This document shows positions 1 through 64,000 of a stretch of DNA of 64,000 nt, in pieces. The notes under the pieces were generated by a model, which ran no database searches, was not told the origin of the DNA, and worked only from the letters and a program-made list of their open reading frames with translations. The translations under genes were made by a program, and so were the position numbers. Origin of the DNA: Catellatospora vulcania. GTDB lineage: Bacteria > Actinomycetota > Actinomycetes > Mycobacteriales > Micromonosporaceae. The stretch spans positions 62,001 to 126,000 of the forward strand of contig NZ_ML769308.1 in assembly GCF_009720385.1 (NCBI RefSeq). Direction: 5' to 3'. Position 1 is the first letter of the stretch, and the number at the start of each line of letters is the position of its first letter.

Positions 1-145
1 TCGCCGGATCGGCGAGCCCGGCCACCACGTCGACGATCGGCACGCCGTGGCGGTACGCGGCGACCTGTACGCCGGTCTCCTGCCCGGAGTCGACGAGCTC
101 GTCGACGCGCTGCTGCACGTGCTGCTGGAGGTGGTGCCAGGTCAT
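1..145 (-). CDS. Serine hydrolase of the beta-lactamase/esterase type, N-terminal fragment
   Basis: Only the first 48 codons are in the window; the gene continues past position 1. The ATG at 145 overlaps the stop of the TetR gene by four bases (ATGA), so the two are probably co-transcribed. The visible protein begins with a short helix rich in Gln and Val and then a GVQVAAYRHG segment followed by IVDVVAGLADP. That is how class C beta-lactamase-like serine hydrolases (EstB and LACTB relatives) commonly start. The SxxK catalytic motif would lie beyond the edge, so family membership rests on the N-terminus alone. Confidence 0.6.
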   Translation of the reverse strand, partial: MTWHHLQQHVQQRVDELVDSGQETGVQVAAYRHGVPIVDVVAGLADPA

Positions 146-744
146 GGTGCGGGGGTGTCCTCTCGGGCGGGGGCCGCGGTGGGCCAGTGTGCGAGCAGCA
201 CGTGCAGCGCCTCGACGGCCCGCCGCCAGGACTGCTCGACGTCGCGGGGGTGGCCGAAGCCGCCGGTGGCCTCCAGGCTCACGAACCCGTGGAACGTGCT
301 GCGCAGCAGGCGCACCGCGTCGGTGAGGTCGGGTTCGGACAGTCCGTAGCCGCGCAGCATGCCGTAGGTCAGCTCGTAGGTGCGCCGGAACGCGGCCGGG
401 TCGGCGGTGACGAGCTCGGGCGGCACCGGGAGCTGGGTGGCCGTGTACCGGCCGGGGTGGGCCATGGCGTAGGCCCGGTAGGCGTCCGCGAACGCGATCA
501 GCGCGTCGCGGCCGGCGCGGCCCGCCACGGCCGCGCCGATCGCGTCGATCAGCTCGCCGCCCGCCAGCAGGGCGATGCGGTGCCGCAGGTCCTGCAGGTT
601 GCGGACATGGGAGTAGAGGCTCGCGTCCTTGACCCCGAACGCGCGCGCCAGCGCGGAGATCGTGACGTGGTCGAGCCCGACGGTGTCCGCCAGGTCGGCC
701 GCCGCCAGCGTCAGCCGCTGCGCCGAAAGCCCTGCCCGTGCCAT
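142..744 (-). CDS. TetR-family regulator with WHG-type C-terminal domain
   Basis: A 200-residue one-component repressor. Residues 10-55 form the TetR helix-turn-helix (TISALARAFGV then ASLYSHVRN). The C-terminal part carries the GRYTATQ and FHGFVSLEATGGFG segments typical of the TetR_C_33 (WHG) ligand-binding domain. Its stop overlaps the start of the serine hydrolase gene, so it may control that neighbour. A short palindrome lies immediately upstream of the ATG at 744, which suggests autoregulation. The ligand cannot be told from the sequence. Confidence 0.85.
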   Translation of the reverse strand: MARAGLSAQRLTLAAADLADTVGLDHVTISALARAFGVKDASLYSHVRNLQDLRHRIALLAGGELIDAIGAAVAGRAGRDALIAFADAYRAYAMAHPGRYTATQLPVPPELVTADPAAFRRTYELTYGMLRGYGLSEPDLTDAVRLLRSTFHGFVSLEATGGFGHPRDVEQSWRRAVEALHVLLAHWPTAAPAREDTPAP

Positions 745-746
745 GG

Positions 747-763
747 ACCTAACGGTACTAGGT
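747..763. promoter_or_regulatory. Candidate TetR operator
   Basis: A 17-bp palindrome with arms ACCTA and TAGGT around seven bases ends three bases from the TetR start codon. A further CCTAGG lies a few bases away. Size and position fit an autoregulatory TetR operator, but this is inferred from symmetry only. Confidence 0.4.
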
Positions 764-792
764 AACAGCCTAGGACGGCTAGGGATTATGGC

Positions 793-1071
793 TCAGTCCA
801 CGTACGGCCGGACCAGGCCCGGCTCGGGCAGGTACGGCTCCCAGTAGACGATCTGCCAAGCGGCCTGCAGCGCGTCCTCGCACGGGTAGGTGTGCCCGCA
901 GCGGTCGCAGATGCCCTGCACCTGCATGTGGTGCTCGCTCCAGCGCTGGCGGCCCTCGGCGACCATGGTCAGGGCGCGGCTCTGGATCGCCGTCCGCCCG
1001 ACATAGGTCGTGCCGTGGGCCGTACGCCGGACATCGCTAGAGGATCTGGGTCGTGGCTTAGGCCTTGACAT
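793..1071 (-). CDS. Small conserved-looking protein with a CxxC pair, function unknown
   Basis: A 92-residue protein. I chose the ATG at 1071 because a GGAGAAGG ribosome site lies just upstream; a longer frame starts at 1113. The N-terminal third is basic and probably disordered (SRPKPRPRSSS). The rest is compact, with CDRCGHTYPCED, which could bind zinc, and a Trp/Tyr-rich C-terminus (QIVYWEPYLPEPG). I do not recognise the family. It lies upstream of the TetR gene on the same strand. Confidence 0.55.
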   Translation of the reverse strand: MSRPKPRPRSSSDVRRTAHGTTYVGRTAIQSRALTMVAEGRQRWSEHHMQVQGICDRCGHTYPCEDALQAAWQIVYWEPYLPEPGLVRPYVD

Positions 1072-1176
1072 AAACCTTCTCCTACCGTCACCCGGCCTAA
1101 CGCGATACGACACGCAAAGGTGCCGAGCTGTCGTAAACCCGTTGCCCCGACGGGTGCCCTGCGATGGACTGGCCGA

Positions 1177-1938
1177 GTGAGATCGTTCGAGGAACTGCTG
1201 GCAGAGGGCGCGAGCGCGCCCGTCGACGGGTGGGATTTCGGCTGGTTCGCCGGGCGCGCCACCGAACAGCGCCCCGCCTGGGGGTACGCGCGCCTGCTGG
1301 CCGAGCGCGTCGGCACCGCCACCGCCGTGCTCGACGTGCAGACCGGCGGCGGCGAGGTGTACGCCGAGGTGCTGACCAGGGCCGTGCGCCGACCGGCGAC
1401 CGCCGCCGCGACGGAGTCCTGGGCGCCGAACCTCGCGCTGGCCCGCAGCAACCTGACCCCGCTGGGCGTCACCGTCGCCGAAGCCGCCGACGGGGCCGCA
1501 CTGCCCTTCCCCGACGCGTCATTCGACCTGGTGGCCAGCCGCCATCCGACGGTCACCGACTGGGCCGAGACGGCCCGCGTGCTCGCCCCCGGCGGGGTCT
1601 ACCTGTCCCAGCAGATCGGCGCGGGGTCGATGCGGGAGCTGAGCGAGTTCTTCCTCGGCCCGGTCGACCCGGGCACGGGCCGGCTGCCGGATACCCTGGC
1701 CGACGGCGCGCAGGCCGCCGGGCTCACGGTCACGGACCTGCGGCCGCAGGCGCTGCGCACGGAGTTCTACGACGTCGCCGCGGTGATCGTGTTCCTGCGC
1801 AAGGTGATCTGGACGGTGCCGGGCTTCGATGTGGAGAAATACCACGACCGCCTGGTCGCCATGGACGCCCGCATCCGCGCCGACGGCCCGTTCGTCGCCC
1901 ACTCCCAGCGCTTCCTCCTCGCCGCCCGCCGCCCCTGA
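1177..1938 (+). CDS. Class I SAM-dependent methyltransferase
   Basis: A 253-residue protein when started at GTG 1177; an in-frame upstream start at 1120 would add 19 poorly supported residues. The Rossmann SAM-binding loop is AVLDVQTGGGEV near residues 50-60. It is followed by the acidic-strand region and by LPFPDASFDLVASRHPTVTDWAETARVLAPGGVYL, split here as the motif II/III region of methyltransferase type 11 proteins. The substrate is unknown. It stands alone, convergent with the XRE-cupin gene. Confidence 0.8.
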   Translation: MRSFEELLAEGASAPVDGWDFGWFAGRATEQRPAWGYARLLAERVGTATAVLDVQTGGGEVYAEVLTRAVRRPATAAATESWAPNLALARSNLTPLGVTVAEAADGAALPFPDASFDLVASRHPTVTDWAETARVLAPGGVYLSQQIGAGSMRELSEFFLGPVDPGTGRLPDTLADGAQAAGLTVTDLRPQALRTEFYDVAAVIVFLRKVIWTVPGFDVEKYHDRLVAMDARIRADGPFVAHSQRFLLAARRP

Positions 1939-2010
1939 CCGTCCCCGTCGGCTGTCCGAGACCGCTGTCTTCGGGCAGAACCTCTGGCCATGCCCCACAT
2001 TTCGACCCGA

Positions 2011-2034
2011 ACCGGCGTTCTTCAGAGCGCCGGT
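2011..2034. terminator. Weak hairpin between convergent genes
   Basis: ACCGGCG and CGCCGGT form a 7-bp stem with a ten-base loop between the convergent methyltransferase and XRE genes. There is no T-run, which is usual in high-GC actinobacteria. Confidence 0.35.
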
Positions 2035-2047
2035 GGGGGCGCAGAGA

Positions 2048-2617
2048 TCAGGGGCGGGGGTAGCGGATGAGAAGGGTGGCGTGGACGGGGTGGGGGCCGA
2101 CGGCTTCGTAGAGGTGGGGGACGTCGGAGTGCCAGGAGATGTGGTCGCCGGGGTGGGCGGTGAGCGGTGCGTCGGTGGGGCCGGCGCGGAGCACGCCGTC
2201 GAACACGGTGATGTGTTCGGTGACCCCGGGGTGGTGTGCGGGTGAGGACTGGACGGCGCCGGGTGGGACGACCATGCGGTACAGCTCGTAGGTGACCTTC
2301 TCGTCGTCGAAGACCTGCAGGAGGGTGGCCTCGACGGCGGTGCCGCGGACCACGCCCGCCAGCTGCCCGGACAGCAGTGCGGTGATCGGCACGCCGAGCG
2401 CGGCGGTCACCGACCACAGCGTGTCCAGGGTCGGGTTGCGGGTGCCGTTCTCGAGGCCCGACAGCGTCGCCTTGCCCACGTTCGCCCGGCGGGCCAGCTC
2501 GGACAGCGAGATCCCGGCCGCCTCCCGCAGTTGGCGCAGCCGCGGCCCGACGCCTTCGGCGCCGGGCTCCAGGGCCGGAGGCGGGCTGCTGCGGGCGGTT
2601 GCCGGACGCGCGCTCAT
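2048..2617 (-). CDS. XRE-family regulator with C-terminal cupin domain
   Basis: A 189-residue protein from the ATG at 2617 (MSARPAT). Residues about 25-80 are an XRE helix-turn-helix (LRQLREAAGISLSELARRA, then VGKATLSGLENGTRNP). The second half is a cupin barrel with AHHPGVTEHITVFDGVL and HPGDHISWHSDVPHLYEA, which supply His-rich metal-site motifs. The HipB/SutR-like architecture usually senses a small metabolite. It is divergent from the BenE-type transporter gene, and a CGTTCCG palindrome sits 26 bp upstream of the start, so control of itself and perhaps the transporter is likely. Confidence 0.85.
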   Translation of the reverse strand: MSARPATARSSPPPALEPGAEGVGPRLRQLREAAGISLSELARRANVGKATLSGLENGTRNPTLDTLWSVTAALGVPITALLSGQLAGVVRGTAVEATLLQVFDDEKVTYELYRMVVPPGAVQSSPAHHPGVTEHITVFDGVLRAGPTDAPLTAHPGDHISWHSDVPHLYEAVGPHPVHATLLIRYPRP

Positions 2618-2642
2618 GGGGCTATCGTGCACCACGAGCCAC

Positions 2643-2660
2643 CGTTCCGTTTGCGGAACG
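2643..2660. promoter_or_regulatory. Candidate operator of the XRE-cupin regulator
   Basis: A perfect inverted repeat, CGTTCCG, four bases, CGGAACG, lies 26 bp upstream of the XRE-cupin start in the intergenic region shared with the BenE gene. This is a typical place for autoregulation; no binding data support it. Confidence 0.45.
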
Positions 2661-2710
2661 ATGGCTTCGCAGACAGCTCCACTCCCCGCCGGACGCAACC
2701 CGCCCGTTTC

Positions 2711-2777
2711 CATAGACGCTGGCCTATCTGGTCTAAAAAGATGAGATCAAACTCAGCGTGATAGGCCAACGTCTATG
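2711..2777. repeat. Palindromic element, family H, copy 1
   Basis: Two 18-bp arms (2711-2728 and 2760-2777, one mismatch) start CATAGACG and enclose a 31-bp AT-richer centre. Related copies occur at 17433-17499 and 52104-52168, sharing the core GACGTTGGCC in the arms. It lies between the divergent XRE and BenE genes, so it is not simply a terminator. It may be a dispersed non-autonomous palindromic repeat. Confidence 0.75.
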
Positions 2778-2826
2778 AAAAACGGGTGCGCCCGAGCGGC
2801 GGTGCGTCGGCGGCGGATGGTGGGGC

Positions 2827-4101
2827 GTGGTCGAGGGCTGGGGAGGCGTGGGCGTGGGCGTGGGTAGGGGAGTGTTGCAGCCGGTGGTGGCCGGGGTGGT
2901 CACGGCGGTGGTCGGGTTCGCGAGCACGTTCGCGGTGGTGCTGGCGGGGTTGCGGGCGGTGGGGGCGGATTCGCGCCAGGCCGCGTCGGGCCTGCTGGCG
3001 GTATGCGTGGCCGCCGGCGCGACGGCGATCGTGCTGGGCCTGCGCCACCGCATCCCGATCAGCATCGCCTGGTCCACGCCGGGCGCGGCGCTGCTGGCGG
3101 CGACCGGCGCGGTCGACGGCGGCTTCGCCGCGGCCGTGGGCGCGTTCGCGGTCACCGGGGCGCTGATCGTCGCGGCGGGGCTGTTCCCGGCCCTGGGGCG
3201 GGCGATCGCGGCGATCCCGCGCCCGATCGCGGCGGCGATGCTGGCGGGCGTGCTGCTCGACCTGTGCATCGCCCCCGTGCGCGCGCTGGTCGACGTGCCG
3301 CTGCTCGCCGCGCCGATAGTGCTGGTCTGGCTGGTGCTGAACCGCTTCGCGCGGGCCTGGGCGGTGCCCGCCGCGCTGGTCACGGCCGTACTGGTGATCG
3401 CGCTGGACTCACCGGCCGCGCTGCGCGGAGCCGCCGCCGCGCCGGAGGTCGTGCTCACCGCGCCGACGTTCACCTGGCAGGCGCTGGTCAGCTTGGCGGT
3501 GCCGCTGTTCCTGGTCACCATGGCGTCGCAGAACGTGCCGGGCATGGCCGTGCTGCAGGGGTACGGCTACACCCCGCCGCTGCGCGGCGTGCTGCTCGGC
3601 ACCGGCGCGGCCACGGCGCTCGCCGCGCCGTTCGGCTCGCATGCGGTGAACCTGGCCGCCATCACCGCCGCGCTGGCGGCGGGCCCCGACGCGCATCCCG
3701 ATCCGCGGCGGCGCTGGATCGCCTCGGTGACCGCGGGCGTCGGCATGATCACGTTGGGTCTGGGCGCGAGCGCGGCGACGGCCTTCGTGCTCAGCTCGCC
3801 GCCGCTGCTGATCGAGGCGGTCGCGGGTCTGGCCCTGCTCGGCGCACTCGGCGCGGCGATCGCCTCGGCGACGGCCGAGGCGCAGGGGCGCGAGGCGGCG
3901 GTGGTGACCTTCGTGGTGACCGCGTCCGGGGTGGCGCTGCTCGGGGTCGGGGCGGCGTTCTGGGGGCTGCTGGCCGGCGGCCTCATGATGCTGCTGCGGC
4001 CCCGTTCAGGAACGACTCCACCGTCGCCGCGAACGTCGACGGATCGTCCACCCACGGAAAGTGACCCGACGCCGGCTGCACCGACAGCCGTGCCGAGCTG
4101 A
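2827..4101 (+). CDS. BenE-family benzoate/H+ symporter-like membrane protein
   Basis: A 424-residue protein with about twelve hydrophobic segments. The start is uncertain, with several GTG codons from 2827 in a Gly/Val-rich stretch. Recognisable BenE features are SIAWSTPGAALLAATGA near residue 80, the MASQNVPGMAVLQGYGYTP signature near 240, and APFGSHAVNLAAITAA. Family members import benzoate or related aromatic acids. The last 30 residues (Thr/Pro-rich) are read antisense through the end of the convergent hydrolase gene and look like recent read-through. The divergent XRE-cupin gene is the likely regulator. Confidence 0.85.
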   Translation: MVEGWGGVGVGVGRGVLQPVVAGVVTAVVGFASTFAVVLAGLRAVGADSRQAASGLLAVCVAAGATAIVLGLRHRIPISIAWSTPGAALLAATGAVDGGFAAAVGAFAVTGALIVAAGLFPALGRAIAAIPRPIAAAMLAGVLLDLCIAPVRALVDVPLLAAPIVLVWLVLNRFARAWAVPAALVTAVLVIALDSPAALRGAAAAPEVVLTAPTFTWQALVSLAVPLFLVTMASQNVPGMAVLQGYGYTPPLRGVLLGTGAATALAAPFGSHAVNLAAITAALAAGPDAHPDPRRRWIASVTAGVGMITLGLGASAATAFVLSSPPLLIEAVAGLALLGALGAAIASATAEAQGREAAVVTFVVTASGVALLGVGAAFWGLLAGGLMMLLRPRSGTTPPSPRTSTDRPPTESDPTPAAPTAVPS

Positions 4102-4846
4102 GCCGCTCGACCAGCGCGCGTACGGCGTGGCGGGTGGGCCAGATGTCGTGCTCGCCGACCACGAACAGGGTGGGCACGGCGAGCCCGGCCAGCCGGTCCG
4201 GCAGCGCCGGGTCGGGCTCGTACCCGGCGTAGAAGCCGTCGGTGGCGGGCTTGGCGAACTCGGCCGGCTCGGCGGCGGCCTGCGCCTTCGCCGCGTCGTT
4301 CCACTGGCCGTACATCAGTGGGGCGGACAGCCGGCGCAGCTGCTCCAGTTCCGCGTCGTCGGCGGCTTCGGCGGTCAGCGCGGCGGCGGCCTCGTCGAGC
4401 CACGGCTCGTGCGATCGTTCGGCCAGCACGTGGGCCAAGTCCAGATCGGACGGCAGGCCGAGCACGCGCAGCGATGGGTCGACGATGACCAGGCGGCGCA
4501 GCCGTTGCGGGTGGGTGTCGGCGTACAGGAAGCAGACCCCGCCGCTGGCCGAGTGGCCGAGCAGGTCCATGGCGGCAAGGCCCAGGTGGGCGCGCAGCGC
4601 CTCGACGTCGTCGGCGATGCGGTCGACCCGGTAGGTGGCCGGGTCGGCGGGGACGGCGGAGTCGCCGGTGCCGCGGTTGTCGAGGAGGATCAGCGTCCGG
4701 GTGGCGGACAGCCCGCCCAGCTCACCGAGATACCGCACGGCCTGTCCCGGCCCGCCGGGCACACACACCAGCGGCGGCCCGTCCCCGACGACCCGATAGC
4801 TGAGCTCCGTCCCATCCCACGACCGAAAGCTGGGCACCCACCCCAT
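3983..4846 (-). CDS. Alpha/beta hydrolase, proline-iminopeptidase-like
   Basis: A 287-residue hydrolase. ATG 4846 is preferred over the frame's first ATG at 4870 because of a GAGAGGAG ribosome site. The oxyanion motif VPGGPGQAVRYL is near residue 30 and DNRGTGDS follows. The nucleophile elbow is GHSASGG, the acid GEHDIWP and the catalytic His SGHFPW. A lid insertion with acidic helices lies in the middle. The substrate (peptide or ester) is unknown. Its 3' end overlaps the BenE reading frame by 119 bp on the other strand. Confidence 0.85.
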   Translation of the reverse strand: MGWVPSFRSWDGTELSYRVVGDGPPLVCVPGGPGQAVRYLGELGGLSATRTLILLDNRGTGDSAVPADPATYRVDRIADDVEALRAHLGLAAMDLLGHSASGGVCFLYADTHPQRLRRLVIVDPSLRVLGLPSDLDLAHVLAERSHEPWLDEAAAALTAEAADDAELEQLRRLSAPLMYGQWNDAAKAQAAAEPAEFAKPATDGFYAGYEPDPALPDRLAGLAVPTLFVVGEHDIWPTRHAVRALVERLSSARLSVQPASGHFPWVDDPSTFAATVESFLNGAAAAS

Positions 4847-4865
4847 TCTGCCAGGCTCCTCTCGG

Positions 4866-4928
4866 CGCAACCCGTAAAGAGTCGCGCCCGTCGAAGCGCG
4901 CAGAAGGCGCGACTCTATAAGAGTTGCG
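4866..4928. repeat. Palindromic element, family F, copy 1
   Basis: Arms of 23 bp (4866-4888 and 4906-4928) pair at 20 positions and contain CGCAAC and AGAGTCGCGCC. The loop is 17 bp. It lies between two same-strand genes, just before a G-rich run. A cleaner copy of the same family is at 62234-62296. Confidence 0.75.
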
Positions 4929-4961
4929 GCGGGGCGGGGAGGGGAGGGGAGGGTGGGCCGG

Positions 4962-5651
4962 TCAGGCGCGGTTGCGGCGGAGGCGGGCGTAGGCGAAGGC
5001 GGCGGCGGCTGTCCACAGGGTGGCGTGGGCGATCAGGGTCAGGGCGGTGCGGGTGGTGCCGCCGGAGGTGGTGAGGCGGGTGGCCGCCATCAGCGGGGGG
5101 ACCAGCCATGGGGCGGGCGAGCCCTGCAGGCCGAGCACGATCGCGAGGACCGAGCCGGTGACCAGGACCGCCGCGCCCATGCCCGCGGTGCGGGTGACCG
5201 CGCGGCTGGACAGCGCGCCCAGGGCCACGGCCGGTCCCAGCGCCAGCAGGTGCACGGCGAGTCCGATCAGGATGCTGACGGCGTCGCCCTTCACGCCGCT
5301 CGCGTCGCCTTTGACACCGCCGAACACCCACGGCACGGCCAGCGCGACGGCGATGGTGCCGAGCCCGGCCGTGGCGGCGGCCAGCAGGCCGGCCGCGATC
5401 TCGCGGGCGGCGGAGCCGAGGGTCACCCGGGCCAGTCGGCGTTGCACGTCCGGCTCGACGTCCAGCAGGATCTTCGTCTGCCAGGCCAGCACGGGGAAGG
5501 CGACCAGCGCGGAGACGCCGTACGCCTCCACGGTCTCGGCCTGGCCGCCGCCGTAGAGGATCGACAGCACCGCGAGCGCGGCGATCAGGGGCGCAACCGC
5601 CCGGCCGGTGCGGACGAAGCCGTGCAGCCGCATCCTGGTCAACGCGATCAC
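4962..5651 (-). CDS. ABC-2-type exporter permease
   Basis: A 229-residue membrane protein with about six hydrophobic helices (AVAPLIAALAVLSILYGG, VSALVAFPVLAWQ, AVHLLALGPAVALGALSS and others). It starts at GTG 5651, overlapping the stop of the ATPase gene by four bases, so the two are translationally coupled. The pair forms a simple two-gene exporter. The permease is shorter than most ABC-2 permeases, and no substrate is indicated. Confidence 0.75.
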   Translation of the reverse strand: MIALTRMRLHGFVRTGRAVAPLIAALAVLSILYGGGQAETVEAYGVSALVAFPVLAWQTKILLDVEPDVQRRLARVTLGSAAREIAAGLLAAATAGLGTIAVALAVPWVFGGVKGDASGVKGDAVSILIGLAVHLLALGPAVALGALSSRAVTRTAGMGAAVLVTGSVLAIVLGLQGSPAPWLVPPLMAATRLTTSGGTTRTALTLIAHATLWTAAAAFAYARLRRNRA

Positions 5652-6385
5652 GAGCCGACCTCCTCGCGTACCCGCAGCACGTGGTGGCCCTGCTCGCGCA
5701 GCCGCGCGACGGCGCCGGCCAGGTCCGCGGCGTCGACCGCGACCTCGACGACGCAGCGCTGCCCGGTCTCGGGGGCAGCCGTGGTCAGCGTGCCGTCGGC
5801 GACGGTCCAGGTGGCTGCGCCGGGCAGCCGCACGGTCTCCCCGCGGTGGTCGCTGACCAGCACCGAGCCGCCGCGCGCGGCGACCTCCAGCACGATCTCG
5901 GGGACCAGGTCGCGGGTGGCGGCGTCCAGGCCCTCCCATGGCTCGTCCAGGATCAGCAGGTCCGGTGGGGCGAGCATGGCCTGCGCCAGGCCGACCTTCT
6001 GCGCGGTGCCCTTGGACAGTTCGGGCAGCTTGACGTCGCGGAACCCGCCGAGGCCGAGCCGGTGCACCCACTCGTCGACCGCGCGCGTGGCGGCAGCGGA
6101 GCCGAGCCCGCGCATCGCGGCCATGGCCCGCAGGTAGCCGGTGACGCTGTGGGGCTGGTCGGCGGGGAAGCGTTCCGGGACCCAGCCGACGACGGCGGGC
6201 CGGTCGTTCACCCGGCCCCGGGTCGGGCGCAGCACCCCGGCGATGAGCTGGAGCAATGTGGACTTGCCGGCGCCGTTGCGGCCGAGGACGACCACGATGC
6301 CGCCGGGATCCACCCGGGCCGTGACGCCCTGCAGGACCCACGGGCCGCCGCGGCGGTAGCGCAGCCACACGTCGTCGAGATGCAC
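5648..6385 (-). CDS. ABC exporter ATP-binding protein
   Basis: A 245-residue ATPase. The Walker A motif is VLGRNGAGKSTLL (about residue 35). The Q-loop region is VVGWVPERFP, the signature is the unusual LSKGTAQKV in place of LSGGQ, Walker B is LLILDEPWEGLD, and the switch His is in VSDHRGE. The order and the coupled permease downstream mark a small exporter. There is no accessory gene. Confidence 0.9.
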   Translation of the reverse strand: MHLDDVWLRYRRGGPWVLQGVTARVDPGGIVVVLGRNGAGKSTLLQLIAGVLRPTRGRVNDRPAVVGWVPERFPADQPHSVTGYLRAMAAMRGLGSAAATRAVDEWVHRLGLGGFRDVKLPELSKGTAQKVGLAQAMLAPPDLLILDEPWEGLDAATRDLVPEIVLEVAARGGSVLVSDHRGETVRLPGAATWTVADGTLTTAAPETGQRCVVEVAVDAADLAGAVARLREQGHHVLRVREEVGS

Positions 6386-6541
6386 CGGGCGATTGTGCCA
6401 CCGGCGATGCCGTGCCGCCTATGTGTGATCTTGGCAGTGCCCCCTGCCGGTGGCCGGTGGGGACATAGGATGGTGGTTTCGTGCATGATCGTCGGATTCC
6501 GCGGTGTGGCGGGCTCGGCGGCCGACAGCAGGGGGCTTTCC

Positions 6542-7435
6542 ATGGATCTCGGGGTGCACCTCGTCAGCTTCACGTTCCCCGGCGGGACGGCGGCGATCGG
6601 CCCGACCCTGGCCGCGGCCGGGCGGGCGGCCGAGGACGCCGGCGTGGCCAACCTGTCGGTGATGGACCACTACCTGCAGATGGACGGCATGGACCTGGGC
6701 GGCCCGCGGCAGCCCATGCTGGAGGGTTACACCACGCTGGGCTTCCTGGCCGCCAACACCAGCACCGTCACGCTCCAGCTGCTGGTCACCGGCGTGACCT
6801 ACCGGCACCCGGGGCTGCTCGCGAAGATCGTGACGACGCTGGACGTGCTGTCCGGCGGCCGGGCGGTGCTCGGCATCGGCGCGGCCTGGTACGACCGCGA
6901 GCACGCCGCCTACGGGGTGCCGTTCCCGCCGGTCGCCGAGCGGTTCGAGCGGCTGGAGGAGACGCTGCGGATCGTCCGCCAGATGTGGAGCGACGACGAC
7001 GGCCCCTTCGCCGGGCGGCACTACCAGCTGGCAGAGACGGTCAACTCGCCGCAGGCGCTGTCCGCGCCCCACCCGCCCATCATGATCGGCGGCGGGGGCG
7101 AGAAGAAGACGCTGCGCCTGGTCGCCAAGTACGCCGACGCCTGCAACCTGTTCGCCGGGCCGGACAGCGCGCCCGGGGAGATCGCGGCGAAGCTCGACGT
7201 GCTCAAGGGGCACTGCGACCGCGAGGGCACCGACTACGACCGCATCCGCAAGACGATCGCCTGGTCGGCCCCGGTCACCCCGGACGCGGCCGGCGGGGCG
7301 GCCCTCGCCGCGTCGCTGGAGCCGTACGCGGAGCTGGGCGTGACGCAGGTGCATCTGATGCCGTACACGGCCGAGCCGGTGGCCTTCCTGAACGGCCTCG
7401 GCGAGCACGTGGTGGGCCGCGTCAAGCGGCTGTGA
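6542..7435 (+). CDS. LLM-class F420-dependent oxidoreductase
   Basis: A 297-residue TIM-barrel protein of the luciferase-like family. Visible features are VMDHYLQMDGMDLGG, the central LDVLSGGRAVLGIGAAWYDREHAAYG block and a C-terminal PIMIGGGGEKKTL phosphate-binding loop. This matches the F420-using class common in actinobacteria, where members reduce or oxidise diverse metabolites. It starts at ATG 6542; upstream frame extension is antisense to the ABC gene and was ignored. The 3' end overlaps the HAD gene by 14 bp. Confidence 0.9.
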   Translation: MDLGVHLVSFTFPGGTAAIGPTLAAAGRAAEDAGVANLSVMDHYLQMDGMDLGGPRQPMLEGYTTLGFLAANTSTVTLQLLVTGVTYRHPGLLAKIVTTLDVLSGGRAVLGIGAAWYDREHAAYGVPFPPVAERFERLEETLRIVRQMWSDDDGPFAGRHYQLAETVNSPQALSAPHPPIMIGGGGEKKTLRLVAKYADACNLFAGPDSAPGEIAAKLDVLKGHCDREGTDYDRIRKTIAWSAPVTPDAAGGAALAASLEPYAELGVTQVHLMPYTAEPVAFLNGLGEHVVGRVKRL

Positions 7436-8078
7436 GCCCCAGCAGCGGCGGGACCTGCGCCATCGCGGTGACCACGTGCTCGGCCCCGGCGGCGCGCAGC
7501 GTGTCCGCCGGGGCCAGCGCGGCGTAGCCGAAAACGGTCATGCCCGCGGCCCGGCCGCCGCGCACCCCGAACGGGCTGTCCTCGATCAGCGCGCAGTCCG
7601 CCGGGTCCACCCCGATGCGGTCGGCGGCCAGCAGGAACAGGTCGGGTTCGGGCTTGCCGCGGGCCACCATTGACGCGCTGTAGCAGTGCGCGCCGAAGTA
7701 TCCGGCCAGCCCGGTCACCCGCAGCCGGAACGCGATCTCGTGCGGCGTGCCGCTGGACGCCACGCACACCGGCACCGCGGCGTCGCGCAGCAGGTCGAGC
7801 AGCTCGAGTACGCCGTCGACGGCTTTGAGGCCGTCGCGCTGGCGGGCCAGCACCTCGCGCTCGTACGCCGCGGGCAGGTCGAAGCCGACGGGGCGGCCCA
7901 GCTCGCGCTCGACGTCGGCGACGCACTCGGCCGTGGCGCGGCCCATGTAGCGCTCGATGCTCTGCGCCAGGGTGGTGGGCAGGCCCGCCCGGGTGACCAT
8001 CTCCGCGAAGACCGCGTTGTTGATGATCTCCGAGTCCACCAGGACGCCGTCGCAGTCGAACACCACCGCTTTGATCAC
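7422..8078 (-). CDS. HAD-superfamily phosphatase, beta-phosphoglucomutase-like
   Basis: A 218-residue protein starting at GTG 8078. HAD motif I is VFDCDGVLVDSE, motif II CVASSGTP, the Lys motif RGKPEPDLFL and the acidic motif IEDSPFGVRGG. The helical cap lies between residues 18 and 85. Members dephosphorylate sugar phosphates and similar metabolites. It is divergent from the binding protein gene. Confidence 0.9.
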   Translation of the reverse strand: MIKAVVFDCDGVLVDSEIINNAVFAEMVTRAGLPTTLAQSIERYMGRATAECVADVERELGRPVGFDLPAAYEREVLARQRDGLKAVDGVLELLDLLRDAAVPVCVASSGTPHEIAFRLRVTGLAGYFGAHCYSASMVARGKPEPDLFLLAADRIGVDPADCALIEDSPFGVRGGRAAGMTVFGYAALAPADTLRAAGAEHVVTAMAQVPPLLGLTAA

Positions 8079-8121
8079 CCGTACAGGCTGCCACGAAGGG
8101 GTGTGTGGCTGCTCCGTGGGT

Positions 8122-8137
8122 GTGACCGCGGTGTCAC
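8122..8137. promoter_or_regulatory. Candidate operator between HAD and binding-protein genes
   Basis: GTGAC, six bases, GTCAC forms a symmetric site in the divergent intergenic region. It could be an operator for either gene; the evidence is symmetry only. Confidence 0.25.
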
Positions 8138-8216
8138 TAAATGGACAAATCGGATGTAGTGCCTTCGGCGCCGGGTGGATCATTCGCGGCAACGATCGAG
8201 CACGCGGAGGTATGCC

Positions 8217-9371
8217 ATGTCCCGTCAGCTGAGCCGCAGATCCGTGATCGCCGCCGGGCTGGGACTGGCCACGGTGCCGCTGCTGCCCGCGGGCCGGTCG
8301 GCGGCCGCCGACCCGCCGCTGCGGGTGGGCGTGCTCGTCGCACGCACCGGCGGCCTCGTCGACTACGGCCGCCAGCAGCTGCTGGGCGTGCAGCGGCGCG
8401 CCGACGGGCTCAACGGCGGGGCCGGGCACGGCGGCGCCCATCCCGCCGCGCAACTGGAACTGCTGCTCCAGGACGTCGGCGACACCCCCGCCACCGCCCG
8501 GGAGGCCGTCTCCCGGCTGCTCGACCGGGGCGTGCACGCACTGGTCGGGCCGCCCGCCGGCTGGCTCGACGACGCCGTCGCCGGCACCGCGCAGGCCGCC
8601 TGCACCCCGCTCGTGCTCCCGTCCACCGGCCCGACACCGACCTCGCCGTACGCGTTCCGCAGCGCGCCCACCGACACGCAGGTGCACCGGACGCTGCTCG
8701 CCGCGATGACGGCGGCCGGGCAGCGCGCCGCCGGGGTGCTGCGCCTCGACGCGCGGGACAACCCGGTGCTGCGCGAGGCGCTCGCGGCCGAGGCGGCCGG
8801 GCAGGGCGCGCGCATCGTGTCCACCGAGACGGTGCCGCTCGACGGCACGGCCCTCGCGGACAAGGTGAAGGCCCTGCTCGCGGCGACCCCGGAGGCGCTG
8901 CTGCTGGACCTGCCCGCACCCCTGGCCGCCGCTGCCGCCGCCGCTGCCAAGACCGCCGGCTGGACCGGCCCGGTGCTGTCCACGCCGGACGCCGCGCAGG
9001 CGACGTTCCACCAGCTCGCGGGGGAGGCCGCGGCGGGCGTACGGGCGGTGAGCCCGTGGCTGCCGGTGGCCGCCGAAGCCCCGGAGGCGCTGCCGAACTG
9101 GTCGAGCGTGCGCCGGTTCGCGGCCGAGCTGGGCACCGCGCCGGCCCCGTCCGCCGGGTACGCCGCCGACGCGGTCACCCTTCTGCACCAGGCGTTCCTT
9201 GGCCACCGCGACAAGATGGCCGCCCGCGACCAGCTCGAACGCGCCTGCTGCGTCGGCGTCACCGGCGTGTTCAACCTGACCGCCGACGACCACGCGGGCC
9301 TCGCCCCCGACGCCCTGACCGTGCTCACCTCCCGCGCCGGGGCCTGGACGACGCTGCCACCGGCGCCGTGA
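8217..9371 (+). CDS. Type 1 periplasmic-binding-protein-like secreted protein (LivJ/AmiC type), Tat signal
   Basis: A 384-residue exported protein. The ATG at 8217 follows a GGAGGT ribosome site. The N-terminus (MSRQLSRRSVIAAGLGLATV) has a twin-arginine motif and hydrophobic core. The mature part begins LRVGVLVARTGGLVDYGRQQLLG, typical of LivJ-type binding proteins. No permease or ATPase lies beside it, so it is an orphan receptor, or it serves a distant transporter or a sensor. Confidence 0.8.
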   Translation: MSRQLSRRSVIAAGLGLATVPLLPAGRSAAADPPLRVGVLVARTGGLVDYGRQQLLGVQRRADGLNGGAGHGGAHPAAQLELLLQDVGDTPATAREAVSRLLDRGVHALVGPPAGWLDDAVAGTAQAACTPLVLPSTGPTPTSPYAFRSAPTDTQVHRTLLAAMTAAGQRAAGVLRLDARDNPVLREALAAEAAGQGARIVSTETVPLDGTALADKVKALLAATPEALLLDLPAPLAAAAAAAAKTAGWTGPVLSTPDAAQATFHQLAGEAAAGVRAVSPWLPVAAEAPEALPNWSSVRRFAAELGTAPAPSAGYAADAVTLLHQAFLGHRDKMAARDQLERACCVGVTGVFNLTADDHAGLAPDALTVLTSRAGAWTTLPPAP

Positions 9372-9430
9372 CCGGCCGACCGCTGTCGACGAGGTGACCT
9401 GGTGCGCGGGCTCACCGCATACTGGGCCGC

Positions 9431-9880
9431 GTGACCCGCGACGAAACGCCCGTCGGCGACTGTCTGCTGTGCCGGCCCGCCGACGCGGACGGTTTCTTCG
9501 ACCGCCGCCGGGTGTGGGAGGACCAGTACTGGCGGCTGTCGGTGGTGCTGCGCGGCGCGGTCGCGGGCTTCGCGCACCTGGAGCCGCACAGGCACATCCC
9601 GTACGTCACCGCTCTCGACGGACCGGAGGCGGCGACCCTCGGGCCGGTGCTGTCCAGGGCCACCGCGGCGGTGCGCGAGGCGACCGGGGCGGACAAGGTC
9701 TACGTGTACGTCTTCGGCGACCGCGTGCCGCACCTGCACTTCAACCTGGCCCCGTGCCATCCGGGCGGGCCGCTGGTCGGCGGGGCCGGTCAGGTGCGCC
9801 CGGACGCGCCCCCGGCTGCTCCGGCAGCGCACGATGCCGCCGCGAAGGCGGTGCGCCTCCTCCTGGCCGGCGCGGTGTGA
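9431..9880 (+). CDS. HIT-like protein with incomplete histidine triad
   Basis: A 149-residue protein from GTG 9431. CLLC near the N-terminus may bind zinc as in many HIT hydrolases. The HIT core is VYVYVFGDRVPHLHFNLAPC, where the third His of HxHxH is replaced by Asn (PHLHFN). HIT proteins hydrolyse or transfer nucleotides, and the missing His suggests altered or lost activity. A Pro/Ala-rich insertion precedes the C-terminal helix. Confidence 0.7.
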   Translation: MTRDETPVGDCLLCRPADADGFFDRRRVWEDQYWRLSVVLRGAVAGFAHLEPHRHIPYVTALDGPEAATLGPVLSRATAAVREATGADKVYVYVFGDRVPHLHFNLAPCHPGGPLVGGAGQVRPDAPPAAPAAHDAAAKAVRLLLAGAV

Positions 9881-9949
9881 GTCCAACGGCACGGACGGCG
9901 CGCCGCGGGCTGGTCCCATCGGCCCGAGAGGTGCCTCTCGCTGGGGAGT

Positions 9950-9989
9950 CCACAACCCAGGAGTGGTAACCACAACCCAGAAGTTGTGG
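9950..9989. repeat. Palindromic element, family D, rearranged copy
   Basis: Two tandem copies of CCACAACCCAG(G/A)AGT (9950-9967 and 9970-9989) are arranged so that the outer CCACAAC and GTTGTGG can also pair. It shares its arm sequence with the perfect palindrome at 31097-31136. A separate CGAGAGG/CCTCTCG hairpin lies at 9925-9940. Confidence 0.6.
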
Positions 9990-10133
9990 GCGTTGCGAGC
10001 ACTTGTCTCCCGCGAGCCGATCGGCCGTCGACTAATGGGGCATTTGGGCAGATTTACGAATTCTTGTCCGATTATCGCCGATTCTCGGTAGCGTCAGGGC
10101 AACCCGATCATCCCCGAGCAGTGGAGAGAATCC

Positions 10134-11210
<1,077 letters not shown>

Positions 11211-11214
11211 TCAC

Positions 11215-11261
11215 CACCCGAGGCCGCCGCAGGTGACGCGCACTCGCGGCGGCCTCGGGTG
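11215..11261. terminator. Strong bidirectional terminator hairpin
   Basis: A perfect 15-bp GC-rich stem (11215-11229 with 11247-11261) with a 17-base loop lies between the convergent M15-like and SnoaL-like genes. No T-run follows. Confidence 0.8.
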
Positions 11262-11285
11262 TGGCCGTGACCACGCGATCGGGCT

Positions 11286-11624
11286 TCAGCCCTTGACGTA
11301 GGACAGCTTCTCGGCGATCCGGCCGTCACGGATCCGGATGACGTCGACGCCGCGGACGTGGCCGGCGCCCCAGTCATATCGCCATCGCTGCACCACCAGG
11401 TCACCCGCGACGGTCAGTTCCTCGATGTCGAAGCGGCCCGAGACCTGCTCGAACACCGGCCGCCAGGCCTCGCGCACCTCGTCGCGTCCCTCGTGCCGCC
11501 GGCCGTCCGGGGCGGGGTTCGTGCTCTCGAACACCACGTCGGCCGTGCACAGGTCGAGCGCGGCTTCGAGGTCGTGGTCGTTCCAGGCGTCGTTGAAGGC
11601 GTCGATCAGTGCGGACGTGTCCAT
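11286..11624 (-). CDS. SnoaL-like / NTF2-fold protein
   Basis: A 112-residue single-domain protein. It has the typical start (LIDAFNDAWNDHDLEAALDLCTADVVFES), a central REAWRPVFEQ helix and the closing VDVIRIRDGRIAEKLSYV strand. Members of this fold are small isomerases, cyclases or ligand-binding proteins. No partner suggests a substrate. Confidence 0.8.
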   Translation of the reverse strand: MDTSALIDAFNDAWNDHDLEAALDLCTADVVFESTNPAPDGRRHEGRDEVREAWRPVFEQVSGRFDIEELTVAGDLVVQRWRYDWGAGHVRGVDVIRIRDGRIAEKLSYVKG

Positions 11625-11720
11625 GCCTCGACGATAGGGCCGCGCGCCGGTTGCAGGCCGCAGGACATGAGCCGCGCGCCGGTCCTGTGGCCCAGCGACC
11701 GGCGCGCGGAGTCGGTGTCG

Positions 11721-12845
11721 TCAGACGGTGAAGCCTGCGAACAGGATGGACGCCAGGCCGAGGCCGATGGCGAGGTTGGCCAGGGTCGCGCCGCCGAACA
11801 CGGCGACCGGGCGCCAGCCCGCCTCGCGCAGGGCGCTGACGCGCAGCTGCAGGCCGATGCTGACGAAGGCGAGGATCAGGAACCAGGTACGCAGGTCGTT
11901 GATGACCGCGATGTGGGCCTTGCCCTCGGCGGCGCTGACGGAGCCGACATACCAGGTGCCGATGGCGGAGGCGGCGATGAAGCCGAGCACGAACTTGGGG
12001 AAGCGGTCCCACAGCTGGCGCAGGCCGGGGCGCTGCGCGTCGGCGTCCTTCTCCACCTTGAAGGCGAAGTACGCGGTGAGCGCGACCGCGACGATGCCGA
12101 TCAGCGCGTTCTGGGTGGCCTTGACGATGGTGGCGATCTGCAGGGTCTGCTCGCCCGCGATCGCGCCGGCGGCGGTGACCGCGGCGGTGGTGTCGATGTT
12201 GCCGCCGATCCAGGCCCCGGCGACGGCGGGGCTGAGCCCGAGCAGGTCGGCGAGCCACGGCAGGAGGAAGATCGAGGGCAGCGCGAAGATGATGACCAGG
12301 CTGGCCGCGTACGCGAGCTGCTCGCGCTTGGCCCGCACGGCTCCGGCGGCGGCGATGGCGGCGCTGACGCCGCAGATCGACACGGCCGCCGACAGCAGGG
12401 CGCGCAGCTTCTCGTCGAGGCCGAGCAGCCCGCCGAGGTACCAGGTGATCAGGAAGACGCTGCTGATCAGCAGGACGGCCTGCAGGATCGCGGGCCCGGC
12501 GGCCTTGACGATCAGGCTGAGGTTGATCGACGCGCCGAGCAGCACCAGGCCGGTCTTGATGAAGAACTCGGTGAACACGGCGTCGGCGATGCGCTCGCGC
12601 AGCCCCGTGAAGTAGACGATGACGTTGCCGATGAGGCCGAGCACGATCGCGTAGATCGGGTACTCGACGGCGGCGGCGAACTTCTCCAGGCTGGTGCCCT
12701 TGGCCGCGGCCGGGATGGTGTCCTCGAGGAACCGGGCCACCGAACCGAGGACGAGCACGATCAGCACGCCGAGGACGAGCCACGGCCAGGTGCGGGCGGG
12801 GCGCTCGGCAGGCGGCGCCGCGAGGTCCTCTTCGGTGGCGACCAT
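11721..12845 (-). CDS. YeiH-family (putative sulfate exporter) membrane protein
   Basis: A 374-residue protein with about ten hydrophobic helices. Conserved YeiH (UPF0324) features are KTGLVLLGASINLS, SICGVSAAIAAAGAV and GAWIGGNIDTTAAVTAAGA. The family is often named putative sulfate exporter, but the substrate is not firmly established. Its ATG overlaps the stop of the 52-residue gene upstream by one base, so the two are translated together. Confidence 0.85.
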   Translation of the reverse strand: MVATEEDLAAPPAERPARTWPWLVLGVLIVLVLGSVARFLEDTIPAAAKGTSLEKFAAAVEYPIYAIVLGLIGNVIVYFTGLRERIADAVFTEFFIKTGLVLLGASINLSLIVKAAGPAILQAVLLISSVFLITWYLGGLLGLDEKLRALLSAAVSICGVSAAIAAAGAVRAKREQLAYAASLVIIFALPSIFLLPWLADLLGLSPAVAGAWIGGNIDTTAAVTAAGAIAGEQTLQIATIVKATQNALIGIVAVALTAYFAFKVEKDADAQRPGLRQLWDRFPKFVLGFIAASAIGTWYVGSVSAAEGKAHIAVINDLRTWFLILAFVSIGLQLRVSALREAGWRPVAVFGGATLANLAIGLGLASILFAGFTV

Positions 12846-13003
12846 CAGGGGACCAGGCCCGTCGGGATGACGCCGGTCAGCACGAGGGCGACCAGGAGCA
12901 GGCCGACAGCGGTGGCCAGCCAGTCCTCGTTGAGGGCGGCGCGCACGACGCGGGCGACGGCGTTGGTGTCGGTGGCGGTCTGCGGCGGCGTGAGGTCACT
13001 CAT
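12845..13003 (-). CDS. 52-residue single-span membrane protein coupled to YeiH
   Basis: A short frame of 52 residues starting at ATG 13003, with a GAAAGG site upstream and ending in TGATG at the YeiH start. The N-terminal 30 residues are soluble (starting MSDLTPPQTATDTNAVARVV); residues 30-50 form one hydrophobic helix (LATAVGLLLVALVLTGVIP). Coupling and membrane location suggest an accessory subunit of the transporter. I do not recognise a named family. Confidence 0.65.
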   Translation of the reverse strand: MSDLTPPQTATDTNAVARVVRAALNEDWLATAVGLLLVALVLTGVIPTGLVP

Positions 13004-13098
13004 GATGTACGCCTTTCGGGGCTGGAGGTGGCGACGTCGTCGATTCTATACAAGGCCGGTAGGATTAGTCGAGAATGGATTTGTTGCCTGGTCACAGG

Positions 13099-13134
13099 GC
13101 TGCGCCCCTGCTGTTGTAGCAGCAGGGGCGCAGC
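13099..13134. terminator. Terminator hairpin after the multidomain sugar protein
   Basis: A 15-bp perfect stem (13099-13113 with 13120-13134) and a six-base loop lie 25 bp after the stop of the large minus-strand gene. It can end that transcript before the YeiH operon promoter. Confidence 0.75.
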
Positions 13135-13158
13135 TTTGATCCGATTTGCAGTGATTGG

Positions 13159-16100
13159 CTACAGCGGTTCGAGCCAGATGTTGCGGAACCGCGGGTTCGC
13201 GCCCGCGTCCCCGTGATCCTGCAGCCGGATCGGCCCGCCGGCCGCGCTCTCCGGTGCGCCCGCACCGGTCGGCCCGTTGACCGTGATGTCGTTGTGCACC
13301 ACGTAGCCGTTCCACACGATGGTCACCCGGGCGTCGGCCGTCTTGTTCCCGGAGCCGTCGAAGCGGGCCGCCCGGAACACGACGTCGTAGGACTGCCAGG
13401 TCTCCGGCGCGCCCGCCGCGTTCACACTGGCCGCCGCCTTGGTGTAGATCGAGCCCGCCTCGGTGTTGTCCAGCGCCGTGTCGCCGTACGAGTCCAGCAC
13501 CTGGAGTTCGTAGCGGTCCTGCAGGTAGATCCCGCTGTTGCCGCGCTGCTGCCCGGTGACGTTGGCCGGGTAGAGCGGCTCGTACCACTCCACATGCAGC
13601 TTGAAGTCGCCGAACGCCTGCCGGGAGCGGATGTCGCCGCCCAGCGACTCCAGTGAGCCGCCGGAGAACGGCCACGTCGCCGCGCCGCCGCTGGAGTTCT
13701 GCCACGAGGCGACGTCGTCACCGTCGAACAGCTGGATCCGCTGGCCGCTGCCGGCCACCGCCCAGCGCTGGCTCAGCACCCCGGCGGCCTGCCAGATGTG
13801 CAGCTGGGTGCCGTCGGCGGAGCTGCCCGACAGGGCGTCGAGCACCTTGCTCGACTGCGGGTTGAGCAGCGTGCCGTCCGGCTGCGGCTGCCAGACCTGC
13901 GAGCCGCTGCCGTTGCAGGTCCACAGCTGCACCTTGGTGCCGTTGGCGGTGCCCGCGTTGTCGACGTCCAGGCACTTGCCCAGCGCCCGGTAGGTGCTGC
14001 CGACCCGGCTCCAGCGCTGCGCGTTCGAGCCGTTGCAGGTGTACAGCTGGATCTTCGTGCCGTCGGCGGTGCCCGCGTTGTCGACGTCGACGCACTTGCC
14101 GCCGATGCCGACGATGGCTCCGGCCCCGCCGGAGACGGTCAGCGCGTCGAGGTTGACGTGGCCGATGTCGCCGCTGTCGTACTTGATCGCGATGGTGTTC
14201 GCCCCGGCGTTGAGCGCCACGCTCTCGGTGAGCGTGGACCAGGTGTCCCAGTTGCCGGTGCTGGCCAGCGTGATCTGCTTCAGCTTGGCGCCGTTGACGT
14301 ACAGGCTGACCGTCTTCGGGCCCGCGGACGGGTTCGGGCCGTTGGAGTAGCGCAGGCCCGCCTGGTAGGTCCCGGCCGAGCCCGCCGTCACGGTGAACGT
14401 GGTGCTCGCGCCGAGGGTGCCGTACCCGGCGACGAAGCCGGTGCCGGTGTAGCCGGTGTGGTCGGTGGCGACCGACGCGCCGCCCGCGCGGACCGCGGAC
14501 TCGGCCTGGTAGATCCCGTCCGCGGGGGGTGGGGTCTGGCCGGGGATGGCGTTGAGGGTGTACCAGGCCTCGGTGCTCCACAGCGAAGCGCCGGTGCTGG
14601 AGGTGAACGGGCGCGGCGAGCGGATGTGCACCACGCGCCCGGCCTGCCGGCCGCTGACCGCCAGGGTCACCTTCTTGCCGTCGGCGGACAGGGTGGCCGA
14701 GGTGACGGTCAGGCTCTGCTCGTCGAGCTTCGGGCCGCCGTAGGCCGCGGTGGCCTCGTAGCGCCACTGCTTGACCTTGTACGCCGAGGCCAGGCTCGCC
14801 GCGGTCGCCGCCGACAGGGGCTGGGTGTACTCGATCTCGAACCCGGCCCCGGTGGCCCGCACGGCGAGGATGTCGAACACCGACGTGCCGTTCGGGGTCA
14901 GCTTCTGCAGGCCGTAGGTCAGCTTGCCGGACTGGCCCCAGTTGCCGCCCGCGCCGAGCCCGCCGAGGTAGATCGCCCCGTCCGGGCCGATGTTCACCTC
15001 GGAGACGCCCGCCTCCAGGCCCTGCGTCATGCGGAACAGCGCGCCCTGGTACTCGCCGTTGACCTTCTCCACGAACCCGCGCTGCAGGCCGCCGTAGGTC
15101 ACGTCGCCGATCACGAACTGCCCGGCGTACACGCCGCTGGGCAGCAGGATCGGGGTGCTGGGCGAGTTGGCGATCTCGTTCTGCGGCATCCACAGCACCG
15201 GCGGGGTCACCGGTGCGGTGTCGAACGGCCCGGCCGGGGTGGTGTAGTGGTTGAAGAACCGGCCCTGCTTGATGTGCAGCAGCTTCGACGAGGGCAGCCA
15301 GCCGCCCTGGTTGTCGGTGACGAAGATGCCGTTCTCCGGCCCCCAGCCGATGCCGTGCGGGGTGCGCAGGCCACCGGCCACGTAGGACACCGCGCCGGTC
15401 GCCCGGTTCACCTTGATCGCGGTGCCGCGGTTGGTCGCGGGCTGCGGAACCGTGGTCGCGCCGCCGCTGTTGATCGACACCGACAGGTTCAGGTAGAAGA
15501 ACCCGTCGGCATACAGCAGCCCGAACGCGAACTCGTGGAAGTTGCCGCCCCAGGGCCAGGTCGCGATCGTGTTGTACTGGTCGGCGACGTCGTCGCCGTT
15601 GGTGTCGAGCAGCTGCGTCAGGCGCTGCTTCTCGGTGACGTAGACGACCCCGTCGACGACCTTGAGGCCCATCGGCTCCTTGAGGTTGCCGGCGATCTTC
15701 TTGGTGGTCACGTTGCCGGGGCTGGTCGCCCCGCCGGTGTTGCCCAGCACGTAGACCTCACCGGCCTGGGACGTGCCGGACTGGTCGCTGCCGCCCCAGG
15801 TGCAGATCACCAGGCGGCCGTCGGGCAGCCAGTCCATGCCGGTGACCTTCGGCTGGAACGTGCCCGGCCGCAGGTTGGTCAGCGTGTAGCCGGGGTGCAC
15901 GCCGGTCAGCGGCAGCCCGTCGCCGGGGGAGTCGGCCACGCCCTCGCACTCCTTGCGGCCGGGCGCGGTCACCCGCACCACCCCCGCGTCGGTGCTCAGC
16001 GCCGAGTTCGGCACCAGGACGAACGTCGACGAGCCCGGGGTGCGCCACTCCAGGGTGAGCTGCTGGCCGCCGGTACGCTCGAAGTAGTCGATGTTCAGCG

Positions 16101-16533
16101 CGTGGTATCCCGTGGTGAGGCTGACCGTGCCCTCCATGGCGGTCGCACCGTGCAGCCCGTCGTGGTTGACCACCATCGCGCCGTCGATCCGCAGTTCGGA
16201 GCCGTCGTCGCTGGTGAGGCGGAAGGTGTACGACCCGGCCTGGGTGATGTTGACGTTGCCGAGCACCTGGGCGACGAACAGGTCCTCGAACCCGAAGTCG
16301 GCGGCGGTGCTCCAGTTGACCGTCGGCATCAGCTTGTCGATATTGGGCGTCTGCGCGGGTTTGAGGGCGCAGATCTCGTTCAGCGGCACCTGGACGTCGA
16401 AGACGCGCAGGGTGACGCCCGGTTCCTGGGCCGGAACCGCGGCGGCGGGCGCGGCCCACACGCCGCCCGCGAGGGCGAGCGCCAGGGTGACCAGCACGGG
16501 ACCGCGAGTTCGGCGTAGCAGTCGTCTGCCCAT
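13159..16533 (-). CDS. Large secreted multidomain carbohydrate protein: PA14, sorbosone-dehydrogenase-like, CBM, ricin lectin, DUF1080
   Basis: A 1124-residue exported protein from ATG 16533 (MGRRLLRRTRG; signal peptide to about 35). In order: a PA14 domain (about 55-170; DDGSELRIDGAMVVNHDG), a glucose/sorbosone dehydrogenase-like propeller (about 200-560; MDWLPDGRLVICTWGG, LRTPHGIGWGPENGIFV), a CBM6/35-like module (about 670-800; YQAESAVRAGG), a ricin-type lectin with CVDVDNAG and three QxW motifs (about 805-925), and a C-terminal DUF1080/3-keto-disaccharide hydrolase domain (about 930-1122; GNSGIYLQDRYELQVLDS). It probably binds plant or microbial glycans outside the cell and attacks oxidised sugars. 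Confidence 0.85.
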   Translation of the reverse strand: MGRRLLRRTRGPVLVTLALALAGGVWAAPAAAVPAQEPGVTLRVFDVQVPLNEICALKPAQTPNIDKLMPTVNWSTAADFGFEDLFVAQVLGNVNITQAGSYTFRLTSDDGSELRIDGAMVVNHDGLHGATAMEGTVSLTTGYHALNIDYFERTGGQQLTLEWRTPGSSTFVLVPNSALSTDAGVVRVTAPGRKECEGVADSPGDGLPLTGVHPGYTLTNLRPGTFQPKVTGMDWLPDGRLVICTWGGSDQSGTSQAGEVYVLGNTGGATSPGNVTTKKIAGNLKEPMGLKVVDGVVYVTEKQRLTQLLDTNGDDVADQYNTIATWPWGGNFHEFAFGLLYADGFFYLNLSVSINSGGATTVPQPATNRGTAIKVNRATGAVSYVAGGLRTPHGIGWGPENGIFVTDNQGGWLPSSKLLHIKQGRFFNHYTTPAGPFDTAPVTPPVLWMPQNEIANSPSTPILLPSGVYAGQFVIGDVTYGGLQRGFVEKVNGEYQGALFRMTQGLEAGVSEVNIGPDGAIYLGGLGAGGNWGQSGKLTYGLQKLTPNGTSVFDILAVRATGAGFEIEYTQPLSAATAASLASAYKVKQWRYEATAAYGGPKLDEQSLTVTSATLSADGKKVTLAVSGRQAGRVVHIRSPRPFTSSTGASLWSTEAWYTLNAIPGQTPPPADGIYQAESAVRAGGASVATDHTGYTGTGFVAGYGTLGASTTFTVTAGSAGTYQAGLRYSNGPNPSAGPKTVSLYVNGAKLKQITLASTGNWDTWSTLTESVALNAGANTIAIKYDSGDIGHVNLDALTVSGGAGAIVGIGGKCVDVDNAGTADGTKIQLYTCNGSNAQRWSRVGSTYRALGKCLDVDNAGTANGTKVQLWTCNGSGSQVWQPQPDGTLLNPQSSKVLDALSGSSADGTQLHIWQAAGVLSQRWAVAGSGQRIQLFDGDDVASWQNSSGGAATWPFSGGSLESLGGDIRSRQAFGDFKLHVEWYEPLYPANVTGQQRGNSGIYLQDRYELQVLDSYGDTALDNTEAGSIYTKAAASVNAAGAPETWQSYDVVFRAARFDGSGNKTADARVTIVWNGYVVHNDITVNGPTGAGAPESAAGGPIRLQDHGDAGANPRFRNIWLEPL

Positions 16534-16692
16534 CGTTACTCCTGGGGGAGAGGGAGGGGTGGCCGTGCCCGGGTGGTCATCGACGCCGACGATTAACACA
16601 CCAGAAACATCGGAGGGTGGATCGAGACATTAGACGCTTTCCATCGCGCTGTCTATATCTTTCGATCAACTCAGCAAAAGTTCTTGCTATCC

Positions 16693-17412
16693 CTACGAAA
16701 GTCGGCGCGCCCGATACCGCAGCGCGGCCTCCAGAGTGGACAAATGCACAGCTCGGGCCAGTCGTGCACCCCACGGCGAACGCGGCCCCGCGAACGGCAC
16801 CTCGTCGCCGGCCTCCCGGGATGCGACGCACACGGCGTCGGTGGGGGTGCCCGAGGCGTCGAAACCCGCGTCGCGCAGCGCCTGCACCTTCGCCTCCGTG
16901 GCAGTGGCCACCGCGTTGACCATCGCGGCGGGCGACAGGGCCACCGGCAGCGCCACGATGATGTTGATGGTGCCGGGCACGAGGGCGCTCTGTGCCTGCG
17001 TGGCGGCGTCCACAGCCGGAGCTTCCGCCGCCCAGCCGGACACGCCTATGCCGGCTGTGACCAGGGCTTCGACGTCGCCGTCCCGGGCGAACGCGGCTTC
17101 GGTCACGCGGGCGGCGGTCATCAGTCCGACGCCGTGGCCGGTGAGGCCGTGCTGCTGCGCGATCTCCCTCAGGTGCCGATGTGGGTCGAGCCGGGCGTAT
17201 CCGTGGCCCACCTGGGCGTTGAGCACCCATGAGCGCGGTCCCATGCCGCCACCGAGCACCGCGCTGGAGATCATCTGCCAGCCGTCGCCGGCCCGCCACG
17301 CCAGCGCCGGCCAGTCGCCCGACCCGTCGTCGTACTGGATGAGCAGGGCGCGCAGCAGCGCGGCGTCGGGGTGGGGGATCGGCACACGGCACCCTAACGC
17401 GGCCGCCGCCAC
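16693..17412 (-). CDS. cbiZ: Adenosylcobinamide amidohydrolase
   Basis: A 239-residue protein; GTG 17385 is an alternative start. The block SSAVLGGGMGPRSWVLNAQV followed by the DPHRHL, GLTGHGVGLMTAARV and GTINIIVALPVAL segments is characteristic of CbiZ (PF01955). CbiZ cleaves the amide bond of adenosylcobinamide to adenosylcobyric acid, allowing salvage of imported corrinoids. It is not next to other cobalamin genes. The same window encodes a B12-type photoreceptor, so adenosylcobalamin supply is relevant to this cell. Confidence 0.85.
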   Translation of the reverse strand: MAAAALGCRVPIPHPDAALLRALLIQYDDGSGDWPALAWRAGDGWQMISSAVLGGGMGPRSWVLNAQVGHGYARLDPHRHLREIAQQHGLTGHGVGLMTAARVTEAAFARDGDVEALVTAGIGVSGWAAEAPAVDAATQAQSALVPGTINIIVALPVALSPAAMVNAVATATEAKVQALRDAGFDASGTPTDAVCVASREAGDEVPFAGPRSPWGARLARAVHLSTLEAALRYRARRLS

Positions 17413-17432
17413 GCCGGAGCCGAGGCTTCACG

Positions 17433-17499
17433 CATTGACGTTGGCCCATTACATCGACTTTGATCTATAAATATTCGATCTGATAGGCCAACGTCTATG
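17433..17499. repeat. Palindromic element, family H, copy 2
   Basis: Arms of 25 bp (17433-17457 and 17475-17499) match at 21 positions around an AT-rich 17-bp centre. The right arm shares GATAGGCCAACGTCTATG with copy 1. It lies between cbiZ and the MMPL gene, both on the minus strand. Confidence 0.75.
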
Positions 17500-17569
17500 C
17501 AAGGCAGGGGTGTGCCCGTCCCTGCAAGGCGGGGAGTGTCCGCGTCCACGCGAAGCGGGGTGTGCGTGT

Positions 17570-19774
17570 TCATGCGGAGCGACGTGTGCGGGCGGGGGTG
17601 TGGGCGGAGGATGCCTTCGCGGTGGGCTCCTGGCGCGGGTGGGGCAGGGCCGGTGGGGTGGCCGTGGCGGTCGGCGGCAGCGCGGCGGCGCGGGCGGGCC
17701 ACCAGTTGGCGCGGCCGAGCAGCGACATCAGCGCGGGCAGCAGCAGGCCGCGGATGACGGTGACGTCCAGCAGGACGGCGACGGCCATGCCGACGCCGAT
17801 CTCCTTGACGGCGACCAGCTCGCCCAGCGCGAAGCCGAGGAAGACGATGCCGATCGACACCGCCGCGGCGGTGACCACCGGGCCGGTGGCGGTGATCCCC
17901 GCCAGCACGGCGCGGTCGTTGGCGGCCCGGTCGTCGCCGGTGCGGCGGTCCCACTCCTCGCGGATCCGGGCCAGCAGGAACACTTCGTAGTCCATGGACA
18001 GGCCGAAGACGAAAACGAACAGCAGCAGCGGTGTGGTCACGTCCAGCGCGCCCCAGGGCGTGAAGCCGAGCAGGGCCGACCCCCAGCCCCACTGGAACAC
18101 GGCGACCAGCACGCCGAGCGTCGCCAGCATGGTCAGCAGGTTCATCAGCAGGGCCTTCAGCGGCACCACGAGCGAGCCGGTGAGCAGGAACAGCAGCAGC
18201 GCCGTGGCGGCCACGACGACGGCCAGCGCGACAGGCAGCCGGTCGGCGGTGCCGTCCTTCGCGTCGACCAGCTGCGCGGCGGGCCCGGCCACCAGCACCG
18301 GCACCGTGGTGTCCAGCGCGCGCAGGTCGCGTACCAGCTGCTGGGTCCGCTCGCTCGCAGCCCGGCCCGGCAACTCCACCTCGGCGATGACCACGTCCGG
18401 CGGCAGGCTCTCGCGCAGGTCGACGTCGGTCACCCCCGGCAGGGCACGCATCCGGTCCAGCAGCGACGTCACCGCGGGGTCGCCGGCCGGGGCCTCGATC
18501 ACCACGGGTACCGGCTGCGGGTACTTCGCGGCGAAGTCGCGCTCGACCGCCTCGTACGCCTGCCGGGCCTCGCTGCTCGCGGGCAGCGAGCGGGCGTCGG
18601 AGTCGGCCAGGTTCACGTGCAGCAGCGGCACGCCCAGCGCGAGCAGCCCCGCGGTCACCGCGAGCGCCACCGCGGCGGGCCGGCGCTGCGCGAAAGCCGC
18701 CGACCGTGCCAGCAGACCCGGGCCGCGGCGGGCCGGACGCCGCCACACCCAGGTCCGGGTGCCCGGCGCGGGAATGCGCCGGTGTGCGACCGCGATCAGC
18801 GCGGGCACCAGGGTCAGGCCGGTCGCCGTCGCCAGCAGGACCACCAGCGCGCCGCCCAGCGCCATCGCGGCCAGCAGCGGCTCGGCGAAGAAGAACAGGC
18901 CGGACAGCGCGACGCCCACGGCCAGCCCGGACACCAGCACGGCCCGCCCGGCGGTGGCGACCGTACGGGCCAGCAGGTCGGGCAGCGGGGCGCGCGGATC
19001 GGCGGCCCGCTCCTCCCGGAACCGGGCCAGGATCAGCAGGCTGTAGTCGACGGCCAGGCCCAGCCCCAGCAGGGTGACCACGTTGACCGTGTAGTCGCTG
19101 ACACCCATCGCGCCGGCCAGGCCGGTCAGCGCCAGCAGCGTCCCGGCGACCGTGGCCAGTGCCGCGCCCATCGGCAGGCTGCCCGCGGCCAGGCCGCCGA
19201 GCATGACGATCAGCGCCCCGCACAGCACGAGCAGCGCGACCGACTCCCCGAACGCGGCGTCCGCGATCGCCTGGTCGCCGAAGTCCCGCTCGGCCAGCAG
19301 CTTCCCGCCGACCAGCACCGTCGGCACGGCGACGCGGTGCAGTGCCGCGCTGACCTGGTCGGCGACCGCGAGCGCCGCGTCGTCGTCCAGCTCCGGCGAC
19401 AGCTCGACGACCACCAGCGAGCTCAGGTTGTCGGCCGAGACCTGGGCCGAGCCCGCGGTGTACGCGTCGGTGACCTTGACGACGCCCGGGATCGCCCGGA
19501 TCTCGAACATGATCTGGCTGGCCTGGTTGACGAGGTCGGTGGCGAAGAAGTTCCGCCCCGACAGCACCGCCACGATCTGCTCGCCGGTCGGCGCCAGCTC
19601 GTCGATGCGGGCCTGGGCCGCGGTCGACTCCGCGTTCGGGCGCAGGTCGTCCAGCGGCTCGGTCCGGTCGTAGACCGTGCCGCCGAAGACCGCCCCGCAC
19701 AGGGCGATCCCGGCCCACCCGGCGATCACCGCGTACCGCCCCCGGGCGACGATCCGACCGAGCCGTGCGAGCAT
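17570..19774 (-). CDS. MMPL-family RND-type exporter
   Basis: A 734-residue membrane protein; ATG 19774 follows a GGAGGA site. It has two halves, each with a large extracytoplasmic loop and a bundle of five to six helices (VNVVTLLGLGLAVDYSLLILARF and LLLFVFVFGLSMDYEVFLLARIREEWDR). The DYSLL and DYEVF motifs in the membrane carry the proton-relay Asp-Tyr pairs of MmpL proteins. Such exporters move lipids or hydrophobic metabolites. It sits alone. Confidence 0.9.
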   Translation of the reverse strand: MLARLGRIVARGRYAVIAGWAGIALCGAVFGGTVYDRTEPLDDLRPNAESTAAQARIDELAPTGEQIVAVLSGRNFFATDLVNQASQIMFEIRAIPGVVKVTDAYTAGSAQVSADNLSSLVVVELSPELDDDAALAVADQVSAALHRVAVPTVLVGGKLLAERDFGDQAIADAAFGESVALLVLCGALIVMLGGLAAGSLPMGAALATVAGTLLALTGLAGAMGVSDYTVNVVTLLGLGLAVDYSLLILARFREERAADPRAPLPDLLARTVATAGRAVLVSGLAVGVALSGLFFFAEPLLAAMALGGALVVLLATATGLTLVPALIAVAHRRIPAPGTRTWVWRRPARRGPGLLARSAAFAQRRPAAVALAVTAGLLALGVPLLHVNLADSDARSLPASSEARQAYEAVERDFAAKYPQPVPVVIEAPAGDPAVTSLLDRMRALPGVTDVDLRESLPPDVVIAEVELPGRAASERTQQLVRDLRALDTTVPVLVAGPAAQLVDAKDGTADRLPVALAVVVAATALLLFLLTGSLVVPLKALLMNLLTMLATLGVLVAVFQWGWGSALLGFTPWGALDVTTPLLLFVFVFGLSMDYEVFLLARIREEWDRRTGDDRAANDRAVLAGITATGPVVTAAAVSIGIVFLGFALGELVAVKEIGVGMAVAVLLDVTVIRGLLLPALMSLLGRANWWPARAAALPPTATATPPALPHPRQEPTAKASSAHTPARTRRSA

Positions 19775-19961
19775 CGCGTCCTCCAGGGTGACCGGGCCGA
19801 TCCGGTGATCGCCGACGCCATGAAATACCGCCGACCGTCCGAACGCAACAGCCTCGGACATCGACCAGACGCCGCGGCCGCCGCGCCCGTGCCCGGCACG
19901 TCATGCGCCGCCCGGATGCGGCCCCTGTTCAGAGCGGTCGCCCGTTGGTACGTTCTCGCGC

Positions 19962-20576
19962 ATGTCGATCGCCCGCGCGCTGCGCGCGCTCACCGCGGTC
20001 TGCGCCCTCGCGGGCGTGGTGCTGCTGCTCGTGCACACCGGGGGCGGCCCCGGCGTGGCCGTCTACTTCACGGTGCAGAGCAACCTGATCGTCGCGGCCG
20101 TGTTCGGGCTCGCCGCGTTCGGCCGGGGCGACGTGCGGCTGCGCGGGGCGGCGACGCTCTACATCGCGATCACCGGGACCGTGTACCACCTCGTGCTGAC
20201 CAATCCCGCCAGCCCGTTCTTCACCGCCGACCCGGGCGCCGACACGGTGCACAACCTGCTCCTGCACACGGTGACCCCGCTGCTGGCGGCGATCGACTGG
20301 CTGCTGGTCAACCGGGAGCGGGTGCGCTGGTGGCACGCCGGGCTGTGGCTGGCCTACCCGCTGGCCTACCTGGCATTCGCGCTGGTGCGCGGAGCGCTGA
20401 CGGGCAGGTACCCGTATCCGTTCATCGACGTGGGCACGCACGGCTACCCTGCGGTCGCGTTCAACGCGGTCGTTTTCGCGGTGCTGTTCTTCCTGCTGGG
20501 CCTGCTGCTGATCGGGCTCGGCGAGCTGGCCCGGCGCATCCGGCGGATTCCGGCCACCGCACCCGACGTCGGCTGA
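19962..20576 (+). CDS. Pr6Pr-family membrane protein
   Basis: A 204-residue protein with six hydrophobic helices. FTVQSNLIVAAVFGL, TVYHLVLTNPASPF and the NLLLHTVTPLLAAIDWLL region match the Pr6Pr/FAR-17a-like family, whose biochemical role is not settled. A small Arg-rich tail ends the chain. It is divergent from the MMPL gene. Confidence 0.75.
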   Translation: MSIARALRALTAVCALAGVVLLLVHTGGGPGVAVYFTVQSNLIVAAVFGLAAFGRGDVRLRGAATLYIAITGTVYHLVLTNPASPFFTADPGADTVHNLLLHTVTPLLAAIDWLLVNRERVRWWHAGLWLAYPLAYLAFALVRGALTGRYPYPFIDVGTHGYPAVAFNAVVFAVLFFLLGLLLIGLGELARRIRRIPATAPDVG

Positions 20577-20591
20577 CCGAGCGACGGCGGA

Positions 20592-21329
20592 TCACCGGAT
20601 GATCGCCGTCACCATTCCGGTCGTGCCCAGCGGGACCTGCGCGACGACTTCACCGGCAGGGCTCAGCACGCTGGTCGGGCCGTAGCCGACCCGCAGTTCG
20701 TCGCGCTCGCCGGTGACGTCGGCGGAGACCAGCCACAGCCGCGTCTCCCGGGCCCGCTCGGCCCGGATCGCATGGTGGCGGTCGCGCCACTGCTCGGCGG
20801 CGGGCCGCCGCATCATGTTCTGTGCGGGCACCAGCAGCACCCGCGCGCCCTGCCCGGCGACCGCGGCGGCGGCCTCGGGGAAGCAGGTGTCATAGCAGAT
20901 GTTGATGCCGAACCGGACCCCGTCGCGGACGAACGTCGGGTACGACCCGCCCGCCTCGAAACACCGCTCGCCGTCGAGGAGGTGCGTCTTGCGGTAGACC
21001 CCGGTCAGCTCGCCGCCGGTCACCACGACCGCCGAGTTGTACAGGTGGTCCCCGTCGGCCTCGAGCAGGCCGAACACCAGCGTCTGCCGGATCGGGCGCA
21101 GCCGGCGCAGCACCGCGGCGAACCCGGGCGAGCCGAGACTCAGCGCACGGGTGTGCAGGTGCACGGGCTCCACCAGGTAACCCTGCAGGAAGCCCTCCGG
21201 GAACAGCAGCAGGTCGAGGTCGCGTGCCTCGTCCCGCGCGGCGAACCCGGCCATGCAGGAGATCGCCGCGTCGACGTCGCCCAGCAGCTCCGGCGTCTGG
21301 CAGGCGCCGACCCGCAACACAGCGCGCAT
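20592..21329 (-). CDS. Carbon-nitrogen hydrolase (nitrilase superfamily)
   Basis: A 245-residue single-domain enzyme. The catalytic triad is visible: Glu in LLLFPEGFLQGY, Lys in VYRKTHLLDGE and Cys in NICYDTCFPEAA. Size and motifs suit an omega-amidase or N-carbamoyl amidase type enzyme; the substrate is not determined. It is convergent with the Pr6Pr gene and downstream of the LuxR regulator on the same strand, 21 bp apart. Confidence 0.9.
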   Translation of the reverse strand: MRAVLRVGACQTPELLGDVDAAISCMAGFAARDEARDLDLLLFPEGFLQGYLVEPVHLHTRALSLGSPGFAAVLRRLRPIRQTLVFGLLEADGDHLYNSAVVVTGGELTGVYRKTHLLDGERCFEAGGSYPTFVRDGVRFGINICYDTCFPEAAAAVAGQGARVLLVPAQNMMRRPAAEQWRDRHHAIRAERARETRLWLVSADVTGERDELRVGYGPTSVLSPAGEVVAQVPLGTTGMVTAIIR

Positions 21330-21350
21330 GCACAGGAGCGTAGCGGCGGT

Positions 21351-22844
21351 TCATGCGCCGAGTTGGAGGGTCGAGGTGGTGGCGGCCAGTTCGGTGCGGT
21401 TGCGGACGCCGAGTTTGCGGAAGATGTTGCCCAGGTGGAACTCGACGGTCTTGGCGGAGACGCCCAGCAGCGCGGCGACTTCCCGGTTGCTGCGCCCGCC
21501 CGCGACGGCCTGGGCGACCCGGGTCTCGGCCTCGGTCAGCCGCTGCCCATCGGGCCTGGCCGCGTGCTTGCCGCCCGGCTCGGCCAGCGATGGGCCGTCG
21601 GGGCGGTGCACGGGCACGGCGAGCCGCGGTCCGTCAGGCGCCGGCACGGCGGTGGCGGGAAACGCGACCGCAGGTCCGCCCGGCAGGCCGAGGCGTTGCA
21701 GGTCGGTCATGACCTGGGCGAGCAGGCCGGCAGCGCCGATCGCGGCGTAGCCGGTGCAGGCGACCTCCAGCAGCCGGGTCGCGTCCGCACGGCGGCCCAG
21801 CCGGGCGTGCTGCGCGCCCAGCAGCCACGCCATCCGGGGCCGGGAGAGCCGCTCCACGGGCCGGTTGAGCCCGGCCAGGGACGCCTCGAACCGGGCCATC
21901 GCCGCGGGGTCGGCGGGTTGGGCGATCCAGCCGCGCCAGGCCGGCAGCGCCGGTGCGCCGGGCCAGCCCAGCGGCGGGTCGGGCATGGCCGCCAGCAGCG
22001 CGGCGGCGGCGTCCGCACGGCCGTGCAGCGCGTAGTGGGTGGCCAGTTCCCAGCGGTGCTCGAAGATGAGGCCGGAGTTGGCCCCGACGACGGTGCCCAC
22101 CAGGAATTCGAGCACGCCGAGCCAGGCGTCGGTGTCGCCCGAGGCCAGGTGCAGCGCGGCCGCGCATTCGGCGATGTGCGCCGCGACCCAGCGCGACCCC
22201 GATCGTGCCGCCAGGTCGCGGGCCTGGGTCAGGCAGGCCGCCGAGGCGGCCAGGTCGCCGCACATGGCTTCGATCTTGACCAGCCACGAGGTCGCTTCGG
22301 CCTCGATGTCGAGCCGTCCCGCCGCCTGGGCCAGTCGTCGCGCCTCGTGCAGCCCTGCCCGGCCGCGCAGCAGGTCGCCGCTCCAGGCGTCGCCGAGGCC
22401 GAGCATGGACACCAGCCGGGCGCGGCGGGCGGGTGTGACATCGGCCTGCGCCACCAGATGGGCGAACCGGGGCCGGGTCTCCTGTGGACGCATCAGCGTC
22501 AGCGTGCAGAGCATGGCGCATTCGAGGTGGAGCGGGTCGGCGTCCAGGCGGTGCGTCTCGACGATCCGCAGCGCGCTCTCCAGGTGCCTGGTGGCGTGCG
22601 GTTTCCTGGTGCGTACGCCGACGGCCCCGGCGACGGTGTGGAACAGCGCCTCGGTCTGCGGCCGGGCCGGGTCGGAGCGCAGCGCCGCCAGCCGGTCGAC
22701 GAGCGGGCTCAGCGTGGCCGGGTCGGCGGTGCGGGACACGTGGAAGAACGCCTCGGCGATCAGCCGGGCGGCGGCGGCCGGGTCGGCGGTGCGCCGGGCG
22801 GCGGACAGCAGTCGATCGGCATCGACATCGGGGAACACGCGCAC
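21351..22844 (-). CDS. LuxR-family regulator with TPR-like sensor region
   Basis: A 497-residue protein from GTG 22844; GTG 22838 is an alternative. The first 400 residues are Ala/Leu-rich helical repeats like the C-terminal part of LAL or MalT regulators, but no NTP-binding domain is present. The last 65 residues form a LuxR helix-turn-helix (LTEAETRVAQAVAGGRSNREVAALLGVSAKTVEFHLGNIF, given here in overlapping pieces only for orientation: LTEAETRVAQAVAGG, NREVAALLGVSAKTVEFHL). It may control the amidase downstream. No phosphorylation domain is visible. Confidence 0.8.
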   Translation of the reverse strand: MRVFPDVDADRLLSAARRTADPAAAARLIAEAFFHVSRTADPATLSPLVDRLAALRSDPARPQTEALFHTVAGAVGVRTRKPHATRHLESALRIVETHRLDADPLHLECAMLCTLTLMRPQETRPRFAHLVAQADVTPARRARLVSMLGLGDAWSGDLLRGRAGLHEARRLAQAAGRLDIEAEATSWLVKIEAMCGDLAASAACLTQARDLAARSGSRWVAAHIAECAAALHLASGDTDAWLGVLEFLVGTVVGANSGLIFEHRWELATHYALHGRADAAAALLAAMPDPPLGWPGAPALPAWRGWIAQPADPAAMARFEASLAGLNRPVERLSRPRMAWLLGAQHARLGRRADATRLLEVACTGYAAIGAAGLLAQVMTDLQRLGLPGGPAVAFPATAVPAPDGPRLAVPVHRPDGPSLAEPGGKHAARPDGQRLTEAETRVAQAVAGGRSNREVAALLGVSAKTVEFHLGNIFRKLGVRNRTELAATTSTLQLGA

Positions 22845-22952
22845 AGAGTAGTGCTGCCGTACCAGGGATATCCCCAGGTGATCCGGGGGTGCGACTGGCG
22901 GGATGACGACACCGGGCGGCCTGTGCAGCGGGCCGGTGCGAGGGTCGCGGGC

Positions 22953-24176
22953 ATGTCTCGAAGAATTCTCAGTATCGGCGCCGCCACCGTCCTGTGCTCG
23001 GTGCTGGCCATGGGCGGCGGCGTGCCCGCGGGCGCGGCGGAGCAACCGCGCCGCGAGCACCGGGTGCTGCGCCTGTGCGATCCCACCGGGTGTTACGTCG
23101 CGTGGCGGGTATACGACTCGGACCGTGACGGTGTCTGTGACGCCGACGAGGTCGCCGCGGGCACCGATCCGCACGACCCGGCCAGCCGGCCGCCGCTGCG
23201 GCTCGTGGCGGAGCTGGCCGCGGGCCGGGCGCTGCCGTCGTTCGAGTACGGCCTGGGCGGGTTCGCGGTGTTCCCGGCCGAGATCCTGGCCGCGCGGCAG
23301 AAGCTCGGCGTCGACCCGCTGGGCGCGTTCCCGTTGCCCAGCCGGGCCGACACGCTCAGCCGCCTGGGCGTCTCCGCGAAGACGCTGGACGAGTACGGCA
23401 TCTCGATCGAGCGCGACGGCTTCTCGCTGGGCCTGGACGGCCTGACGGCCAAGCCGGGCCTGCCGGCCGGGATCAAGCTCGGCCGCTTCGACGCGAGCCT
23501 GGTCAGCGCAGGTGCGGCCGACCCCCACTTCGCGCACGGCGGCTGGATCGGCGCCGAGCAGGTTGGCGACGGTGACACGATCAACCGCTACCGCGACGGC
23601 AGCACCGAGCAGGTGACGCGGGTCGACGGGAATCTGCGGATCGAGTTCCGCGACGCGCAGAAGGACCTCACCGGCACCCGGGAAGGCACCGAGGACACCA
23701 GGGTGGACGGTGCGGCGGCGGTGAACTCGATGCGGGGCCGCGATGTCGAGCCCGACGGCGACACGGCGTCGACGTATTACGGCGAGTCCCGCGGCGCCCT
23801 CGACGGCACCGACGACGGCTCCAGCGAGGGCACGGACTACCCCGACGACGAGGGCGGGTACGTCGACCCCGACCAGGCGTACGGCGCCATCGTCACCCAG
23901 GAGATGGTGGACGGCGTGCTGCGGCTGCGGGGCGCGTCGGTCAACGTGGTGCAGGGCTGGCACGCGCCCGGCACGGACGGCACGCCGGACGACGTGCGCG
24001 ACCCCAGCACGATCATGCTGGTCGACGACACCGCCGGGGATCTGTACCTGCTGGTCGAGCCGACGCGGCTGGCCGTCATGCCGTTGCCGGAGAGCCGGCC
24101 GGACCTGCCGAACCCGGGGGACCGGGTGCCGCCGGGACCGCCCGGCACGGGCGGCGGGTGCGACGGCCTCTGCTGA
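22953..24176 (+). CDS. Secreted protein with thrombospondin-3-like calcium motif, function unknown
   Basis: A 407-residue exported protein. The signal peptide is residues 1-29 (ending PAGAAE). A short DSDRDGVCDADEVAAGTDPHDPAS element near residue 55 (shown as DSDRDGVCDADEV then GTDPHDPAS) is a TSP3/dockerin-like calcium loop. The remaining 320 residues are acidic and Gly-rich with no family I recognise, ending GGGCDGLC. It is divergent from the LuxR gene with a short shared promoter region. A strong hairpin follows. Confidence 0.65.
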   Translation: MSRRILSIGAATVLCSVLAMGGGVPAGAAEQPRREHRVLRLCDPTGCYVAWRVYDSDRDGVCDADEVAAGTDPHDPASRPPLRLVAELAAGRALPSFEYGLGGFAVFPAEILAARQKLGVDPLGAFPLPSRADTLSRLGVSAKTLDEYGISIERDGFSLGLDGLTAKPGLPAGIKLGRFDASLVSAGAADPHFAHGGWIGAEQVGDGDTINRYRDGSTEQVTRVDGNLRIEFRDAQKDLTGTREGTEDTRVDGAAAVNSMRGRDVEPDGDTASTYYGESRGALDGTDDGSSEGTDYPDDEGGYVDPDQAYGAIVTQEMVDGVLRLRGASVNVVQGWHAPGTDGTPDDVRDPSTIMLVDDTAGDLYLLVEPTRLAVMPLPESRPDLPNPGDRVPPGPPGTGGGCDGLC

Positions 24177-24182
24177 CCTATC

Positions 24183-24217
24183 GGGCCGGGTGGCGGTGAT
24201 CGGCCGCCGCCCGGCCC
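24183..24217 (+). terminator. Terminator hairpin
   Basis: GGGCCGGGTGGCGG pairs with CCGCCGCCCGGCCC (one mismatch) six bases after the stop of the secreted TSP3-like gene. The following 240 bp before cydA hold no gene I can support. Confidence 0.65.
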
Positions 24218-24459
24218 GCGGCTTCAATGCCGGTGTGCAGCTCCTTTGCCGGGACGGAAGCAGGAGTGGTTCCAGGGCTTCAGGATTCGGCGGGCAGAGG
24301 CGGCCGCATAGACGTTTCGAAATGGCTTGCCGCCCGGCGCGAGCCGGACAGTGACGTACGAGCGTGACACAGCTCGCATTGGGGGGAGACGGCTTCATTC
24401 AGCTCATATCCAGGGAGCACGCTGCTGCCAGTAGCCTCGCACAGGCAGGAGTCCCCGGT

Positions 24460-25863
24460 ATGGACGTGACGGAGCTGGCCCGCTGGCAGTTCGGCATCAC
24501 CACCGTGTATCACTTCCTATTCGTGCCGCTCACCATCGGCTTGGTGTTCATGGTGGCCGCCTTCGAGACGGCCTGGGTGCGCACCGGCAACGAGAAGTGG
24601 CTCAAGCTCACCCGGTTCTACGGCAAGCTGTTTCTGATCAATTTCGCGATGGGCCTGGTGACGGGCATCGTGCAGGAATTCCAGTTCGGCATGAACTGGA
24701 GCGAGTATTCGCGCTTCGTCGGCGACGTGTTCGGCGCGCCGCTGGCCATGGAGGCGCTGGTCGCGTTCTTCCTGGAGTCGACGTTCCTCGGGCTGTGGAT
24801 CTTCGGCTGGGACAAGCTGCCGAAGAGGATCCACGCGGCCTGCATCTGGGTCGTCGCGGTCGGCACGGTGCTCAGCGCGTACTTCATCCTGGCCGCGAAC
24901 TCCTGGATGCAGAACCCCGTCGGTTACCGGATCAACCCGGACACCGGCCGGGCCGAGCTGACCGACATCGTCGCCGTGCTGACCAACAAGGTCGCGCTGA
25001 TCACCGTGCCGCACACGGTCGCCGGCTGCTTCCTGGTCGCGGGTGGCCTGGTCACCGCGGTCGCGGTGTGGCACCTGGTGCGCCGCCCCGGGCAGGACAC
25101 CGGCGCTTACCGCAGCGCCGTGAAGATCGGCGCGTGGACCACCCTGGTCGCGATGGGCGCGATGCTGCTCACCGGCGACGTCCAGGGCAAGATCATGACC
25201 GAGGTGCAGCCGATGAAGATGGCCGCCGCCGAGGCGCTCTACGAATCCGAGCAGCCCGCCCCGTTCTCCGCGTTCACCGTCGGCACCCTCGACGGCAGCC
25301 GCCCGGTCTGGTCGGTGGAGATCCCGGGCCTGCTGTCGTTCCTGGGCACCGGCAGCTTCGACGGCCGGGTCGAGGGCATCAACGACCTGCAGGCGCAGTA
25401 CGAGCAGAAGTACGGCCCCGGCAGCTACAAGCCGAACATCCCGCTCACCTACTGGACGTTCCGTCTCATGATCGGGCTGGGCGCGGCGGCGGCGCTGCTG
25501 GCGCTGTGGGCCCTGTGGGCCATCCGGGGCGGGCGCACGCCCCGCTCGCGGTGGCTGGTGCGGGCGCTGCCGCTGCTGCCGCTGCTGCCCCTGGTGGCGA
25601 ACTCGACCGGCTGGATCTTCACCGAGATGGGCCGCCAGCCGTGGGTGGTGTTCGGCCAGATGAAGACGGCGGCGGCCAACTCGCCCAACGTCACCGCGGC
25701 CGAGCTGATCACCTCGCTGGTGGTCTTCACCGTGCTCTACGGGGCGCTCGCCTTCATCGAGGTGCGGCTGCTGCTGAAGTACGCCCGCGCCGGGCTGCCC
25801 GACGTGAGCCCGCCACCCCCGGTCGAGTCCGACGAGGACCGCCCGTTGGCCTTCGCGTACTAG
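24460..25863 (+). CDS. cydA: Cytochrome bd ubiquinol/menaquinol oxidase subunit I
   Basis: A 467-residue integral membrane protein. It starts at ATG 24460 (MDVTELARWQFG); a longer frame from 24364 adds unsupported residues. The haem b595 His is in TTVYHFLFVPLTIG, the GEIQ-loop equivalent region follows WSVEIPGLLSFLG, and the haem b558 ligands fall in PHTVAGCF and the TGWIFTEMGRQPW region. It oxidises quinol and reduces oxygen to water in the membrane without pumping protons. It has a short Q-loop type layout and is coupled to cydB. No cydDC follows. Confidence 0.95.
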   Translation: MDVTELARWQFGITTVYHFLFVPLTIGLVFMVAAFETAWVRTGNEKWLKLTRFYGKLFLINFAMGLVTGIVQEFQFGMNWSEYSRFVGDVFGAPLAMEALVAFFLESTFLGLWIFGWDKLPKRIHAACIWVVAVGTVLSAYFILAANSWMQNPVGYRINPDTGRAELTDIVAVLTNKVALITVPHTVAGCFLVAGGLVTAVAVWHLVRRPGQDTGAYRSAVKIGAWTTLVAMGAMLLTGDVQGKIMTEVQPMKMAAAEALYESEQPAPFSAFTVGTLDGSRPVWSVEIPGLLSFLGTGSFDGRVEGINDLQAQYEQKYGPGSYKPNIPLTYWTFRLMIGLGAAAALLALWALWAIRGGRTPRSRWLVRALPLLPLLPLVANSTGWIFTEMGRQPWVVFGQMKTAAANSPNVTAAELITSLVVFTVLYGALAFIEVRLLLKYARAGLPDVSPPPPVESDEDRPLAFAY

Positions 25864-25875
25864 GAGAGGTGCGCC

Positions 25876-26898
25876 ATGGAACTGACCACCCTGTGGTTCC
25901 TGCTGATCGCGGGACTGTTCATCGGGTACTTCGTGCTGGAGGGCTTCGACTTCGGCGTGGGCATGCTGGTGCCCGTGCTCGGCCGCGACGACCGCGAGCG
26001 CCGCGTCGTCATCAACACCATCGGCCCGCTGTGGGACGGCAACGAGGTGTGGCTGATCACCGCGGGCGGGGCGATGTTCGCCGCCTTCCCGGAGTGGTAC
26101 GCCACCCTGTTCTCCGGGTTCTACCTGCCGCTGCTGCTGATCCTGGCGGCGCTGATCCTGCGCGGGGTCGCCTTCGACTTCCGCGGCAAGCGCCCGGAGG
26201 CGGCCTGGCGGCGGCGCTGGGACCGGTGCATCGTGTTCGGCTCGGCGGTGCCCGCGTTCGTGTGGGGCGTGGTGTTCGCCAACGTGGTGCGCGGGATTCC
26301 CCTGAACGCCGGGCATGACCATGTCGGGAGCCTGCTGGACCTGCTGAACCCGTACGCGCTGCTCGGCGGGGTGACGATGGTCGCGCTGTTCGTCACCCAC
26401 GGCGCGATCTTCATCGCGCTGAAGACCAGCGGCGACATCCGGCGGCGGGCCAACCTGCTGGCCGGGCGGGCCGGGACCGGGGCGGCCGCGCTGGCGGTGC
26501 TGTTCCTCGGCCTGACCCTGGCCCTCCGGGGCGGCACGGCGGCGGTCGTGCTGTCCGTGCTCGCGGCGGTATGCCTGGTCGGCGGCCTGGTCGCGAACCG
26601 GCTGCGGTCGCGCACCGACCCGGAGGGCCGCCGTGAGGGCTGGGCGTTCGCGGGCACCGCGGCGGCGATCGCGCTGGCCGTGGCGTCGCTGTTCGCGGGG
26701 CTTCACCCGTACGTGCTGCCGTCGACCGTCGAGCCGGCTGTCAACAGTCTGACCTTGCTCAACGCGGCGTCGTCGGCGTACACCCTGAAGATCATGTCTT
26801 GGGTGGCCGTGGTGTTCGCGCCGATCGTGGTGCTTTACCAGGGTTGGACCTACTGGGTGTTCCGCAAGCGCATCGGCACTCAGAACATCCCGGAGTGA
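25876..26898 (+). CDS. cydB: Cytochrome bd oxidase subunit II
   Basis: A 340-residue protein with about eight to nine helices. It starts at ATG 25876 with an AGGAGAGG site that overlaps the cydA stop. FVLEGFDFGVGMLVPVLGRDD, IGPLWDGNEVWLITAGGAMFAAFP (in parts) and GVAFDFRGKRPE are typical CydB motifs. It forms the heterodimer with CydA. The pair supports growth at low oxygen. Confidence 0.95.
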   Translation: MELTTLWFLLIAGLFIGYFVLEGFDFGVGMLVPVLGRDDRERRVVINTIGPLWDGNEVWLITAGGAMFAAFPEWYATLFSGFYLPLLLILAALILRGVAFDFRGKRPEAAWRRRWDRCIVFGSAVPAFVWGVVFANVVRGIPLNAGHDHVGSLLDLLNPYALLGGVTMVALFVTHGAIFIALKTSGDIRRRANLLAGRAGTGAAALAVLFLGLTLALRGGTAAVVLSVLAAVCLVGGLVANRLRSRTDPEGRREGWAFAGTAAAIALAVASLFAGLHPYVLPSTVEPAVNSLTLLNAASSAYTLKIMSWVAVVFAPIVVLYQGWTYWVFRKRIGTQNIPE

Positions 26899-27046
26899 AA
26901 CGGAGGGGTGCGATCGGCTCTGCCCGACTGACCGGACGGGTCGAATATGTGACGGCCGGTGCATGAATCGCGCGCGAGTATGTCACACAGGAATCTCGAT
27001 ACTCAAGTCTTTCTATGTAAGGGGGTAACAGGGTATCCATAGGGTG

Positions 27047-27066
27047 CTCGTGGCTACCGCCACGAG
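27047..27066 (+). promoter_or_regulatory. Small 5' hairpin before the M4 protease gene
   Basis: CTCGTGG and CCACGAG form a 7-bp stem with a six-base loop, ending 28 bp before the protease start codon. It could affect mRNA stability; nothing else supports a role. Confidence 0.25.
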
Positions 27067-27093
27067 AACTTTGTGGAGAGTCGGGGAGGACTC

Positions 27094-29325
27094 GTGAGGA
27101 AGATCCTCGCCACTGCCGGCGTGGCCGTCACCGCGGTCGCGTTCGTGGCAGTGTCAGCAACCTCGGGCGCGGCAGCGCCCGATACGGCCGCGGCATCGCG
27201 CGCCGCGTCCGTCGGCGCCAATGCCGCGGACATCCGTTCGTCGGCGTCGGACGGTTACGCCGTCGACCGCGTCCGCAAGGACGCCAACGGCGCGACCCAC
27301 ACCAAGTACACCCGCACCTACCAGGGTCTGCGGGTCTACGGTGGCGACTTCGTCGTGCACACCAAGGCAGGCGGCGCCTACGCCGGCGTCTCCAACGGCC
27401 TGCTCGCGCCCATCTCCGTGGCGACCACCCCGAAGGTCACCGCGGCGAAGGCGCTGGAGACGGCCAAGGCCAACTTCGCCGGCACCATCACCTCCGAGCG
27501 GGGCTCGGAGCTGTTCGTCGACGCCAGCACCGGCCAGGGCCGGCTTGCCTGGGAGACCACGCTGCACGGCTGGCTGGCCGACGGCCAGACCCCGTCCAAG
27601 CTGCACGTCATCACCGACGCCCAGACCGGCGCGCTCATCGGCTCGTTCGACGAGATCGAGACGGTCACCGGCACCGGCAACGGCATCTACACGGGCAACG
27701 TCAGCATCGACACGACGCTGTCCGGCTCGACGTACCAGCTCATCGACCCGGTTCGCGGCAACGGCCGCACCTGCGACATGAACAACGGCACGTCGACCTG
27801 TACGACGTTCACCGACGCGGACAACGCGTGGGGCACCGGGGCCAACTCCAACCGGCAGTCGGCCGGTGTGGACGCGCACTTCGGCGCGGCCAAGACGTTC
27901 GACTACTTCAAGAACGTGCACGGCCGCAACGGCATCTTCGGCAACGGCGCGGGCGTGCCCAGCCGGGTCCACTACGGAAACGCGTACGTCAACGCGTTCT
28001 GGGACGGCGCGCAGATGACCTACGGCGACGGCTCGGGCAACAGCCGCCCGCTCGTCTCCATCGACGTCGCCGGCCACGAGATGAGCCACGGCGTCACCGA
28101 GGCCCTGGCGGGCCTGGTCTACTCGGGTGAGTCCGGCGGTCTGAACGAGGCCACCTCGGACATCTTCGGCAACATGGTCGAGTTCTACGCGGCCGCGCCG
28201 TCCGACCCGGGCGACTACCAGGTCGGTGAGAAGATCAACATCAACGGCAACGGGACCCCGCTGCGCTACATGTACAACCCGACCCTGGACGGCTCGTCGC
28301 ACGGCTGCTGGTCGACCTCGACCAACAGCGTCGACGTGCACTACAGCTCGGGCCCGGGCAACCACTTCTTCTTCAACCTGGCCGAGGGCACCGGCGCCAC
28401 GTCGTACGGCACCAGCCCGGTCTGCGGCTCGGCTCCGGCCGTCACCGGCATCGGCCGCGCCAAGGCTGAGAAGATCTGGTACCGCGCGCTGGACGTGTAC
28501 TTCACCTCCAGCACCCGCTACGTGCTGACCAGCAACCCGGCCAACACGGCCCGCGCGTACACCCTGCGTGCCGCCACGGACCTCTACGGCACCTGCTCGG
28601 TCGAGTACAAGACCGTCCAGGCCGCCTGGACCGCGGTCAACGTGGCCGGCAGCGACACCGCCTGCCCCACCGGCAACGACTTCTCCCTCGCCGCGTCGCC
28701 GGCGTCGGGCTCGGTCAACCCCGGCAGCTCGGTCACCAGCACCATCGGCGCGACCCTGACCAACGGCAGCGCGCAGACCGTGAGCCTGTCGGCCAGCGGC
28801 CTGCCGAGCGGCGCGACCGCGTCGTTCAGCCCGACGTCGATCTCGTCGAACGGTGGCAGCTCCACGCTGACCATCGCCACCAGCGCGTCGACCCCCTCGG
28901 GCACGTACGCGGTGACCGTCACGGGCACGGGCGCCAGCTCGACCCGGACCACCACCTACAGCCTGACCGTGAACGGCGCGCCGGGCTGCTCGGGCACCAA
29001 CCCGACCGACGTCACGATCCCGGACCTCACGACGGTGACCAGCACGATCACCATCGCGGGCTGTGCCCGTAACGCGTCGTCCACCAGCGCGGTCGCGGTC
29101 AACATCATCCACACCTACAAGGGTGACCTGGTCGTGGACCTCGTCGCGCCGGACGGATCGGTGTACAACCTGCACAACCGGTCCGGCGGCAGCGCCGACA
29201 ACATCAACCAGACCTACACCGTCAACCTCTCCACCGAGGCTGCGAACGGCACCTGGACCCTGCGGGTCCGCGATGCCGCGAGCGCCGACACCGGGCGTAT
29301 CGACACATGGTCGCTGACCCTCTGA
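27094..29325 (+). CDS. Secreted thermolysin-family (M4) metalloprotease with P-domain
   Basis: A 743-residue exported zinc protease. GTG 27094 is chosen for its GGGAGGA site; an in-frame GTG at 27073 is also possible. After the signal peptide come FTP/PepSY propeptide segments (to about 200), then the M4 catalytic domain with the zinc motif HEMSH (about residue 335) and third ligand in GGLNEATSDIFG, and the M4 C-terminal helical domain with the active His in SVDVHYSSGPGNHFF. An Ig-like repeat follows (about 535-640), then a proprotein-convertase P-domain (HTYKGDLVVDLVAPDGS). It degrades external protein. Confidence 0.95.
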   Translation: MRKILATAGVAVTAVAFVAVSATSGAAAPDTAAASRAASVGANAADIRSSASDGYAVDRVRKDANGATHTKYTRTYQGLRVYGGDFVVHTKAGGAYAGVSNGLLAPISVATTPKVTAAKALETAKANFAGTITSERGSELFVDASTGQGRLAWETTLHGWLADGQTPSKLHVITDAQTGALIGSFDEIETVTGTGNGIYTGNVSIDTTLSGSTYQLIDPVRGNGRTCDMNNGTSTCTTFTDADNAWGTGANSNRQSAGVDAHFGAAKTFDYFKNVHGRNGIFGNGAGVPSRVHYGNAYVNAFWDGAQMTYGDGSGNSRPLVSIDVAGHEMSHGVTEALAGLVYSGESGGLNEATSDIFGNMVEFYAAAPSDPGDYQVGEKININGNGTPLRYMYNPTLDGSSHGCWSTSTNSVDVHYSSGPGNHFFFNLAEGTGATSYGTSPVCGSAPAVTGIGRAKAEKIWYRALDVYFTSSTRYVLTSNPANTARAYTLRAATDLYGTCSVEYKTVQAAWTAVNVAGSDTACPTGNDFSLAASPASGSVNPGSSVTSTIGATLTNGSAQTVSLSASGLPSGATASFSPTSISSNGGSSTLTIATSASTPSGTYAVTVTGTGASSTRTTTYSLTVNGAPGCSGTNPTDVTIPDLTTVTSTITIAGCARNASSTSAVAVNIIHTYKGDLVVDLVAPDGSVYNLHNRSGGSADNINQTYTVNLSTEAANGTWTLRVRDAASADTGRIDTWSLTL

Positions 29326-29347
29326 CCTGATCCTCCCCAGAAATGAC

Positions 29348-29381
29348 GGAGGCGCCACCCGCACCCCTGGGTGGCGCCTCC
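29348..29381. terminator. Bidirectional terminator hairpin
   Basis: A perfect 13-bp stem (29348-29360 with 29369-29381) lies between the convergent M4 protease and SDR/DUF2867 genes. Confidence 0.8.
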
Positions 29382-29397
29382 GCCTACGTTCCGGCGG

Positions 29398-30978
29398 TCA
29401 CGGGGCGGCATCGGCGCGGACCCGGGTGGCCGACAGCGCCCGGACCGGCGGCGGCGTCGGCTCGGCGGGCGAGGCGGCCCGCTCGGCGGCGCGGGCGATG
29501 TTGCGGGCCATGCCGCCGAAGATGAAGTGGTGGAACGGCGAGATGCACTGCCAGTACAGGTGGCCGAGCAGCCCTCGCGGGATGAAGACGGCCCGCTGGT
29601 CGTAGCGGCAGACGTGCGCCGGGCTCAGCAGGTCGGGATCCACCCGCAGCTCCAGCCAGGCGCGGCCGGGCAGCAGCATCTCCGCCCGCAGCCGCAGCAG
29701 CCGGCCGTGCTCGATCTCCTCGACCCGCCAGAAGTCCAGCGCCTCCCCGACGTAGATCTCCACCGGGTCCCGCCGGCCGCGGCGCAGCCCGACGCCGCCG
29801 ATCACCCGGTCGAGCCAGCCACGCAGCACCCAGGCCAGGGGTGAGGAGTACCAGCCGGTCTCGCCGCCGATGCGGATGATGACGTTCCACAGCGCGTCCG
29901 GCGGCGCGTGCACCCGGCGGGTCTTGTGGTCGATGTACACGCTGCCGCCCGACCAGTCCGGGTCGGTGGGCAGCGGCTCGGCGGGCGCGCCCGTCCAGGT
30001 GGCGGTCGACCAGCGGGTCTCCACCTCGGCGTCGCGGATCTTCACCAGCGCCAGCTCGACGGCCTCGTCGAAGTCCTTGAGCCCTTCCGGCGGGTCGGGC
30101 ACATAGCGCGCGATGTCGTGCTCGCGGCAGACCGCCTCGTGGATGAGGCTGGCGACCAGCGGTTTGGCGATCGCGCCGGGCACCGGCGTGACCAGGTTGA
30201 CCCACTGCGAACTGAGCCAGGGGGTGAGCACGCCGACCGGCACGATCACGCGCGGGCGCAGCCCGGCGATGCGGGCATACCGGTCCATCATCTGGCGGTA
30301 GGTGAGCACGTCGGGGCCGCCGATGTCGAAGGAGCGGCTGACCTCGCCCGGCACGCCCGCCCAGGCGACCAGGTAGTGCAGCACGTCGCGGACGGCGATG
30401 GGCTGGATGCGGGTGCCGACCCAGCGCGGCGTCACCATGATCGGCAGGCGCTCGGTGAGGTAGCGCAGCATCTCGAACGACGCCGAGCCGGAGCCGATGA
30501 TGACCGCGGCCCGCAGCGTCACGGTGGGCACGCCGGACGCGGCCAGCAGGGTCGCCACCTCGTCCCGGGAGCGCAGGTGGGCCGAGGCCGGCTCGCCGCC
30601 GGGCGTGGTGTGCGGCTCGGGGCCGCCGAGATAGACGATGCGCTTGACCCCGGCCTCGCGCGCAGCTTCGGCGAAGGTGTGCGCGGCACGGCGGTCGACG
30701 TCCTCGAATCCCGGTGACCCGAGCGAGTGGACCAGGTAGTAGGCCACGTGGATGCCGCGCAGTGCGTCGCGGGTGGCGTCGAGGTCCAGCACGTCCGCCT
30801 CGACGATCTCCGCGCCGCGGGCCCACGGCACGTCCCGCAGCCGCCCTGCCGACCTGGTCAGGCAGCGGACGTGGTGCCCGGCCTCGATCAGCCGCGGCGC
30901 GAGCCGCCCGCCGATGTACCCGGTGGCCCCGGTCACCAGCACCCGGACCTGCTGCCGACCTGCGGATCGCCGTGACAT
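29398..30978 (-). CDS. NAD(P)-binding SDR fused to DUF2867
   Basis: A 526-residue protein. The first 280 residues are an atypical/extended SDR with VLVTGATGYIGGRLAPRLI and RSRDEVATLLAASGV, similar to NmrA/complex-I-subunit-like proteins. Residues 310-500 are a DUF2867 (SRPBCC-like) domain with VHAPPDALWNVIIRIGGETGWY and the LYWQCISPFHHFIFGGM ending. This fusion is widespread in actinobacteria, but its reaction is not known to me. An NmrA-like sensor or a lipid or quinone enzyme are both possible. Confidence 0.8.
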   Translation of the reverse strand: MSRRSAGRQQVRVLVTGATGYIGGRLAPRLIEAGHHVRCLTRSAGRLRDVPWARGAEIVEADVLDLDATRDALRGIHVAYYLVHSLGSPGFEDVDRRAAHTFAEAAREAGVKRIVYLGGPEPHTTPGGEPASAHLRSRDEVATLLAASGVPTVTLRAAVIIGSGSASFEMLRYLTERLPIMVTPRWVGTRIQPIAVRDVLHYLVAWAGVPGEVSRSFDIGGPDVLTYRQMMDRYARIAGLRPRVIVPVGVLTPWLSSQWVNLVTPVPGAIAKPLVASLIHEAVCREHDIARYVPDPPEGLKDFDEAVELALVKIRDAEVETRWSTATWTGAPAEPLPTDPDWSGGSVYIDHKTRRVHAPPDALWNVIIRIGGETGWYSSPLAWVLRGWLDRVIGGVGLRRGRRDPVEIYVGEALDFWRVEEIEHGRLLRLRAEMLLPGRAWLELRVDPDLLSPAHVCRYDQRAVFIPRGLLGHLYWQCISPFHHFIFGGMARNIARAAERAASPAEPTPPPVRALSATRVRADAAP

Positions 30979-31340
30979 GCCCTGAATTCTACGAATCCGG
31001 CCTGCTCCGTGGGCCTTTGCGACGGATGCCGCGTCGATTGCGGTCCTGCTAGCCGGACAAACCGGGCGCTCGTGGGGGATAACTTCCGTGCGCGGCCCAC
31101 AACCCAGAAGTTGTAGCTACAACTTCTGGGTTGTGGCCCGCGTGAGGATGTCGCCCTCCGTGGGCAGGCGGCCCGACCCCGGACAGCCCGCGAGCCACGC
31201 ATTCCTGGCCACGCGTCCGGGCGCGGGCCAGCCGGCAGCTCACCCCGCCTTCCGCAGGCGGTGGGCCCGGTCCTGGTCGGCCGACCGCGAGGTCGCCATC
31301 CGCAGGCGGTGGGCTAGGTCCTGGTCGGCTGACCGCGAGT
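30979..31340. other. Gene-free region with a perfect palindrome and a tandem repeat
   Basis: This 362-bp stretch has no supportable gene. It holds the SDR promoter side (about 30979-31090), the 40-bp perfect palindrome at 31097-31136, a GC-rich spacer, and most of the 48-bp tandem duplication that runs into the end of the next gene. Confidence 0.7.
31097..31136. repeat. Palindromic element, family D, perfect copy
   Basis: A perfect 40-bp palindrome with no loop: CCACAACCCAGAAGTTGTAG followed by its reverse complement. With one mismatch the symmetry extends to 31091-31142. The arms match the rearranged element at 9950-9989. Confidence 0.9.
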
Positions 31341-31347
31341 TCATGCC
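31252..31347. repeat. 48-bp tandem duplication
   Basis: Unit 1 (31252-31299) and unit 2 (31300-31347) begin CCGCAGGCGGTGGG and share CTGGTCGG and GACCGCGAG. They differ at a few positions and so are not brand new. Unit 2 overlaps the stop codon of the membrane protein gene at 31341. Confidence 0.85.
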
Positions 31348-32012
31348 GCCTGGGGTGCGGCCGTAGTGGCGTCCACGTGCTGTGCCGCGCGGGCGAGGGT
31401 GGCCACGACCGCCAACTGCAGCGCCAGCTCGCCGGCATTGCCGATCCAGAAGTGGGCGGCGCCGGCTGCCGCGGCGGCGAACATGGCGACCGCGCCCAGG
31501 CACAGCCAGGGCCACCGCGCGGCGCGCCAGGTCAGCGCGCCGATGGCGATGACCAGCAGGATCGTGAGGATGGCGGGGATCGGCGGACCGGCGGCAGCCG
31601 CGTTGACGTAGCGCAGGGTGTCGGCGTACTCGCGCTGTTCCAGGCGCAGCGCGAGGATGTCGCCCGCGACACCGAGCGCGACCAGCGCCGCGACGAGCGC
31701 GATACCGGCCAGGCGCACGGCGCGCCGGGTCATCAGGGTCACGCCGAGCCGGGCGGCCAGCGCCGCACCGGCGATGACGAGCAGCGGTGTCAGCAGCGCG
31801 TGGATCCAGTACCGCGGGGCGTTCACGGCCTCCAGTTGCGGGCCGAAACCGAGCAGCCGTCCGATCGCGACCGCGCCGTTGTCGTAGGCGAGGCCCACGC
31901 AGATCACCGCGATCAGGACGGCGGCGGGCCCTGCGGCACCTCTCGTACGGGCCGCGACGACGGCCAGGATCAGCAGGCACACCGCGATCGCCGACAACAG
32001 CACTGAGATCAT
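31341..32012 (-). CDS. Seven-helix membrane protein, function unknown
   Basis: A 223-residue protein from ATG 32012; the frame's longer start at 32258 crosses the divergent promoter and is rejected. It has about seven hydrophobic helices (MISVLLSAIAVCLLILAVVA, PAAVLIAVICVGLAYDNGAV, WIHALLTPLLVIAGAALAAR and others). I do not recognise the family with confidence. It is divergent from the WxL-like gene, and two copies of a GTTTCGT motif lie directly upstream of its start. Confidence 0.6.
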   Translation of the reverse strand: MISVLLSAIAVCLLILAVVAARTRGAAGPAAVLIAVICVGLAYDNGAVAIGRLLGFGPQLEAVNAPRYWIHALLTPLLVIAGAALAARLGVTLMTRRAVRLAGIALVAALVALGVAGDILALRLEQREYADTLRYVNAAAAGPPIPAILTILLVIAIGALTWRAARWPWLCLGAVAMFAAAAAGAAHFWIGNAGELALQLAVVATLARAAQHVDATTAAPQAA

Positions 32013-32027
32013 CTGGGCCGCCCTGGT

Positions 32028-32064
32028 GTTTCGTAGATGGGAACACCGTTTCGTCAGTGGGAAA
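32028..32064. promoter_or_regulatory. Two GTTTCGT-type regulatory motifs
   Basis: GTTTCGTAGATGGGAAC (32028-32044) and GTTTCGTCAGTGGGAAA (32048-32064) lie 20 bp apart, about two helical turns, just upstream of the membrane protein start. A third, more symmetric copy is at 32187-32203. Tandem spacing suggests cooperative binding of one regulator. Confidence 0.5.
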
Positions 32065-32186
32065 GCTAAACCTCGCTGCCCTGCTGGCGCAAGGGTTTCC
32101 CGGGGCCATCGGTAAACATCTCCGGTCGGACGGTTGACAAGCCGGGTCGGCGCTGACTTCATTGACGTATCGCTGGCGAGAACGTT

Positions 32187-32203
32187 GTTTCGTCTAGCGA
32201 AAC
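32187..32203. promoter_or_regulatory. GTTTCG/CGAAAC palindrome upstream of the surface/importer locus
   Basis: GTTTCGTCTAGCGAAAC has perfect 6-bp arms and ends 20 bp before the ATG of the WxL-like gene. Its right half CTAGCGAAAC is identical to a 10-mer at 60689-60698 in the promoter of the tetrapyrrole-type operon. Confidence 0.5.
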
Positions 32204-32223
32204 AGAGAGAGAAGGGAGGTTCC

Positions 32224-33879
32224 ATGCGAAGTAAGTGGGCGGTCGTCACCAGCAGCATCGCTGTCGTCGCCGCGCTGGGTCTGATCGAGGCCCCGGCACA
32301 GGCGTACGGACCGACAGCGAATTCGCTGGGCTGCCGGCTCTACTTCGGCGACACGGGCACCGGCTCGTCACCGACCACCTGGAGCGACACGTTCGGGCTG
32401 ACCCTGTCACCGGCCACGCCGGCACCGGGCCAGACCGTCACCGTGACGCTCACGGCCGCCGCCGGACCGCTCAACGGGCCCGCCCCGTTGGTCGCCGGTG
32501 ACGTCCCGGTGGTCGCCACGGTGGCGCTCGGCGGCTCGCAGTCGGGCACGGTCACGCTGAACCTGGCGCCGTACCCGACGTCGGCCAAGGATCCGTACAC
32601 GCCGCTCGGCGCGATCACGGCGACGGGCACCTTCGTCGCCGGGCCGGCCGGCGCGGCCAGCGCCACGGTGACGCGGGTGAAATTCGCCAACACCACCGCG
32701 GCGACGTACTGCTCCAACGCCGGGGACCGCGACCACAAGGCCGCACCCCAGGCCAGCACCATCGTCGAAGCGTTCAGCGTGTTCGACGGCTCGGCCACCG
32801 TGACCGCGGTGTCCGGGCAGACCGTCACCACGCACGCCCGCGCCGGCAACACCGTCACCTTCGCGGTGGCGGGCCTGGCGCCCGGCGCGACGCTCACCGC
32901 CTCCATCAAGGACGGCGCGGGCGCGGGCACGGGCGAAGGCGCCGGCACGGGCAGCACCGACGGATCGGGAGCCGGGACGGGCACCATCGCCGTGCCGGCC
33001 GGCGCCACCACCGGGGTCCGCAGCATCGCGGTCTCCGACGGCGTCAACACCGTCCTCGCGCCGATCACCATCCTGGGCACCCCGAGCGTCTCCATCAATC
33101 CCGGTGGCGGCGGCGCGGGCACCTCGGTCGCGGTGACCGGAACGAACTGGAACCCGGGCAGCACGGTGGCCATCCGCGGCTACCAGGCGCTGGCCGGACC
33201 CCCGCCGCCGAACCCGACCGGGGACGCACCCGTGACCATCACGGCCTCGGCCGCCGGCGGCATCAGCACGACCTACACCGTCAACGACCCCGCGACCGCG
33301 TACCTCGGCGCGTCGTCGGGCGTGGGCCCCGGCACTCTCTTCGCCATCGCGAACTGGGCGGCCTCGGCCGACGCCTGCGTCGCGAAGACCGGCGCGGCGA
33401 CCACCGGGACCTGCTCGCTGACGTACAACCTGTCGCAGACCGTCACCGCGGGCAACCTCGCGATGGCCCGCGCGGCGGGCAGCGGCAACATCACGCTGTC
33501 GGGCGTCACGCTCGACGGCACGGTCCACACCAGCACCGGATCGCTGCCGGTCATCACGGTGACGGACTACCGCGGCAGCACCTTCGGCTGGAGCCTGGTC
33601 GGCACGCTCACCGACTTCACCGGCACCCCCGGCGGCACCATCCCGAAGGCGAACCTGTCCTGGACCCCCGCCTGCGCCGGCACCGCCGGCGCGACCAACG
33701 CCGCCACGGCGGCAGCGGGCTCGGCGGGCCCGGTGAACGGCGCCACGCTGTGCTCGGCTCCGGCCGACGCGGCGGGCACCGGCGGCAGCTTCGACGCCTC
33801 CGCGGCGCTCGCCCTGACCGTGCCCGCGCACCAGCAGGCCGGTTCGTACACCGCGACGCTCACGATCACGCTGAGCTGA
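32224..33879 (+). CDS. Secreted WxL-like surface protein
   Basis: A 551-residue exported protein from ATG 32224, with a GGGAGG site. The signal peptide is residues 1-27 (ending PAQA). The middle has Gly/Thr-rich beta repeats and a NPGGGGAGTSVAVTGTNWNP module like neocarzinostatin/IPT-type Ig folds. Near the C-terminus, VTDYRGSTFGWSLVGTLTDF and ANLSWTP resemble the two halves of a WxL domain. WxL proteins attach non-covalently to cell walls and pair with DUF916 proteins, which is the next gene. It is the first gene of the surface/importer locus. Confidence 0.6.
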   Translation: MRSKWAVVTSSIAVVAALGLIEAPAQAYGPTANSLGCRLYFGDTGTGSSPTTWSDTFGLTLSPATPAPGQTVTVTLTAAAGPLNGPAPLVAGDVPVVATVALGGSQSGTVTLNLAPYPTSAKDPYTPLGAITATGTFVAGPAGAASATVTRVKFANTTAATYCSNAGDRDHKAAPQASTIVEAFSVFDGSATVTAVSGQTVTTHARAGNTVTFAVAGLAPGATLTASIKDGAGAGTGEGAGTGSTDGSGAGTGTIAVPAGATTGVRSIAVSDGVNTVLAPITILGTPSVSINPGGGGAGTSVAVTGTNWNPGSTVAIRGYQALAGPPPPNPTGDAPVTITASAAGGISTTYTVNDPATAYLGASSGVGPGTLFAIANWAASADACVAKTGAATTGTCSLTYNLSQTVTAGNLAMARAAGSGNITLSGVTLDGTVHTSTGSLPVITVTDYRGSTFGWSLVGTLTDFTGTPGGTIPKANLSWTPACAGTAGATNAATAAAGSAGPVNGATLCSAPADAAGTGGSFDASAALALTVPAHQQAGSYTATLTITLS

Positions 33880-33950
33880 GCGGGAACCGGTGGGGGCGGG
33901 CGCTATCCGTCCCCACCGGCCCCTGTATCCCACCACCCGGGGAGAGGCTG

Positions 33951-34895
33951 ATGGCCAACTGGTCGCGTACGGCCGCGGTGGCGCTCGCCGCCGCACTGCT
34001 CGCCGTCACGGCGCCGGTCGGCGCCCACGCCGCGGGCAACGGGCGCTGGGCGGTCACCCCCACCCCGCCCGACAAGCCCGGCCCCGCCCCGCGGCAGTAC
34101 TTCTTCCTGGAGTCGCCGCCCGGCCGCACCGTCATCGACTCGGTGCGTGTGGCGAACCTGACCGACCGCCCGATGACCCTGCGCCTGTACGGCGCGGACG
34201 CCTTCAACACCAGCGCCGACGGCGGGTTCGGGCTGCGCCCGCAGAGCGATCGGCAGCAGGGCATCGGCGCGTGGACGCAGCTCGGCCTGGCCGAGGTCGT
34301 CGTGCCCGCCAAGCGGCAGACCGACATCCCGTTCACCGTCACCGTCCCGGCCAACGCCCCGCCCGGCGACCACGTCGGCGGCGTGGTCGCCGCCGAGTCC
34401 ACGCCGAGCGGCCAGCTCGCCGAGGGCGGCATGACGGTAGGCGTCACCCACGCCGTGGCGGCCCGGGTATACCTGCGCGTCAGCGGCCCGACCGTGCCCG
34501 GCCTGGCCGTCGAGGACCTGTCCGCCGACTCCGGTGGGCTGACCTACACGCTGGCCAACACGGGCAACATCCACCTGGTGCCCGCGATCACGGTGACCTC
34601 GTCCGGCCTGTTCGGACACACCGTCTCGGCCGCCGGACCCGGTTCGCAGCTCGACCTGGTGCCCGGCGCGCGCACCCGCCTGCGGGCGGCGCTGCGCGGC
34701 ACCTGGCCGGTCGACGTCGTCACCACCACGGTCACCGTGACCGCCGAGGGCGGCGTGGGCGCCACCGGCTCCACGACGACCGTCACCGGCGTACTGCCCG
34801 CCCTCGCCGTGCTCGCCCTGCTGGCCGCCGTGGCGTTCCTGCTGGTCCGGCGTCGCCGCCGCGCCCACCGTCTGCGCCCGCGAGGCCTGACATGA
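33951..34895 (+). CDS. DUF916-type (WxP) surface protein with C-terminal membrane anchor
   Basis: A 314-residue protein with a GGGGAGAGG ribosome site. After the signal peptide (to about 24) comes RWAVTPTPPDKPGPAPRQYF, then DSVRVANLTDRPMTLRLYGADAFNT, typical of the DUF916 Ig-like domain. A second Ig-like domain follows. The C-terminus has one hydrophobic helix (ALAVLALLAAVAFLLV) and an Arg-rich cytoplasmic tail. In Firmicutes, DUF916 proteins (CscA) hold WxL proteins at the wall, and the same pairing is seen here. Confidence 0.8.
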   Translation: MANWSRTAAVALAAALLAVTAPVGAHAAGNGRWAVTPTPPDKPGPAPRQYFFLESPPGRTVIDSVRVANLTDRPMTLRLYGADAFNTSADGGFGLRPQSDRQQGIGAWTQLGLAEVVVPAKRQTDIPFTVTVPANAPPGDHVGGVVAAESTPSGQLAEGGMTVGVTHAVAARVYLRVSGPTVPGLAVEDLSADSGGLTYTLANTGNIHLVPAITVTSSGLFGHTVSAAGPGSQLDLVPGARTRLRAALRGTWPVDVVTTTVTVTAEGGVGATGSTTTVTGVLPALAVLALLAAVAFLLVRRRRRAHRLRPRGLT

Positions 34896-34943
34896 GCCGC
34901 CCGGTCACGCCGCACGTGATCGACGGAAGCAGCTCCGATGTGA

Positions 34944-34989
34944 ATCTTGTGCAGTTCGTGTCGCTCCAACGACACCAACTGCACAAGAT
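34944..34989. repeat. Palindromic element, family A
   Basis: 20-bp arms (34944-34963 and 34970-34989, one mismatch) begin ATCTTGTGCAG and flank a six-base loop. The element lies between the ATGA-type stop/start of the DUF916 gene and the signal peptide of the next gene, and it stays open in that gene's frame. Confidence 0.85.
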
Positions 34990-35065
34990 CCGGGCGACCT
35001 CCACCGCGACGACGACGCGGCCCCGGGACATCGGTCCGTCGGCCGCGACCGGATGGGGGACCGCC

Positions 35066-36166
35066 GTGCCGGTGCCGGTGCCGGTGACTGCGGGGGTGCG
35101 CCGTCGCCTGACCGCCGGCGTGCTGGCGACGCTCGCGATGCTGGCCCTGCTCACGATGCCGGTTCCCGCGCATGCCGACGGGTGGAGCGTGACGCTGTCC
35201 GCCCCAAAGGCCCGGCCCGGCGACACCGTACGCGTCACCGGCGCGAACTGGCCCGCCGGACGCCTGGTGCAGCTGATCACCTGTGGTGAGCTGGCGCTGG
35301 GCGGCTCGTCCTCGTGCGACATGCGGGGTGCGCTGGCGACCGCGGTGAAACCGGACGGCACGTTTTCCGTCGTGCTGACCGTCGGCGAGCCGCCCCGGCC
35401 CTGCCCGTGCGTGGTGCACGCGGCCGCGGTGGGCGCCGGCGAGAGCGGTCATGTGGACACGCCCCTGGAGGTGTCCGGGCACCCGACCGGTCCCGTGCCG
35501 GTTCCGGAGCGCACCCAGGCCAAGCTCGAGGTGGTCGAGGCCCGGCTCAGCGGCGGCGGGTCGGTCTCGGCCTGGTTCGGCGGCCCGCAGCACCGCACCC
35601 TGGTCTACACCGTGCGCAACGCGGGTCCGTCGGTGCTGACCGGTGCGCCGCTGACGGTGCGCGTCGGCAACGGGGCCGACGCCGTGCCCACCCCGCCCAC
35701 CGGCGAGCTGCGCCCCGGCGAGACCCGCACCTACGAGGTCGCGGTCACCATCCCGTTCGCGGCTTTCGGGGCGTATCCGGTCACCGCCGAGCTGGGTGGC
35801 CTCGGGCAGGCCAAGGCGGTGCACCAGGCGTACCCGTGGGGGCTGGTGCTGCTCAACGTCGTCGGGTTGGCGCTGATCGGGTTCGGGGTGGTGCGGCTGG
35901 TGCGCCGCCGCCGGGCCCGTGCCGCCGGTCCGGCGCTCGCCGTGGACGGGCCGATGCTGCTGCCCGCCGTGGTGCGGGTGCCCGACCTGGGGGCGTACCT
36001 CGTCTTCGACGACGCGCCCGGCGCGGGCCGCATGCGCCGCCTCGCGGGCGGGCAGCTGGCCCCCGACGAGGTGCGCCGCCTGCTGGAACGCGAGCCGCAG
36101 CAGCCGGCCGCGGTCGTCGACCTCCGGGCGCTCGACGCCTACCTTGCCACTCGCGAAAGAGGGTGA
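35066..36166 (+). CDS. Membrane-anchored surface protein with neocarzinostatin-like domain
   Basis: 366 residues from GTG 35066, with GGGGGA upstream. The frame is also open from an ATGA start at 34892, but that would put the signal peptide (VRRRLTAGVLATLAMLALLT) about 65 residues inside the protein. Mature protein: a Neocarzinostatin-like fold (VTLSAPKARPGDTVRVTGANW, paired Cys in LITCG and SSCDM), then an Ig-like region, one helix (WGLVLLNVVGLALIGFGVV) and a cytosolic tail of about 75 residues with VVRVPDLGAYLVFDD. The tail may touch the transporter or regulators. The enediyne-apoprotein fold here more likely binds a ligand or a partner. Confidence 0.65.
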   Translation: MPVPVPVTAGVRRRLTAGVLATLAMLALLTMPVPAHADGWSVTLSAPKARPGDTVRVTGANWPAGRLVQLITCGELALGGSSSCDMRGALATAVKPDGTFSVVLTVGEPPRPCPCVVHAAAVGAGESGHVDTPLEVSGHPTGPVPVPERTQAKLEVVEARLSGGGSVSAWFGGPQHRTLVYTVRNAGPSVLTGAPLTVRVGNGADAVPTPPTGELRPGETRTYEVAVTIPFAAFGAYPVTAELGGLGQAKAVHQAYPWGLVLLNVVGLALIGFGVVRLVRRRRARAAGPALAVDGPMLLPAVVRVPDLGAYLVFDDAPGAGRMRRLAGGQLAPDEVRRLLEREPQQPAAVVDLRALDAYLATRERG

Positions 36167-36169
36167 CCC

Positions 36170-37504
36170 GTGGACAGATCGACGGCGCTGCGCGCCGCGG
36201 CCGCGGCGGTGGTGGCGGCGGTGGCGTTCACCGGCTGCTCGGCCGTCATGCCCGGCGCGCTCGACCAGGGGCCGCCGGTGACGCTGACCGGGACCGGGCC
36301 CGGCGTCACCGACAGCACCGTGAAGGTGGTCTTCGTCGGCGTCGACCTGGGCACCACCGGCAGCAGCCTCGGCTTCCGCACCGCCGACGCGGGCGACCTG
36401 CCCGCACAGGTCAAAGCCCTCGAAGAGCACGTCAACAGCAATGGCGGCATCGCCGGTCGGCGGCTGCAGGCCGTGTTCCGCTCGTACGAGGCCAGCAACG
36501 ACTCCCCGGCCGCCGAGGAGAAGCTGTGCAACCAGATCACCCAGGACGACAAGGCGTTCGCCGTCGTGCTGACCGGGCAGTTCCAGTCCAACGCGCGGCC
36601 CTGCTACGCCTCGCGCGGCACGCTGATGCTGGATGCGACCCTGGTCCCCAACGACGACGCCACGTACACACGTCTGTCGCCGTACCTGTGGTCGGCCAGC
36701 TACCCGGGCTATGACGAGTTCGTCAGGGCGCTGCTGGGCTCGCTGCACGGCGAGGGCTTCTTCACCGAAGCCGACGCGGTCGGCGTGGTCGCCGCGGACA
36801 CCCCGGTCAACCACGCCGTCTACGACCGGCTCGCCGAGCCGGAGCTGCGCAAGCTCGGCGTCGCGCCGACCGTCGCCTGGGTCGACACCACCGACCTCGG
36901 CACCCTGAACGCCGGACTCAACCAGGCCGTCGTCGACTTCCGCAGCAAGGGCATCGGCCGGGTGATGTTCCTCGGCGGGGCGCGGCTGGCGTCGTTCTTC
37001 CTGACCACGGCCGCCGCGCAGAGCTACACGGCACGGTACGCGGTGTCCAGTTTCGACAATCCGGCGTTCCTGGTGAACAACCCGGGCACCATCCCGGTCG
37101 CGGCGCTGGACGGCATGGTCGGGATCGGCTTCAACCCGAGCCAGGACGTGCCCGACAGCAAGCTCGCCTTTCCCGAGGGCGAGGCCGAGCGGGCCTGCCT
37201 GGACATCTTCGCCAAGGGCGGGCAGAGCTTCAAGACGAGGGAGAACGCCCGCGTCGCGTTCACCTACTGCGACGCAGCCCTGCTGCTGCACGCCGCCGCG
37301 AAGGACCTCGGCGCGAACCTGAACGCGGCCGCGTTCGCGCAGGCGGCGTCGGCGCTGGGGGACCGGTTCACCCCGGCGGCGGGCACCCGTGGGCTGCTGG
37401 GCGGGGACCGGCGCGCGGCGGGCAACGGCTACCGGGTGCTGGCGTACGACACGGGTTGTTCGTGCTTCGGCTATCGGGGCGAGGAGGTGCGCTTTGCCGG
37501 CTGA
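36170..37504 (+). CDS. Branched-chain-amino-acid-type ABC substrate-binding lipoprotein
   Basis: A 444-residue lipoprotein from GTG 36170, three bases after the previous stop. The lipobox AFTGC places the acylated Cys at residue 23. The type 1 binding-protein fold starts STVKVVFVGVDLGTTGSSLG and includes HVNSNGGIAGRRLQAVFRSYEAS and LTGQFQSNARPCY. It should deliver a ligand to the Liv-type permease coded downstream. The real substrate may not be an amino acid, given the surface proteins beside it. Confidence 0.85.
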   Translation: MDRSTALRAAAAAVVAAVAFTGCSAVMPGALDQGPPVTLTGTGPGVTDSTVKVVFVGVDLGTTGSSLGFRTADAGDLPAQVKALEEHVNSNGGIAGRRLQAVFRSYEASNDSPAAEEKLCNQITQDDKAFAVVLTGQFQSNARPCYASRGTLMLDATLVPNDDATYTRLSPYLWSASYPGYDEFVRALLGSLHGEGFFTEADAVGVVAADTPVNHAVYDRLAEPELRKLGVAPTVAWVDTTDLGTLNAGLNQAVVDFRSKGIGRVMFLGGARLASFFLTTAAAQSYTARYAVSSFDNPAFLVNNPGTIPVAALDGMVGIGFNPSQDVPDSKLAFPEGEAERACLDIFAKGGQSFKTRENARVAFTYCDAALLLHAAAKDLGANLNAAAFAQAASALGDRFTPAAGTRGLLGGDRRAAGNGYRVLAYDTGCSCFGYRGEEVRFAG

Positions 37505-38213
37505 CGCGCTCTCGGCGACCGGGATCGACTGCTCCTACGGCCCGGTGCAGGTGCTGTTCGGGGTCGAGCTGCGGGTCGCGCCCGGCGAGATGGTGGGTCT
37601 GTGCGGCCCCAACGGGGTCGGCAAGTCCACCCTGCTGCGGGTGCTGTCGGGCCTGCACCGGCCGACGGCGGGCCGGGTCGAGCTGTTCGGCGCGGACGTC
37701 ACCGGCGTCTCGGCGGTGCGGCGGGTGCGGCTCGGTTTGTCCACCGTCGTGGGCCAGGCCGCGTTCGGCTCGCTGTCGGTGCTGGACAACCTGCGCCTGC
37801 ACGGGTACGCCATGCCGCCCGCCCAGGTCCGCGAAGCCGTCGACGCCGCCCTGTCCGTGTTCCCGCGCCTGGCGCAGCGGGCTCACCAGCCCGCCTCGAC
37901 CCTGTCCGGCGGCGAGCGGCAGATGCTGGTGCTCGCCAAGGCGCTGATCCAGCGCCCGCGCGTGCTGCTCGTCGACGAGCTGTCGCTCGGCCTGGCCCCG
38001 ATCGTGGTCGGCGGCCTGCTGGAGATGCTGCGGCGGCTGAACGCGACCGGCGTGTCCGTGCTGGTCGTCGAGCAGTCCGTGAACGTGGCCCTGTCGCTGG
38101 TCGACCGGATCTGCTTCATGGAACGCGGCGTCATCGCCGCCGAGCACCGCCCGCAGGACCTGGCCGCCCGGCCGGAGCTGGTGCGCTCGCTGATGCTGGG
38201 CGGACACGCATGA
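37494..38213 (+). CDS. LivF-type ABC ATPase
   Basis: A 239-residue ATPase starting at TTG 37494, inside the end of the binding-protein gene (11-bp overlap), with a GAGGAGG site. Walker A is GLCGPNGVGKSTLLRVLSG, the signature is LSGGERQMLVLAKAL, and Walker B is VLLVDELSLGLAP, with Glu-Leu where EP is common, as in LivF. The H-loop position is in VLVVEQSVNVAL, where the usual His is Gln, also typical of LivF. It is coupled to the fused permease gene by ATGA. Confidence 0.85.
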   Translation: MPADALSATGIDCSYGPVQVLFGVELRVAPGEMVGLCGPNGVGKSTLLRVLSGLHRPTAGRVELFGADVTGVSAVRRVRLGLSTVVGQAAFGSLSVLDNLRLHGYAMPPAQVREAVDAALSVFPRLAQRAHQPASTLSGGERQMLVLAKALIQRPRVLLVDELSLGLAPIVVGGLLEMLRRLNATGVSVLVVEQSVNVALSLVDRICFMERGVIAAEHRPQDLAARPELVRSLMLGGHA

Positions 38214-41092
38214 TCGACCCGATCGTCCTCGGCCTGTTCACCGGCCTCACCTACGGGCTGCTCGCGGTGGGCCTGGTGCTGGTGTACCGGTCCAGCCGCT
38301 TCCTCAACTTCGCCCACGGCTCCGTCGGCGTCTTCGGCGCGGCGGTGCTCAGCCGGCTCGTAACCGGTGCCGCAGTGCCGTACTGGGTGGCGTTCCCGCT
38401 GGCCATGGCCGTCGCCGGGGGCGTCTCGGCGCTGATCGAGGTCGCCGTCGTACGGCGGCTGCGTGGCCGGCCCGGGGTCACCGGGATGGTCGCCACGCTG
38501 GGGCTGTCGCAGTTCGTGCTGATCCTCGCCCTGCTGGTGAGCAGCCAGGGGCTGAACGGCCTGACCTTCCCGAAGCCGCCCGGCCTGCCGTCGTTCACGC
38601 TCGGGCGCACCCCGATCGGGCCCGCGTTCACGGCGATGGCGCTGCTGGCGCCGCTGCTGCTCGGCGGGCTGGCGCTGTTCCTGCGGCGCAGCCGGTTCGG
38701 CCTGGCGGTCCGCGCCGGTGCGGACGCGCCGGACACCGCACAGCTCAACGGCATCCCGGCGGCGCGCATGACCACCCTCGCCTGGGCGCTGGCCGGGGCC
38801 GTCGCCGCGTTCTCGGCGATCCTGGTCACCCCCACCCAGGGCGCGCAGTCCATCGACACCCTCGGACCGGAACTGCTGCTGCGCGGCCTGGCCGGGGCGG
38901 TGGCCGCGCGCATGGCCTCGCTGCCGATCGCGTTCGCGGCCTGCCTGGCCGTCGGCGTCGGCGAGCAGGTGCTGCTGTCGACAGGCGCGGGCCGCGGCGG
39001 GGTGTCCCTGGCGCTGGCGCTGTTCATCCTGGTCGCGTTGCTGGTCCAGCCGCAGCTCGGCCGCCGCGACGGAGAGCAGGCGCGCTGGCCGCGCGCGGTG
39101 CCCGCCCCCGCGTCCCGGGCCGGGCGGGTCACCGCGGGAGCGGCCCTGCTGCTGGCGGCCGCAGCGGCGTACGTCGTCACCAACGAGACCGCCTCGGCGC
39201 TGACCACCGTGGCCGGGTTCGCCGTCGTCGGTCTGTCCGTGCTGCTGGTCACCGGCCTGGCCGGGGAGCTGTCGCTGGGACAGTTCGCCTTCGCGGGCAT
39301 CGGCGCGGCCGTGTCGCTGCACGTGGCGGCGGCGACCGGGAACTTCTTCACCGGCGCGGTGGCCGGCTGCGCGGCCGCCGCCGCCTCGGCCGTGCTGGTG
39401 GGCCTGCCCGCGCTGCGCCTGCGCGGCATCGCGCTGGCCGCCACGACACTGGCGTTCGCGCTCGCCGCCGAGGCGTGGCTGCTGCGGCTGCCGTGGCTGC
39501 TCGGCGACGGGGTGAGCGCCGCCAAACCCGTCTGGACCGGATACGCCCTGGTGCTGGCGAAGGACTACTACCTGTTCGCGCTGCTGATGCTGGTGCTCGC
39601 GCTGTGGCTGGCGCACCGGCTGCGGGCCGGCGGCTTCGGCCGGGTGGTGCTGGCACTGCGCGACAACGAGGACGCGGCCCGCGCGCTGGGCGTGCCCGCG
39701 CCGCGCCGCAAACTCCAGGTGTACGCCGCCGCGGGCGCGCTCGCCGGGCTCGGCGGTGTCGTCATCGGACACGGCCAGACCCAGGTCACCGTGAACAGCT
39801 TCCCGGCGGCTGCCGGGATCGACGTGGTCGCGCTGACCGTGGTCGGCGGCCTCGGCCTGCTCGGCGGCTCGGTTCTCGGCGCGCTGTTGCTGGTCGGCCT
39901 GCCCGGCCTGGTGGAACTCGGCATCTTCGGCCAGGCCGCGCTGACCCTCGGCTGGCTGCTCGTCGTCGTGGTCATGCCGGGCGGCCTCGGGGAACCGCTG
40001 GCCCGGCTGGTGCGAAGGTTGCCCGGCGGGCGGGAGCGGCCGTCCCGCGTGGGCGGGGCGCGGCCAGGCGGGCTGGGCGAGCCGCTATTCCGGCTGGTCG
40101 GGCGCTTGCCTGGTGGCCGGGGGCGCCGGGCTGGCCGGTCGGGGACCTCGGTGGAAGGCGATGATCGCCGTCTCGTGTCGGAATCTGTGGTCTCACCCGA
40201 GGTTTTGACACGAAACAGCGATCATGGAACCGAGCCGTCGGTGGCTGCGGAGACGCCGCGTGCCGTGACGTTGCCGCGGCGGAGGTTGCCGCTGGTGGCG
40301 GGGCCAGGGGCGTTGCTGGAGGCGCGGGGGGTGGCGCGGGCGTTCGGCGGGGTGCAGGCCGTCGGCGGGGTCGACCTCACGGTCGCGGCCGGCGAGGTCG
40401 TCGGGATCATCGGCCCGAACGGGGCCGGTAAGACCACGCTGTTCGAGATCCTGGCCGGGTTCACCCGCCCTGACAAGGGGCAGGTCGCCTTCGCCGGGCG
40501 GGACGTGACCGCGCTGAGCCCGCAGCGGCGGGCCGGGCTGGGGCTGGTGCGCTCGTTCCAGGACGCCAGGCTGTTCCCGACGCTGACCGTACGCGAATCG
40601 CTGCTGGTCGCGGGGGAGCGCCTCGCGCCGACCGGCCTGCTGACCGCCGCGCTGGGCGGCCGCGGCCCGCAACGCCGGCAGGAGGCGCTGGCCGCGAACC
40701 TGCTCGACTTGTTCGGGCTCGCCGCGTACGCCGACCGCCAGGTCGGCGAGCTGTCCACCGGCACCCGCCGCACCGTCGAGCTGGCCTGCCTGCTCGCGCT
40801 GGAGCCGTCCCTGCTGCTGCTCGACGAGCCGTCGTCGGGCGTCTCGCAGGCCGACGGGGTGGCGCTGGCCGACCTGCTGTCCCGCGTCAACCGCGAGCTG
40901 GGTGTGGCGCTGCTGGTCATCGAGCACGACCTGCCGCTGCTGTCCCGGCTCGCGGTGCGGATGGTCGCCATGGACTCCGGCCGGGTCATCGCCGACGGCA
41001 CGCCCGATCAGGTCCGGGCCCATCCCGCCGTCGTCGCCGCGTACCTCGGCACCGATGCCGCCGCGGTGCACCGTTCCGGTGCTCCCGTCTGA
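38210..41092 (+). CDS. Fused LivH-LivM-LivG: two permeases and an ATPase in one chain
   Basis: A 960-residue protein starting at ATG 38210 (ATGA overlap with livF). Residues 1-285 are LivH (GLFTGLTYGLLAVGLVLVYR, FLNFAHG). Residues 300-590 are LivM (LLVTGLAGELSLGQFAFAGIGAA, RDNEDAARALGV). Residues 590-690 are a basic linker with an internal duplication (GGLGEPL...RLPGG twice) and a translated palindromic element at about 651-672. Residues 700-960 are LivG (Walker A IIGPNGAGKTTLF, signature LSTGTRRTVELA in place of LSGGQ, Walker B LLLLDEPSSGVS, VIEHDLPLL). Usually these are three genes. Confidence 0.85.
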   Translation: MIDPIVLGLFTGLTYGLLAVGLVLVYRSSRFLNFAHGSVGVFGAAVLSRLVTGAAVPYWVAFPLAMAVAGGVSALIEVAVVRRLRGRPGVTGMVATLGLSQFVLILALLVSSQGLNGLTFPKPPGLPSFTLGRTPIGPAFTAMALLAPLLLGGLALFLRRSRFGLAVRAGADAPDTAQLNGIPAARMTTLAWALAGAVAAFSAILVTPTQGAQSIDTLGPELLLRGLAGAVAARMASLPIAFAACLAVGVGEQVLLSTGAGRGGVSLALALFILVALLVQPQLGRRDGEQARWPRAVPAPASRAGRVTAGAALLLAAAAAYVVTNETASALTTVAGFAVVGLSVLLVTGLAGELSLGQFAFAGIGAAVSLHVAAATGNFFTGAVAGCAAAAASAVLVGLPALRLRGIALAATTLAFALAAEAWLLRLPWLLGDGVSAAKPVWTGYALVLAKDYYLFALLMLVLALWLAHRLRAGGFGRVVLALRDNEDAARALGVPAPRRKLQVYAAAGALAGLGGVVIGHGQTQVTVNSFPAAAGIDVVALTVVGGLGLLGGSVLGALLLVGLPGLVELGIFGQAALTLGWLLVVVVMPGGLGEPLARLVRRLPGGRERPSRVGGARPGGLGEPLFRLVGRLPGGRGRRAGRSGTSVEGDDRRLVSESVVSPEVLTRNSDHGTEPSVAAETPRAVTLPRRRLPLVAGPGALLEARGVARAFGGVQAVGGVDLTVAAGEVVGIIGPNGAGKTTLFEILAGFTRPDKGQVAFAGRDVTALSPQRRAGLGLVRSFQDARLFPTLTVRESLLVAGERLAPTGLLTAALGGRGPQRRQEALAANLLDLFGLAAYADRQVGELSTGTRRTVELACLLALEPSLLLLDEPSSGVSQADGVALADLLSRVNRELGVALLVIEHDLPLLSRLAVRMVAMDSGRVIADGTPDQVRAHPAVVAAYLGTDAAAVHRSGAPV
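39980..40128 (+). repeat. Imperfect tandem duplication in the fusion linker
   Basis: Two segments starting near 39980 and 40068 both encode GGLGEPL(A/F)RLV(R/G)RLPGGR. The duplication lengthens the linker between LivM and LivG and lies directly before the palindromic element at 40161. Confidence 0.7.
40161..40225. repeat. Palindromic element, family B, inside a coding sequence
   Basis: 25-bp arms (40161-40185 and 40201-40225) match at 20 positions, beginning ATGATCGC and carrying TCGTGTC. The loop is 15 bp. It is read in frame in the linker of the Liv fusion and gives a hydrophilic stretch, so insertion did not break the protein. Confidence 0.8.
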
Positions 41093-41103
41093 AGGAGGTT
41101 CCC

Positions 41104-41691
41104 ATGTGGAAAGCACGTGCGGTCGCGGTCCTCGCCGTCCTGGCGGTGTCCGTGCCGATGATCGCGTCACCGGTCGCCGCGAAGCCGGTGCTGACGCTGA
41201 GCAAGTCCAGCGGCCTGAGCGACGGCGCGTCGATCACGGTCAACGGCTCGGGGTTCACCGCGAACCTCAAGCAGATCGCGATCGGGCAGTGCATCGCCGA
41301 GGTGAAGGGCCCGACCGACTGCAATCTCGCGGGCGGGGCGCAGTTCGTCAACGCCGACGCCAGCGGGAAGATCCCCACGGTGACGCTGCGGGTGGCGAAG
41401 AAGTTCGGCTCGTTCGACTGCACCAAGCGCCAGTGCGTGATCGCGGCGCAGATCCTGCCGTCGTCGGCTTCGGACGCGATCGTGAAGGCCAACGCCACCA
41501 GTACGAAGATCTCGTTCGGCAGCTCCGGGGGCAGCTCGCCCGCGCCGCAGACCTCGCCGGGCGGCACGCTGGCCAAGACCGGGCCGGGTGACGAGCACTG
41601 GGTGATCGTGCTGGCGGGCACCGCGCTGCTGCTGCCCGGCGTCGGCTTCCTGCTGCTCATGCCGCGCCGCCGCCGGGCAGTGGCGGGCTGA
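41104..41691 (+). CDS. Small surface protein with neocarzinostatin-like domain and LAKTG sorting signal
   Basis: A 195-residue protein with a strong GAAGGAGG site. Signal peptide to about 26 (PVAA). The domain LTLSKSSGLSDGASITVNGS, GFTANLKQIAIGQC and two Cys pairs (QCIAEV/DCNLAG; DCTKRQC) match the neocarzinostatin apoprotein family (PF00960). The C-terminus has LAKTGPGDEHW, a hydrophobic helix and MPRRRR, an LAxTG signal of the kind used by class E sortases of actinobacteria. It is probably wall-anchored and ends the surface/importer locus. Confidence 0.8.
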   Translation: MWKARAVAVLAVLAVSVPMIASPVAAKPVLTLSKSSGLSDGASITVNGSGFTANLKQIAIGQCIAEVKGPTDCNLAGGAQFVNADASGKIPTVTLRVAKKFGSFDCTKRQCVIAAQILPSSASDAIVKANATSTKISFGSSGGSSPAPQTSPGGTLAKTGPGDEHWVIVLAGTALLLPGVGFLLLMPRRRRAVAG

Positions 41692-41716
41692 GCTTCGCGC
41701 GGATGCCGATGCGAAA

Positions 41717-41752
41717 GGGGCGGGAGCCGTCAGATGCGACGGCTCCCGCCCC
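41717..41752. terminator. Bidirectional terminator hairpin
   Basis: A perfect 15-bp stem (41717-41731 with 41738-41752) and a six-base loop lie between the convergent LAKTG surface-protein gene and pectate lyase gene. Confidence 0.85.
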
Positions 41753-41774
41753 TCGTCTCGGGGTGGTCGTGCGG

Positions 41775-43364
41775 TCAGCTCGCGTAGGTCTCGAACTCGG
41801 CGACCTTCGGCGTGGCAGTCGAGCTGGTGATCCGGAGGGTCACCTTCGTGGTCGAGGTGGCGGTGAAGGTGATCGTGCCCGAGCCGCTGCCCGACTTCAG
41901 CACGGCGCCGGTGGCGCCGTTGAGGAGCTGCCAGGATCCGATGCCGGAACCGGACGCCTCACGGATGACGACGCGGGACACCGACTTCGCGGAACTCCAC
42001 TTGACCGAGATGTCGCCGGTCGCGCCGGACGGCGACCAGAACGTGGTCAGGCTGCCGTCCTTCACGTTGCCGTAGCTCGTGCCGCCGCCCTTGCTGGAGC
42101 CGTCGGCGCCGGCGTCGGAGGCGAGGCTGAGGTTGGTGCCGCTGGGCTGCGACGGGCTGGTGCTCGGCGAGGCCGACGGCTGCGGCGACGGGCTGCTGCT
42201 CGCCGACGCGGACGGGCGCGGCGACGGGCTGTTGCTCGGGCCCGCCGACGGCGACACCGGCGTGCAGCTGCCGTTGGAGACCTGCAGGCCCTTGTTCGCG
42301 CCCGCCGTCGCGGCGACGACGCTGGGCACGCAGCTCGCCGCGTCCAGGGTGTAGGAGTAGGGGATGCTGACGGTCGTGTTGGACACCGGGTTGGGACCGG
42401 CGGGCCGGTTGTCGGTGCCCGGGGCCGACCAGGTCACGTTGTCGAAGATGTTGCCGGCGACCTGCCAGGAGCCCAGCTCGCTGGTGTAGAACGTGCCCAG
42501 CACGTCCTTGGAGTCCTTGAAGTAGTTGTTGTCCACCTTGGCCTTCGCGCCGGCCCGGGAGTTGATGCCCGACTCGTGCAGGTTCACGTAGTGGTTGTTG
42601 TAGATGTGCGCGATGCCGCCGCGCAGCAGCGGCGTACGCGAGTCGATGTTGCTGTACAGGTTGTGGTGGAACGTGATGAAGCTGTTGCCGGTGTCGCTCT
42701 CGCTGGAGCCGATGAGGCCGCCGCGGCCGGAGTTGCGCAGCGTGCTGTAGGACAGCGTCACGTACTCGACGTCGTCCTTCATGTCGAAGAGGCCGTCGAA
42801 GCCCTCCGCCTCGCCGCCCGAGGCCTCCAGGTTGACGTGGTCGACCCAGATGTTGCGGACGGTGCTCTCCATGCCGATGGCGTCGCCGCCGTTGGACAGG
42901 GGCGAGCCCGACTTCTTGACGTTCCGGACGGTCACGTTCTGGATGATGATGTTGCTGGAGTCCCGGATGTGGATGCCCAGCTGGTCGAAGATCGCGCCAC
43001 CGCCGACCCCGATGATCGTGACGTTGCTGATCTCCTTGAGCTCGATCTTGTCAGCCGCGGTGTTGCAGCTGGAGCCCGACACCTTGGTGGTGTTGCCGTG
43101 GTTGATGGTCCCGGAGACCTGGATGATGATCGGGGTGCTGCTGCTGGCCCGGTTGCACAGTGCCGTGTGGATGGCCGTGCCCGTGGAGGCCTGCACTGTC
43201 GCGCCGCCCGCGCCGCCGGTGGTCCCGCCGTTCTGGGTCGCGAACCCGGTGACACCGCCGGTCGCCGCCGACGCCTGGGGCGCCTGCAGCGCCACGCCGA
43301 CCGCGGCCACGACGGCCGTGCTGGCAAGTGCGGCCGGGAGCCGCCATCCGACTGGTCGTTTCAT
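41775..43364 (-). CDS. Secreted pectate lyase (PL1) with C-terminal carbohydrate-binding-like domain
   Basis: A 529-residue exported enzyme; signal peptide to about 33. The PL1 beta-helix spans about 36-355, with NIWVDHVNLEAS, DGLFDMKDDVEYVTLSYS and the catalytic-region SRTPLLRGGIAHIYNNHYVN. It cleaves polygalacturonate by beta-elimination, with calcium bound by the Asp cluster. A PSPSP linker (about 365-400) joins a discoidin-like domain (VKDGSLTTFWSPSGATGDIS) that probably binds sugar. It suggests growth on plant debris. Confidence 0.9.
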   Translation of the reverse strand: MKRPVGWRLPAALASTAVVAAVGVALQAPQASAATGGVTGFATQNGGTTGGAGGATVQASTGTAIHTALCNRASSSTPIIIQVSGTINHGNTTKVSGSSCNTAADKIELKEISNVTIIGVGGGAIFDQLGIHIRDSSNIIIQNVTVRNVKKSGSPLSNGGDAIGMESTVRNIWVDHVNLEASGGEAEGFDGLFDMKDDVEYVTLSYSTLRNSGRGGLIGSSESDTGNSFITFHHNLYSNIDSRTPLLRGGIAHIYNNHYVNLHESGINSRAGAKAKVDNNYFKDSKDVLGTFYTSELGSWQVAGNIFDNVTWSAPGTDNRPAGPNPVSNTTVSIPYSYTLDAASCVPSVVAATAGANKGLQVSNGSCTPVSPSAGPSNSPSPRPSASASSSPSPQPSASPSTSPSQPSGTNLSLASDAGADGSSKGGGTSYGNVKDGSLTTFWSPSGATGDISVKWSSAKSVSRVVIREASGSGIGSWQLLNGATGAVLKSGSGSGTITFTATSTTKVTLRITSSTATPKVAEFETYAS

Positions 43365-43684
43365 CTTCGTCTCGCTTTCGTCTTCGCCCGCGGATCACGC
43401 CGCGGATGGACGGGTCGACGCGGCGGGCCGGCGTGGCTGTAGGGCCTGTCGCCTGTCGCCGGGCAGGTCGCGGATCGACCCGGAACGGGTGCTCTGCTCG
43501 GTATGGACCTGGTCTGCGGTGCCGCCGAGGCCTGGATCGGGCCGTCTGGGCCGTCAGCGGCTGCGCTCGCGCCGGATCGTCGGGGTCGTGGGTCCGCGCC
43601 GGATCCGCCCGATCGGTAACGGCCGGCGTCAGTGCCCACGCGCCCCGGTCACGATCGGCGGGAGGCCCGTTCCGCCGATGTTTC

Positions 43685-43700
43685 GGGAAAGCGCATTCCC
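43685..43700. promoter_or_regulatory. Candidate LacI-type operator 1
   Basis: GGGAAAGCGCATTCCC, nearly symmetric around GCGC, resembles operators of LacI-family repressors of polysaccharide genes in actinobacteria. It lies about 320 bp upstream of the pectate lyase start. Confidence 0.4.
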
Positions 43701-43830
43701 TAACAAGGTGCAGTCCGGACGAGACGAAGTCAATGGATCACCGTGTGCAGGATTGTTGCAGCGCCTGATACTTGCGGCAGCCGGTGAGCCATTGACGGGC
43801 GTCGGCGGGCGGCGATACCGCGTCCTACCT

Positions 43831-43845
43831 GGAATGCGCTTTCCC
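43831..43845. promoter_or_regulatory. Candidate LacI-type operator 2
   Basis: GGAATGCGCTTTCCC is the exact reverse complement of bases 43685-43699. The two sites are about 146 bp apart, a distance at which DNA looping by a tetrameric repressor is possible. Confidence 0.4.
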
Positions 43846-43895
43846 AAATCTGATCGAGGGTGGGACCGTCCGCCGCGGGAAGTCGCCGCCGCGGG

Positions 43896-45014
43896 TCACC
43901 AGCGCCGTTCGATCCACAGCGGACCGCGGGGCCGCAGCGCGATCGCGGCGCTCGGCGTCGGGTCGCCGTCGACCTGCGCGAGTTTCGCCTCGCACCACGG
44001 CGTCAGGGCGGCGCGCAGCATGGCGCGGGCCAGGTGCGCGCCGAGGCAGGTGCGCCGCCCGGCGCTGAACGGCAGGAAACCCCAGGCGGGGCGGCCGCCC
44101 TCGAACCGTTCCGGGCGGAACGCGCCCGGGTCTTCCCACAGCCGCGGGTCGTGGTGGGTGAGCAGCGGGGAGTACAGCACGAGCGTGCCCGCGGGCAGGC
44201 GTACGCCGGTCGTGGTGGTGTCGCGGGCGGTGATGCGGCTGCCCAGCCATCCGGCCGGGTAGAGGCGCAGGATCTCGTCGAGCACCTGCCCGAGCGTGTC
44301 GGTCTGCCGCCACTCGGGCGCGCCCGCGAGATGCCACAGCGCCCAGGCGAGCGTGTGGGCCGTGGTGTCGTAACCGGCGGCGAGCCCGACCCGGATCTCC
44401 GCGACGGCGCCGTCCATCCCGGACAGCGCCTCGGCCAGGCTGCCCGGCGGCGGGTCGGCAAGGATCGCGGCGATGGCCGCGTCGAGGCGGCGGAACAGCA
44501 GCGGCCGCGGGATCATCGGGCCCGGCGCGGGGTGCTGCAGCGGGTGCAGGAAGTCGGCCAGCAGCCGGTCCGGCATGGTGTTGGCGAAGAACGCGGCGTT
44601 GAGCATCCGGCGCACCACGCCGCTCGCCCAGCCCAGCGCCTCGACCCGGCCGGTGGGCAGGTCGGCCCGCGCGACCAGGTCGAGCTGTTCGAGAAGATGG
44701 TCCAGGGCGCGGGCGTGGAAATGCGGGTTCAGTTCCCGGCGGCGCGGGTCGTGCCCGGGGTTGTCCTGGTAGACCACCCCGGCGGAAAGGTACGGCGTGA
44801 GCCCGCTGAGGCTGCCGACGCTGCGGAACGTGTCCAGGTCGCCGAGCACGGCCCGGTTCCAGTCCGGGGTGTAGCCGACCACGGCGGTGCGCCACAGCCG
44901 CAGCCGGAACACGTCGCCGGTGCGGGCCCCGTCCCGCAGCAGCCGCACCGGGTCGGTGGACCAGCGCCACAGGTGGCCGAGCAGGGGCGTGCCCGCGGGG
45001 GAGGGGAGGCTCAC
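43896..45014 (-). CDS. Cytochrome P450 of the carotenoid locus
   Basis: A 372-residue P450, short for the family (usually about 400). It starts at GTG 45014, overlapping the glycosyltransferase stop by four bases. The I-helix motif is AGYDTTAHTLAW, the ExxR motif is EILR and the haem-binding loop is FSAGRRTCLGAHLA with its Cys. The N-terminus lacks a membrane anchor. As last gene of the crtB operon it probably hydroxylates or otherwise oxidises the carotenoid end group before glycosylation, an inference from context. Confidence 0.9.
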   Translation of the reverse strand: MSLPSPAGTPLLGHLWRWSTDPVRLLRDGARTGDVFRLRLWRTAVVGYTPDWNRAVLGDLDTFRSVGSLSGLTPYLSAGVVYQDNPGHDPRRRELNPHFHARALDHLLEQLDLVARADLPTGRVEALGWASGVVRRMLNAAFFANTMPDRLLADFLHPLQHPAPGPMIPRPLLFRRLDAAIAAILADPPPGSLAEALSGMDGAVAEIRVGLAAGYDTTAHTLAWALWHLAGAPEWRQTDTLGQVLDEILRLYPAGWLGSRITARDTTTTGVRLPAGTLVLYSPLLTHHDPRLWEDPGAFRPERFEGGRPAWGFLPFSAGRRTCLGAHLARAMLRAALTPWCEAKLAQVDGDPTPSAAIALRPRGPLWIERRW

Positions 45015-46081
45015 CGGTACTCCCGTCCCTTCCAGACCGCGGTGCGGCGCAGCGCGGTCAGGTAGACGGGCAGTGCGGCGGGCGCGGTGAACGGCACCAG
45101 GGCGGCTTCGGCGTACGCGCCGCGCCCGGTCTTGGCGTTGGACAGCACCCGCTCGGCCAGGCCGAGCACCGCGGCCACCCGCCAGCCGCCGCCGCGCCGC
45201 CACAGCAGCCAGGGCACCGTGTACGCGGTCAGGTTCCAGGCGAAACTGGCCGCCAGCACCAGATCGCTGCCGCCGTGCGCGGCCCGCATGCTCTTGCCGA
45301 GCCCGCGTACGGCGCTGCGGTAACCGTCGTACATCCGGGTGCTCACCAGCTCGCCGCCGAGCGCGAGCCCCAGCTTGAGCCCCTTGCGGCGGCTGAGCCG
45401 GGCCAGCTCCAGGTCCTCGACGATCTCGCCCGCGACGGCCGCGTGCCCGCCGATGTGCTCGTAGGCGGCGCGGCGGAAGGACAGCAGCTGCCCGTTGGCC
45501 ACCGCGGCGGCCCGGATCGGCAGGTCGAGCAGCTGGTGCGGCAGGAAGCCGAGCAGGTTCTCGTCGATCAGCGGGACGAGCAGGCGCTCGCCGAGGGTGC
45601 CGGTCTGCTGGCGCGGGAACACCGAGAACACGTCGGCGCGCTGGCGGCGCTGCTGCGCCCAGACCGCGTCCAGCGCGCCGGGCCGCAGAGTCACGTCCGC
45701 GTCGAGGTAGACCAGCAGGTCACCGGTCGCCGCCTGGGCGAGCTGGTGGCAGGCCCAGTTCTTGCCGATCCAGCCGTCGGGCCGGGGCGCGCCGGTGATC
45801 AGTTTCAGCCGCGGGTCGGCGCAGCCTGCCACGATGTCGGCGGTGCCGTCGGTGGAGCCGTCGTCGAGGACCAGGATCTCCTCGGCGGGCTGGGCGAGCA
45901 GACCCGGCAGGGTGTACGGGAGCCGGCCCGCCTCGTCACGGGCGGGCACCAGCAGCGAGGTGCGCGGACGGCCCGGCGCGGACTGCCCGCGCGCCAGCAC
46001 CGGGAAGGAGCGCGCGTTGCTCACCAGCCCGGCGCTCTTGACCAGGTGGAAGCCCGCCACGGCGGCGCTCAGGACGCCCAC
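45011..46081 (-). CDS. Family 2 glycosyltransferase of the carotenoid locus
   Basis: 356 residues from GTG 46081, overlapping the acyltransferase end by 13 bp. GT2 features are TSLLVPARDEAGRLPYTL, EEILVLDDGSTDGTADI, the DxD-type YLDADVTLR, and GEIVEDLELARLSRRKG. Hydrophobic helices at the N-terminus and C-terminus suggest membrane association. It is similar in layout to CrtQ/CruC-like enzymes that put sugar on hydroxylated carotenoids. Its neighbours, a P450 and an acyltransferase, fit an acylated glycosyl carotenoid. Confidence 0.85.
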   Translation of the reverse strand: MGVLSAAVAGFHLVKSAGLVSNARSFPVLARGQSAPGRPRTSLLVPARDEAGRLPYTLPGLLAQPAEEILVLDDGSTDGTADIVAGCADPRLKLITGAPRPDGWIGKNWACHQLAQAATGDLLVYLDADVTLRPGALDAVWAQQRRQRADVFSVFPRQQTGTLGERLLVPLIDENLLGFLPHQLLDLPIRAAAVANGQLLSFRRAAYEHIGGHAAVAGEIVEDLELARLSRRKGLKLGLALGGELVSTRMYDGYRSAVRGLGKSMRAAHGGSDLVLAASFAWNLTAYTVPWLLWRRGGGWRVAAVLGLAERVLSNAKTGRGAYAEAALVPFTAPAALPVYLTALRRTAVWKGREYR

Positions 46082-46734
46082 GGCCGGGCCCCCTGCACGC
46101 TGTCGATGCGCTCGTCGGCGCTGCGCCGCCCGGCGAGCACCCTGCGGAAGCTGGCCAGGGGCCGCCGCGGGTCGGCGACGGCGAGCTGGCTGTCCAGGGA
46201 CGACAGGTCGGCGGCGAGGGTGTCGGCGAGCCGCTCGGTGACCTGGTCGTCGCGGCCGCGGCGGGTCACCTCGGTGCAGGAGACGTACGCCTCGGGCTTG
46301 GTCTGCCCGCGCATGACCACCCGGACCGCGACCGCGTACAGCGGCACCCGCGCCTGGCGGGCGTACCAGGCCGCACCCGGGGACAGCGGGCCGGGCGGGC
46401 CGGCCGGGCGCAGCTCGCCCTCGGGGTAGATGACCAGGGTGCGGCCCTGCGCCAGGTAACGCAGCCCGGTGCGGGGCTCGGCGGTGCCGAACACGCCGAC
46501 CCGGCGCACGAACCGGTACCGGGCCAGGTTGTCCTGCGCCATGATCAGGCATGCCGGGTGCCGGGAGCGTTCCAGCACGACGGACGCGACGAACGGATCC
46601 CACCAGCTGTGGTGGTCGGCGGCCCAGACGAACGGGCCGCGGGGCAGCCCGCCGCGCAGCCACACCCCGCGCAGGTCCCGGCGGACCAGGTAGGTGAAGC
46701 CGTGGCGCAGGAACGCCGCCACCGGGTCACGCAT
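46069..46734 (-). CDS. PlsC-like acyltransferase of the carotenoid locus
   Basis: A 221-residue protein of the lysophospholipid acyltransferase family. The catalytic HxxxxD motif is in WAADHHSWWDPFVAS, and the second motif is VIYPEGELRP. It overlaps crtYd by 8 bp. In carotenoid clusters such enzymes (CruD/CrtO-like roles) may esterify the sugar with a fatty acid; a phospholipid role is the alternative. Confidence 0.85.
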   Translation of the reverse strand: MRDPVAAFLRHGFTYLVRRDLRGVWLRGGLPRGPFVWAADHHSWWDPFVASVVLERSRHPACLIMAQDNLARYRFVRRVGVFGTAEPRTGLRYLAQGRTLVIYPEGELRPAGPPGPLSPGAAWYARQARVPLYAVAVRVVMRGQTKPEAYVSCTEVTRRGRDDQVTERLADTLAADLSSLDSQLAVADPRRPLASFRRVLAGRRSADERIDSVQGARPWAS

Positions 46735-47056
46735 CGCGGCCCTCGCCCTCGGCGGCCGGGCGCGTCCGCTGCCACAGCAGCAGGGTCAGGGTGATCAGGG
46801 CGAGGCCGAACCCGTAGTCCTCGACCGGAATGTGCCACGGCGCGCGTACCCCGCTGATCTGCTGCTCGGCGTAGTGCACCACGGTCGCGTCGGGCCGGGT
46901 GAGCCAGCCGTCGACGGGAACCATGAAAGCCAGCGAGATCGCCACGGTGAGCCAGTAGCGCGCTGTGCGCAGCAGCCCGGTGCGCAGCACGGCGAGTTCC
47001 AGGGCGACCACGGCGACCGGGGCGGCGACGGCGGCGATCGTGTACTCAGCGGCCAC
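46727..47056 (-). CDS. crtYd: Lycopene cyclase subunit, CrtYd type
   Basis: A 109-residue membrane protein from GTG 47056, overlapping crtYc by 11 bp. It has three hydrophobic helices and the cyclase motif PVEDYGFGL (PxED). With CrtYc it forms the heterodimeric bacterial lycopene cyclase that makes beta or epsilon rings from lycopene. Confidence 0.85.
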   Translation of the reverse strand: MAAEYTIAAVAAPVAVVALELAVLRTGLLRTARYWLTVAISLAFMVPVDGWLTRPDATVVHYAEQQISGVRAPWHIPVEDYGFGLALITLTLLLWQRTRPAAEGEGRDA

Positions 47057-47510
47057 GTCGGCTCCCCGCGGTCGGCCGCCCGGCCGTGGGCGGGACCTGC
47101 CGCACCGGCGACCCGTCCGGTCCCGCGGCCTGCTCCTCCGGCACGAGCGCCGGCTCGGCGCGGCGGTCACGGCGTAGCAGGCCGGCCCGTTCGGCGCGGC
47201 GGCGCAGCCGTGACCCCTGGCCGAGCACCTCGAAGGTGAGCAGCGCGCACAGGGGCACGACCAGGAAGAACAGCCACTCCTCCCACGGTAGGCCCGCGAG
47301 CGTGCCGCCGGTGGTGTACCGCGTGGAGAACCACCAGTGACCCCGGGCCGTCGCGATCAGGTCCCAGATCACGAACACGGCCAGCACCGGCAGCAGGGTG
47401 GCCAGCAGCCGCCGCGGCTGCCGGTAGACCCGCGCCCCGAGCGCCAGCTCCAGCGGCAGCGTCACGGCGACGCAGGCGGCCAGGATCAGCAGGTAGCGCA
47501 GCGGGTCCAT
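47046..47510 (-). CDS. crtYc: Lycopene cyclase subunit, CrtYc type
   Basis: A 154-residue protein with three helices (LLILAACVAVTLPLELALG, LLPVLAVFVIWDLIATA, WLFFLVVPLCALLTFEVLG) and the motif GLPWEEWLFF (PxEE). The C-terminal 50 residues are a charged tail not typical of the family. It starts at ATG 47510, one base inside the crtB stop (TGATG). Confidence 0.85.
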   Translation of the reverse strand: MDPLRYLLILAACVAVTLPLELALGARVYRQPRRLLATLLPVLAVFVIWDLIATARGHWWFSTRYTTGGTLAGLPWEEWLFFLVVPLCALLTFEVLGQGSRLRRRAERAGLLRRDRRAEPALVPEEQAAGPDGSPVRQVPPTAGRPTAGSRRGR

Positions 47511-48427
47511 CAGCTGGCCCGTTCCGGTTCCCGGGGCATCGCCACGGGGGTGCCGGCGGGGGTGAGCAGGCTGCGAGCAGCGACCTGCAACCGGCGACGG
47601 GTGGGAACGGTCGCGCGGCGGGCGAAGACGTCGAGTTCGGCCCGCTCGATCTCGTCGAGGATGCCGCCGTAGAGGTGGAACGCGGTCCGGATGCAGGCCT
47701 GCGAGGTCGGCGCGAGCATGGTGACGCCGGGGGCCGCCGCGGCGTAGTGCTCGCGGGCCCGGGTGATCTCGTAGCGGACCAGTTCCCGGATGGCCGTGGT
47801 GGCGGTGCCGCGCGCCGCGGCCTGGAACAGGTCGGCCGGGCTGACGCCGAACGTGCGCAGGTCGCGCTGGGGCAGGTAGATCCGTCCCCGCTGGAGGTCC
47901 TCGCCGATGTCACGCAGGAAGTTCGTCAGCTGGAAGGCCAGCCCTAGCTGCCGGGCGGGCTCACGGGCCGCGTCGGCGTCGGCCGCCTCCAGGATCGGCA
48001 GCATCATCGTGCCGATGACCGCCGCCGAGCCCTCCATGTAGTCGAGCAGGTCGTCGTAGTCGGCGTACTCGGCGACTTCGAGGTCCATGGCCATGCTGCG
48101 CAGGAACGACGCGAAGTCGGCGCGGTCCATGTCGAAGCGCTCGATGGTGTGCAGCACGGCGGGCAGCAGCGGGTCGTCGACCGGGGCGCCGTGCAGGCCG
48201 GCCACGAAGCGGTCGGACCACTCGCGCAGCCGGGCGGCGCGCTCGGCGGGCGGCAGGTCGTCGGTGCTGTCGACGATCTCGTCGGCGTAGCGGGTGAAGC
48301 CGTAGAGCGCGTGCACGTGCGGACGCTTCCAGGCTGGGAGCAGGCGGGTGGCCAGGTAATAAGTGCGGCCGTGGTGGCGGTGCAGCTGCCGGCAGCGCTC
48401 GTACGCCGCGGCGAGTTCAGGCTCCAC
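47510..48427 (-). CDS. crtB: Phytoene synthase
   Basis: A 305-residue squalene/phytoene synthase. The two Asp-rich motifs are YADEIVDS (about residue 47) and LTNFLRDIGEDLQRGRIYLP (about 165), binding Mg-diphosphate of two geranylgeranyl diphosphates. It starts at GTG 48427 after a GAGGAG site and leads the operon crtB-crtYc-crtYd-acyltransferase-glycosyltransferase-P450. Its promoter faces that of crtE across the direct-repeat region. Confidence 0.95.
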   Translation of the reverse strand: MEPELAAAYERCRQLHRHHGRTYYLATRLLPAWKRPHVHALYGFTRYADEIVDSTDDLPPAERAARLREWSDRFVAGLHGAPVDDPLLPAVLHTIERFDMDRADFASFLRSMAMDLEVAEYADYDDLLDYMEGSAAVIGTMMLPILEAADADAAREPARQLGLAFQLTNFLRDIGEDLQRGRIYLPQRDLRTFGVSPADLFQAAARGTATTAIRELVRYEITRAREHYAAAAPGVTMLAPTSQACIRTAFHLYGGILDEIERAELDVFARRATVPTRRRLQVAARSLLTPAGTPVAMPREPERAS

Positions 48428-48445
48428 GGGGCTCTCCTCAGAAAT

Positions 48446-48479
48446 ATCGACTCAACAATCGACGCAACTTCGAGTCTAC
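48446..48479. promoter_or_regulatory. Three 11-bp direct repeats, candidate CarH/LitR operator
   Basis: ATCGACTCAAC (48446-48456), ATCGACGCAAC (48458-48468) and TTCGAGTCTAC (48469-48479) are tandem and about one helical turn apart between crtB and crtE. CarH-type B12 photoreceptors are known to bind tandem 11-bp repeats over the promoter. A -10-like TACGTT overlaps the last repeat; crtE, with its start only 15 bp away, may be leaderless. Confidence 0.6.
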
Positions 48480-48493
48480 GTTAATCTGGGCCC

Positions 48494-49624
48494 GTGGCAA
48501 ACGACACCTATTCCGCGACCGCTCCTTCCTTTACCCCGACCGCGGGCCCGGGGCCGGTAGACCACGCCGTTGACCTGCACCACCATGTCGAGCAGGCGCT
48601 CAGCGACTTCGTGCTCGCGGAGACGGCAGCGCTGCTTGACGTCGACCACGCCCTCGAACCGCTGCTCGCCGCGGCCCGCGATGCGGTGCTCGGCGGCGGC
48701 AAGCGCATCCGGCCGCTGTTCGCCTACTGGGGCTGGCGCAGCATGGCCGGCCCGGATGCGCCGGTGCGGCAGGTGCTGCCGGCCCTCGCCGCGCTGGAGC
48801 TGCTGCACGCGTTCGCCCTGGTCCACGACGATGTGATGGACCGCTCCGCGACCCGCCGCGGCCGCCCCACCGCGCACCGGGCGCTCGCCGCGGCCCACGC
48901 CGGGCAGCGGCTGCGCGGCGATGCCGAGCGGTTCGGCGACTCCGGCGCGATCCTGGTCGGCGACCTGTGCCTGGTCTGGGCCGACCGGCTGATGGGGCGG
49001 GCGAAGGTGCACGCGGCGGCGCTGGCGGGGGCGCGGGCCGCGTACGACCGGATGCGGGTCGAGGCCATCGCCGGGCAGTTCCTGGACGTGCTCGGCGACC
49101 ACGCGCGCAGCTGGTCGCCGGAGCGGGCGCTGCGCACCGCCCGGCTCAAGACCGCCGGCTACACCGCCACCTGGCCGCTGCACTTCGGCGCGGCGCTGGC
49201 CGGGGCCACCGGCACCACGTTCGCCCGCGGGCCCCTGGGCCGCGCCTACACCCGCTACGGGCTGGCCGTCGGCGAGGCGTTCCAACTGCGCGACGACCTG
49301 CTCGGCCTGTACGGCGAACCCGCCGTCACCGGCAAGCCGGTCGGCGACGACCTCGGCAAGCCGACCATGCTCCTGCTGCTGGCCCGCGCCCGGTCCACCG
49401 CCGCCCAGCACGCCGAGCTGGATAAACTGCTGGCCGCCGAGCAGCCCGACGTCGCCCGGCTGGGCGAGGTGGTCCGCGCGACCGGGGCCGCGGAGCAGCT
49501 CGGCGACATGATCACCGAGCGGGTGGCCGACGCGCGGGACGCGCTCGCCGACGCGCCCGTCGACCCGTCCGTCCGCGCCGCGCTCGGCGAGCTCGCCGCC
49601 GCGGTGGCCTGGCGCGCGGCATGA
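48494..49624 (+). CDS. crtE: Geranylgeranyl diphosphate synthase
   Basis: A 376-residue polyprenyl synthetase from GTG 48494, with no clear ribosome site. The first Asp-rich motif is ALVHDDVMDRSATRRGRP (about residue 113). The second is LRDDLLGLYGE, DDxxG in place of DDxxD, which occurs in bacterial members. GGGKRIRPLFAYWGW is the diphosphate-binding start. It makes the C20 precursor for CrtB and starts the crtE-crtI-merR operon. Confidence 0.9.
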   Translation: MANDTYSATAPSFTPTAGPGPVDHAVDLHHHVEQALSDFVLAETAALLDVDHALEPLLAAARDAVLGGGKRIRPLFAYWGWRSMAGPDAPVRQVLPALAALELLHAFALVHDDVMDRSATRRGRPTAHRALAAAHAGQRLRGDAERFGDSGAILVGDLCLVWADRLMGRAKVHAAALAGARAAYDRMRVEAIAGQFLDVLGDHARSWSPERALRTARLKTAGYTATWPLHFGAALAGATGTTFARGPLGRAYTRYGLAVGEAFQLRDDLLGLYGEPAVTGKPVGDDLGKPTMLLLLARARSTAAQHAELDKLLAAEQPDVARLGEVVRATGAAEQLGDMITERVADARDALADAPVDPSVRAALGELAAAVAWRAA

Positions 49625-49641
49625 CCGGAAGGAGCGCACGC

Positions 49642-51114
49642 ATGCGGACGGTTCCCGGACGCACCGACCATGTGGTCGTGGTGGGGGCAGGGCTGGGCGG
49701 GCTGGCGTGCGCGCTGCACCTGGCCGGCGCCGGCCGCCAGGTGACCGTGCTGGAGCGCGAGGACGTGCCGGGCGGACGGGCCGGGCGGCTGGACCGCGAC
49801 GGGTACACCTTCGACACCGGCCCGACCGTGCTGACCATGCCCGAGCTGATCGCCGAGGGCTTCGCCGCGGTGGGTGAGGACATGGCCGACTGGCTCACCC
49901 TCGACCCGCTCGATCCGGCGTACCGGGCCTGGTTCCCGGACGGATCGAAGCTCGACGTCATCGCCGACCCGGAGCGGATGGCCGTCGAGATCGCCCAGGT
50001 CTGCGGGCCGCGCGAGGCCGACGGCTACCGGCGCTTCGTCGACTACGCCCGCCGCCTGTGGGAGCTGGAGCGCCACGACTTCATCGAGCGCAACTTCGAC
50101 AGCCCGCGCGACCTGCTCACCGCCAACCTGCTGCGGCTGGTCGCGGCGGGCGCGTTCGGGCGGCTGCAGAACCGCATCGACACCTTCCTGAAGGACGAGC
50201 GGACCCGGCGGGTCTTCTCGTTCCAGGCGATGTACGCGGGCCTGTCCCCGCACAAGGCCCTCGCGGTGTACACCGTCATCGCCTACCTCGACTCCGTCGC
50301 CGGGGTGTACTTTCCGCGCGGCGGCATGCACGCGCTGCCCACGGCCATGGCCGCGGCAGCGGAGAAACACGGTGTGCGCTTCCGCTACGGCACCCAGGCG
50401 CTGCGCGTGGAGAGCAGCGGCGGCCGGGCCACCGCGGTGATCACCACGGCGGGCGAGCGCATCCCCGCCGACGCGGTCGTGCTCAACCCCGACACCGCCG
50501 CCGCGCACGCGCTGCTGCCCGGCTCGCACCCGCGCAAGCTGCGCTACTCGCCGTCGTGCGTGGTGCTGCACGTCGGCTCCGACGCCGCCTACTCACAGGC
50601 GGGACACCACAACATCCACTTCGGACGGCAGTGGCGGCGCACCTTCGACGAGGTGATCACCAGGGGGGAGCTGATGAGCGACCCGTCGCTGCTGGTCACC
50701 AACCCCAGCCGGACCGACCCGTCGGTCGCCCCGGCCGGGCGGCACACCTACTACGTGCTCGCGCCGGTGCCGAACCTGGTCGCCGGTGACCAGGACTGGC
50801 GCGGCGGGCTGGCCGACCGGTACGCCGACGAGCTGATCGACGTCCTCGAAGCGCGCGGCTACACCGGTTTCAAGGCGGGCGTGCAGACCCGGACCGTGAT
50901 CACCCCGGCCGACTGGTCGGACCTGGGCATGGACGCGGGCACCCCGTTCGCGGCCGCGCACACGCTCACCCAGTCGGGCCCGTTCCGGCCCCGCAACCTG
51001 CACCCGGCGCTGTCCAACGTGGTCTTCACCGGCTCGGGCACCACCCCGGGCGTCGGCGTGCCGATGGTGCTGATCTCGGGCAAGCTCGCCGCCGCCCGCA
51101 TCACCGGCGGCTGA
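49642..51114 (+). CDS. crtI: Phytoene desaturase
   Basis: 490 residues from ATG 49642, which has a GGAAGGAG site; an ATGA-coupled start at 49621 adds 7 residues. The FAD-binding motif is VVVVGAGLGGLACALHLAGAG, then VLEREDVPGGRAGRL; the C-terminal signature is GSGTTPGVGVPMVLISGK. It introduces double bases of unsaturation into phytoene to give lycopene. It is co-transcribed with crtE and the photoreceptor gene. Confidence 0.95.
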   Translation: MRTVPGRTDHVVVVGAGLGGLACALHLAGAGRQVTVLEREDVPGGRAGRLDRDGYTFDTGPTVLTMPELIAEGFAAVGEDMADWLTLDPLDPAYRAWFPDGSKLDVIADPERMAVEIAQVCGPREADGYRRFVDYARRLWELERHDFIERNFDSPRDLLTANLLRLVAAGAFGRLQNRIDTFLKDERTRRVFSFQAMYAGLSPHKALAVYTVIAYLDSVAGVYFPRGGMHALPTAMAAAAEKHGVRFRYGTQALRVESSGGRATAVITTAGERIPADAVVLNPDTAAAHALLPGSHPRKLRYSPSCVVLHVGSDAAYSQAGHHNIHFGRQWRRTFDEVITRGELMSDPSLLVTNPSRTDPSVAPAGRHTYYVLAPVPNLVAGDQDWRGGLADRYADELIDVLEARGYTGFKAGVQTRTVITPADWSDLGMDAGTPFAAAHTLTQSGPFRPRNLHPALSNVVFTGSGTTPGVGVPMVLISGKLAAARITGG

Positions 51115-51141
51115 CATGACCCGCGCCACGGGGGAGCGGCC

Positions 51142-51216
51142 ATGAGCGAGCGCGGCGTGCGGGTCAAAACGACCGCGACCCATGCCGGAGCCGAGCGAAG
51201 CGGGGTGAAGGCGTGA
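51142..51216 (+). CDS. Possible 24-residue leader ORF before the photoreceptor gene
   Basis: ATG 51142 has a GGGGGAG site and its frame ends in TGA within the GTGA start of the MerR gene, so its translation could feed into that gene. The peptide (MSERGVRVKTTATHAGAERS and a few more residues) has no known family. It may be only a ribosome-loading device or chance. Confidence 0.25.
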   Translation: MSERGVRVKTTATHAGAERSGVKA

Positions 51217-52091
51217 GCGAGTCCGGCCGCAGTGTCGGGGACGTGGCCCGGTGGCTCGGCGTCGCGGTCACCACGCTGCGCACCTGGCACCAGCGGTACG
51301 GGCTGGGCCCGAGCGAGCACGTCGCGCACCGGCACCGCCGGTACACCACCGACGACGTGGCCCGGCTGGAGGTCATGTGCCGGCTGACCACCGAAGGCGT
51401 GCCGGCCCACGAGGCGGCCCGGATCGCGCTGGCCGGGCTCCCCGGCGAACCCGCCGCGGCCCGCCTCGCCCCGGTCGCCGACCCGTCGGCGCGTGGGCTC
51501 ACCGTGGCCGCGGTGCGCCTGGACATGCCCGCGATGCTGTCGACCATCGCCTCGGCGGTGCGCGGCCGCGGCGTCGTCTACGCCTGGGACCACCTGCTGT
51601 GCCCCGTACTGGTCGAGGTGGCCCGGCGGCAGCAGCCGGACCATCACATGATCGAGGTGGAGCACCTGCTGTCGCGCTGCATCCTGGAGGTGCTGTGGAC
51701 GGTGCCCCGCCCCTTCGGCGCGGCCAGCGCCCGCACCCTGCTGGCCTGCTCCGCCGACGAGCAGCACACCCTGCCCCTGGAGGCGTTGGCCGCCGCCCTG
51801 GCCGAACAGGGCTGCGGCAGCCGCATGCTCGGCGCCCGTGTGCCGCCCCTGGCCCTCGCCGACGCGGTGCGCCGCACCGGTCCGTCGGCCGTCTTCGTCT
51901 GGTCCCAGTTCGCCCAGACCGGCACCCCGTCCCAGCTCGAACCGGTGCTCGCCGTCCGCCCGCGCCCGGCCCTGATCGCCGCCGCCGGCCCCGGCTGGGG
52001 TGACCCGCTGCCCGCAGGTGTGTACCGACCGGCCGACCTGACCGACGCCCTCCGCATGGCCCTACCAGTCACCAGCCGACGCGACCGCTGA
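51213..52091 (+). CDS. CarH/LitR-like MerR regulator with B12-binding domain
   Basis: A 292-residue protein. Residues 5-75 are a MerR helix-turn-helix (VGDVARWLGVAVTTLRTWHQ). Residues 95-165 form the helical bundle that caps B12, with VYAWDHLL and the Glu-His pair in EVEHLLSRCILEV at the places of the light-sensing Trp and Glu/His of CarH. The Rossmann part has CSADEQHTLPLEALA, which keeps the cobalt-ligand His of the ExH motif. CarH proteins repress crt genes in the dark and fall apart in light. The gene shares the crtE operon and the direct repeats at 48446 are its probable target. Confidence 0.85.
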   Translation: MSESGRSVGDVARWLGVAVTTLRTWHQRYGLGPSEHVAHRHRRYTTDDVARLEVMCRLTTEGVPAHEAARIALAGLPGEPAAARLAPVADPSARGLTVAAVRLDMPAMLSTIASAVRGRGVVYAWDHLLCPVLVEVARRQQPDHHMIEVEHLLSRCILEVLWTVPRPFGAASARTLLACSADEQHTLPLEALAAALAEQGCGSRMLGARVPPLALADAVRRTGPSAVFVWSQFAQTGTPSQLEPVLAVRPRPALIAAAGPGWGDPLPAGVYRPADLTDALRMALPVTSRRDR

Positions 52092-52103
52092 CACCCGTTT
52101 CTC

Positions 52104-52168
52104 ATGGACGTTGGCCTATCAGATCGAGTATTCGTAGATCGAACTCGATCTGATAGGCCAACGTCCAT
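52104..52168. repeat. Palindromic element, family H, copy 3 (perfect arms)
   Basis: Perfect 26-bp arms (52104-52129 with 52143-52168) begin ATGGACGTTGGCC and flank a 13-bp loop. It lies between convergent genes, where it can also act as terminator for the photoreceptor operon and the tetrapyrrole-type operon. It is the best preserved of the three H copies. Confidence 0.9.
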
Positions 52169-52213
52169 CGCAGAGCGGAGCGGGGTCCGGCAGGGGCGGG
52201 GTGGTGGGGTGGG

Positions 52214-52957
52214 TCAGTGGTCGCGGAGGAGGGAGCCGGCGCCGTGGACCTTGTCGTCGATGCCGTTGTCGCGTAATGCCATCCACCAGGTCGCGGCGTT
52301 GATGGCGATGACGGGTTTGCCGAGCCAGCGCTCGGCCTCGTCGGCCAGGCGCACCATGGACAGGTTGGTGCCGCACTGCACGATCGCGTCGACGTCCGGC
52401 CCGTCGACCTTGCGGATCGCGTCGCGCAGCTCGTCCTCGGTGACGTGCGCGATGGCCACGGCAGTCGGGCACTTCAGGCCCTCGATCGCGGTGACCTCGA
52501 ACCCGATCTCGCTGAAGAACTTGACCACGTTCTGGTCGCCGACCGGCTGGTACGGCGTGACCACGCCGATGCGGCGCGCCCCGTAGATCTTCAGCGCCCG
52601 CTCGCAGGCCTCGGCCCCCGTGGCGACCTCCAGCCCGGTGATCGCCTTGATCTGGCGGACGAATTCGCGGTTGCCCTCGACGCCGCCCCAGAACGTCTCC
52701 GCCGACATGCCCATGACCATGTAGTCGGGTTCGCAGGTCAGCACCCGTTCGCAGGCCGAGCCGATCTCGTCGCGGATCTGCGTGAGCAGGTGCTCGAAGT
52801 TCGCGTCGTCGGACAGGTCCTGGTTGCGGATGTGGATGCGGGAGAAGTGCGCGGTCACCCCGGGCACCGTCATCGAGTAGAAGTCCGGTTCGACGATGGT
52901 GTTCGTGGACGGCGCGATGACCCCGAACTTGCGCCGCCAGCCGAGAGCGTCGGTCAT
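52214..52957 (-). CDS. Maleate isomerase / arylmalonate decarboxylase-like enzyme
   Basis: A 247-residue Asp/Glu-racemase-superfamily protein. FGVIAPSTNTIVEPDFY opens the fold. The first catalytic position is GMSAETF, with Ser in place of the Cys of maleate isomerases. The second keeps its Cys in IVQCGTNLSM. One-Cys members include arylmalonate decarboxylase, so decarboxylation or isomerisation of a diacid are both possible. It is the last gene of the operon, coupled by ATGA to the membrane-protein gene. Confidence 0.8.
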   Translation of the reverse strand: MTDALGWRRKFGVIAPSTNTIVEPDFYSMTVPGVTAHFSRIHIRNQDLSDDANFEHLLTQIRDEIGSACERVLTCEPDYMVMGMSAETFWGGVEGNREFVRQIKAITGLEVATGAEACERALKIYGARRIGVVTPYQPVGDQNVVKFFSEIGFEVTAIEGLKCPTAVAIAHVTEDELRDAIRKVDGPDVDAIVQCGTNLSMVRLADEAERWLGKPVIAINAATWWMALRDNGIDDKVHGAGSLLRDH

Positions 52958-53616
52958 GCGGGCACCTCCACCGGGCGGGCCGCGGCGACCTTCGCCGCGC
53001 GGACGGTGAGCAGGGCGGCGGTCAGGAAGACGGCCTGGGCGAGGGTGTTGGCGCCCTGCTCCAGCCACTGGAAGGCGACGGTGTCGTGCTGCGGGTGGCT
53101 GCGCAGCGGCACCAGCGAGGTGACGGCCACGACCCCGAGCGCGTACAGCACGACCGCGCCCCAGGCTCGGCGGCGTCCGGCCAGCACCGCGCCGAGCACG
53201 CTGATCGCGGTGACGCCGGTGGTGGCCGCGATGAACGCCGGCTGCACGCTGGTCAGCGCGACCGCGGCCCCGGCGATCCCCACACCCACCAGGGCGTACG
53301 GCCACCACGGCGCGCGCCGCCCGCGCAGGGTCGTGTGCAGCGACCACAGCACCAGCAGCGCGCCGGTCGCCATCAGCGGGAACAGCGACTGCTCCAGCCA
53401 GCGCAGGTCGGTGCCGAACGCGGACAGGATGAGCTTCCAGGTGGACTTCGCCACCCCGCCCAGGCCGATGAGCACCGCCCCGAACCGGCCGGCGAAGGCG
53501 GCCCGCCGGTCAATCGCGGCGGACGCCCCGCCGAGCAGCCAGAACCCGGCCAGCGCCAGCAGCGTGGGGACGTAGTCCTCCAGCGCCATGATCACCGGGT
53601 AGTCGTTGGTGTTCAC
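52954..53616 (-). CDS. Membrane protein of the tetrapyrrole-type operon, unknown
   Basis: A 220-residue protein with six hydrophobic helices (VPTLLALAGFWLLGGASAA, LFPLMATGALLVLWSL, WPYALVGVGIAGAAVALTS and others). It starts at GTG 53616, overlapping the SDR stop. I do not recognise the family. Tight coupling suggests a role in uptake, export or sensing of the pathway's substrate. Confidence 0.6.
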   Translation of the reverse strand: MNTNDYPVIMALEDYVPTLLALAGFWLLGGASAAIDRRAAFAGRFGAVLIGLGGVAKSTWKLILSAFGTDLRWLEQSLFPLMATGALLVLWSLHTTLRGRRAPWWPYALVGVGIAGAAVALTSVQPAFIAATTGVTAISVLGAVLAGRRRAWGAVVLYALGVVAVTSLVPLRSHPQHDTVAFQWLEQGANTLAQAVFLTAALLTVRAAKVAAARPVEVPA

Positions 53617-54389
53617 GCGTCCTCCCCGAACACGTCACGCTTGCGGAACGCGGTCAGGAACCGCCAGAACGCCTTGCCCCGGGTCAGCCACGCCACCCGG
53701 CCCCCGTTCGGGGCTCCGGCCAGCACCTTTTCGGCCAGCCACGGCGTGACGGTCTCCACCCGGTCCGCCAGGATGTTGAAGATCTTCTTGGCCTGTGCCA
53801 GTTCGTCCGGGGTGTAGTCGTGTGTGAGCAGGTCGGTGACGACCATGCCGGGGGACAGGTGGTGCACGGTCACCCCGGTGCCGTCCACCTCCTTGGCGAG
53901 GCTGTCCGTGGTGTAGGTGACGGCCCGCTTGGTCGCGCCGTACACGGTCAGCCCGGGGCGGAGCATGCCGTTGGAGCCGAAGCCCTCCATGTTCCACAGC
54001 GCGCCCGCGCCCTGCGCGGCCATTCCGGCCAGCACGACGGCACTGGCGTGCAGCAGGCCGCGCAGGTTCAGGTCCACCGTGGCGTCCAGCGCCGCGGGGT
54101 CCAGCTCCCAGAGCTTGCGGCGGGCCGGGGACATGCCCGCGTTGTTGATCCAGATGTCGACGTGCCCGTGCCGCTCCACGGCCGCGTCCCACAGGCGCTG
54201 CACCGCCTCCCGGTCGGTGACGTCGGCGACCACGCCGTACGCCGAGGGCGCCTGCTCGCCGGCCCGTTTGACCGAGTCGACCGACCGTCCGCAGTAGACG
54301 ACCTGTGCGCCGCGTGCGGCCAGCTCCCGGACGAGGCCCAGGCCGATGCCGCGCGTGCCGCCGGTGACCACCACGACCTTGCCGGTCAT
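53613..54389 (-). CDS. SDR resembling chlorophyll b reductase (NYC1/NOL type)
   Basis: 258 residues, ATGA-coupled to the gene before. The cofactor loop is VVVVTGGTRGIGLGL, then DIWINNAG (about 78-85), the catalytic Tyr150 and Lys154 in VYGATKRAV, and VHHLSPGMVVTDLL. From recall of the plant NYC1/NOL sequences, WINNAG, the N(M/I)(E/D)G(F/A)GS(N/D)G strand replacing the usual ISS, YGATKR and LSPGMV.TDLL are all shared. In plants this enzyme reduces the 7-formyl group of chlorophyll b. The match is by eye, and the real substrate here is not known. Confidence 0.75.
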   Translation of the reverse strand: MTGKVVVVTGGTRGIGLGLVRELAARGAQVVYCGRSVDSVKRAGEQAPSAYGVVADVTDREAVQRLWDAAVERHGHVDIWINNAGMSPARRKLWELDPAALDATVDLNLRGLLHASAVVLAGMAAQGAGALWNMEGFGSNGMLRPGLTVYGATKRAVTYTTDSLAKEVDGTGVTVHHLSPGMVVTDLLTHDYTPDELAQAKKIFNILADRVETVTPWLAEKVLAGAPNGGRVAWLTRGKAFWRFLTAFRKRDVFGEDA

Positions 54390-55336
54390 GCGCCGTCCTC
54401 CCATTCCAGCAGGCCGTGCAGGACGCCGTCGAGCACGTTGCCGTCGAAGATCTCGTAGACGACGGCGAGGCGCTTGCCGGCGGACATGCCGGGTTCGGCG
54501 TCGATCATGAATTCGCGGTACTTCAGCTTGGTCACGTCGGTGAAGTGCAGTGAGCCGAACGCGGCGCGGCCGAAGGTGACCGCGTTGCCCCAGGCGTCCG
54601 GGCCCTCGTGGAACAGCCGGTTGCCGTCGCGCCGGGCGGTGGCCGTGGCGCTGCGGTCCAGGGCGCCGGACCAGGTCAGGGTGCGACGGGTGTGCAGCAG
54701 GTCGAGCGGTTCGAGGCTGATGCGCACGTCGACGGCGCCGCGCGGCTTCTGGTCGGCGCCCCAGAGTTCGCAGCTGCCCGCGTACGCGCCGGACTGCTTG
54801 GTGGGCATGATGAACGGGACCGGGCCGCGGCGCGTCTCGGCGGCCAGGAAGTCGGTGACCCGGGCCTGGGTGGCGGGGTTGTCGTCGTGGTCGGTGCTGC
54901 GGGTGTAGACGCCGTTGAAGCAGCCGACCACCGACCAGCCCTGGTAGAGCACGGACGAGTACACCTGGGTCTGCCCGTCGGGCAGGATCTGGTTCCAGGT
55001 GTTCAGGTCGACCTGCCAGCCGGGGCCGTAGTAGTGCGAGTCCACGAACGAGCCGTAGGGCTGCCCGGTGCCGTAGAAGTCCGGGCCGGTGTACACCCGG
55101 TCGTCGTCGGCGTCCTTGACCCCGAACGCGAACGGCGCGCCGAGCCGGAACTGCCCGGCCAGCGGCCCGCCCCCGGTCAGCCCGCCGTCCATGTAGTACG
55201 TGGTCACGCCGTTCTCGAAGACCGACGAGCGCCGGATGTCCTCGTACCCGCACCACGTCCCGGTGGCGTCGAACAGCGACGGCCGGCCGTGCCACTCGCC
55301 GGTGATGCGCTTCTGCCACTCGCTGGGCTCAGCCAT
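54386..55336 (-). CDS. Uncharacterised beta-rich protein of the tetrapyrrole-type operon
   Basis: A 316-residue soluble protein with no signal peptide, coupled on both sides (8-bp and 4-bp overlaps). It is rich in Gly, Trp and Tyr, with GEWHGRPSLFDATGTWCGYED near the N-terminus split here as GEWHG then FDATGTW, and VYTGPDFYGTGQPYGSFVDS and DSHYYGPGWQVDLNTWNQ later. The GxW-like start recalls lipocalin/calycin folds such as bilin-binding CpcS/CpcT proteins, but this is a guess. I do not recognise the family. It lies between the SDR and an RCCR-like gene, so a tetrapyrrole-binding role is plausible. Confidence 0.6.
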   Translation of the reverse strand: MAEPSEWQKRITGEWHGRPSLFDATGTWCGYEDIRRSSVFENGVTTYYMDGGLTGGGPLAGQFRLGAPFAFGVKDADDDRVYTGPDFYGTGQPYGSFVDSHYYGPGWQVDLNTWNQILPDGQTQVYSSVLYQGWSVVGCFNGVYTRSTDHDDNPATQARVTDFLAAETRRGPVPFIMPTKQSGAYAGSCELWGADQKPRGAVDVRISLEPLDLLHTRRTLTWSGALDRSATATARRDGNRLFHEGPDAWGNAVTFGRAAFGSLHFTDVTKLKYREFMIDAEPGMSAGKRLAVVYEIFDGNVLDGVLHGLLEWEDGA

Positions 55337-56042
55337 TGGCCACCAGCTCGGCCCGGATCGCGTCGGTGGTCTCGTCGCCGAGCAGCCGGGACACCTGCGC
55401 CCAGACCGGGTCGACGTCGCGGCTGAAGATGTTGGCGCGCACCGCCGCGTCCCGGGCGGCCAGGTCGACGCCCTCCGGGCTGGGCACACCCTTCTCGACC
55501 AGCGTCGACCAGTGGTCGGCGTACGCGTCGACGTGCGCGTCGATGCCCGCGAACGCCTCCTCGGTGGCCCGGTTGACCAGCATCCACGGCGACATGATGG
55601 CGCGCTGGCGCGGGCCGATCGCGGCGGGGGACAGGCCCTCGGTCGTCGAGGCGGCCTCGAACACCGGGGTCAGCGGGTGGAAGGCCGCGTCCAGGTAGGG
55701 CAGGTTCGCGGCCAGGTCGGCGCGGGGGATCAGGTCGAGGTGGAAGGCGTGGTACGAGCCGCCGTACACCGAGTCGAGGGTGAAGTGGGGGACGGCCGAG
55801 TCCTCGGGCGTGAACGCGAAGATCATGTGGCTGTCCAGGTGGATCATCGGGACCACCAGGCCGACGTACACGACCTTGGCCACGGCCGCGCCGCGGAAGA
55901 TCCGCACCGAGCCGACCGGAGCCGGAGACATCGGGCTGGTCAGCTCGGCCAGCGGCGTCTCCTGCGCGACCAGGTCCGGGTGGCGGGCGAGGATACGTTG
56001 CAGGGTGCGCTCGCACAGGTCGGCGGGCAGGCTCACGGTCAC
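55329..56042 (-). CDS. Red chlorophyll catabolite reductase / bilin reductase-like protein 1
   Basis: 237 residues from GTG 56042, overlapping the Rieske stop by four bases. The core VPHFTLDSVYGGSYHAFHLD then LIPRADLAANLPYL (about 84-117) follows the plant RCCR pattern APHF(acidic)...LDL.PRKDL...P.YL. The C-terminal AARDAAVRANIFSRD and LLGDETTDAIRAEL match the ERRD.SFRR...FGEE...A.KE end of RCCR. Asp90 sits where the plant enzyme, as I recall it, has a substrate-binding Glu. Family members reduce open-chain tetrapyrroles with ferredoxin. Confidence 0.7.
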   Translation of the reverse strand: MTVSLPADLCERTLQRILARHPDLVAQETPLAELTSPMSPAPVGSVRIFRGAAVAKVVYVGLVVPMIHLDSHMIFAFTPEDSAVPHFTLDSVYGGSYHAFHLDLIPRADLAANLPYLDAAFHPLTPVFEAASTTEGLSPAAIGPRQRAIMSPWMLVNRATEEAFAGIDAHVDAYADHWSTLVEKGVPSPEGVDLAARDAAVRANIFSRDVDPVWAQVSRLLGDETTDAIRAELVANG

Positions 56043-57241
56043 TCCTCAGGGGTGGAATCGGACTCGGCCGCGGCGGCCGCGTCCCAGGCGGCCTGCACGG
56101 TCGGGTGCTCGCCCCGGGCCTTGTGCACCCAGGCGCGGGCCAGCTCGGGGTTCTCCCGGCGGGCCGGGGACGCGATCACGGTCGCGGTGCGCCGCGGCAC
56201 GTCGCCGGTGATGCTGTCCTCCTCGGACAGCAGCCAGCCCTTCTCGGCCAGCTCCTGCCGGCGGCGGCGGTAGTGCACCGCGATCAGGTCGCTCTTGATG
56301 TGCAGCTCCGCGCCCAGGTCGAAGGGCAGCAGCTCGGGCCGCACCTTGTTCACGACCTCCGCGTCCTCGTAGAAGATCTTCAAGGTGCGGTTGATCGCGT
56401 TCTTGTCGGCCCACTTGCCGGTGAAGAAGGTGCGCAGCGCCACCCACTTGACCAGCGTGGTCGTCTCGTCGATCGGGATGTTGGTGTCGTAGATGATCAG
56501 CTCGCCGATCGGCAGCCGCACGTGCAGCTTGATCATGTTGGGCAGCATCCAGCCGGCCGAGGTGCGCACCGGCGGGCGGTTGCTCAGGTCGCCCTTGTTG
56601 CGGTTCAGCGCCGCCCAGATGCCCTTCGGCCGCGGCGGGTACAGGTCCACCGTCGCGAACGCCGACCACTCGTCCGGAGTCTCCAGCTCGTACTCGGCGA
56701 CCTCCGGCCGCTCCGGGTTGCCGAAAGCCCCCGCGTGCACGAACGGCGCGTGCGCGATGTCGCAGCCGTTCTCCAGGATGCGCTCGTAGTTGGCCTTCCA
56801 GAGGAACTCGCCGGTCACCGCCCGGAAGCGGCCGCCGTTCTCCTTCAGGTCGTCGAACTCCGGCCACACCGGGATCGGCGGGCGCTCGGACTCCGGCAGG
56901 TCGCCCATGAAGACCCAGACGAAGCCGTACCTCTCCTGCACCGGGTACGAGTCGACGCGGGCCTTCTTGGGGATGCCCCGGCCCGGCAGGTTCGCCGGGA
57001 TCTTCGTGACCTGGCCTTCGGCGTCGTACTCCCAGCCGTGGTACGGGCAGACCAGGCAGCCGTCCTTGGTCCAGCCGCCCGACAGCGCAGCCCCGCGGTG
57101 CACGCACAGGTCGGACAGCGCCACCGGGCGGCCCTTCGGGGTGCGGTAGAGGGCCAGGTGCTGGCCGAGCACGGTGACCCGGGCCGGCTTGGTGGTGACC
57201 CGGTCGGCGAACTCGACCGCGTACCAGAAGTTCTTCAACAT
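56039..57241 (-). CDS. Rieske non-haem iron oxygenase, PaO/VanA type
   Basis: A 400-residue oxygenase with a GGAGGTAAG site. The Rieske 2Fe-2S ligands are Cys46-x-His48 in CVHRGAAL and Cys65-x2-His68 in CLVCPYHGWEYD. The mononuclear iron site is Asn158, Asp161, His164 and His169 in LENGCDIAHAPFVHAG. It belongs to the group that includes pheophorbide a oxygenase and vanillate demethylase. It lacks the C-terminal CxxC of plant PaO. With two RCCR-like neighbours, opening of a chlorin or porphyrin ring is the most attractive role; an aromatic substrate is the alternative. No reductase gene is nearby. Confidence 0.85.
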   Translation of the reverse strand: MLKNFWYAVEFADRVTTKPARVTVLGQHLALYRTPKGRPVALSDLCVHRGAALSGGWTKDGCLVCPYHGWEYDAEGQVTKIPANLPGRGIPKKARVDSYPVQERYGFVWVFMGDLPESERPPIPVWPEFDDLKENGGRFRAVTGEFLWKANYERILENGCDIAHAPFVHAGAFGNPERPEVAEYELETPDEWSAFATVDLYPPRPKGIWAALNRNKGDLSNRPPVRTSAGWMLPNMIKLHVRLPIGELIIYDTNIPIDETTTLVKWVALRTFFTGKWADKNAINRTLKIFYEDAEVVNKVRPELLPFDLGAELHIKSDLIAVHYRRRRQELAEKGWLLSEEDSITGDVPRRTATVIASPARRENPELARAWVHKARGEHPTVQAAWDAAAAAESDSTPEE

Positions 57242-57244
57242 GGC

Positions 57245-58213
57245 TTACCTCCGCTGGATCGACGCGACGCCGCCGTGATCGGCGAGTTTGTCCCATTCGG
57301 TATACGACGCCTGGTCGCCGGTCAGATGCATCCGGCAGAACGTGCCGAGCAGGTCGGCCAGCAGTTCGCGGTGCGCGGCCGGGTCGCCGTCGGCGGGCTG
57401 GTCGAGGAACGCCCGTGCGGCGGTGTGGTCGACCGGGTGCACGATCGCGAAGTGGTTCGCCCCGGCGAGCCGTACCAGCGCGTTGTCGCCGCCCCGGTCG
57501 GGCAGCGCCTCGTCGAAGGTGCGGGTGATCGGGTCGCGGCGGGTGGCCGCGTCCTCGCCGTAGCGGTCCGCCGAGCCGTTGATGACGCCGTCGTTGGTGC
57601 CCGCGACCAGCAGCACCGGGCAGTCGGCCTGGGCCGGCAGCACGGTGCCCGCGGGCCAGCCCAGCATGGTGGCGACCATGGTGTGCGCCCCGTACGTCGC
57701 CACCGCCTTGACCTCGGGCACGAACCGCGCGGACTGGAGCGCGACGGTGCCGCCCGCGGAGTGTCCGATCAGGGCGACCCGGTTCAGGTCGAGCAGCCCG
57801 GCGACCGGCCCGGTCATCGCGGCGAGGGCGTCGAGCACCGGGCGCAGCGACGGCGTGGTGGGCCGTTTGCCGTAGCCGTCGGGCCGGGCCGCGTCGAGGT
57901 CCACACCCGGCGTGATGCCGTGCAGGCCGCCGAACAGCGTGCCGACCCAGTCGTAGGTCACCGCGACGACGCCCTGCTCGGCCAGCCGCTCGGCCAGCCA
58001 GCGGTACGCCTCCTGGCCCACGTTGACCCCGGACACGATCACGGCCACCGGGTACGGGGCGCCCGCCGGGTCGGCGGCCATCACGCCGGACAGCCGCTCG
58101 CGGTCCGAGCCGTCCGGCAGGGCCGGGTAGTAGACGCGCAGGTGGGCTGTGTCGAACGGCGGCTCGTGGCCCGGGATGGTCGCGGCCCACCAGACAGAAC
58201 GGATCACCGTCAC
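57245..58213 (-). CDS. Alpha/beta hydrolase, chlorophyllase-like
   Basis: 322 residues from GTG 58213, overlapping the RCCR-like 2 stop by four bases. It has a long N-terminal beta region (HLRVYYPALPDG; PYPVAVIVSG), the nucleophile elbow LIGHSAGGTVALQS (about 190-200), the acid in LLVAGTNDGV and a late His in AGANHFAIVHP. Layout and lid-less start resemble chlorophyllases and PET/lipase-type hydrolases. In this operon it could remove phytol or a methyl ester from a chlorophyll derivative, an inference from context. Confidence 0.75.
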   Translation of the reverse strand: MTVIRSVWWAATIPGHEPPFDTAHLRVYYPALPDGSDRERLSGVMAADPAGAPYPVAVIVSGVNVGQEAYRWLAERLAEQGVVAVTYDWVGTLFGGLHGITPGVDLDAARPDGYGKRPTTPSLRPVLDALAAMTGPVAGLLDLNRVALIGHSAGGTVALQSARFVPEVKAVATYGAHTMVATMLGWPAGTVLPAQADCPVLLVAGTNDGVINGSADRYGEDAATRRDPITRTFDEALPDRGGDNALVRLAGANHFAIVHPVDHTAARAFLDQPADGDPAAHRELLADLLGTFCRMHLTGDQASYTEWDKLADHGGVASIQRR

Positions 58214-59010
58214 GGCCGGGCCAGCTTCCGGTCGCCGCCCCACAGGCCGCGGACCAGCTTGTCCGTGGTCTCCTGGCCGAAGAAGCGCACACCCATCACG
58301 TTGGCCGGGTCGCGCTCGGCGATGTTGCGCCGCATGCGCAGGTCCGTCTCGGCCAGCGCGGCCCGCTCGTCCTCCGGCACCGGCGGGGCCTCGTCGACCC
58401 AGCGCAACCAGCGGTCCACGTGCTCATGCGTCAGCTTGCGCACGATGTCGATGTTGCGCTCGCTCCTGCCGAACGAGTAGCAGTACGCCGTCGGGCTCAG
58501 GCTGGCCCGGATGAAGCCGGCCCGGCTGACGAAGTACTCGAACTCGGGGTCGGCGCGGTGGGCCAGCCAGTCGGCGTCGAGCGGGGCGTAGTAGCTGTCG
58601 TAGTACTCGCCGTCGGCGATCAGGTTCACCCGGGGCACGGAGTCGAGGTAGAACCAGCCCTCCGGCCACACCAGCAGGGCCAGGCCCAGGTGCGGCACCT
58701 TGACCTGCGGGCCCAGCCACACGGTCAGGTGCAGGTTGGCGAAGCTCGCCGACGGGTTGCCCAGCCAGGAGTGCACCATCCAGTCGACCTCGGGTCCGCT
58801 GTACGCGGCCAGCGAGCCGCCGGGCCCGTCCGGGTACTGCCCGTACGACTCCAGCTCCAGGGTCGACGGGTCACGCTGCAGCTCGAACCGGGCGTCGATC
58901 TTCGCCTTCAGTTCGGCCAGCAGCTCCTGGTACAGGTGGAACGTCTCGTGCACGTCGACGGCGGGGGAGTTGTCCACCATGTCCTCGACGTGCCGCAGGG
59001 TCTCGGCCAC
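58210..59010 (-). CDS. Red chlorophyll catabolite reductase-like protein 2
   Basis: 266 residues from GTG 59010. It follows plant RCCR along almost its whole length: DWMVHSWLG (IDFVIGSWIH in Arabidopsis ACD2 as I recall), VPHLGLALLVWPEGWFYLDS (APNF..ELI.SS..SLVLILD), the VPRVNLIADGEYYDSYY segment (.HRKDLVLNPDYLKEYY), IRASLSPTAYCYSF (FVRSAFSPTA) and ETDLRMRRNIAERDP with VRFFGQETTDKLVRGLWG at the end. The acidic residue of the third block is Ala111 here, unlike paralogue 1. Ferredoxin-dependent reduction of a ring-opened tetrapyrrole is the family reaction. Confidence 0.8.
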   Translation of the reverse strand: MAETLRHVEDMVDNSPAVDVHETFHLYQELLAELKAKIDARFELQRDPSTLELESYGQYPDGPGGSLAAYSGPEVDWMVHSWLGNPSASFANLHLTVWLGPQVKVPHLGLALLVWPEGWFYLDSVPRVNLIADGEYYDSYYAPLDADWLAHRADPEFEYFVSRAGFIRASLSPTAYCYSFGRSERNIDIVRKLTHEHVDRWLRWVDEAPPVPEDERAALAETDLRMRRNIAERDPANVMGVRFFGQETTDKLVRGLWGGDRKLARP

Positions 59011-59017
59011 GGGCGGT

Positions 59018-60670
59018 CTACCTTTCTGTGAGGGCTTGCACGAGCCGCCAGGGGCGGCCGTCGACGAGGTCCGTCTGCCGGGACACCTGCCGGTTGGCGG
59101 CCTGTGCCGGAGCGACGTCAGCCCGCCCGGACACCTGTCCGGCGGGCACGGTGGTGACGACCGGGTGACTGATCCGCCCCGTGAAGGGCCCCTGCCAAGC
59201 GGTCCACAACGTGAAGTCGGGCGACAGCGCGAACACCGCGCTGTCCTGGTCGAGCGGTGCGACGGCGACGACGTTGAGCCGGTTCTCCGCCGCCCGCTCG
59301 GGCAACCCGAGACTCAGTTCCCACTGCTCCGCAGCCTCGAACGGCACCGCCACCACATCGGCATCAGCCAGCGCCGCCAACCGGAACACCTCGGGAAAGA
59401 TCGAGTCCGCCCCCGCGACCATGGCCAACCGTCCCCACGGCAGCTGCACCACACACACTCCGCCCTCACGGGGACGATCTTGCGTGGACTGTGGGGACGA
59501 CACGGGTGTTTCCGGCGAATGGGCAACCGTTCGCGCAAGATCGTCGTGATCAAGGGGGTGGAGGACGGGTTGGCGGGCTACTTCGCCGTTGGCGTCGACG
59601 AGGATCGGGCCGGTGGGGGTGGCTGTCACGGCGTGGGCGCTGGTGCCGTCGAGGGCGGCGGCGAGCAGGGTGGGGTCGGTTTCGGTGGTGACGATGAGGC
59701 GGGCGCCTGCGGCGGCGGCGCGGGCGGTTTCGCGGACCACCGTGGCGGTGTCGCCGCGGACCACTGCGACGGGCAGGGTGGCCGCGCCGGATCCGTGGCG
59801 GCGGCCGTGCGGTGGGGCGGCGATGGGGGCGTACAGCTCGGGTCGGCGGGCGGCGAAGATGTCGGTGCCGTCGGGGCGGCGCTTGTCGTCGGCGAGCGAC
59901 GGGTCGATGTCGGCGATCACGACGGCCTCGCCGGTGCGCGGCCCCTTGGCGACGACGGTGCCGTCGGGGGCGACGATCTGGCTCTCTCCTGCCCCGTGCA
60001 GCCATTCCGCGGGTACGCCGAGCGCCGCGCTGAGCCGCGGGAGGTGCTCCTCGGGCAGCAGCGGGCCGACCTTGTTGGCGGCGACGACCCATACCTTGTT
60101 CTCGGCCGCGCGGACCGGGATGTGCAGGCTCGCCTCGTCGGTGGCGAACGAGTTGAGGCTGTTCAGCAGCACCTGCGCGCCGCGCAGGGCGAGCCCGCGG
60201 GCCACCTCGTTGATGACGCCCTCCATGCAGGCGTACATGCCCAACCGGCCGAGCGGGGTGTCGAGCACCGGCCCGACCTCGCCGGCCGGGTCGAGGTGGT
60301 CGTTCTCGGCGCCCATCAGGGTCTGCTTGTCGCACTGGCCGAGCACCGCGCCGTCCGGCCCGAACATGAAGTTGGTGCCGCCGGTGCGGCCGTCGGGGTG
60401 CGCGTGCGTGACGTTGATCTTCACGTACGCCCGGTGCTTGCGGGCGCGCTCGGCGACGGCGGTCAGGAACGGGTCGCCGGGCCGGGTGGCGATGCGGTGC
60501 GCGTGCGCCCGGTCGGCGTAGTAGGACAGGTGGTTGCAGAACTCGGGCGCGACGATCAGCTGCGCGCCCTGGGCCGCGGCCTCGTCGATCAGGCGCAGGC
60601 AGGCGGCGAGATTGGCCTCGACGTCTTCCGACGCCGCGAGCTGCACCGCGGCAACCCGTACTGGAGCCAT
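59018..60670 (-). CDS. Tandem nitrilase-fold amidase, second domain degenerate
   Basis: A 550-residue protein and first gene of the operon. Domain 1 (1-290) is complete: Glu43 in APEFCNH, Lys115 in CDKQTL and Cys148 in YACMEGV. Domain 2 (about 300-520) has a nitrilase-like layout, but its Lys is not visible and the Cys position reads VAGADSIFPE. Between domain-2 strands, about residues 376-400, lies a translated palindromic element rich in Ser, Pro and Asp. The N-terminal enzyme probably hydrolyses an amide or N-carbamoyl group; domain 2 may be structural. Confidence 0.8.
   Translation of the reverse strand: MAPVRVAAVQLAASEDVEANLAACLRLIDEAAAQGAQLIVAPEFCNHLSYYADRAHAHRIATRPGDPFLTAVAERARKHRAYVKINVTHAHPDGRTGGTNFMFGPDGAVLGQCDKQTLMGAENDHLDPAGEVGPVLDTPLGRLGMYACMEGVINEVARGLALRGAQVLLNSLNSFATDEASLHIPVRAAENKVWVVAANKVGPLLPEEHLPRLSAALGVPAEWLHGAGESQIVAPDGTVVAKGPRTGEAVVIADIDPSLADDKRRPDGTDIFAARRPELYAPIAAPPHGRRHGSGAATLPVAVVRGDTATVVRETARAAAAGARLIVTTETDPTLLAAALDGTSAHAVTATPTGPILVDANGEVARQPVLHPLDHDDLARTVAHSPETPVSSPQSTQDRPREGGVCVVQLPWGRLAMVAGADSIFPEVFRLAALADADVVAVPFEAAEQWELSLGLPERAAENRLNVVAVAPLDQDSAVFALSPDFTLWTAWQGPFTGRISHPVVTTVPAGQVSGRADVAPAQAANRQVSRQTDLVDGRPWRLVQALTER
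59473..59545. repeat. Palindromic element, family C, inside a coding sequence
   Basis: A perfect 12-bp stem GACGATCTTGCG (59473-59484 with 59534-59545), with further imperfect pairing inside, encloses about 49 bp. It is read in frame in the second nitrilase domain. Confidence 0.7.
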
Positions 60671-60693
60671 GTGGTGTCTCCGGTTCCCCTAGC

Positions 60694-60713
60694 GAAACGC
60701 TGTTTCCCGAAAC
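60694..60713. promoter_or_regulatory. Nested CGAAAC palindromes in the divergent operon promoter
   Basis: GAAACGCTGTTTC (60694-60706) and GTTTCCCGAAAC (60702-60713) overlap, giving three half-sites between the nine-gene operon and the Dabb gene. The preceding CTAGCGAAAC is identical to a 10-mer at 32194-32203, and the 13-mer pattern recurs before tspO. Confidence 0.6.
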
Positions 60714-60758
60714 TACACTCGCGGGGGCGTTTACAACAGGGGTCGACCGGAGGTCGTG

Positions 60759-61040
60759 ATGCTTTCTCACGTAGTGCTGATGACGTTCACCGACGCAGAC
60801 GATGCTGCCAAGGCGAAGGATCTTTTGGAAGGGCTGGTCGGGGTGGTTCCCCAGGTCCGAACGCTCCAGGCGCACCTGGACGAGCTGCACACCCCGGTCT
60901 CGGCGCACCTGTGCCTGATCACGACCCACGAGGACGAGGCCGACCTGCGCGGATACCAGGAACACCCGGCGCACCTGGAGTTGGCGCAGTGGCTGCGCCC
61001 GCGGCTGGCGGCCCGGGTGGTAGTCGACTTCAGCCGGTGA
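60759..61040 (+). CDS. Dabb-family (stress-responsive A/B barrel) protein
   Basis: A 93-residue dimeric alpha-beta barrel protein; ATG 60759 is better spaced from GGAGGT than GTG 60756. It begins LSHVVLMTFTDADDAAKAKD and has LCLITTHEDEADLRGYQEHP, typical of Dabb. Its exact role is unknown; related barrels bind haem or small aromatics. It shares the CGAAAC promoter with the tetrapyrrole-type operon, so it probably belongs to the same response. Confidence 0.85.
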   Translation: MLSHVVLMTFTDADDAAKAKDLLEGLVGVVPQVRTLQAHLDELHTPVSAHLCLITTHEDEADLRGYQEHPAHLELAQWLRPRLAARVVVDFSR

Positions 61041-61044
61041 CCGC

Positions 61045-61611
61045 TCAGCTCAGCACGTCCAGGAAACGCAGGCAGCGTTCCCAGGTCAGTTCGCTGGAGG
61101 CCGCGTCGTAGTCGGGCGAGGCGTCGTCGGTGAACAGGTGCCCGCCCGGGTACGTGAACACCTCCGGGTGGGTGCCCAGGCGGGCCATCGCCATCTCCCA
61201 CGCCATGATCTCGTCCGCCGACTCGTACTCGTCGCGTGCCGCGACGTGCAGCTGGGCGTCCAGCCCGGACGGCATCCGGCGGGGCGTGCCCGCGGTGCCG
61301 TGCAGCAGGAGCAGGCCGCCGACCCGCGGCTCGCGCTCGGCGATGGCCTGCGCGAAGCCCGCGCCCATGGACAGCCCGGCCAGCACGCCGCCCCCGGGCA
61401 GATGTGCCGCCGCCTGCCGGGCGCGCTGCTGCACGACCTCCGGGCCGATCTCGTCGAGCAGTGCGAACCCCTCGTCGACGGTGTCCACCACGACCCCGTC
61501 GAACAGGTCGGGGGTCAGCACCGTGTGCCCCGCGGCCCGCAGTCGCTCGGCGGCGGTCAGCACGGCCGGGCGCAGCCCGATGACGGAGTGGAACAGCAGG
61601 ACGTGGGCCAT
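61045..61611 (-). CDS. Dienelactone-hydrolase-family protein
   Basis: 188 residues from ATG 61611; the longer frame to 61740 crosses the tspO promoter and is rejected. The nucleophile elbow is LAGLSMGAGFAQ with Ser in place of the Cys of classic dienelactone hydrolases. The His is in PGGHLFTDDA and the acid region in HVAARDEYE. It lies four bases from the convergent Dabb gene. The substrate is unknown. Confidence 0.8.
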   Translation of the reverse strand: MAHVLLFHSVIGLRPAVLTAAERLRAAGHTVLTPDLFDGVVVDTVDEGFALLDEIGPEVVQQRARQAAAHLPGGGVLAGLSMGAGFAQAIAEREPRVGGLLLLHGTAGTPRRMPSGLDAQLHVAARDEYESADEIMAWEMAMARLGTHPEVFTYPGGHLFTDDASPDYDAASSELTWERCLRFLDVLS

Positions 61612-61678
61612 CCGCCCATCCTGACAGGCCGCGCCGACGCCGCAATCCGCACCGACCCGCGAATCGACGCAACATCGC

Positions 61679-61691
61679 GAAACGCCGTTTC
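61679..61691. promoter_or_regulatory. CGAAAC-type palindrome upstream of tspO
   Basis: GAAACGCCGTTTC, a symmetric 13-mer (GAAAC, three bases, GTTTC), ends 30 bp before the tspO start. It differs from the 60694 site only in the centre. It also lies within 80 bp of the divergent dienelactone-hydrolase start. Confidence 0.6.
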
Positions 61692-61721
61692 CGTCGTGGT
61701 CGCTTCGGCTATAGCGGAGAC

Positions 61722-62204
61722 ATGACAGTTCACCTGGCACGACGTCCCGCGGCTCAGTGGTGGGCGCTCGCGGGCTTCCTCGCGGCGGTGCTCGTGGCGG
61801 CGGTGGTCGGCGGGCTGGCCGTGGCGCAACCCGCCGACGACTACGCGGCCCTGGCCCGGCCCGGCTGGGCGCCGCCGTCCTGGCTGTTCGGGCCGGTCTG
61901 GACGGTGCTCTACGCGATGATCGCGGTCTCGGGCTGGCTGGTCTGGCGACGGGCCGGCTGGGGTCCGGCGCTGTGGGCGTACGCCGCGCAGCTCGTCCTC
62001 AACGCGATCTGGACGCCGCTGTTCTTCGGCGCCGGTCTGCGCGGCCTCGCGTTCGCCGACATCGTGCTGCTGTGGCTGGCCATCGGCGTCACCGTGCTGC
62101 TGTTCCGCCGGATCTCGGCCGTGGCGGCCTGGCTGCTGGCGCCCTACTGGCTCTGGGTCACCTTCGCCTCCGCCCTCAACTTCACCATCTGGCACCTCAA
62201 CTAG
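61722..62204 (+). CDS. tspO: TspO/MBR family membrane protein
   Basis: A 160-residue protein with five helices. Family signatures are PPSWLFGPVWTVLYAMIAVSG, QLVLNAIWTPLFFGAG and LLAPYWLWVTFASALNFTIW (in segments of up to 20). TspO binds porphyrins such as protoporphyrin IX and, in some bacteria, promotes their light-dependent degradation. Shared promoter motifs tie it to the operon at 52.2-60.7 kb, which strengthens a tetrapyrrole theme for both. Confidence 0.95.
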   Translation: MTVHLARRPAAQWWALAGFLAAVLVAAVVGGLAVAQPADDYAALARPGWAPPSWLFGPVWTVLYAMIAVSGWLVWRRAGWGPALWAYAAQLVLNAIWTPLFFGAGLRGLAFADIVLLWLAIGVTVLLFRRISAVAAWLLAPYWLWVTFASALNFTIWHLN

Positions 62205-62233
62205 CCCCGACCCCGACCCCGACCCCCGATGGC

Positions 62234-62296
62234 CGCAACTCTTAAAGAGTCGCGGCCATCGGCACGGGTGGAGGCCGCGACTCTTTAAGAGTTGCG
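62234..62296. repeat. Palindromic element, family F, perfect copy
   Basis: Perfect 24-bp arms (62234-62257 with 62273-62296) start CGCAACTCTTAAAGAG and flank a 15-bp loop. It lies between the convergent tspO and TIGR03086 genes. It shares its arm core with the copy at 4866-4928, 57 kb away. Confidence 0.9.
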
Positions 62297-62320
62297 CCAG
62301 GTGGGGGGGAGGGTGGCGGG

Positions 62321-62926
62321 TCAGGCCTGCGGGGTCCAGGTGGCGCGGCGGCCCAGGTAGGCAAGCAGGACGGTGGTGGCGTCCGCGTCGGCGGCGACGG
62401 GCAGCTCGGCGGCGTACGCCCCGTACGCCCGTAGCGGCTCGACGATCTGCTTCGCCACCGCGAGCAGCTGCTCGGCGTCCGGTGCCGTCAGCGGCGACGG
62501 GGCGCCGGTGGCGACGGCGATGTCCCAGGCGTGCACGGCGGCGTCGAGCGCGCACGCCCCGGCGGCGATCCACAGCGGCAGCGGGCCCTGTGGCAGCGGC
62601 ACGGGCACCTGCTCGGCGTCGGCGCCCACGGTGGCGAAGGCGGCGGTCGACGCGTCGAGGGCCTGCTCCAGCAGGGCGGCGGCGTCCCCGTCGATGCGGC
62701 CGGAGGGCTGGAACGGGTCCTCGGCCGGCCACGGCCCGCCGGTGATCGCGGCGGCGTATCCGATCTGGTCGCCGGTCGCGTGCTGCAGCACCTGGGTGAC
62801 CGTCCAGTGCTCGCAGGGCGTCGGCAGGTCCCAGCCGTCGGCCGGGATCCCCGCCACGGCCGTCCGCAGCGCGGTGTGCGCCGCGCCGAGCAGGGTGATC
62901 GCGTTCGTGCCGGTGATCGTGGTCAT
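62321..62926 (-). CDS. TIGR03086-family (DinB/mycothiol-enzyme-like) protein
   Basis: 201 residues. LPTPCEHWTVTQVLQHATGD near residue 35 and DAAVHAWDIAVATGAPSPL near 130 give the conserved His motifs of the DinB-like, possibly metal-dependent, actinobacterial family TIGR03086. Relatives use mycothiol or act as maleylpyruvate isomerases. It is divergent from the TetR gene with two GGAACG palindromes between them. Confidence 0.85.
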   Translation of the reverse strand: MTTITGTNAITLLGAAHTALRTAVAGIPADGWDLPTPCEHWTVTQVLQHATGDQIGYAAAITGGPWPAEDPFQPSGRIDGDAAALLEQALDASTAAFATVGADAEQVPVPLPQGPLPLWIAAGACALDAAVHAWDIAVATGAPSPLTAPDAEQLLAVAKQIVEPLRAYGAYAAELPVAADADATTVLLAYLGRRATWTPQA

Positions 62927-62953
62927 GGCTCCGCCCTTCGTCTCGGCATTTCC

Positions 62954-63006
62954 GGAACGGAATGCCTCGTTCCGTTTAAGCTTAGCAGAGCGGAACGATC
63001 CGTTCC
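62954..63006. promoter_or_regulatory. Two GGAACG/CGTTCC operator-like sites
   Basis: GGAACG, eight bases, CGTTCC (62954-62973) and GGAACGATCCGTTCC (62992-63006) lie between the divergent TIGR03086 and TetR genes. The TetR gene starts 19 bp after the second. They are good candidates for its operators. Confidence 0.5.
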
Positions 63007-63024
63007 ACTGCTAGTCTGGTCGGC

Positions 63025-63666
63025 GTGACCGAGACGAGCGCGGCCCCGATGTCGGGCCGCAGGCAGCAGGCGGCCCGCAACGACACGGTGATCCTCGACG
63101 CGGCCCGGGAGGTGTTCCTCGCCGACCCGAAGGCCCCCATCGCCGCTGTGGCCGAGCGGGCAGGCGTCGGCATCAGCGCGCTCTACCGCCGCTACAGCAG
63201 CAAGGAGGAGCTGCTGCGCCGGCTGTGCCACGACGGGCTGCTGCTGTTCGTGGCACAGGCGCAGGCGGCGCTGGCCGAACCGGACCCGTGGCGCGGCCTC
63301 ACCGGGTTCCTCGCCGAGATCGTCGACGCCGACGTGCACTCGCTGACCGTGCACCTGGCCGGGACGTTCACGCCGACGCCGGAGATGGGCGCGACCGCCC
63401 GCGCCGCCGGCGAGCTGGCGGGGCGGCTCGTGCAGCGGGCGCTCGACGACGGCAGCCTGCGTCCGGATGCGGTGGTCGCGGACGTCACCCTGCTGCTGGA
63501 GAGCTGCGCGGCGGTTCGCGTACCCGATCCCGCGCGCACCCGGCGACTGCGGGCCCGCCACCTCGCCCTGCTGCTCGACGGCCTGGCCGCCGACCGCTCC
63601 CGCACCGACCTCCCCGGCCCGCCGCCCACCGCCGCCGAACTCAACTGGCGCTGGCGCACCCCCTGA
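63025..63666 (+). CDS. TetR-family regulator
   Basis: 213 residues from GTG 63025, probably leaderless, since a TAGTCT -10-like box lies about 12 bp upstream. The helix-turn-helix is AVAERAGVGISALYRRYSSKEELLRRL (about 40-68; core GVGISALYRRY). The C-terminal domain has LTGFLAEIVDADVHSLTVHL, like SbtR-type regulators. It probably controls itself and the divergent TIGR03086 gene. Confidence 0.85.
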   Translation: MTETSAAPMSGRRQQAARNDTVILDAAREVFLADPKAPIAAVAERAGVGISALYRRYSSKEELLRRLCHDGLLLFVAQAQAALAEPDPWRGLTGFLAEIVDADVHSLTVHLAGTFTPTPEMGATARAAGELAGRLVQRALDDGSLRPDAVVADVTLLLESCAAVRVPDPARTRRLRARHLALLLDGLAADRSRTDLPGPPPTAAELNWRWRTP

Positions 63667-63714
63667 CCCGGTCCACCCGCACACCAAGTCGGATGATCAA
63701 CGGGGGGCCGTCGG

Positions 63715-64000
63715 TCAGCGGAGTTCGGTGAGCAGGGCCAGGCCTTCCGGCCAGGAGGCGAGGTTGGAGTCGGCGTTGAGGTGGCCGCCGCCGGGGACCA
63801 CGACCAGGCGGGAGCCCCACGCCCGCGCGAAGGCCTCGCTGCGCGGCAGGGCCGCCCACGGGTCGTCGTCGCCGGCGACGAGGATGCTCGGGAACGGCAG
63901 CGGCACCAGCGGCACCGGGCGGAAGTTCACCAGCTCGGGCACCTCCGCGGTGTCCACATCGGCGGGCGCGACCAGCAGCGCGCCGCGTACCCGGGCGGTG
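63715..64000 (-). CDS. RBBP9/YdeN-type serine hydrolase, C-terminal part
   Basis: The 5' end lies beyond the window. The frame is open to the edge, and the visible part reads VRGALLVAPADVDTAEVPEL, then LPFPSILVAGDDDPWAA and LVVVPGGGHLNADSNLASWP. This gives the catalytic Asp (GDDDPW) and His (GGHLNA) of the RBBP9/YdeN alpha/beta hydrolases, which are small serine esterases or lipases. The Ser elbow lies outside. Confidence 0.8.
   Translation of the reverse strand, partial: TARVRGALLVAPADVDTAEVPELVNFRPVPLVPLPFPSILVAGDDDPWAALPRSEAFARAWGSRLVVVPGGGHLNADSNLASWPEGLALLTELR

Follow-up and report, generated by a model that had tools for sequence, protein, structure and literature searches.

A nine-gene operon of Catellatospora vulcania carries a gene for a protein of the red chlorophyll catabolite reductase (RCCR) family and a gene for a divergent paralogue of that protein, with a Rieske oxygenase gene between them. 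The operon is a conserved actinobacterial module with a likely catabolic role. In our estimate there is an even chance that the paired RCCR-family enzymes reduce an open-chain tetrapyrrole of probable chlorophyll origin, and that linked genes degrade the product to central metabolites.

The operon occupies positions 60670 to 52214, on the minus strand, of the 64,000-nt stretch of C. vulcania DNA that was analysed (the window). It comprises nine co-directional, near-contiguous open reading frames, here named g1 to g9. Gaps of 7 and 3 bases separate g1 from g2 and g3 from g4, respectively; the other six junctions are overlaps of 4 to 8 bases if g3 starts at the GTG at 58213, while a start at 58243 would make the g2/g3 overlap 34 bases long. 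The nine-gene minus-strand operon proposed in the first-pass annotation of this DNA is real.

The product of g2 (58210..59010, 266 aa), RCCR1, scores 55.3 bits against the RCCR family PF06405 (E 7.3e-15), above the curated cut-off of 24.9, and its alignment profile finds plant RCCR as the best match in the PDB (3agb/2zxk, E 5.5e-16 to 7e-16). By profile, g2 is thus a bona fide member of the RCC-reductase family, and the RCCR likeness previously noticed by eye at 59010-58210 is not due to chance. The product of g5 (55329..56042, 237 aa), RCCR2, reaches only 14.4 bits against PF06405, and its PDB matches to HY2 and RCCR have E values of 0.019-0.088. However, a direct profile comparison of RCCR2 with RCCR1 (hhalign) gives an E value of 2.9e-15 and a probability of 98.5, and in a tree the two groups separate across a 100/100 branch. 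The kinship of g5 to RCCR therefore derives from its profile paralogy with g2, of which it is a divergent paralogue. Hence, of the two proteins that the first-pass annotation had aligned with RCCR, g2 lies inside the RCCR/ferredoxin-dependent bilin reductase (FDBR) family by its own profile and g5 only by way of g2.

Plant RCCR has two residues that we take to be functional, Glu154 and Asp291 (numbering presumably fixed correctly via the F218V variant). At the Glu154 position, in a column identical in two joint alignments, RCCR1 has Ala111 in 82 of 83 rows, hence no acid, and RCCR2 has Asp90 in all 81 (this and all other residue counts exclude rows that were of odd length or below 45% identity). 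An aspartate occupies the Asp291 position in both proteins (Asp234 of RCCR1, 83/83 rows; Asp211 of RCCR2, 81/81), the Asp234-Asp291 pairing being that given by HMMER, with the MAFFT register off by one to two columns. The alanine of RCCR1 and the sub-threshold Pfam score of RCCR2 both weaken the case for tetrapyrrole reduction, which otherwise draws on the PF06405 score of RCCR1, its proximity to plant RCCR in the PDB, the homology of RCCR2 to RCCR1 and the identical distribution of the two in the window's family, the Micromonosporaceae (17 genomes out of 121).

These matches also bear on the identity of the tetrapyrrole. The island could degrade haem-derived or phycobilin-type bilins (biliverdin, bilirubin, urobilins, phycobilins), RCCR1 and RCCR2 acting as ferredoxin-dependent bilin reductases and the Rieske enzyme cleaving or hydroxylating the bilin. 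RCCR1 indeed has a sub-threshold match to PF05996 (Fe_bilin_red; 19.3 bits, cut-off 31) and aligns with a plastid ferredoxin bilin reductase (6qwq, E 7.2e-9), the best PDB match of RCCR2 is phytochromobilin synthase (E 0.019), and haem oxygenase is encoded elsewhere in the genome in 21 of the 29 cluster-bearing genomes, which leaves haem bilins as candidate substrates. Nevertheless, in Pfam as in the PDB the scores of RCCR1 to RCCR exceed those to any FDBR. In 8 of the 29 genomes no haem oxygenase was found (only cluster-bearing genomes being counted) and, where both were positioned, the oxygenase was separated from the cluster by about 900 kb or lay on a different contig (G406 not being comparable). 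We regard a bilin substrate as unlikely. A chlorophyll-derived substrate is favoured by these eight genomes and also by hematinic acid and methylethylmaleimide being known products of chlorophyll, with a proposed origin via linear tetrapyrroles (excerpts of PMC12860425).

The Rieske non-haem iron oxygenase encoded by g4 (56039..57241, 400 aa) matches PF00355 (E 9e-22) and the VanA_C domain PF19112 (E 3.4e-28), and all 78 aligned rows preserve its iron ligands (C46-x-H48/C65-x2-H68 and D161-x2-H164-x4-H169). In domains and ligands it is like the VanA/DdmC/NdmA/SxtT-type oxygenases; unlike them, it sits inside an RCCR operon. The operon had been read as resembling the plant PAO/phyllobilin pathway, in which NYC1/NOL, chlorophyllase or pheophytinase, PaO and RCCR take part. 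PaO carries a C-terminal CxxC motif; g4 has no cysteine after residue 170 and thus lacks it. The PaO C-terminal domain PF08417 gave no match to g4 at E values up to 1 and none in the whole genome of the organism, while 2 of 14 control genomes had a match, one of them over the cut-off. We therefore reject g4 as a PaO: of its earlier assignment to a PaO/VanA group, the intact iron sites and the VanA part stand.

The hydrolase departs from the plant enzyme as well. The alpha/beta hydrolase g3 (57245..58243; the start may be 58213) has a GHSAGG nucleophile motif, with Ser162 present in 77 of 77 rows. It scores 13.6 bits against the Chlorophyllase family PF07224 (cut-off 26) and 31.2 bits against the PETase family PF12740 (cut-off 28; presumably the family formerly named Chlorophyllase2), and exceeds the cut-offs of PF12146 and PF01738 too. 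On these scores g3 stands nearer to the polyesterases than to chlorophyllase, and the chlorophyllase-like label that it had been given is rejected. In the short-chain dehydrogenase/reductase (SDR) g7 (53613..54389, 258 aa; PF00106, E 1.9e-41), the previously listed motifs WINNAG, YGATKR and LSPGMVVTDLL are all present, and Asn82, Tyr150 and Lys154 occur in 77 of 77 rows. The models and structures that match it best belong to generic SDRs (FabG/17-beta-HSD-like in the PDB), NYC1/NOL being absent from the results shown, and by these comparisons it looks like a generic SDR. The operon thus resembles the plant pathway in that an RCCR-family reductase adjoins a Rieske oxygenase and in that an SDR and an alpha/beta hydrolase accompany them, and differs from it in having a VanA_C Rieske enzyme in place of PaO, two RCCR-like proteins in place of one, an apparently generic SDR and a hydrolase outside PF07224. 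What survives of the plant-like pathway envisaged in the first-pass annotation is the conserved RCCR pair with an intact Rieske enzyme between its members; the exact analogy, with a PaO and a chlorophyllase, is rejected. That the Rieske enzyme is not PaO and that the SDR and hydrolase are generic weakens our main reading.

The outermost genes encode a nitrilase-superfamily amidase (g1, 59018..60670, 550 aa; PF00795, E 5.4e-42), whose Glu43-Lys115-Cys148 triad is E/K/C in 75 of 75 aligned rows, and a member of the arylmalonate decarboxylase (AMDase)/maleate isomerase family of the Asp/Glu racemase superfamily (g9, 52214..52957, 247 aa). The latter matches PF17645 (E 1.4e-22, the family-profile queries for g6 and g9 having 2-3 extra leading residues) and has maleate isomerase 2xed as its best PDB match (E 3.4e-13). 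Enzymes of the isomerase/racemase type in this family have a first catalytic cysteine. In g9 the nearest residue to that position is Ser85 (78/78 rows), so that the first cysteine is absent, and Cys195 is present in 78 of 78 rows at the second position, which we take to be that of AMDase Cys188; the pattern fits a single-cysteine AMDase. The conserved protein g6 (54386..55336, 316 aa) found no Pfam family and no PDB match in profile searches; among 120 listed relatives, two carry the name lipocalin-like and one the name tocopherol cyclase in a source's annotation, and the protein is possibly lipocalin-like. The product of g8 (52954..53616, 220 aa), which has no Pfam family above cut-off, is a small integral membrane protein as judged from its sequence. 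A Dabb-domain gene (60756..61040, plus strand; PF07876, E 1.7e-15) diverges upstream of g1; 50 of 80 loci have a relative in their flank.

Conservation was scored in those 80 loci, out of 139 confirmed. The order RCCR1-Rieske-RCCR2-g6 is kept in 76 of them, spanning 16 named genera, as well as in G252 and G294, two distant genomes within the phylum; an eight-gene order, omitting g8, is kept in 71. Individual genes are present in 76 (g1 and g3), 77 (g6, g7 and g9) or 78 (g4 and g5) loci, with g8 found in only 48. A chance neighbourhood is judged unlikely. Two loci have RCCR1 without the operon, which detracts from the main reading. In the distant genomes the core is 40-51% identical to that of the window, with nitrilase, HMGL, CitE, AMDase-family, FAD monooxygenase and CaiB genes nearby. 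Relatives of g1 (40-43% identical) lie near the core in both; neither the SDR nor the membrane gene was found alongside it in either, and a 46% identical relative of g3 occurs in one of the two, in the G252 region, apart from the core. The conserved core order and the catabolic genes near it, in these distant genomes too, argue for degradation.

Across the phylum the cluster occurs in 3 of 396 genomes (a PF06405 genome search recovered 25 of 26 known carriers, so that some carriers are missed). Such patchiness, together with the 17 of 121 genomes in the family, might be expected of an operon that makes or tailors a specialised metabolite and does not serve nutrient degradation. Against this, no PKS or NRPS type is found among the annotated island genes, each of the 15 genomes with extended flanks has an IclR-like regulator there, and the genes present are degradative (CoA-transferase, PrpD, CitE, HMGL and amidase). 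We consider a specialised-metabolite cluster highly improbable.

Flanks were extended in 15 of 26 genomes, mainly those with long contigs (two flanks being short), and linkage was counted at 42% identity over half of the query. Gene calling was crude, and the names CaiB, IclR, thiolase-like, FNR, symporter and MaoC2/3 were assigned by eye. The operon is linked to flavin monooxygenases, aldehyde dehydrogenases, amide, lactam and imide hydrolases, CoA transferases, MmgE/PrpD and C-C lyases. In C. vulcania itself, CaiB, cyclase and MmgE/PrpD genes with an adjoining dihydropyrimidinase-type gene lie about 30 kb upstream of the operon; in G252, CaiB, cyclase, MmgE/PrpD, HyuB, HyuA, isochorismatase and luciferase-like genes are followed by the core. 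The amide/lactam hydrolase and CoA-catabolism modules go beyond what had been recognised in the first-pass annotation. They point to full degradation and not to a stop at phyllobilins, the compounds that plants store.

A dihydropyrimidinase orthologue (at least 80% identity) is found in 16 of 17 RCCR-bearing genomes of the family and in 0 of the 104 others (at most 13 candidates were scored per genome, and matches listed only for E up to 1e-120). This tracking of RCCR supports degradation; weaker relatives (48-61%) in four genomes without RCCR lessen its weight. So does the imide-hydrolase module (dihydropyrimidinase, CaiB2 and MmgE2) being near the operon in only 8 of the 15 extended genomes, and so do the NCBIfam scores of the dihydropyrimidinase and MmgE/PrpD genes, which are below cut-off. 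As to the counts themselves, HyuA and HyuB of G407 (39% and 31% identity) fell under the linkage threshold and are uncounted, and one CaiB3 linkage (G399) is probably a CaiB2 cross-hit.

The substrate might also be a smaller N-heterocycle that is not a tetrapyrrole (a mono- or dipyrrole such as a maleimide, a lactam, an alkaloid), to which RCCR-fold proteins have been recruited. The cluster of G252 adjoins an ABC transporter of the branched-chain-amino-acid type, a type more usual for small substrates, which weakens the tetrapyrrole reading; the nearest PDB relatives of g4 are small-substrate enzymes such as SxtDIOX/SxtT, NdmA and DdmC; RCCR1 lacks the Glu154 equivalent; and the pairing of an amidase with a maleate-isomerase-family enzyme resembles aerobic nicotinate degradation. 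Free monopyrroles, moreover, are already present in senescent leaves (excerpts of PMC12860425). Set against these points are the joint occurrence of the two paralogues, which share one set of 17 among the 121 genomes and accompany each other in 78 of the 80 loci, and the many varied CoA-transferase/lyase branches, which suggest several different ring products. In addition, the characterised enzymes of the RCCR/FDBR family are known to act on linear tetrapyrroles. A small heterocycle as the true substrate seems to us doubtful.

The best reading of the island is that an open-chain tetrapyrrole would be reduced and its pyrroles degraded via maleimide/maleate-type acids. The route might begin with hydrolysis of an ester side chain by g3 and oxygenation of the macrocycle or chain by the Rieske enzyme g4. 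Successive reductions would follow, by RCCR2, which has acids at both the Glu154 and Asp291 equivalents, and by RCCR1, which has the second only; g6 might serve as a carrier. Cleavage and oxidation of the chain, giving monopyrroles or maleimides, could then fall to linked two-component and FAD monooxygenases and to aldehyde dehydrogenases. The lactam, imide and amide bonds of these products would be opened by the nitrilase g1 and by linked hydrolases of the dihydropyrimidinase, cyclase, oxoprolinase or isochorismatase type; the resulting maleate-like acids may be isomerised or decarboxylated by g9, and CoA transferases, MmgE/PrpD, CitE, HMGL and lyases of the PEP-mutase/ICL type would yield C3-C4 units. 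We propose only tentatively, at somewhat less than even confidence, that the whole amounts to complete bacterial mineralisation of chlorophyll-derived (or other) linear tetrapyrroles, in which the oxygenase and RCCR pair precede flavin oxygenases that release pyrroles, and hydrolases and CoA-dependent lyases feed dialkylmaleates into central metabolism.

Aerobic nicotinate (nic) and other N-heterocycle clusters likewise combine amide hydrolases, a maleate isomerase/AMDase-family enzyme and flavin monooxygenases; the present island differs in its several CoA-transferase/lyase branches, and we know of no RCCR-family protein in those clusters. Conserved clusters with enzymes of the RCCR/FDBR superfamily are described for non-photosynthetic bacteria: the FDBR/pre-PcyA clusters of heterotrophs, which differ from ours in containing haem oxygenase, Fe-S, V4R and globin (or B12-binding) genes (Rockwell et al. 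2023, PMC10151467, in the portions covered here). The same portions place Ca. Schekmanbacteria sequences inside the RCCR outgroup, and neither 'Rieske' nor 'actinobacteri' occurs in the main text of the article as covered. Among the matches listed from the open-licence literature, none describes a bacterial operon of RCCR and Rieske genes or a cluster for the mineralisation of tetrapyrroles.

Every year, enormous amounts of chlorophyll are synthesised and broken down, and the plant route ends at phyllobilins. The formation of maleimides in sediments was still considered incompletely understood in 2026 (excerpts of PMC12860425). If the island degrades linear tetrapyrroles, it would put names to the genes behind a late step in the turnover of pigments, a step for which we came across no described genes. 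The question could then be tested in culturable actinobacteria, and the RCCR1-Rieske-RCCR2-g6 block would provide a marker countable in metagenomes. In conclusion, the operon and its linked genes likely let these actinobacteria use such pigments as food.

The operon comprises nine minus-strand genes running from 60670 to 52214, with neighbours overlapping or parted by at most 7 bases. They encode, in this order, a nitrilase-superfamily amidase (g1), a member of the red chlorophyll catabolite reductase family and its divergent paralogue (RCCR1, g2; RCCR2, g5) and, between these, an alpha/beta hydrolase (g3) and a Rieske oxygenase (g4), followed by a protein without match in Pfam or PDB (g6), a generic SDR by its matches (g7), a membrane protein (g8) and a member of the AMDase/maleate-isomerase family (g9). 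The source genome is a draft of 8.83 Mb, in which the window occupies positions 62001-126000 of contig C14. The RCCR1 encoded there shares 99% identity with the Catellatospora methionotrophica protein, which points to a Catellatospora-like member of the Micromonosporaceae. The Glu-Lys-Cys of g1 is kept in 75/75 aligned rows and the nucleophile Ser of g3 in 77/77; g9 retains one catalytic Cys, as in AMDase. Profile and structure-database comparison likens g3 to polyesterases/DLH. Of the 120 g6 relatives listed, two carry the name lipocalin-like and one is called a tocopherol cyclase. The g4 protein has Rieske and VanA_C domains with all iron ligands present (78/78 rows) and SxtDIOX/SxtT, NdmA and DdmC as nearest PDB relatives; a search for a PaO (pheophorbide a oxygenase) domain gave no match in it or elsewhere in the genome.

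Membership of g2 in the RCCR family is indicated by a PF06405 score of 55.3 bits (cut-off 24.9). A profile built from 20 relatives of g2 retrieved plant RCCR structures at the top of the PDB search (E 5.5e-16), followed by a plastid ferredoxin bilin reductase (E 7.2e-9) and, weakly, phytochromobilin synthase (E 0.052). RCCR2 falls under the Pfam cut-off and matches phytochromobilin synthase and RCCR in PDB at E 0.019-0.088 only; profile-profile comparison joins it to g2 at E 2.9e-15. A branch with 100/100 support parts the two groups in a tree of 58 rows without outgroup. Where plant RCCR has Glu154, Ala stands in 82 of 83 RCCR1 rows and Thr in the remaining one; all 81 RCCR2 rows have Asp. 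An Asp in the C-terminal Asp291 region is found throughout (83/83 and 81/81 rows). The Glu154 column keeps its place across joint alignments, and the Asp291 register moves by 1-2 columns. The roles assigned to these two residues are those of the Arabidopsis RCCR structures. That RCCR2 retains both acids and RCCR1 one suggests that the two proteins may have divided roles.

No description of a bacterial operon of this kind appeared among the open-licence papers listed by the literature searches. Rockwell et al. 2023 (PMC10151467) place Ca. Schekmanbacteria sequences with RCCR and describe other ferredoxin-dependent bilin reductase clusters.

Eighty of 139 confirmed loci were compared. The core g2-g4-g5-g6 occurs in this order in 76 of them, spanning 16 genera (Paractinoplanes counted within Actinoplanes) of the Micromonosporaceae, Thermomonosporaceae, Streptosporangiaceae, Streptomycetaceae and Nocardiaceae. 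The exceptions are L038 and L046 (RCCR1 alone), L028 (rearranged) and L073 (without g6). Eight genes, g8 set aside, are in order in 71/80; here the further exceptions are L034 (g1 inverted), L032 and L036 (in which g3 was not found) and two loci at contig ends, L031 and L060. A g8 gene is present in 48/80. In L038 (Actinoplanes couchii) and L046 (Nonomuraea corallina), the remaining operon is missing from the fetched stretch. Nocardia loci such as L054 and L056-L059 carry a second AMDase-family paralogue a few kb past the operon, near a cupin gene in two Nocardia with wider flanks. PF06405 matches occur in at least 3/396 genomes of the phylum and at least 17/121 of the family, lower bounds since PF06405 recovered 25 of 26 known carriers; RCCR2 occurs in the same 17 family genomes.

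In the window, the operon sits between a plus-strand TspO/MBR family gene (61722-62204; PF03073, E 1.8e-43) and a plus-strand pair at 49621-52091 that resembles light-controlled carotenoid clusters; the pair encodes a CrtI-like FAD amine oxidoreductase and a regulator of the MerR family, whose B12-binding match is under cut-off. The TspO/MBR family binds tetrapyrroles; a relative flanks the operon in only 4/80 loci, all Catellatospora.

Catabolic-type genes are linked to the operon, some named by eye. On the operon's own contig, the region upstream of g1 contains genes for an ALDH, an FAD monooxygenase, a PEP-mutase/ICL, a second ALDH, an acyl-CoA-dehydrogenase-type monooxygenase, a flavin reductase and an IclR-like protein; modules beyond contain mesaconyl-CoA-hydratase-like MaoC, luciferase-like, CaiB, MmgE/PrpD, RidA-like, CitE, cyclase, dihydropyrimidinase-type, cupin, acyl-CoA synthetase and HMGL genes. 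Within flanks of up to 10 kb, the two ALDHs have relatives in 70/80 and 70/80 loci, counts that cross-hits may inflate, and the FAD monooxygenase has relatives in 65/80. In 15 genomes with wider flanks, module order differs, and the genes near the operon include IclR (15/15), mem247 (a membrane protein without Pfam family, L082:14756-15496, minus strand; 13/15, mostly beside the IclR gene), CaiB3 (10/15, one probably a cross-hit), cyclase (9/15), dihydropyrimidinase, CaiB2, MmgE2, CitE, cupin and HMGL (8/15 each) and PEP-mutase/ICL (6/15). A g8 relative adjoins the upstream IclR gene in L082 (13624-14433, minus strand), matching the g8 position in 22/80 loci at a mean identity of 46%. By raw counts that ignore kinship (one genus supplies 8 of the 17 RCCR-bearing genomes), a dihydropyrimidinase orthologue (≥80% identity) is present in 16/17 RCCR-bearing genomes versus 0/104 others of the family, four of which have weaker relatives (48-61%). 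In 13/16 it shares a contig with RCCR1, no more than about 40 kb away, and in 3/16, all drafts, it is on a different contig.

The core is also kept, at 40-51% identity, in G252 (2.6 Mb) and G294 (3.5 Mb), from other families of the phylum. In G252 the block is preceded by CaiB, cyclase, MmgE/PrpD, HyuB, HyuA, an isochorismatase-type amidase and a luciferase-like gene; HyuB/HyuA match caprolactamase best in NCBIfam, under cut-off, and Pfam hydantoinase A/B above cut-off. One side carries a relative of g3 together with cupin and IclR genes and an ABC transporter of the branched-chain-amino-acid type; on the other are nitrilase, HMGL, CaiB, FAD monooxygenase, acyl-CoA-dehydrogenase-type monooxygenase, ALDH and g9 (74% identical). 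G252 has two AMDase-family genes, as do some Nocardia loci. On one side of the G294 core are CitE, nitrilase, HMGL, CaiB, an AMDase-family gene and FAD monooxygenase; two more stretches held no cluster genes except an acyl-CoA dehydrogenase relative at 28%. No g7 or g8 homologue was reported in the fetched stretches of either genome.

Several findings count against tetrapyrrole catabolism, our preferred reading of the cluster: g4 is not of PaO type, RCCR1 lacks a counterpart of Glu154, no dihydropyrimidinase module was found near the operon in 7/15 genomes, and the G252 transporter is of a type more often seen with small substrates. The substrate might instead be a smaller N-heterocycle, which we consider less likely. 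We prefer tetrapyrrole catabolism because RCCR-family reductases are joined with amide-, lactam- and imide-opening enzymes and CoA-dependent dicarboxylate chemistry, and because linear tetrapyrroles are themselves made up of four N-heterocycles, of which two are terminal lactams in bilins. Hematinic acid and methylethylmaleimide, which add to this preference, are chlorophyll products with a proposed route via linear tetrapyrroles, according to PMC12860425. Counting cluster-bearing genomes only, no haem oxygenase was found in 8/29, which makes chlorophyll the likelier source of the tetrapyrrole.
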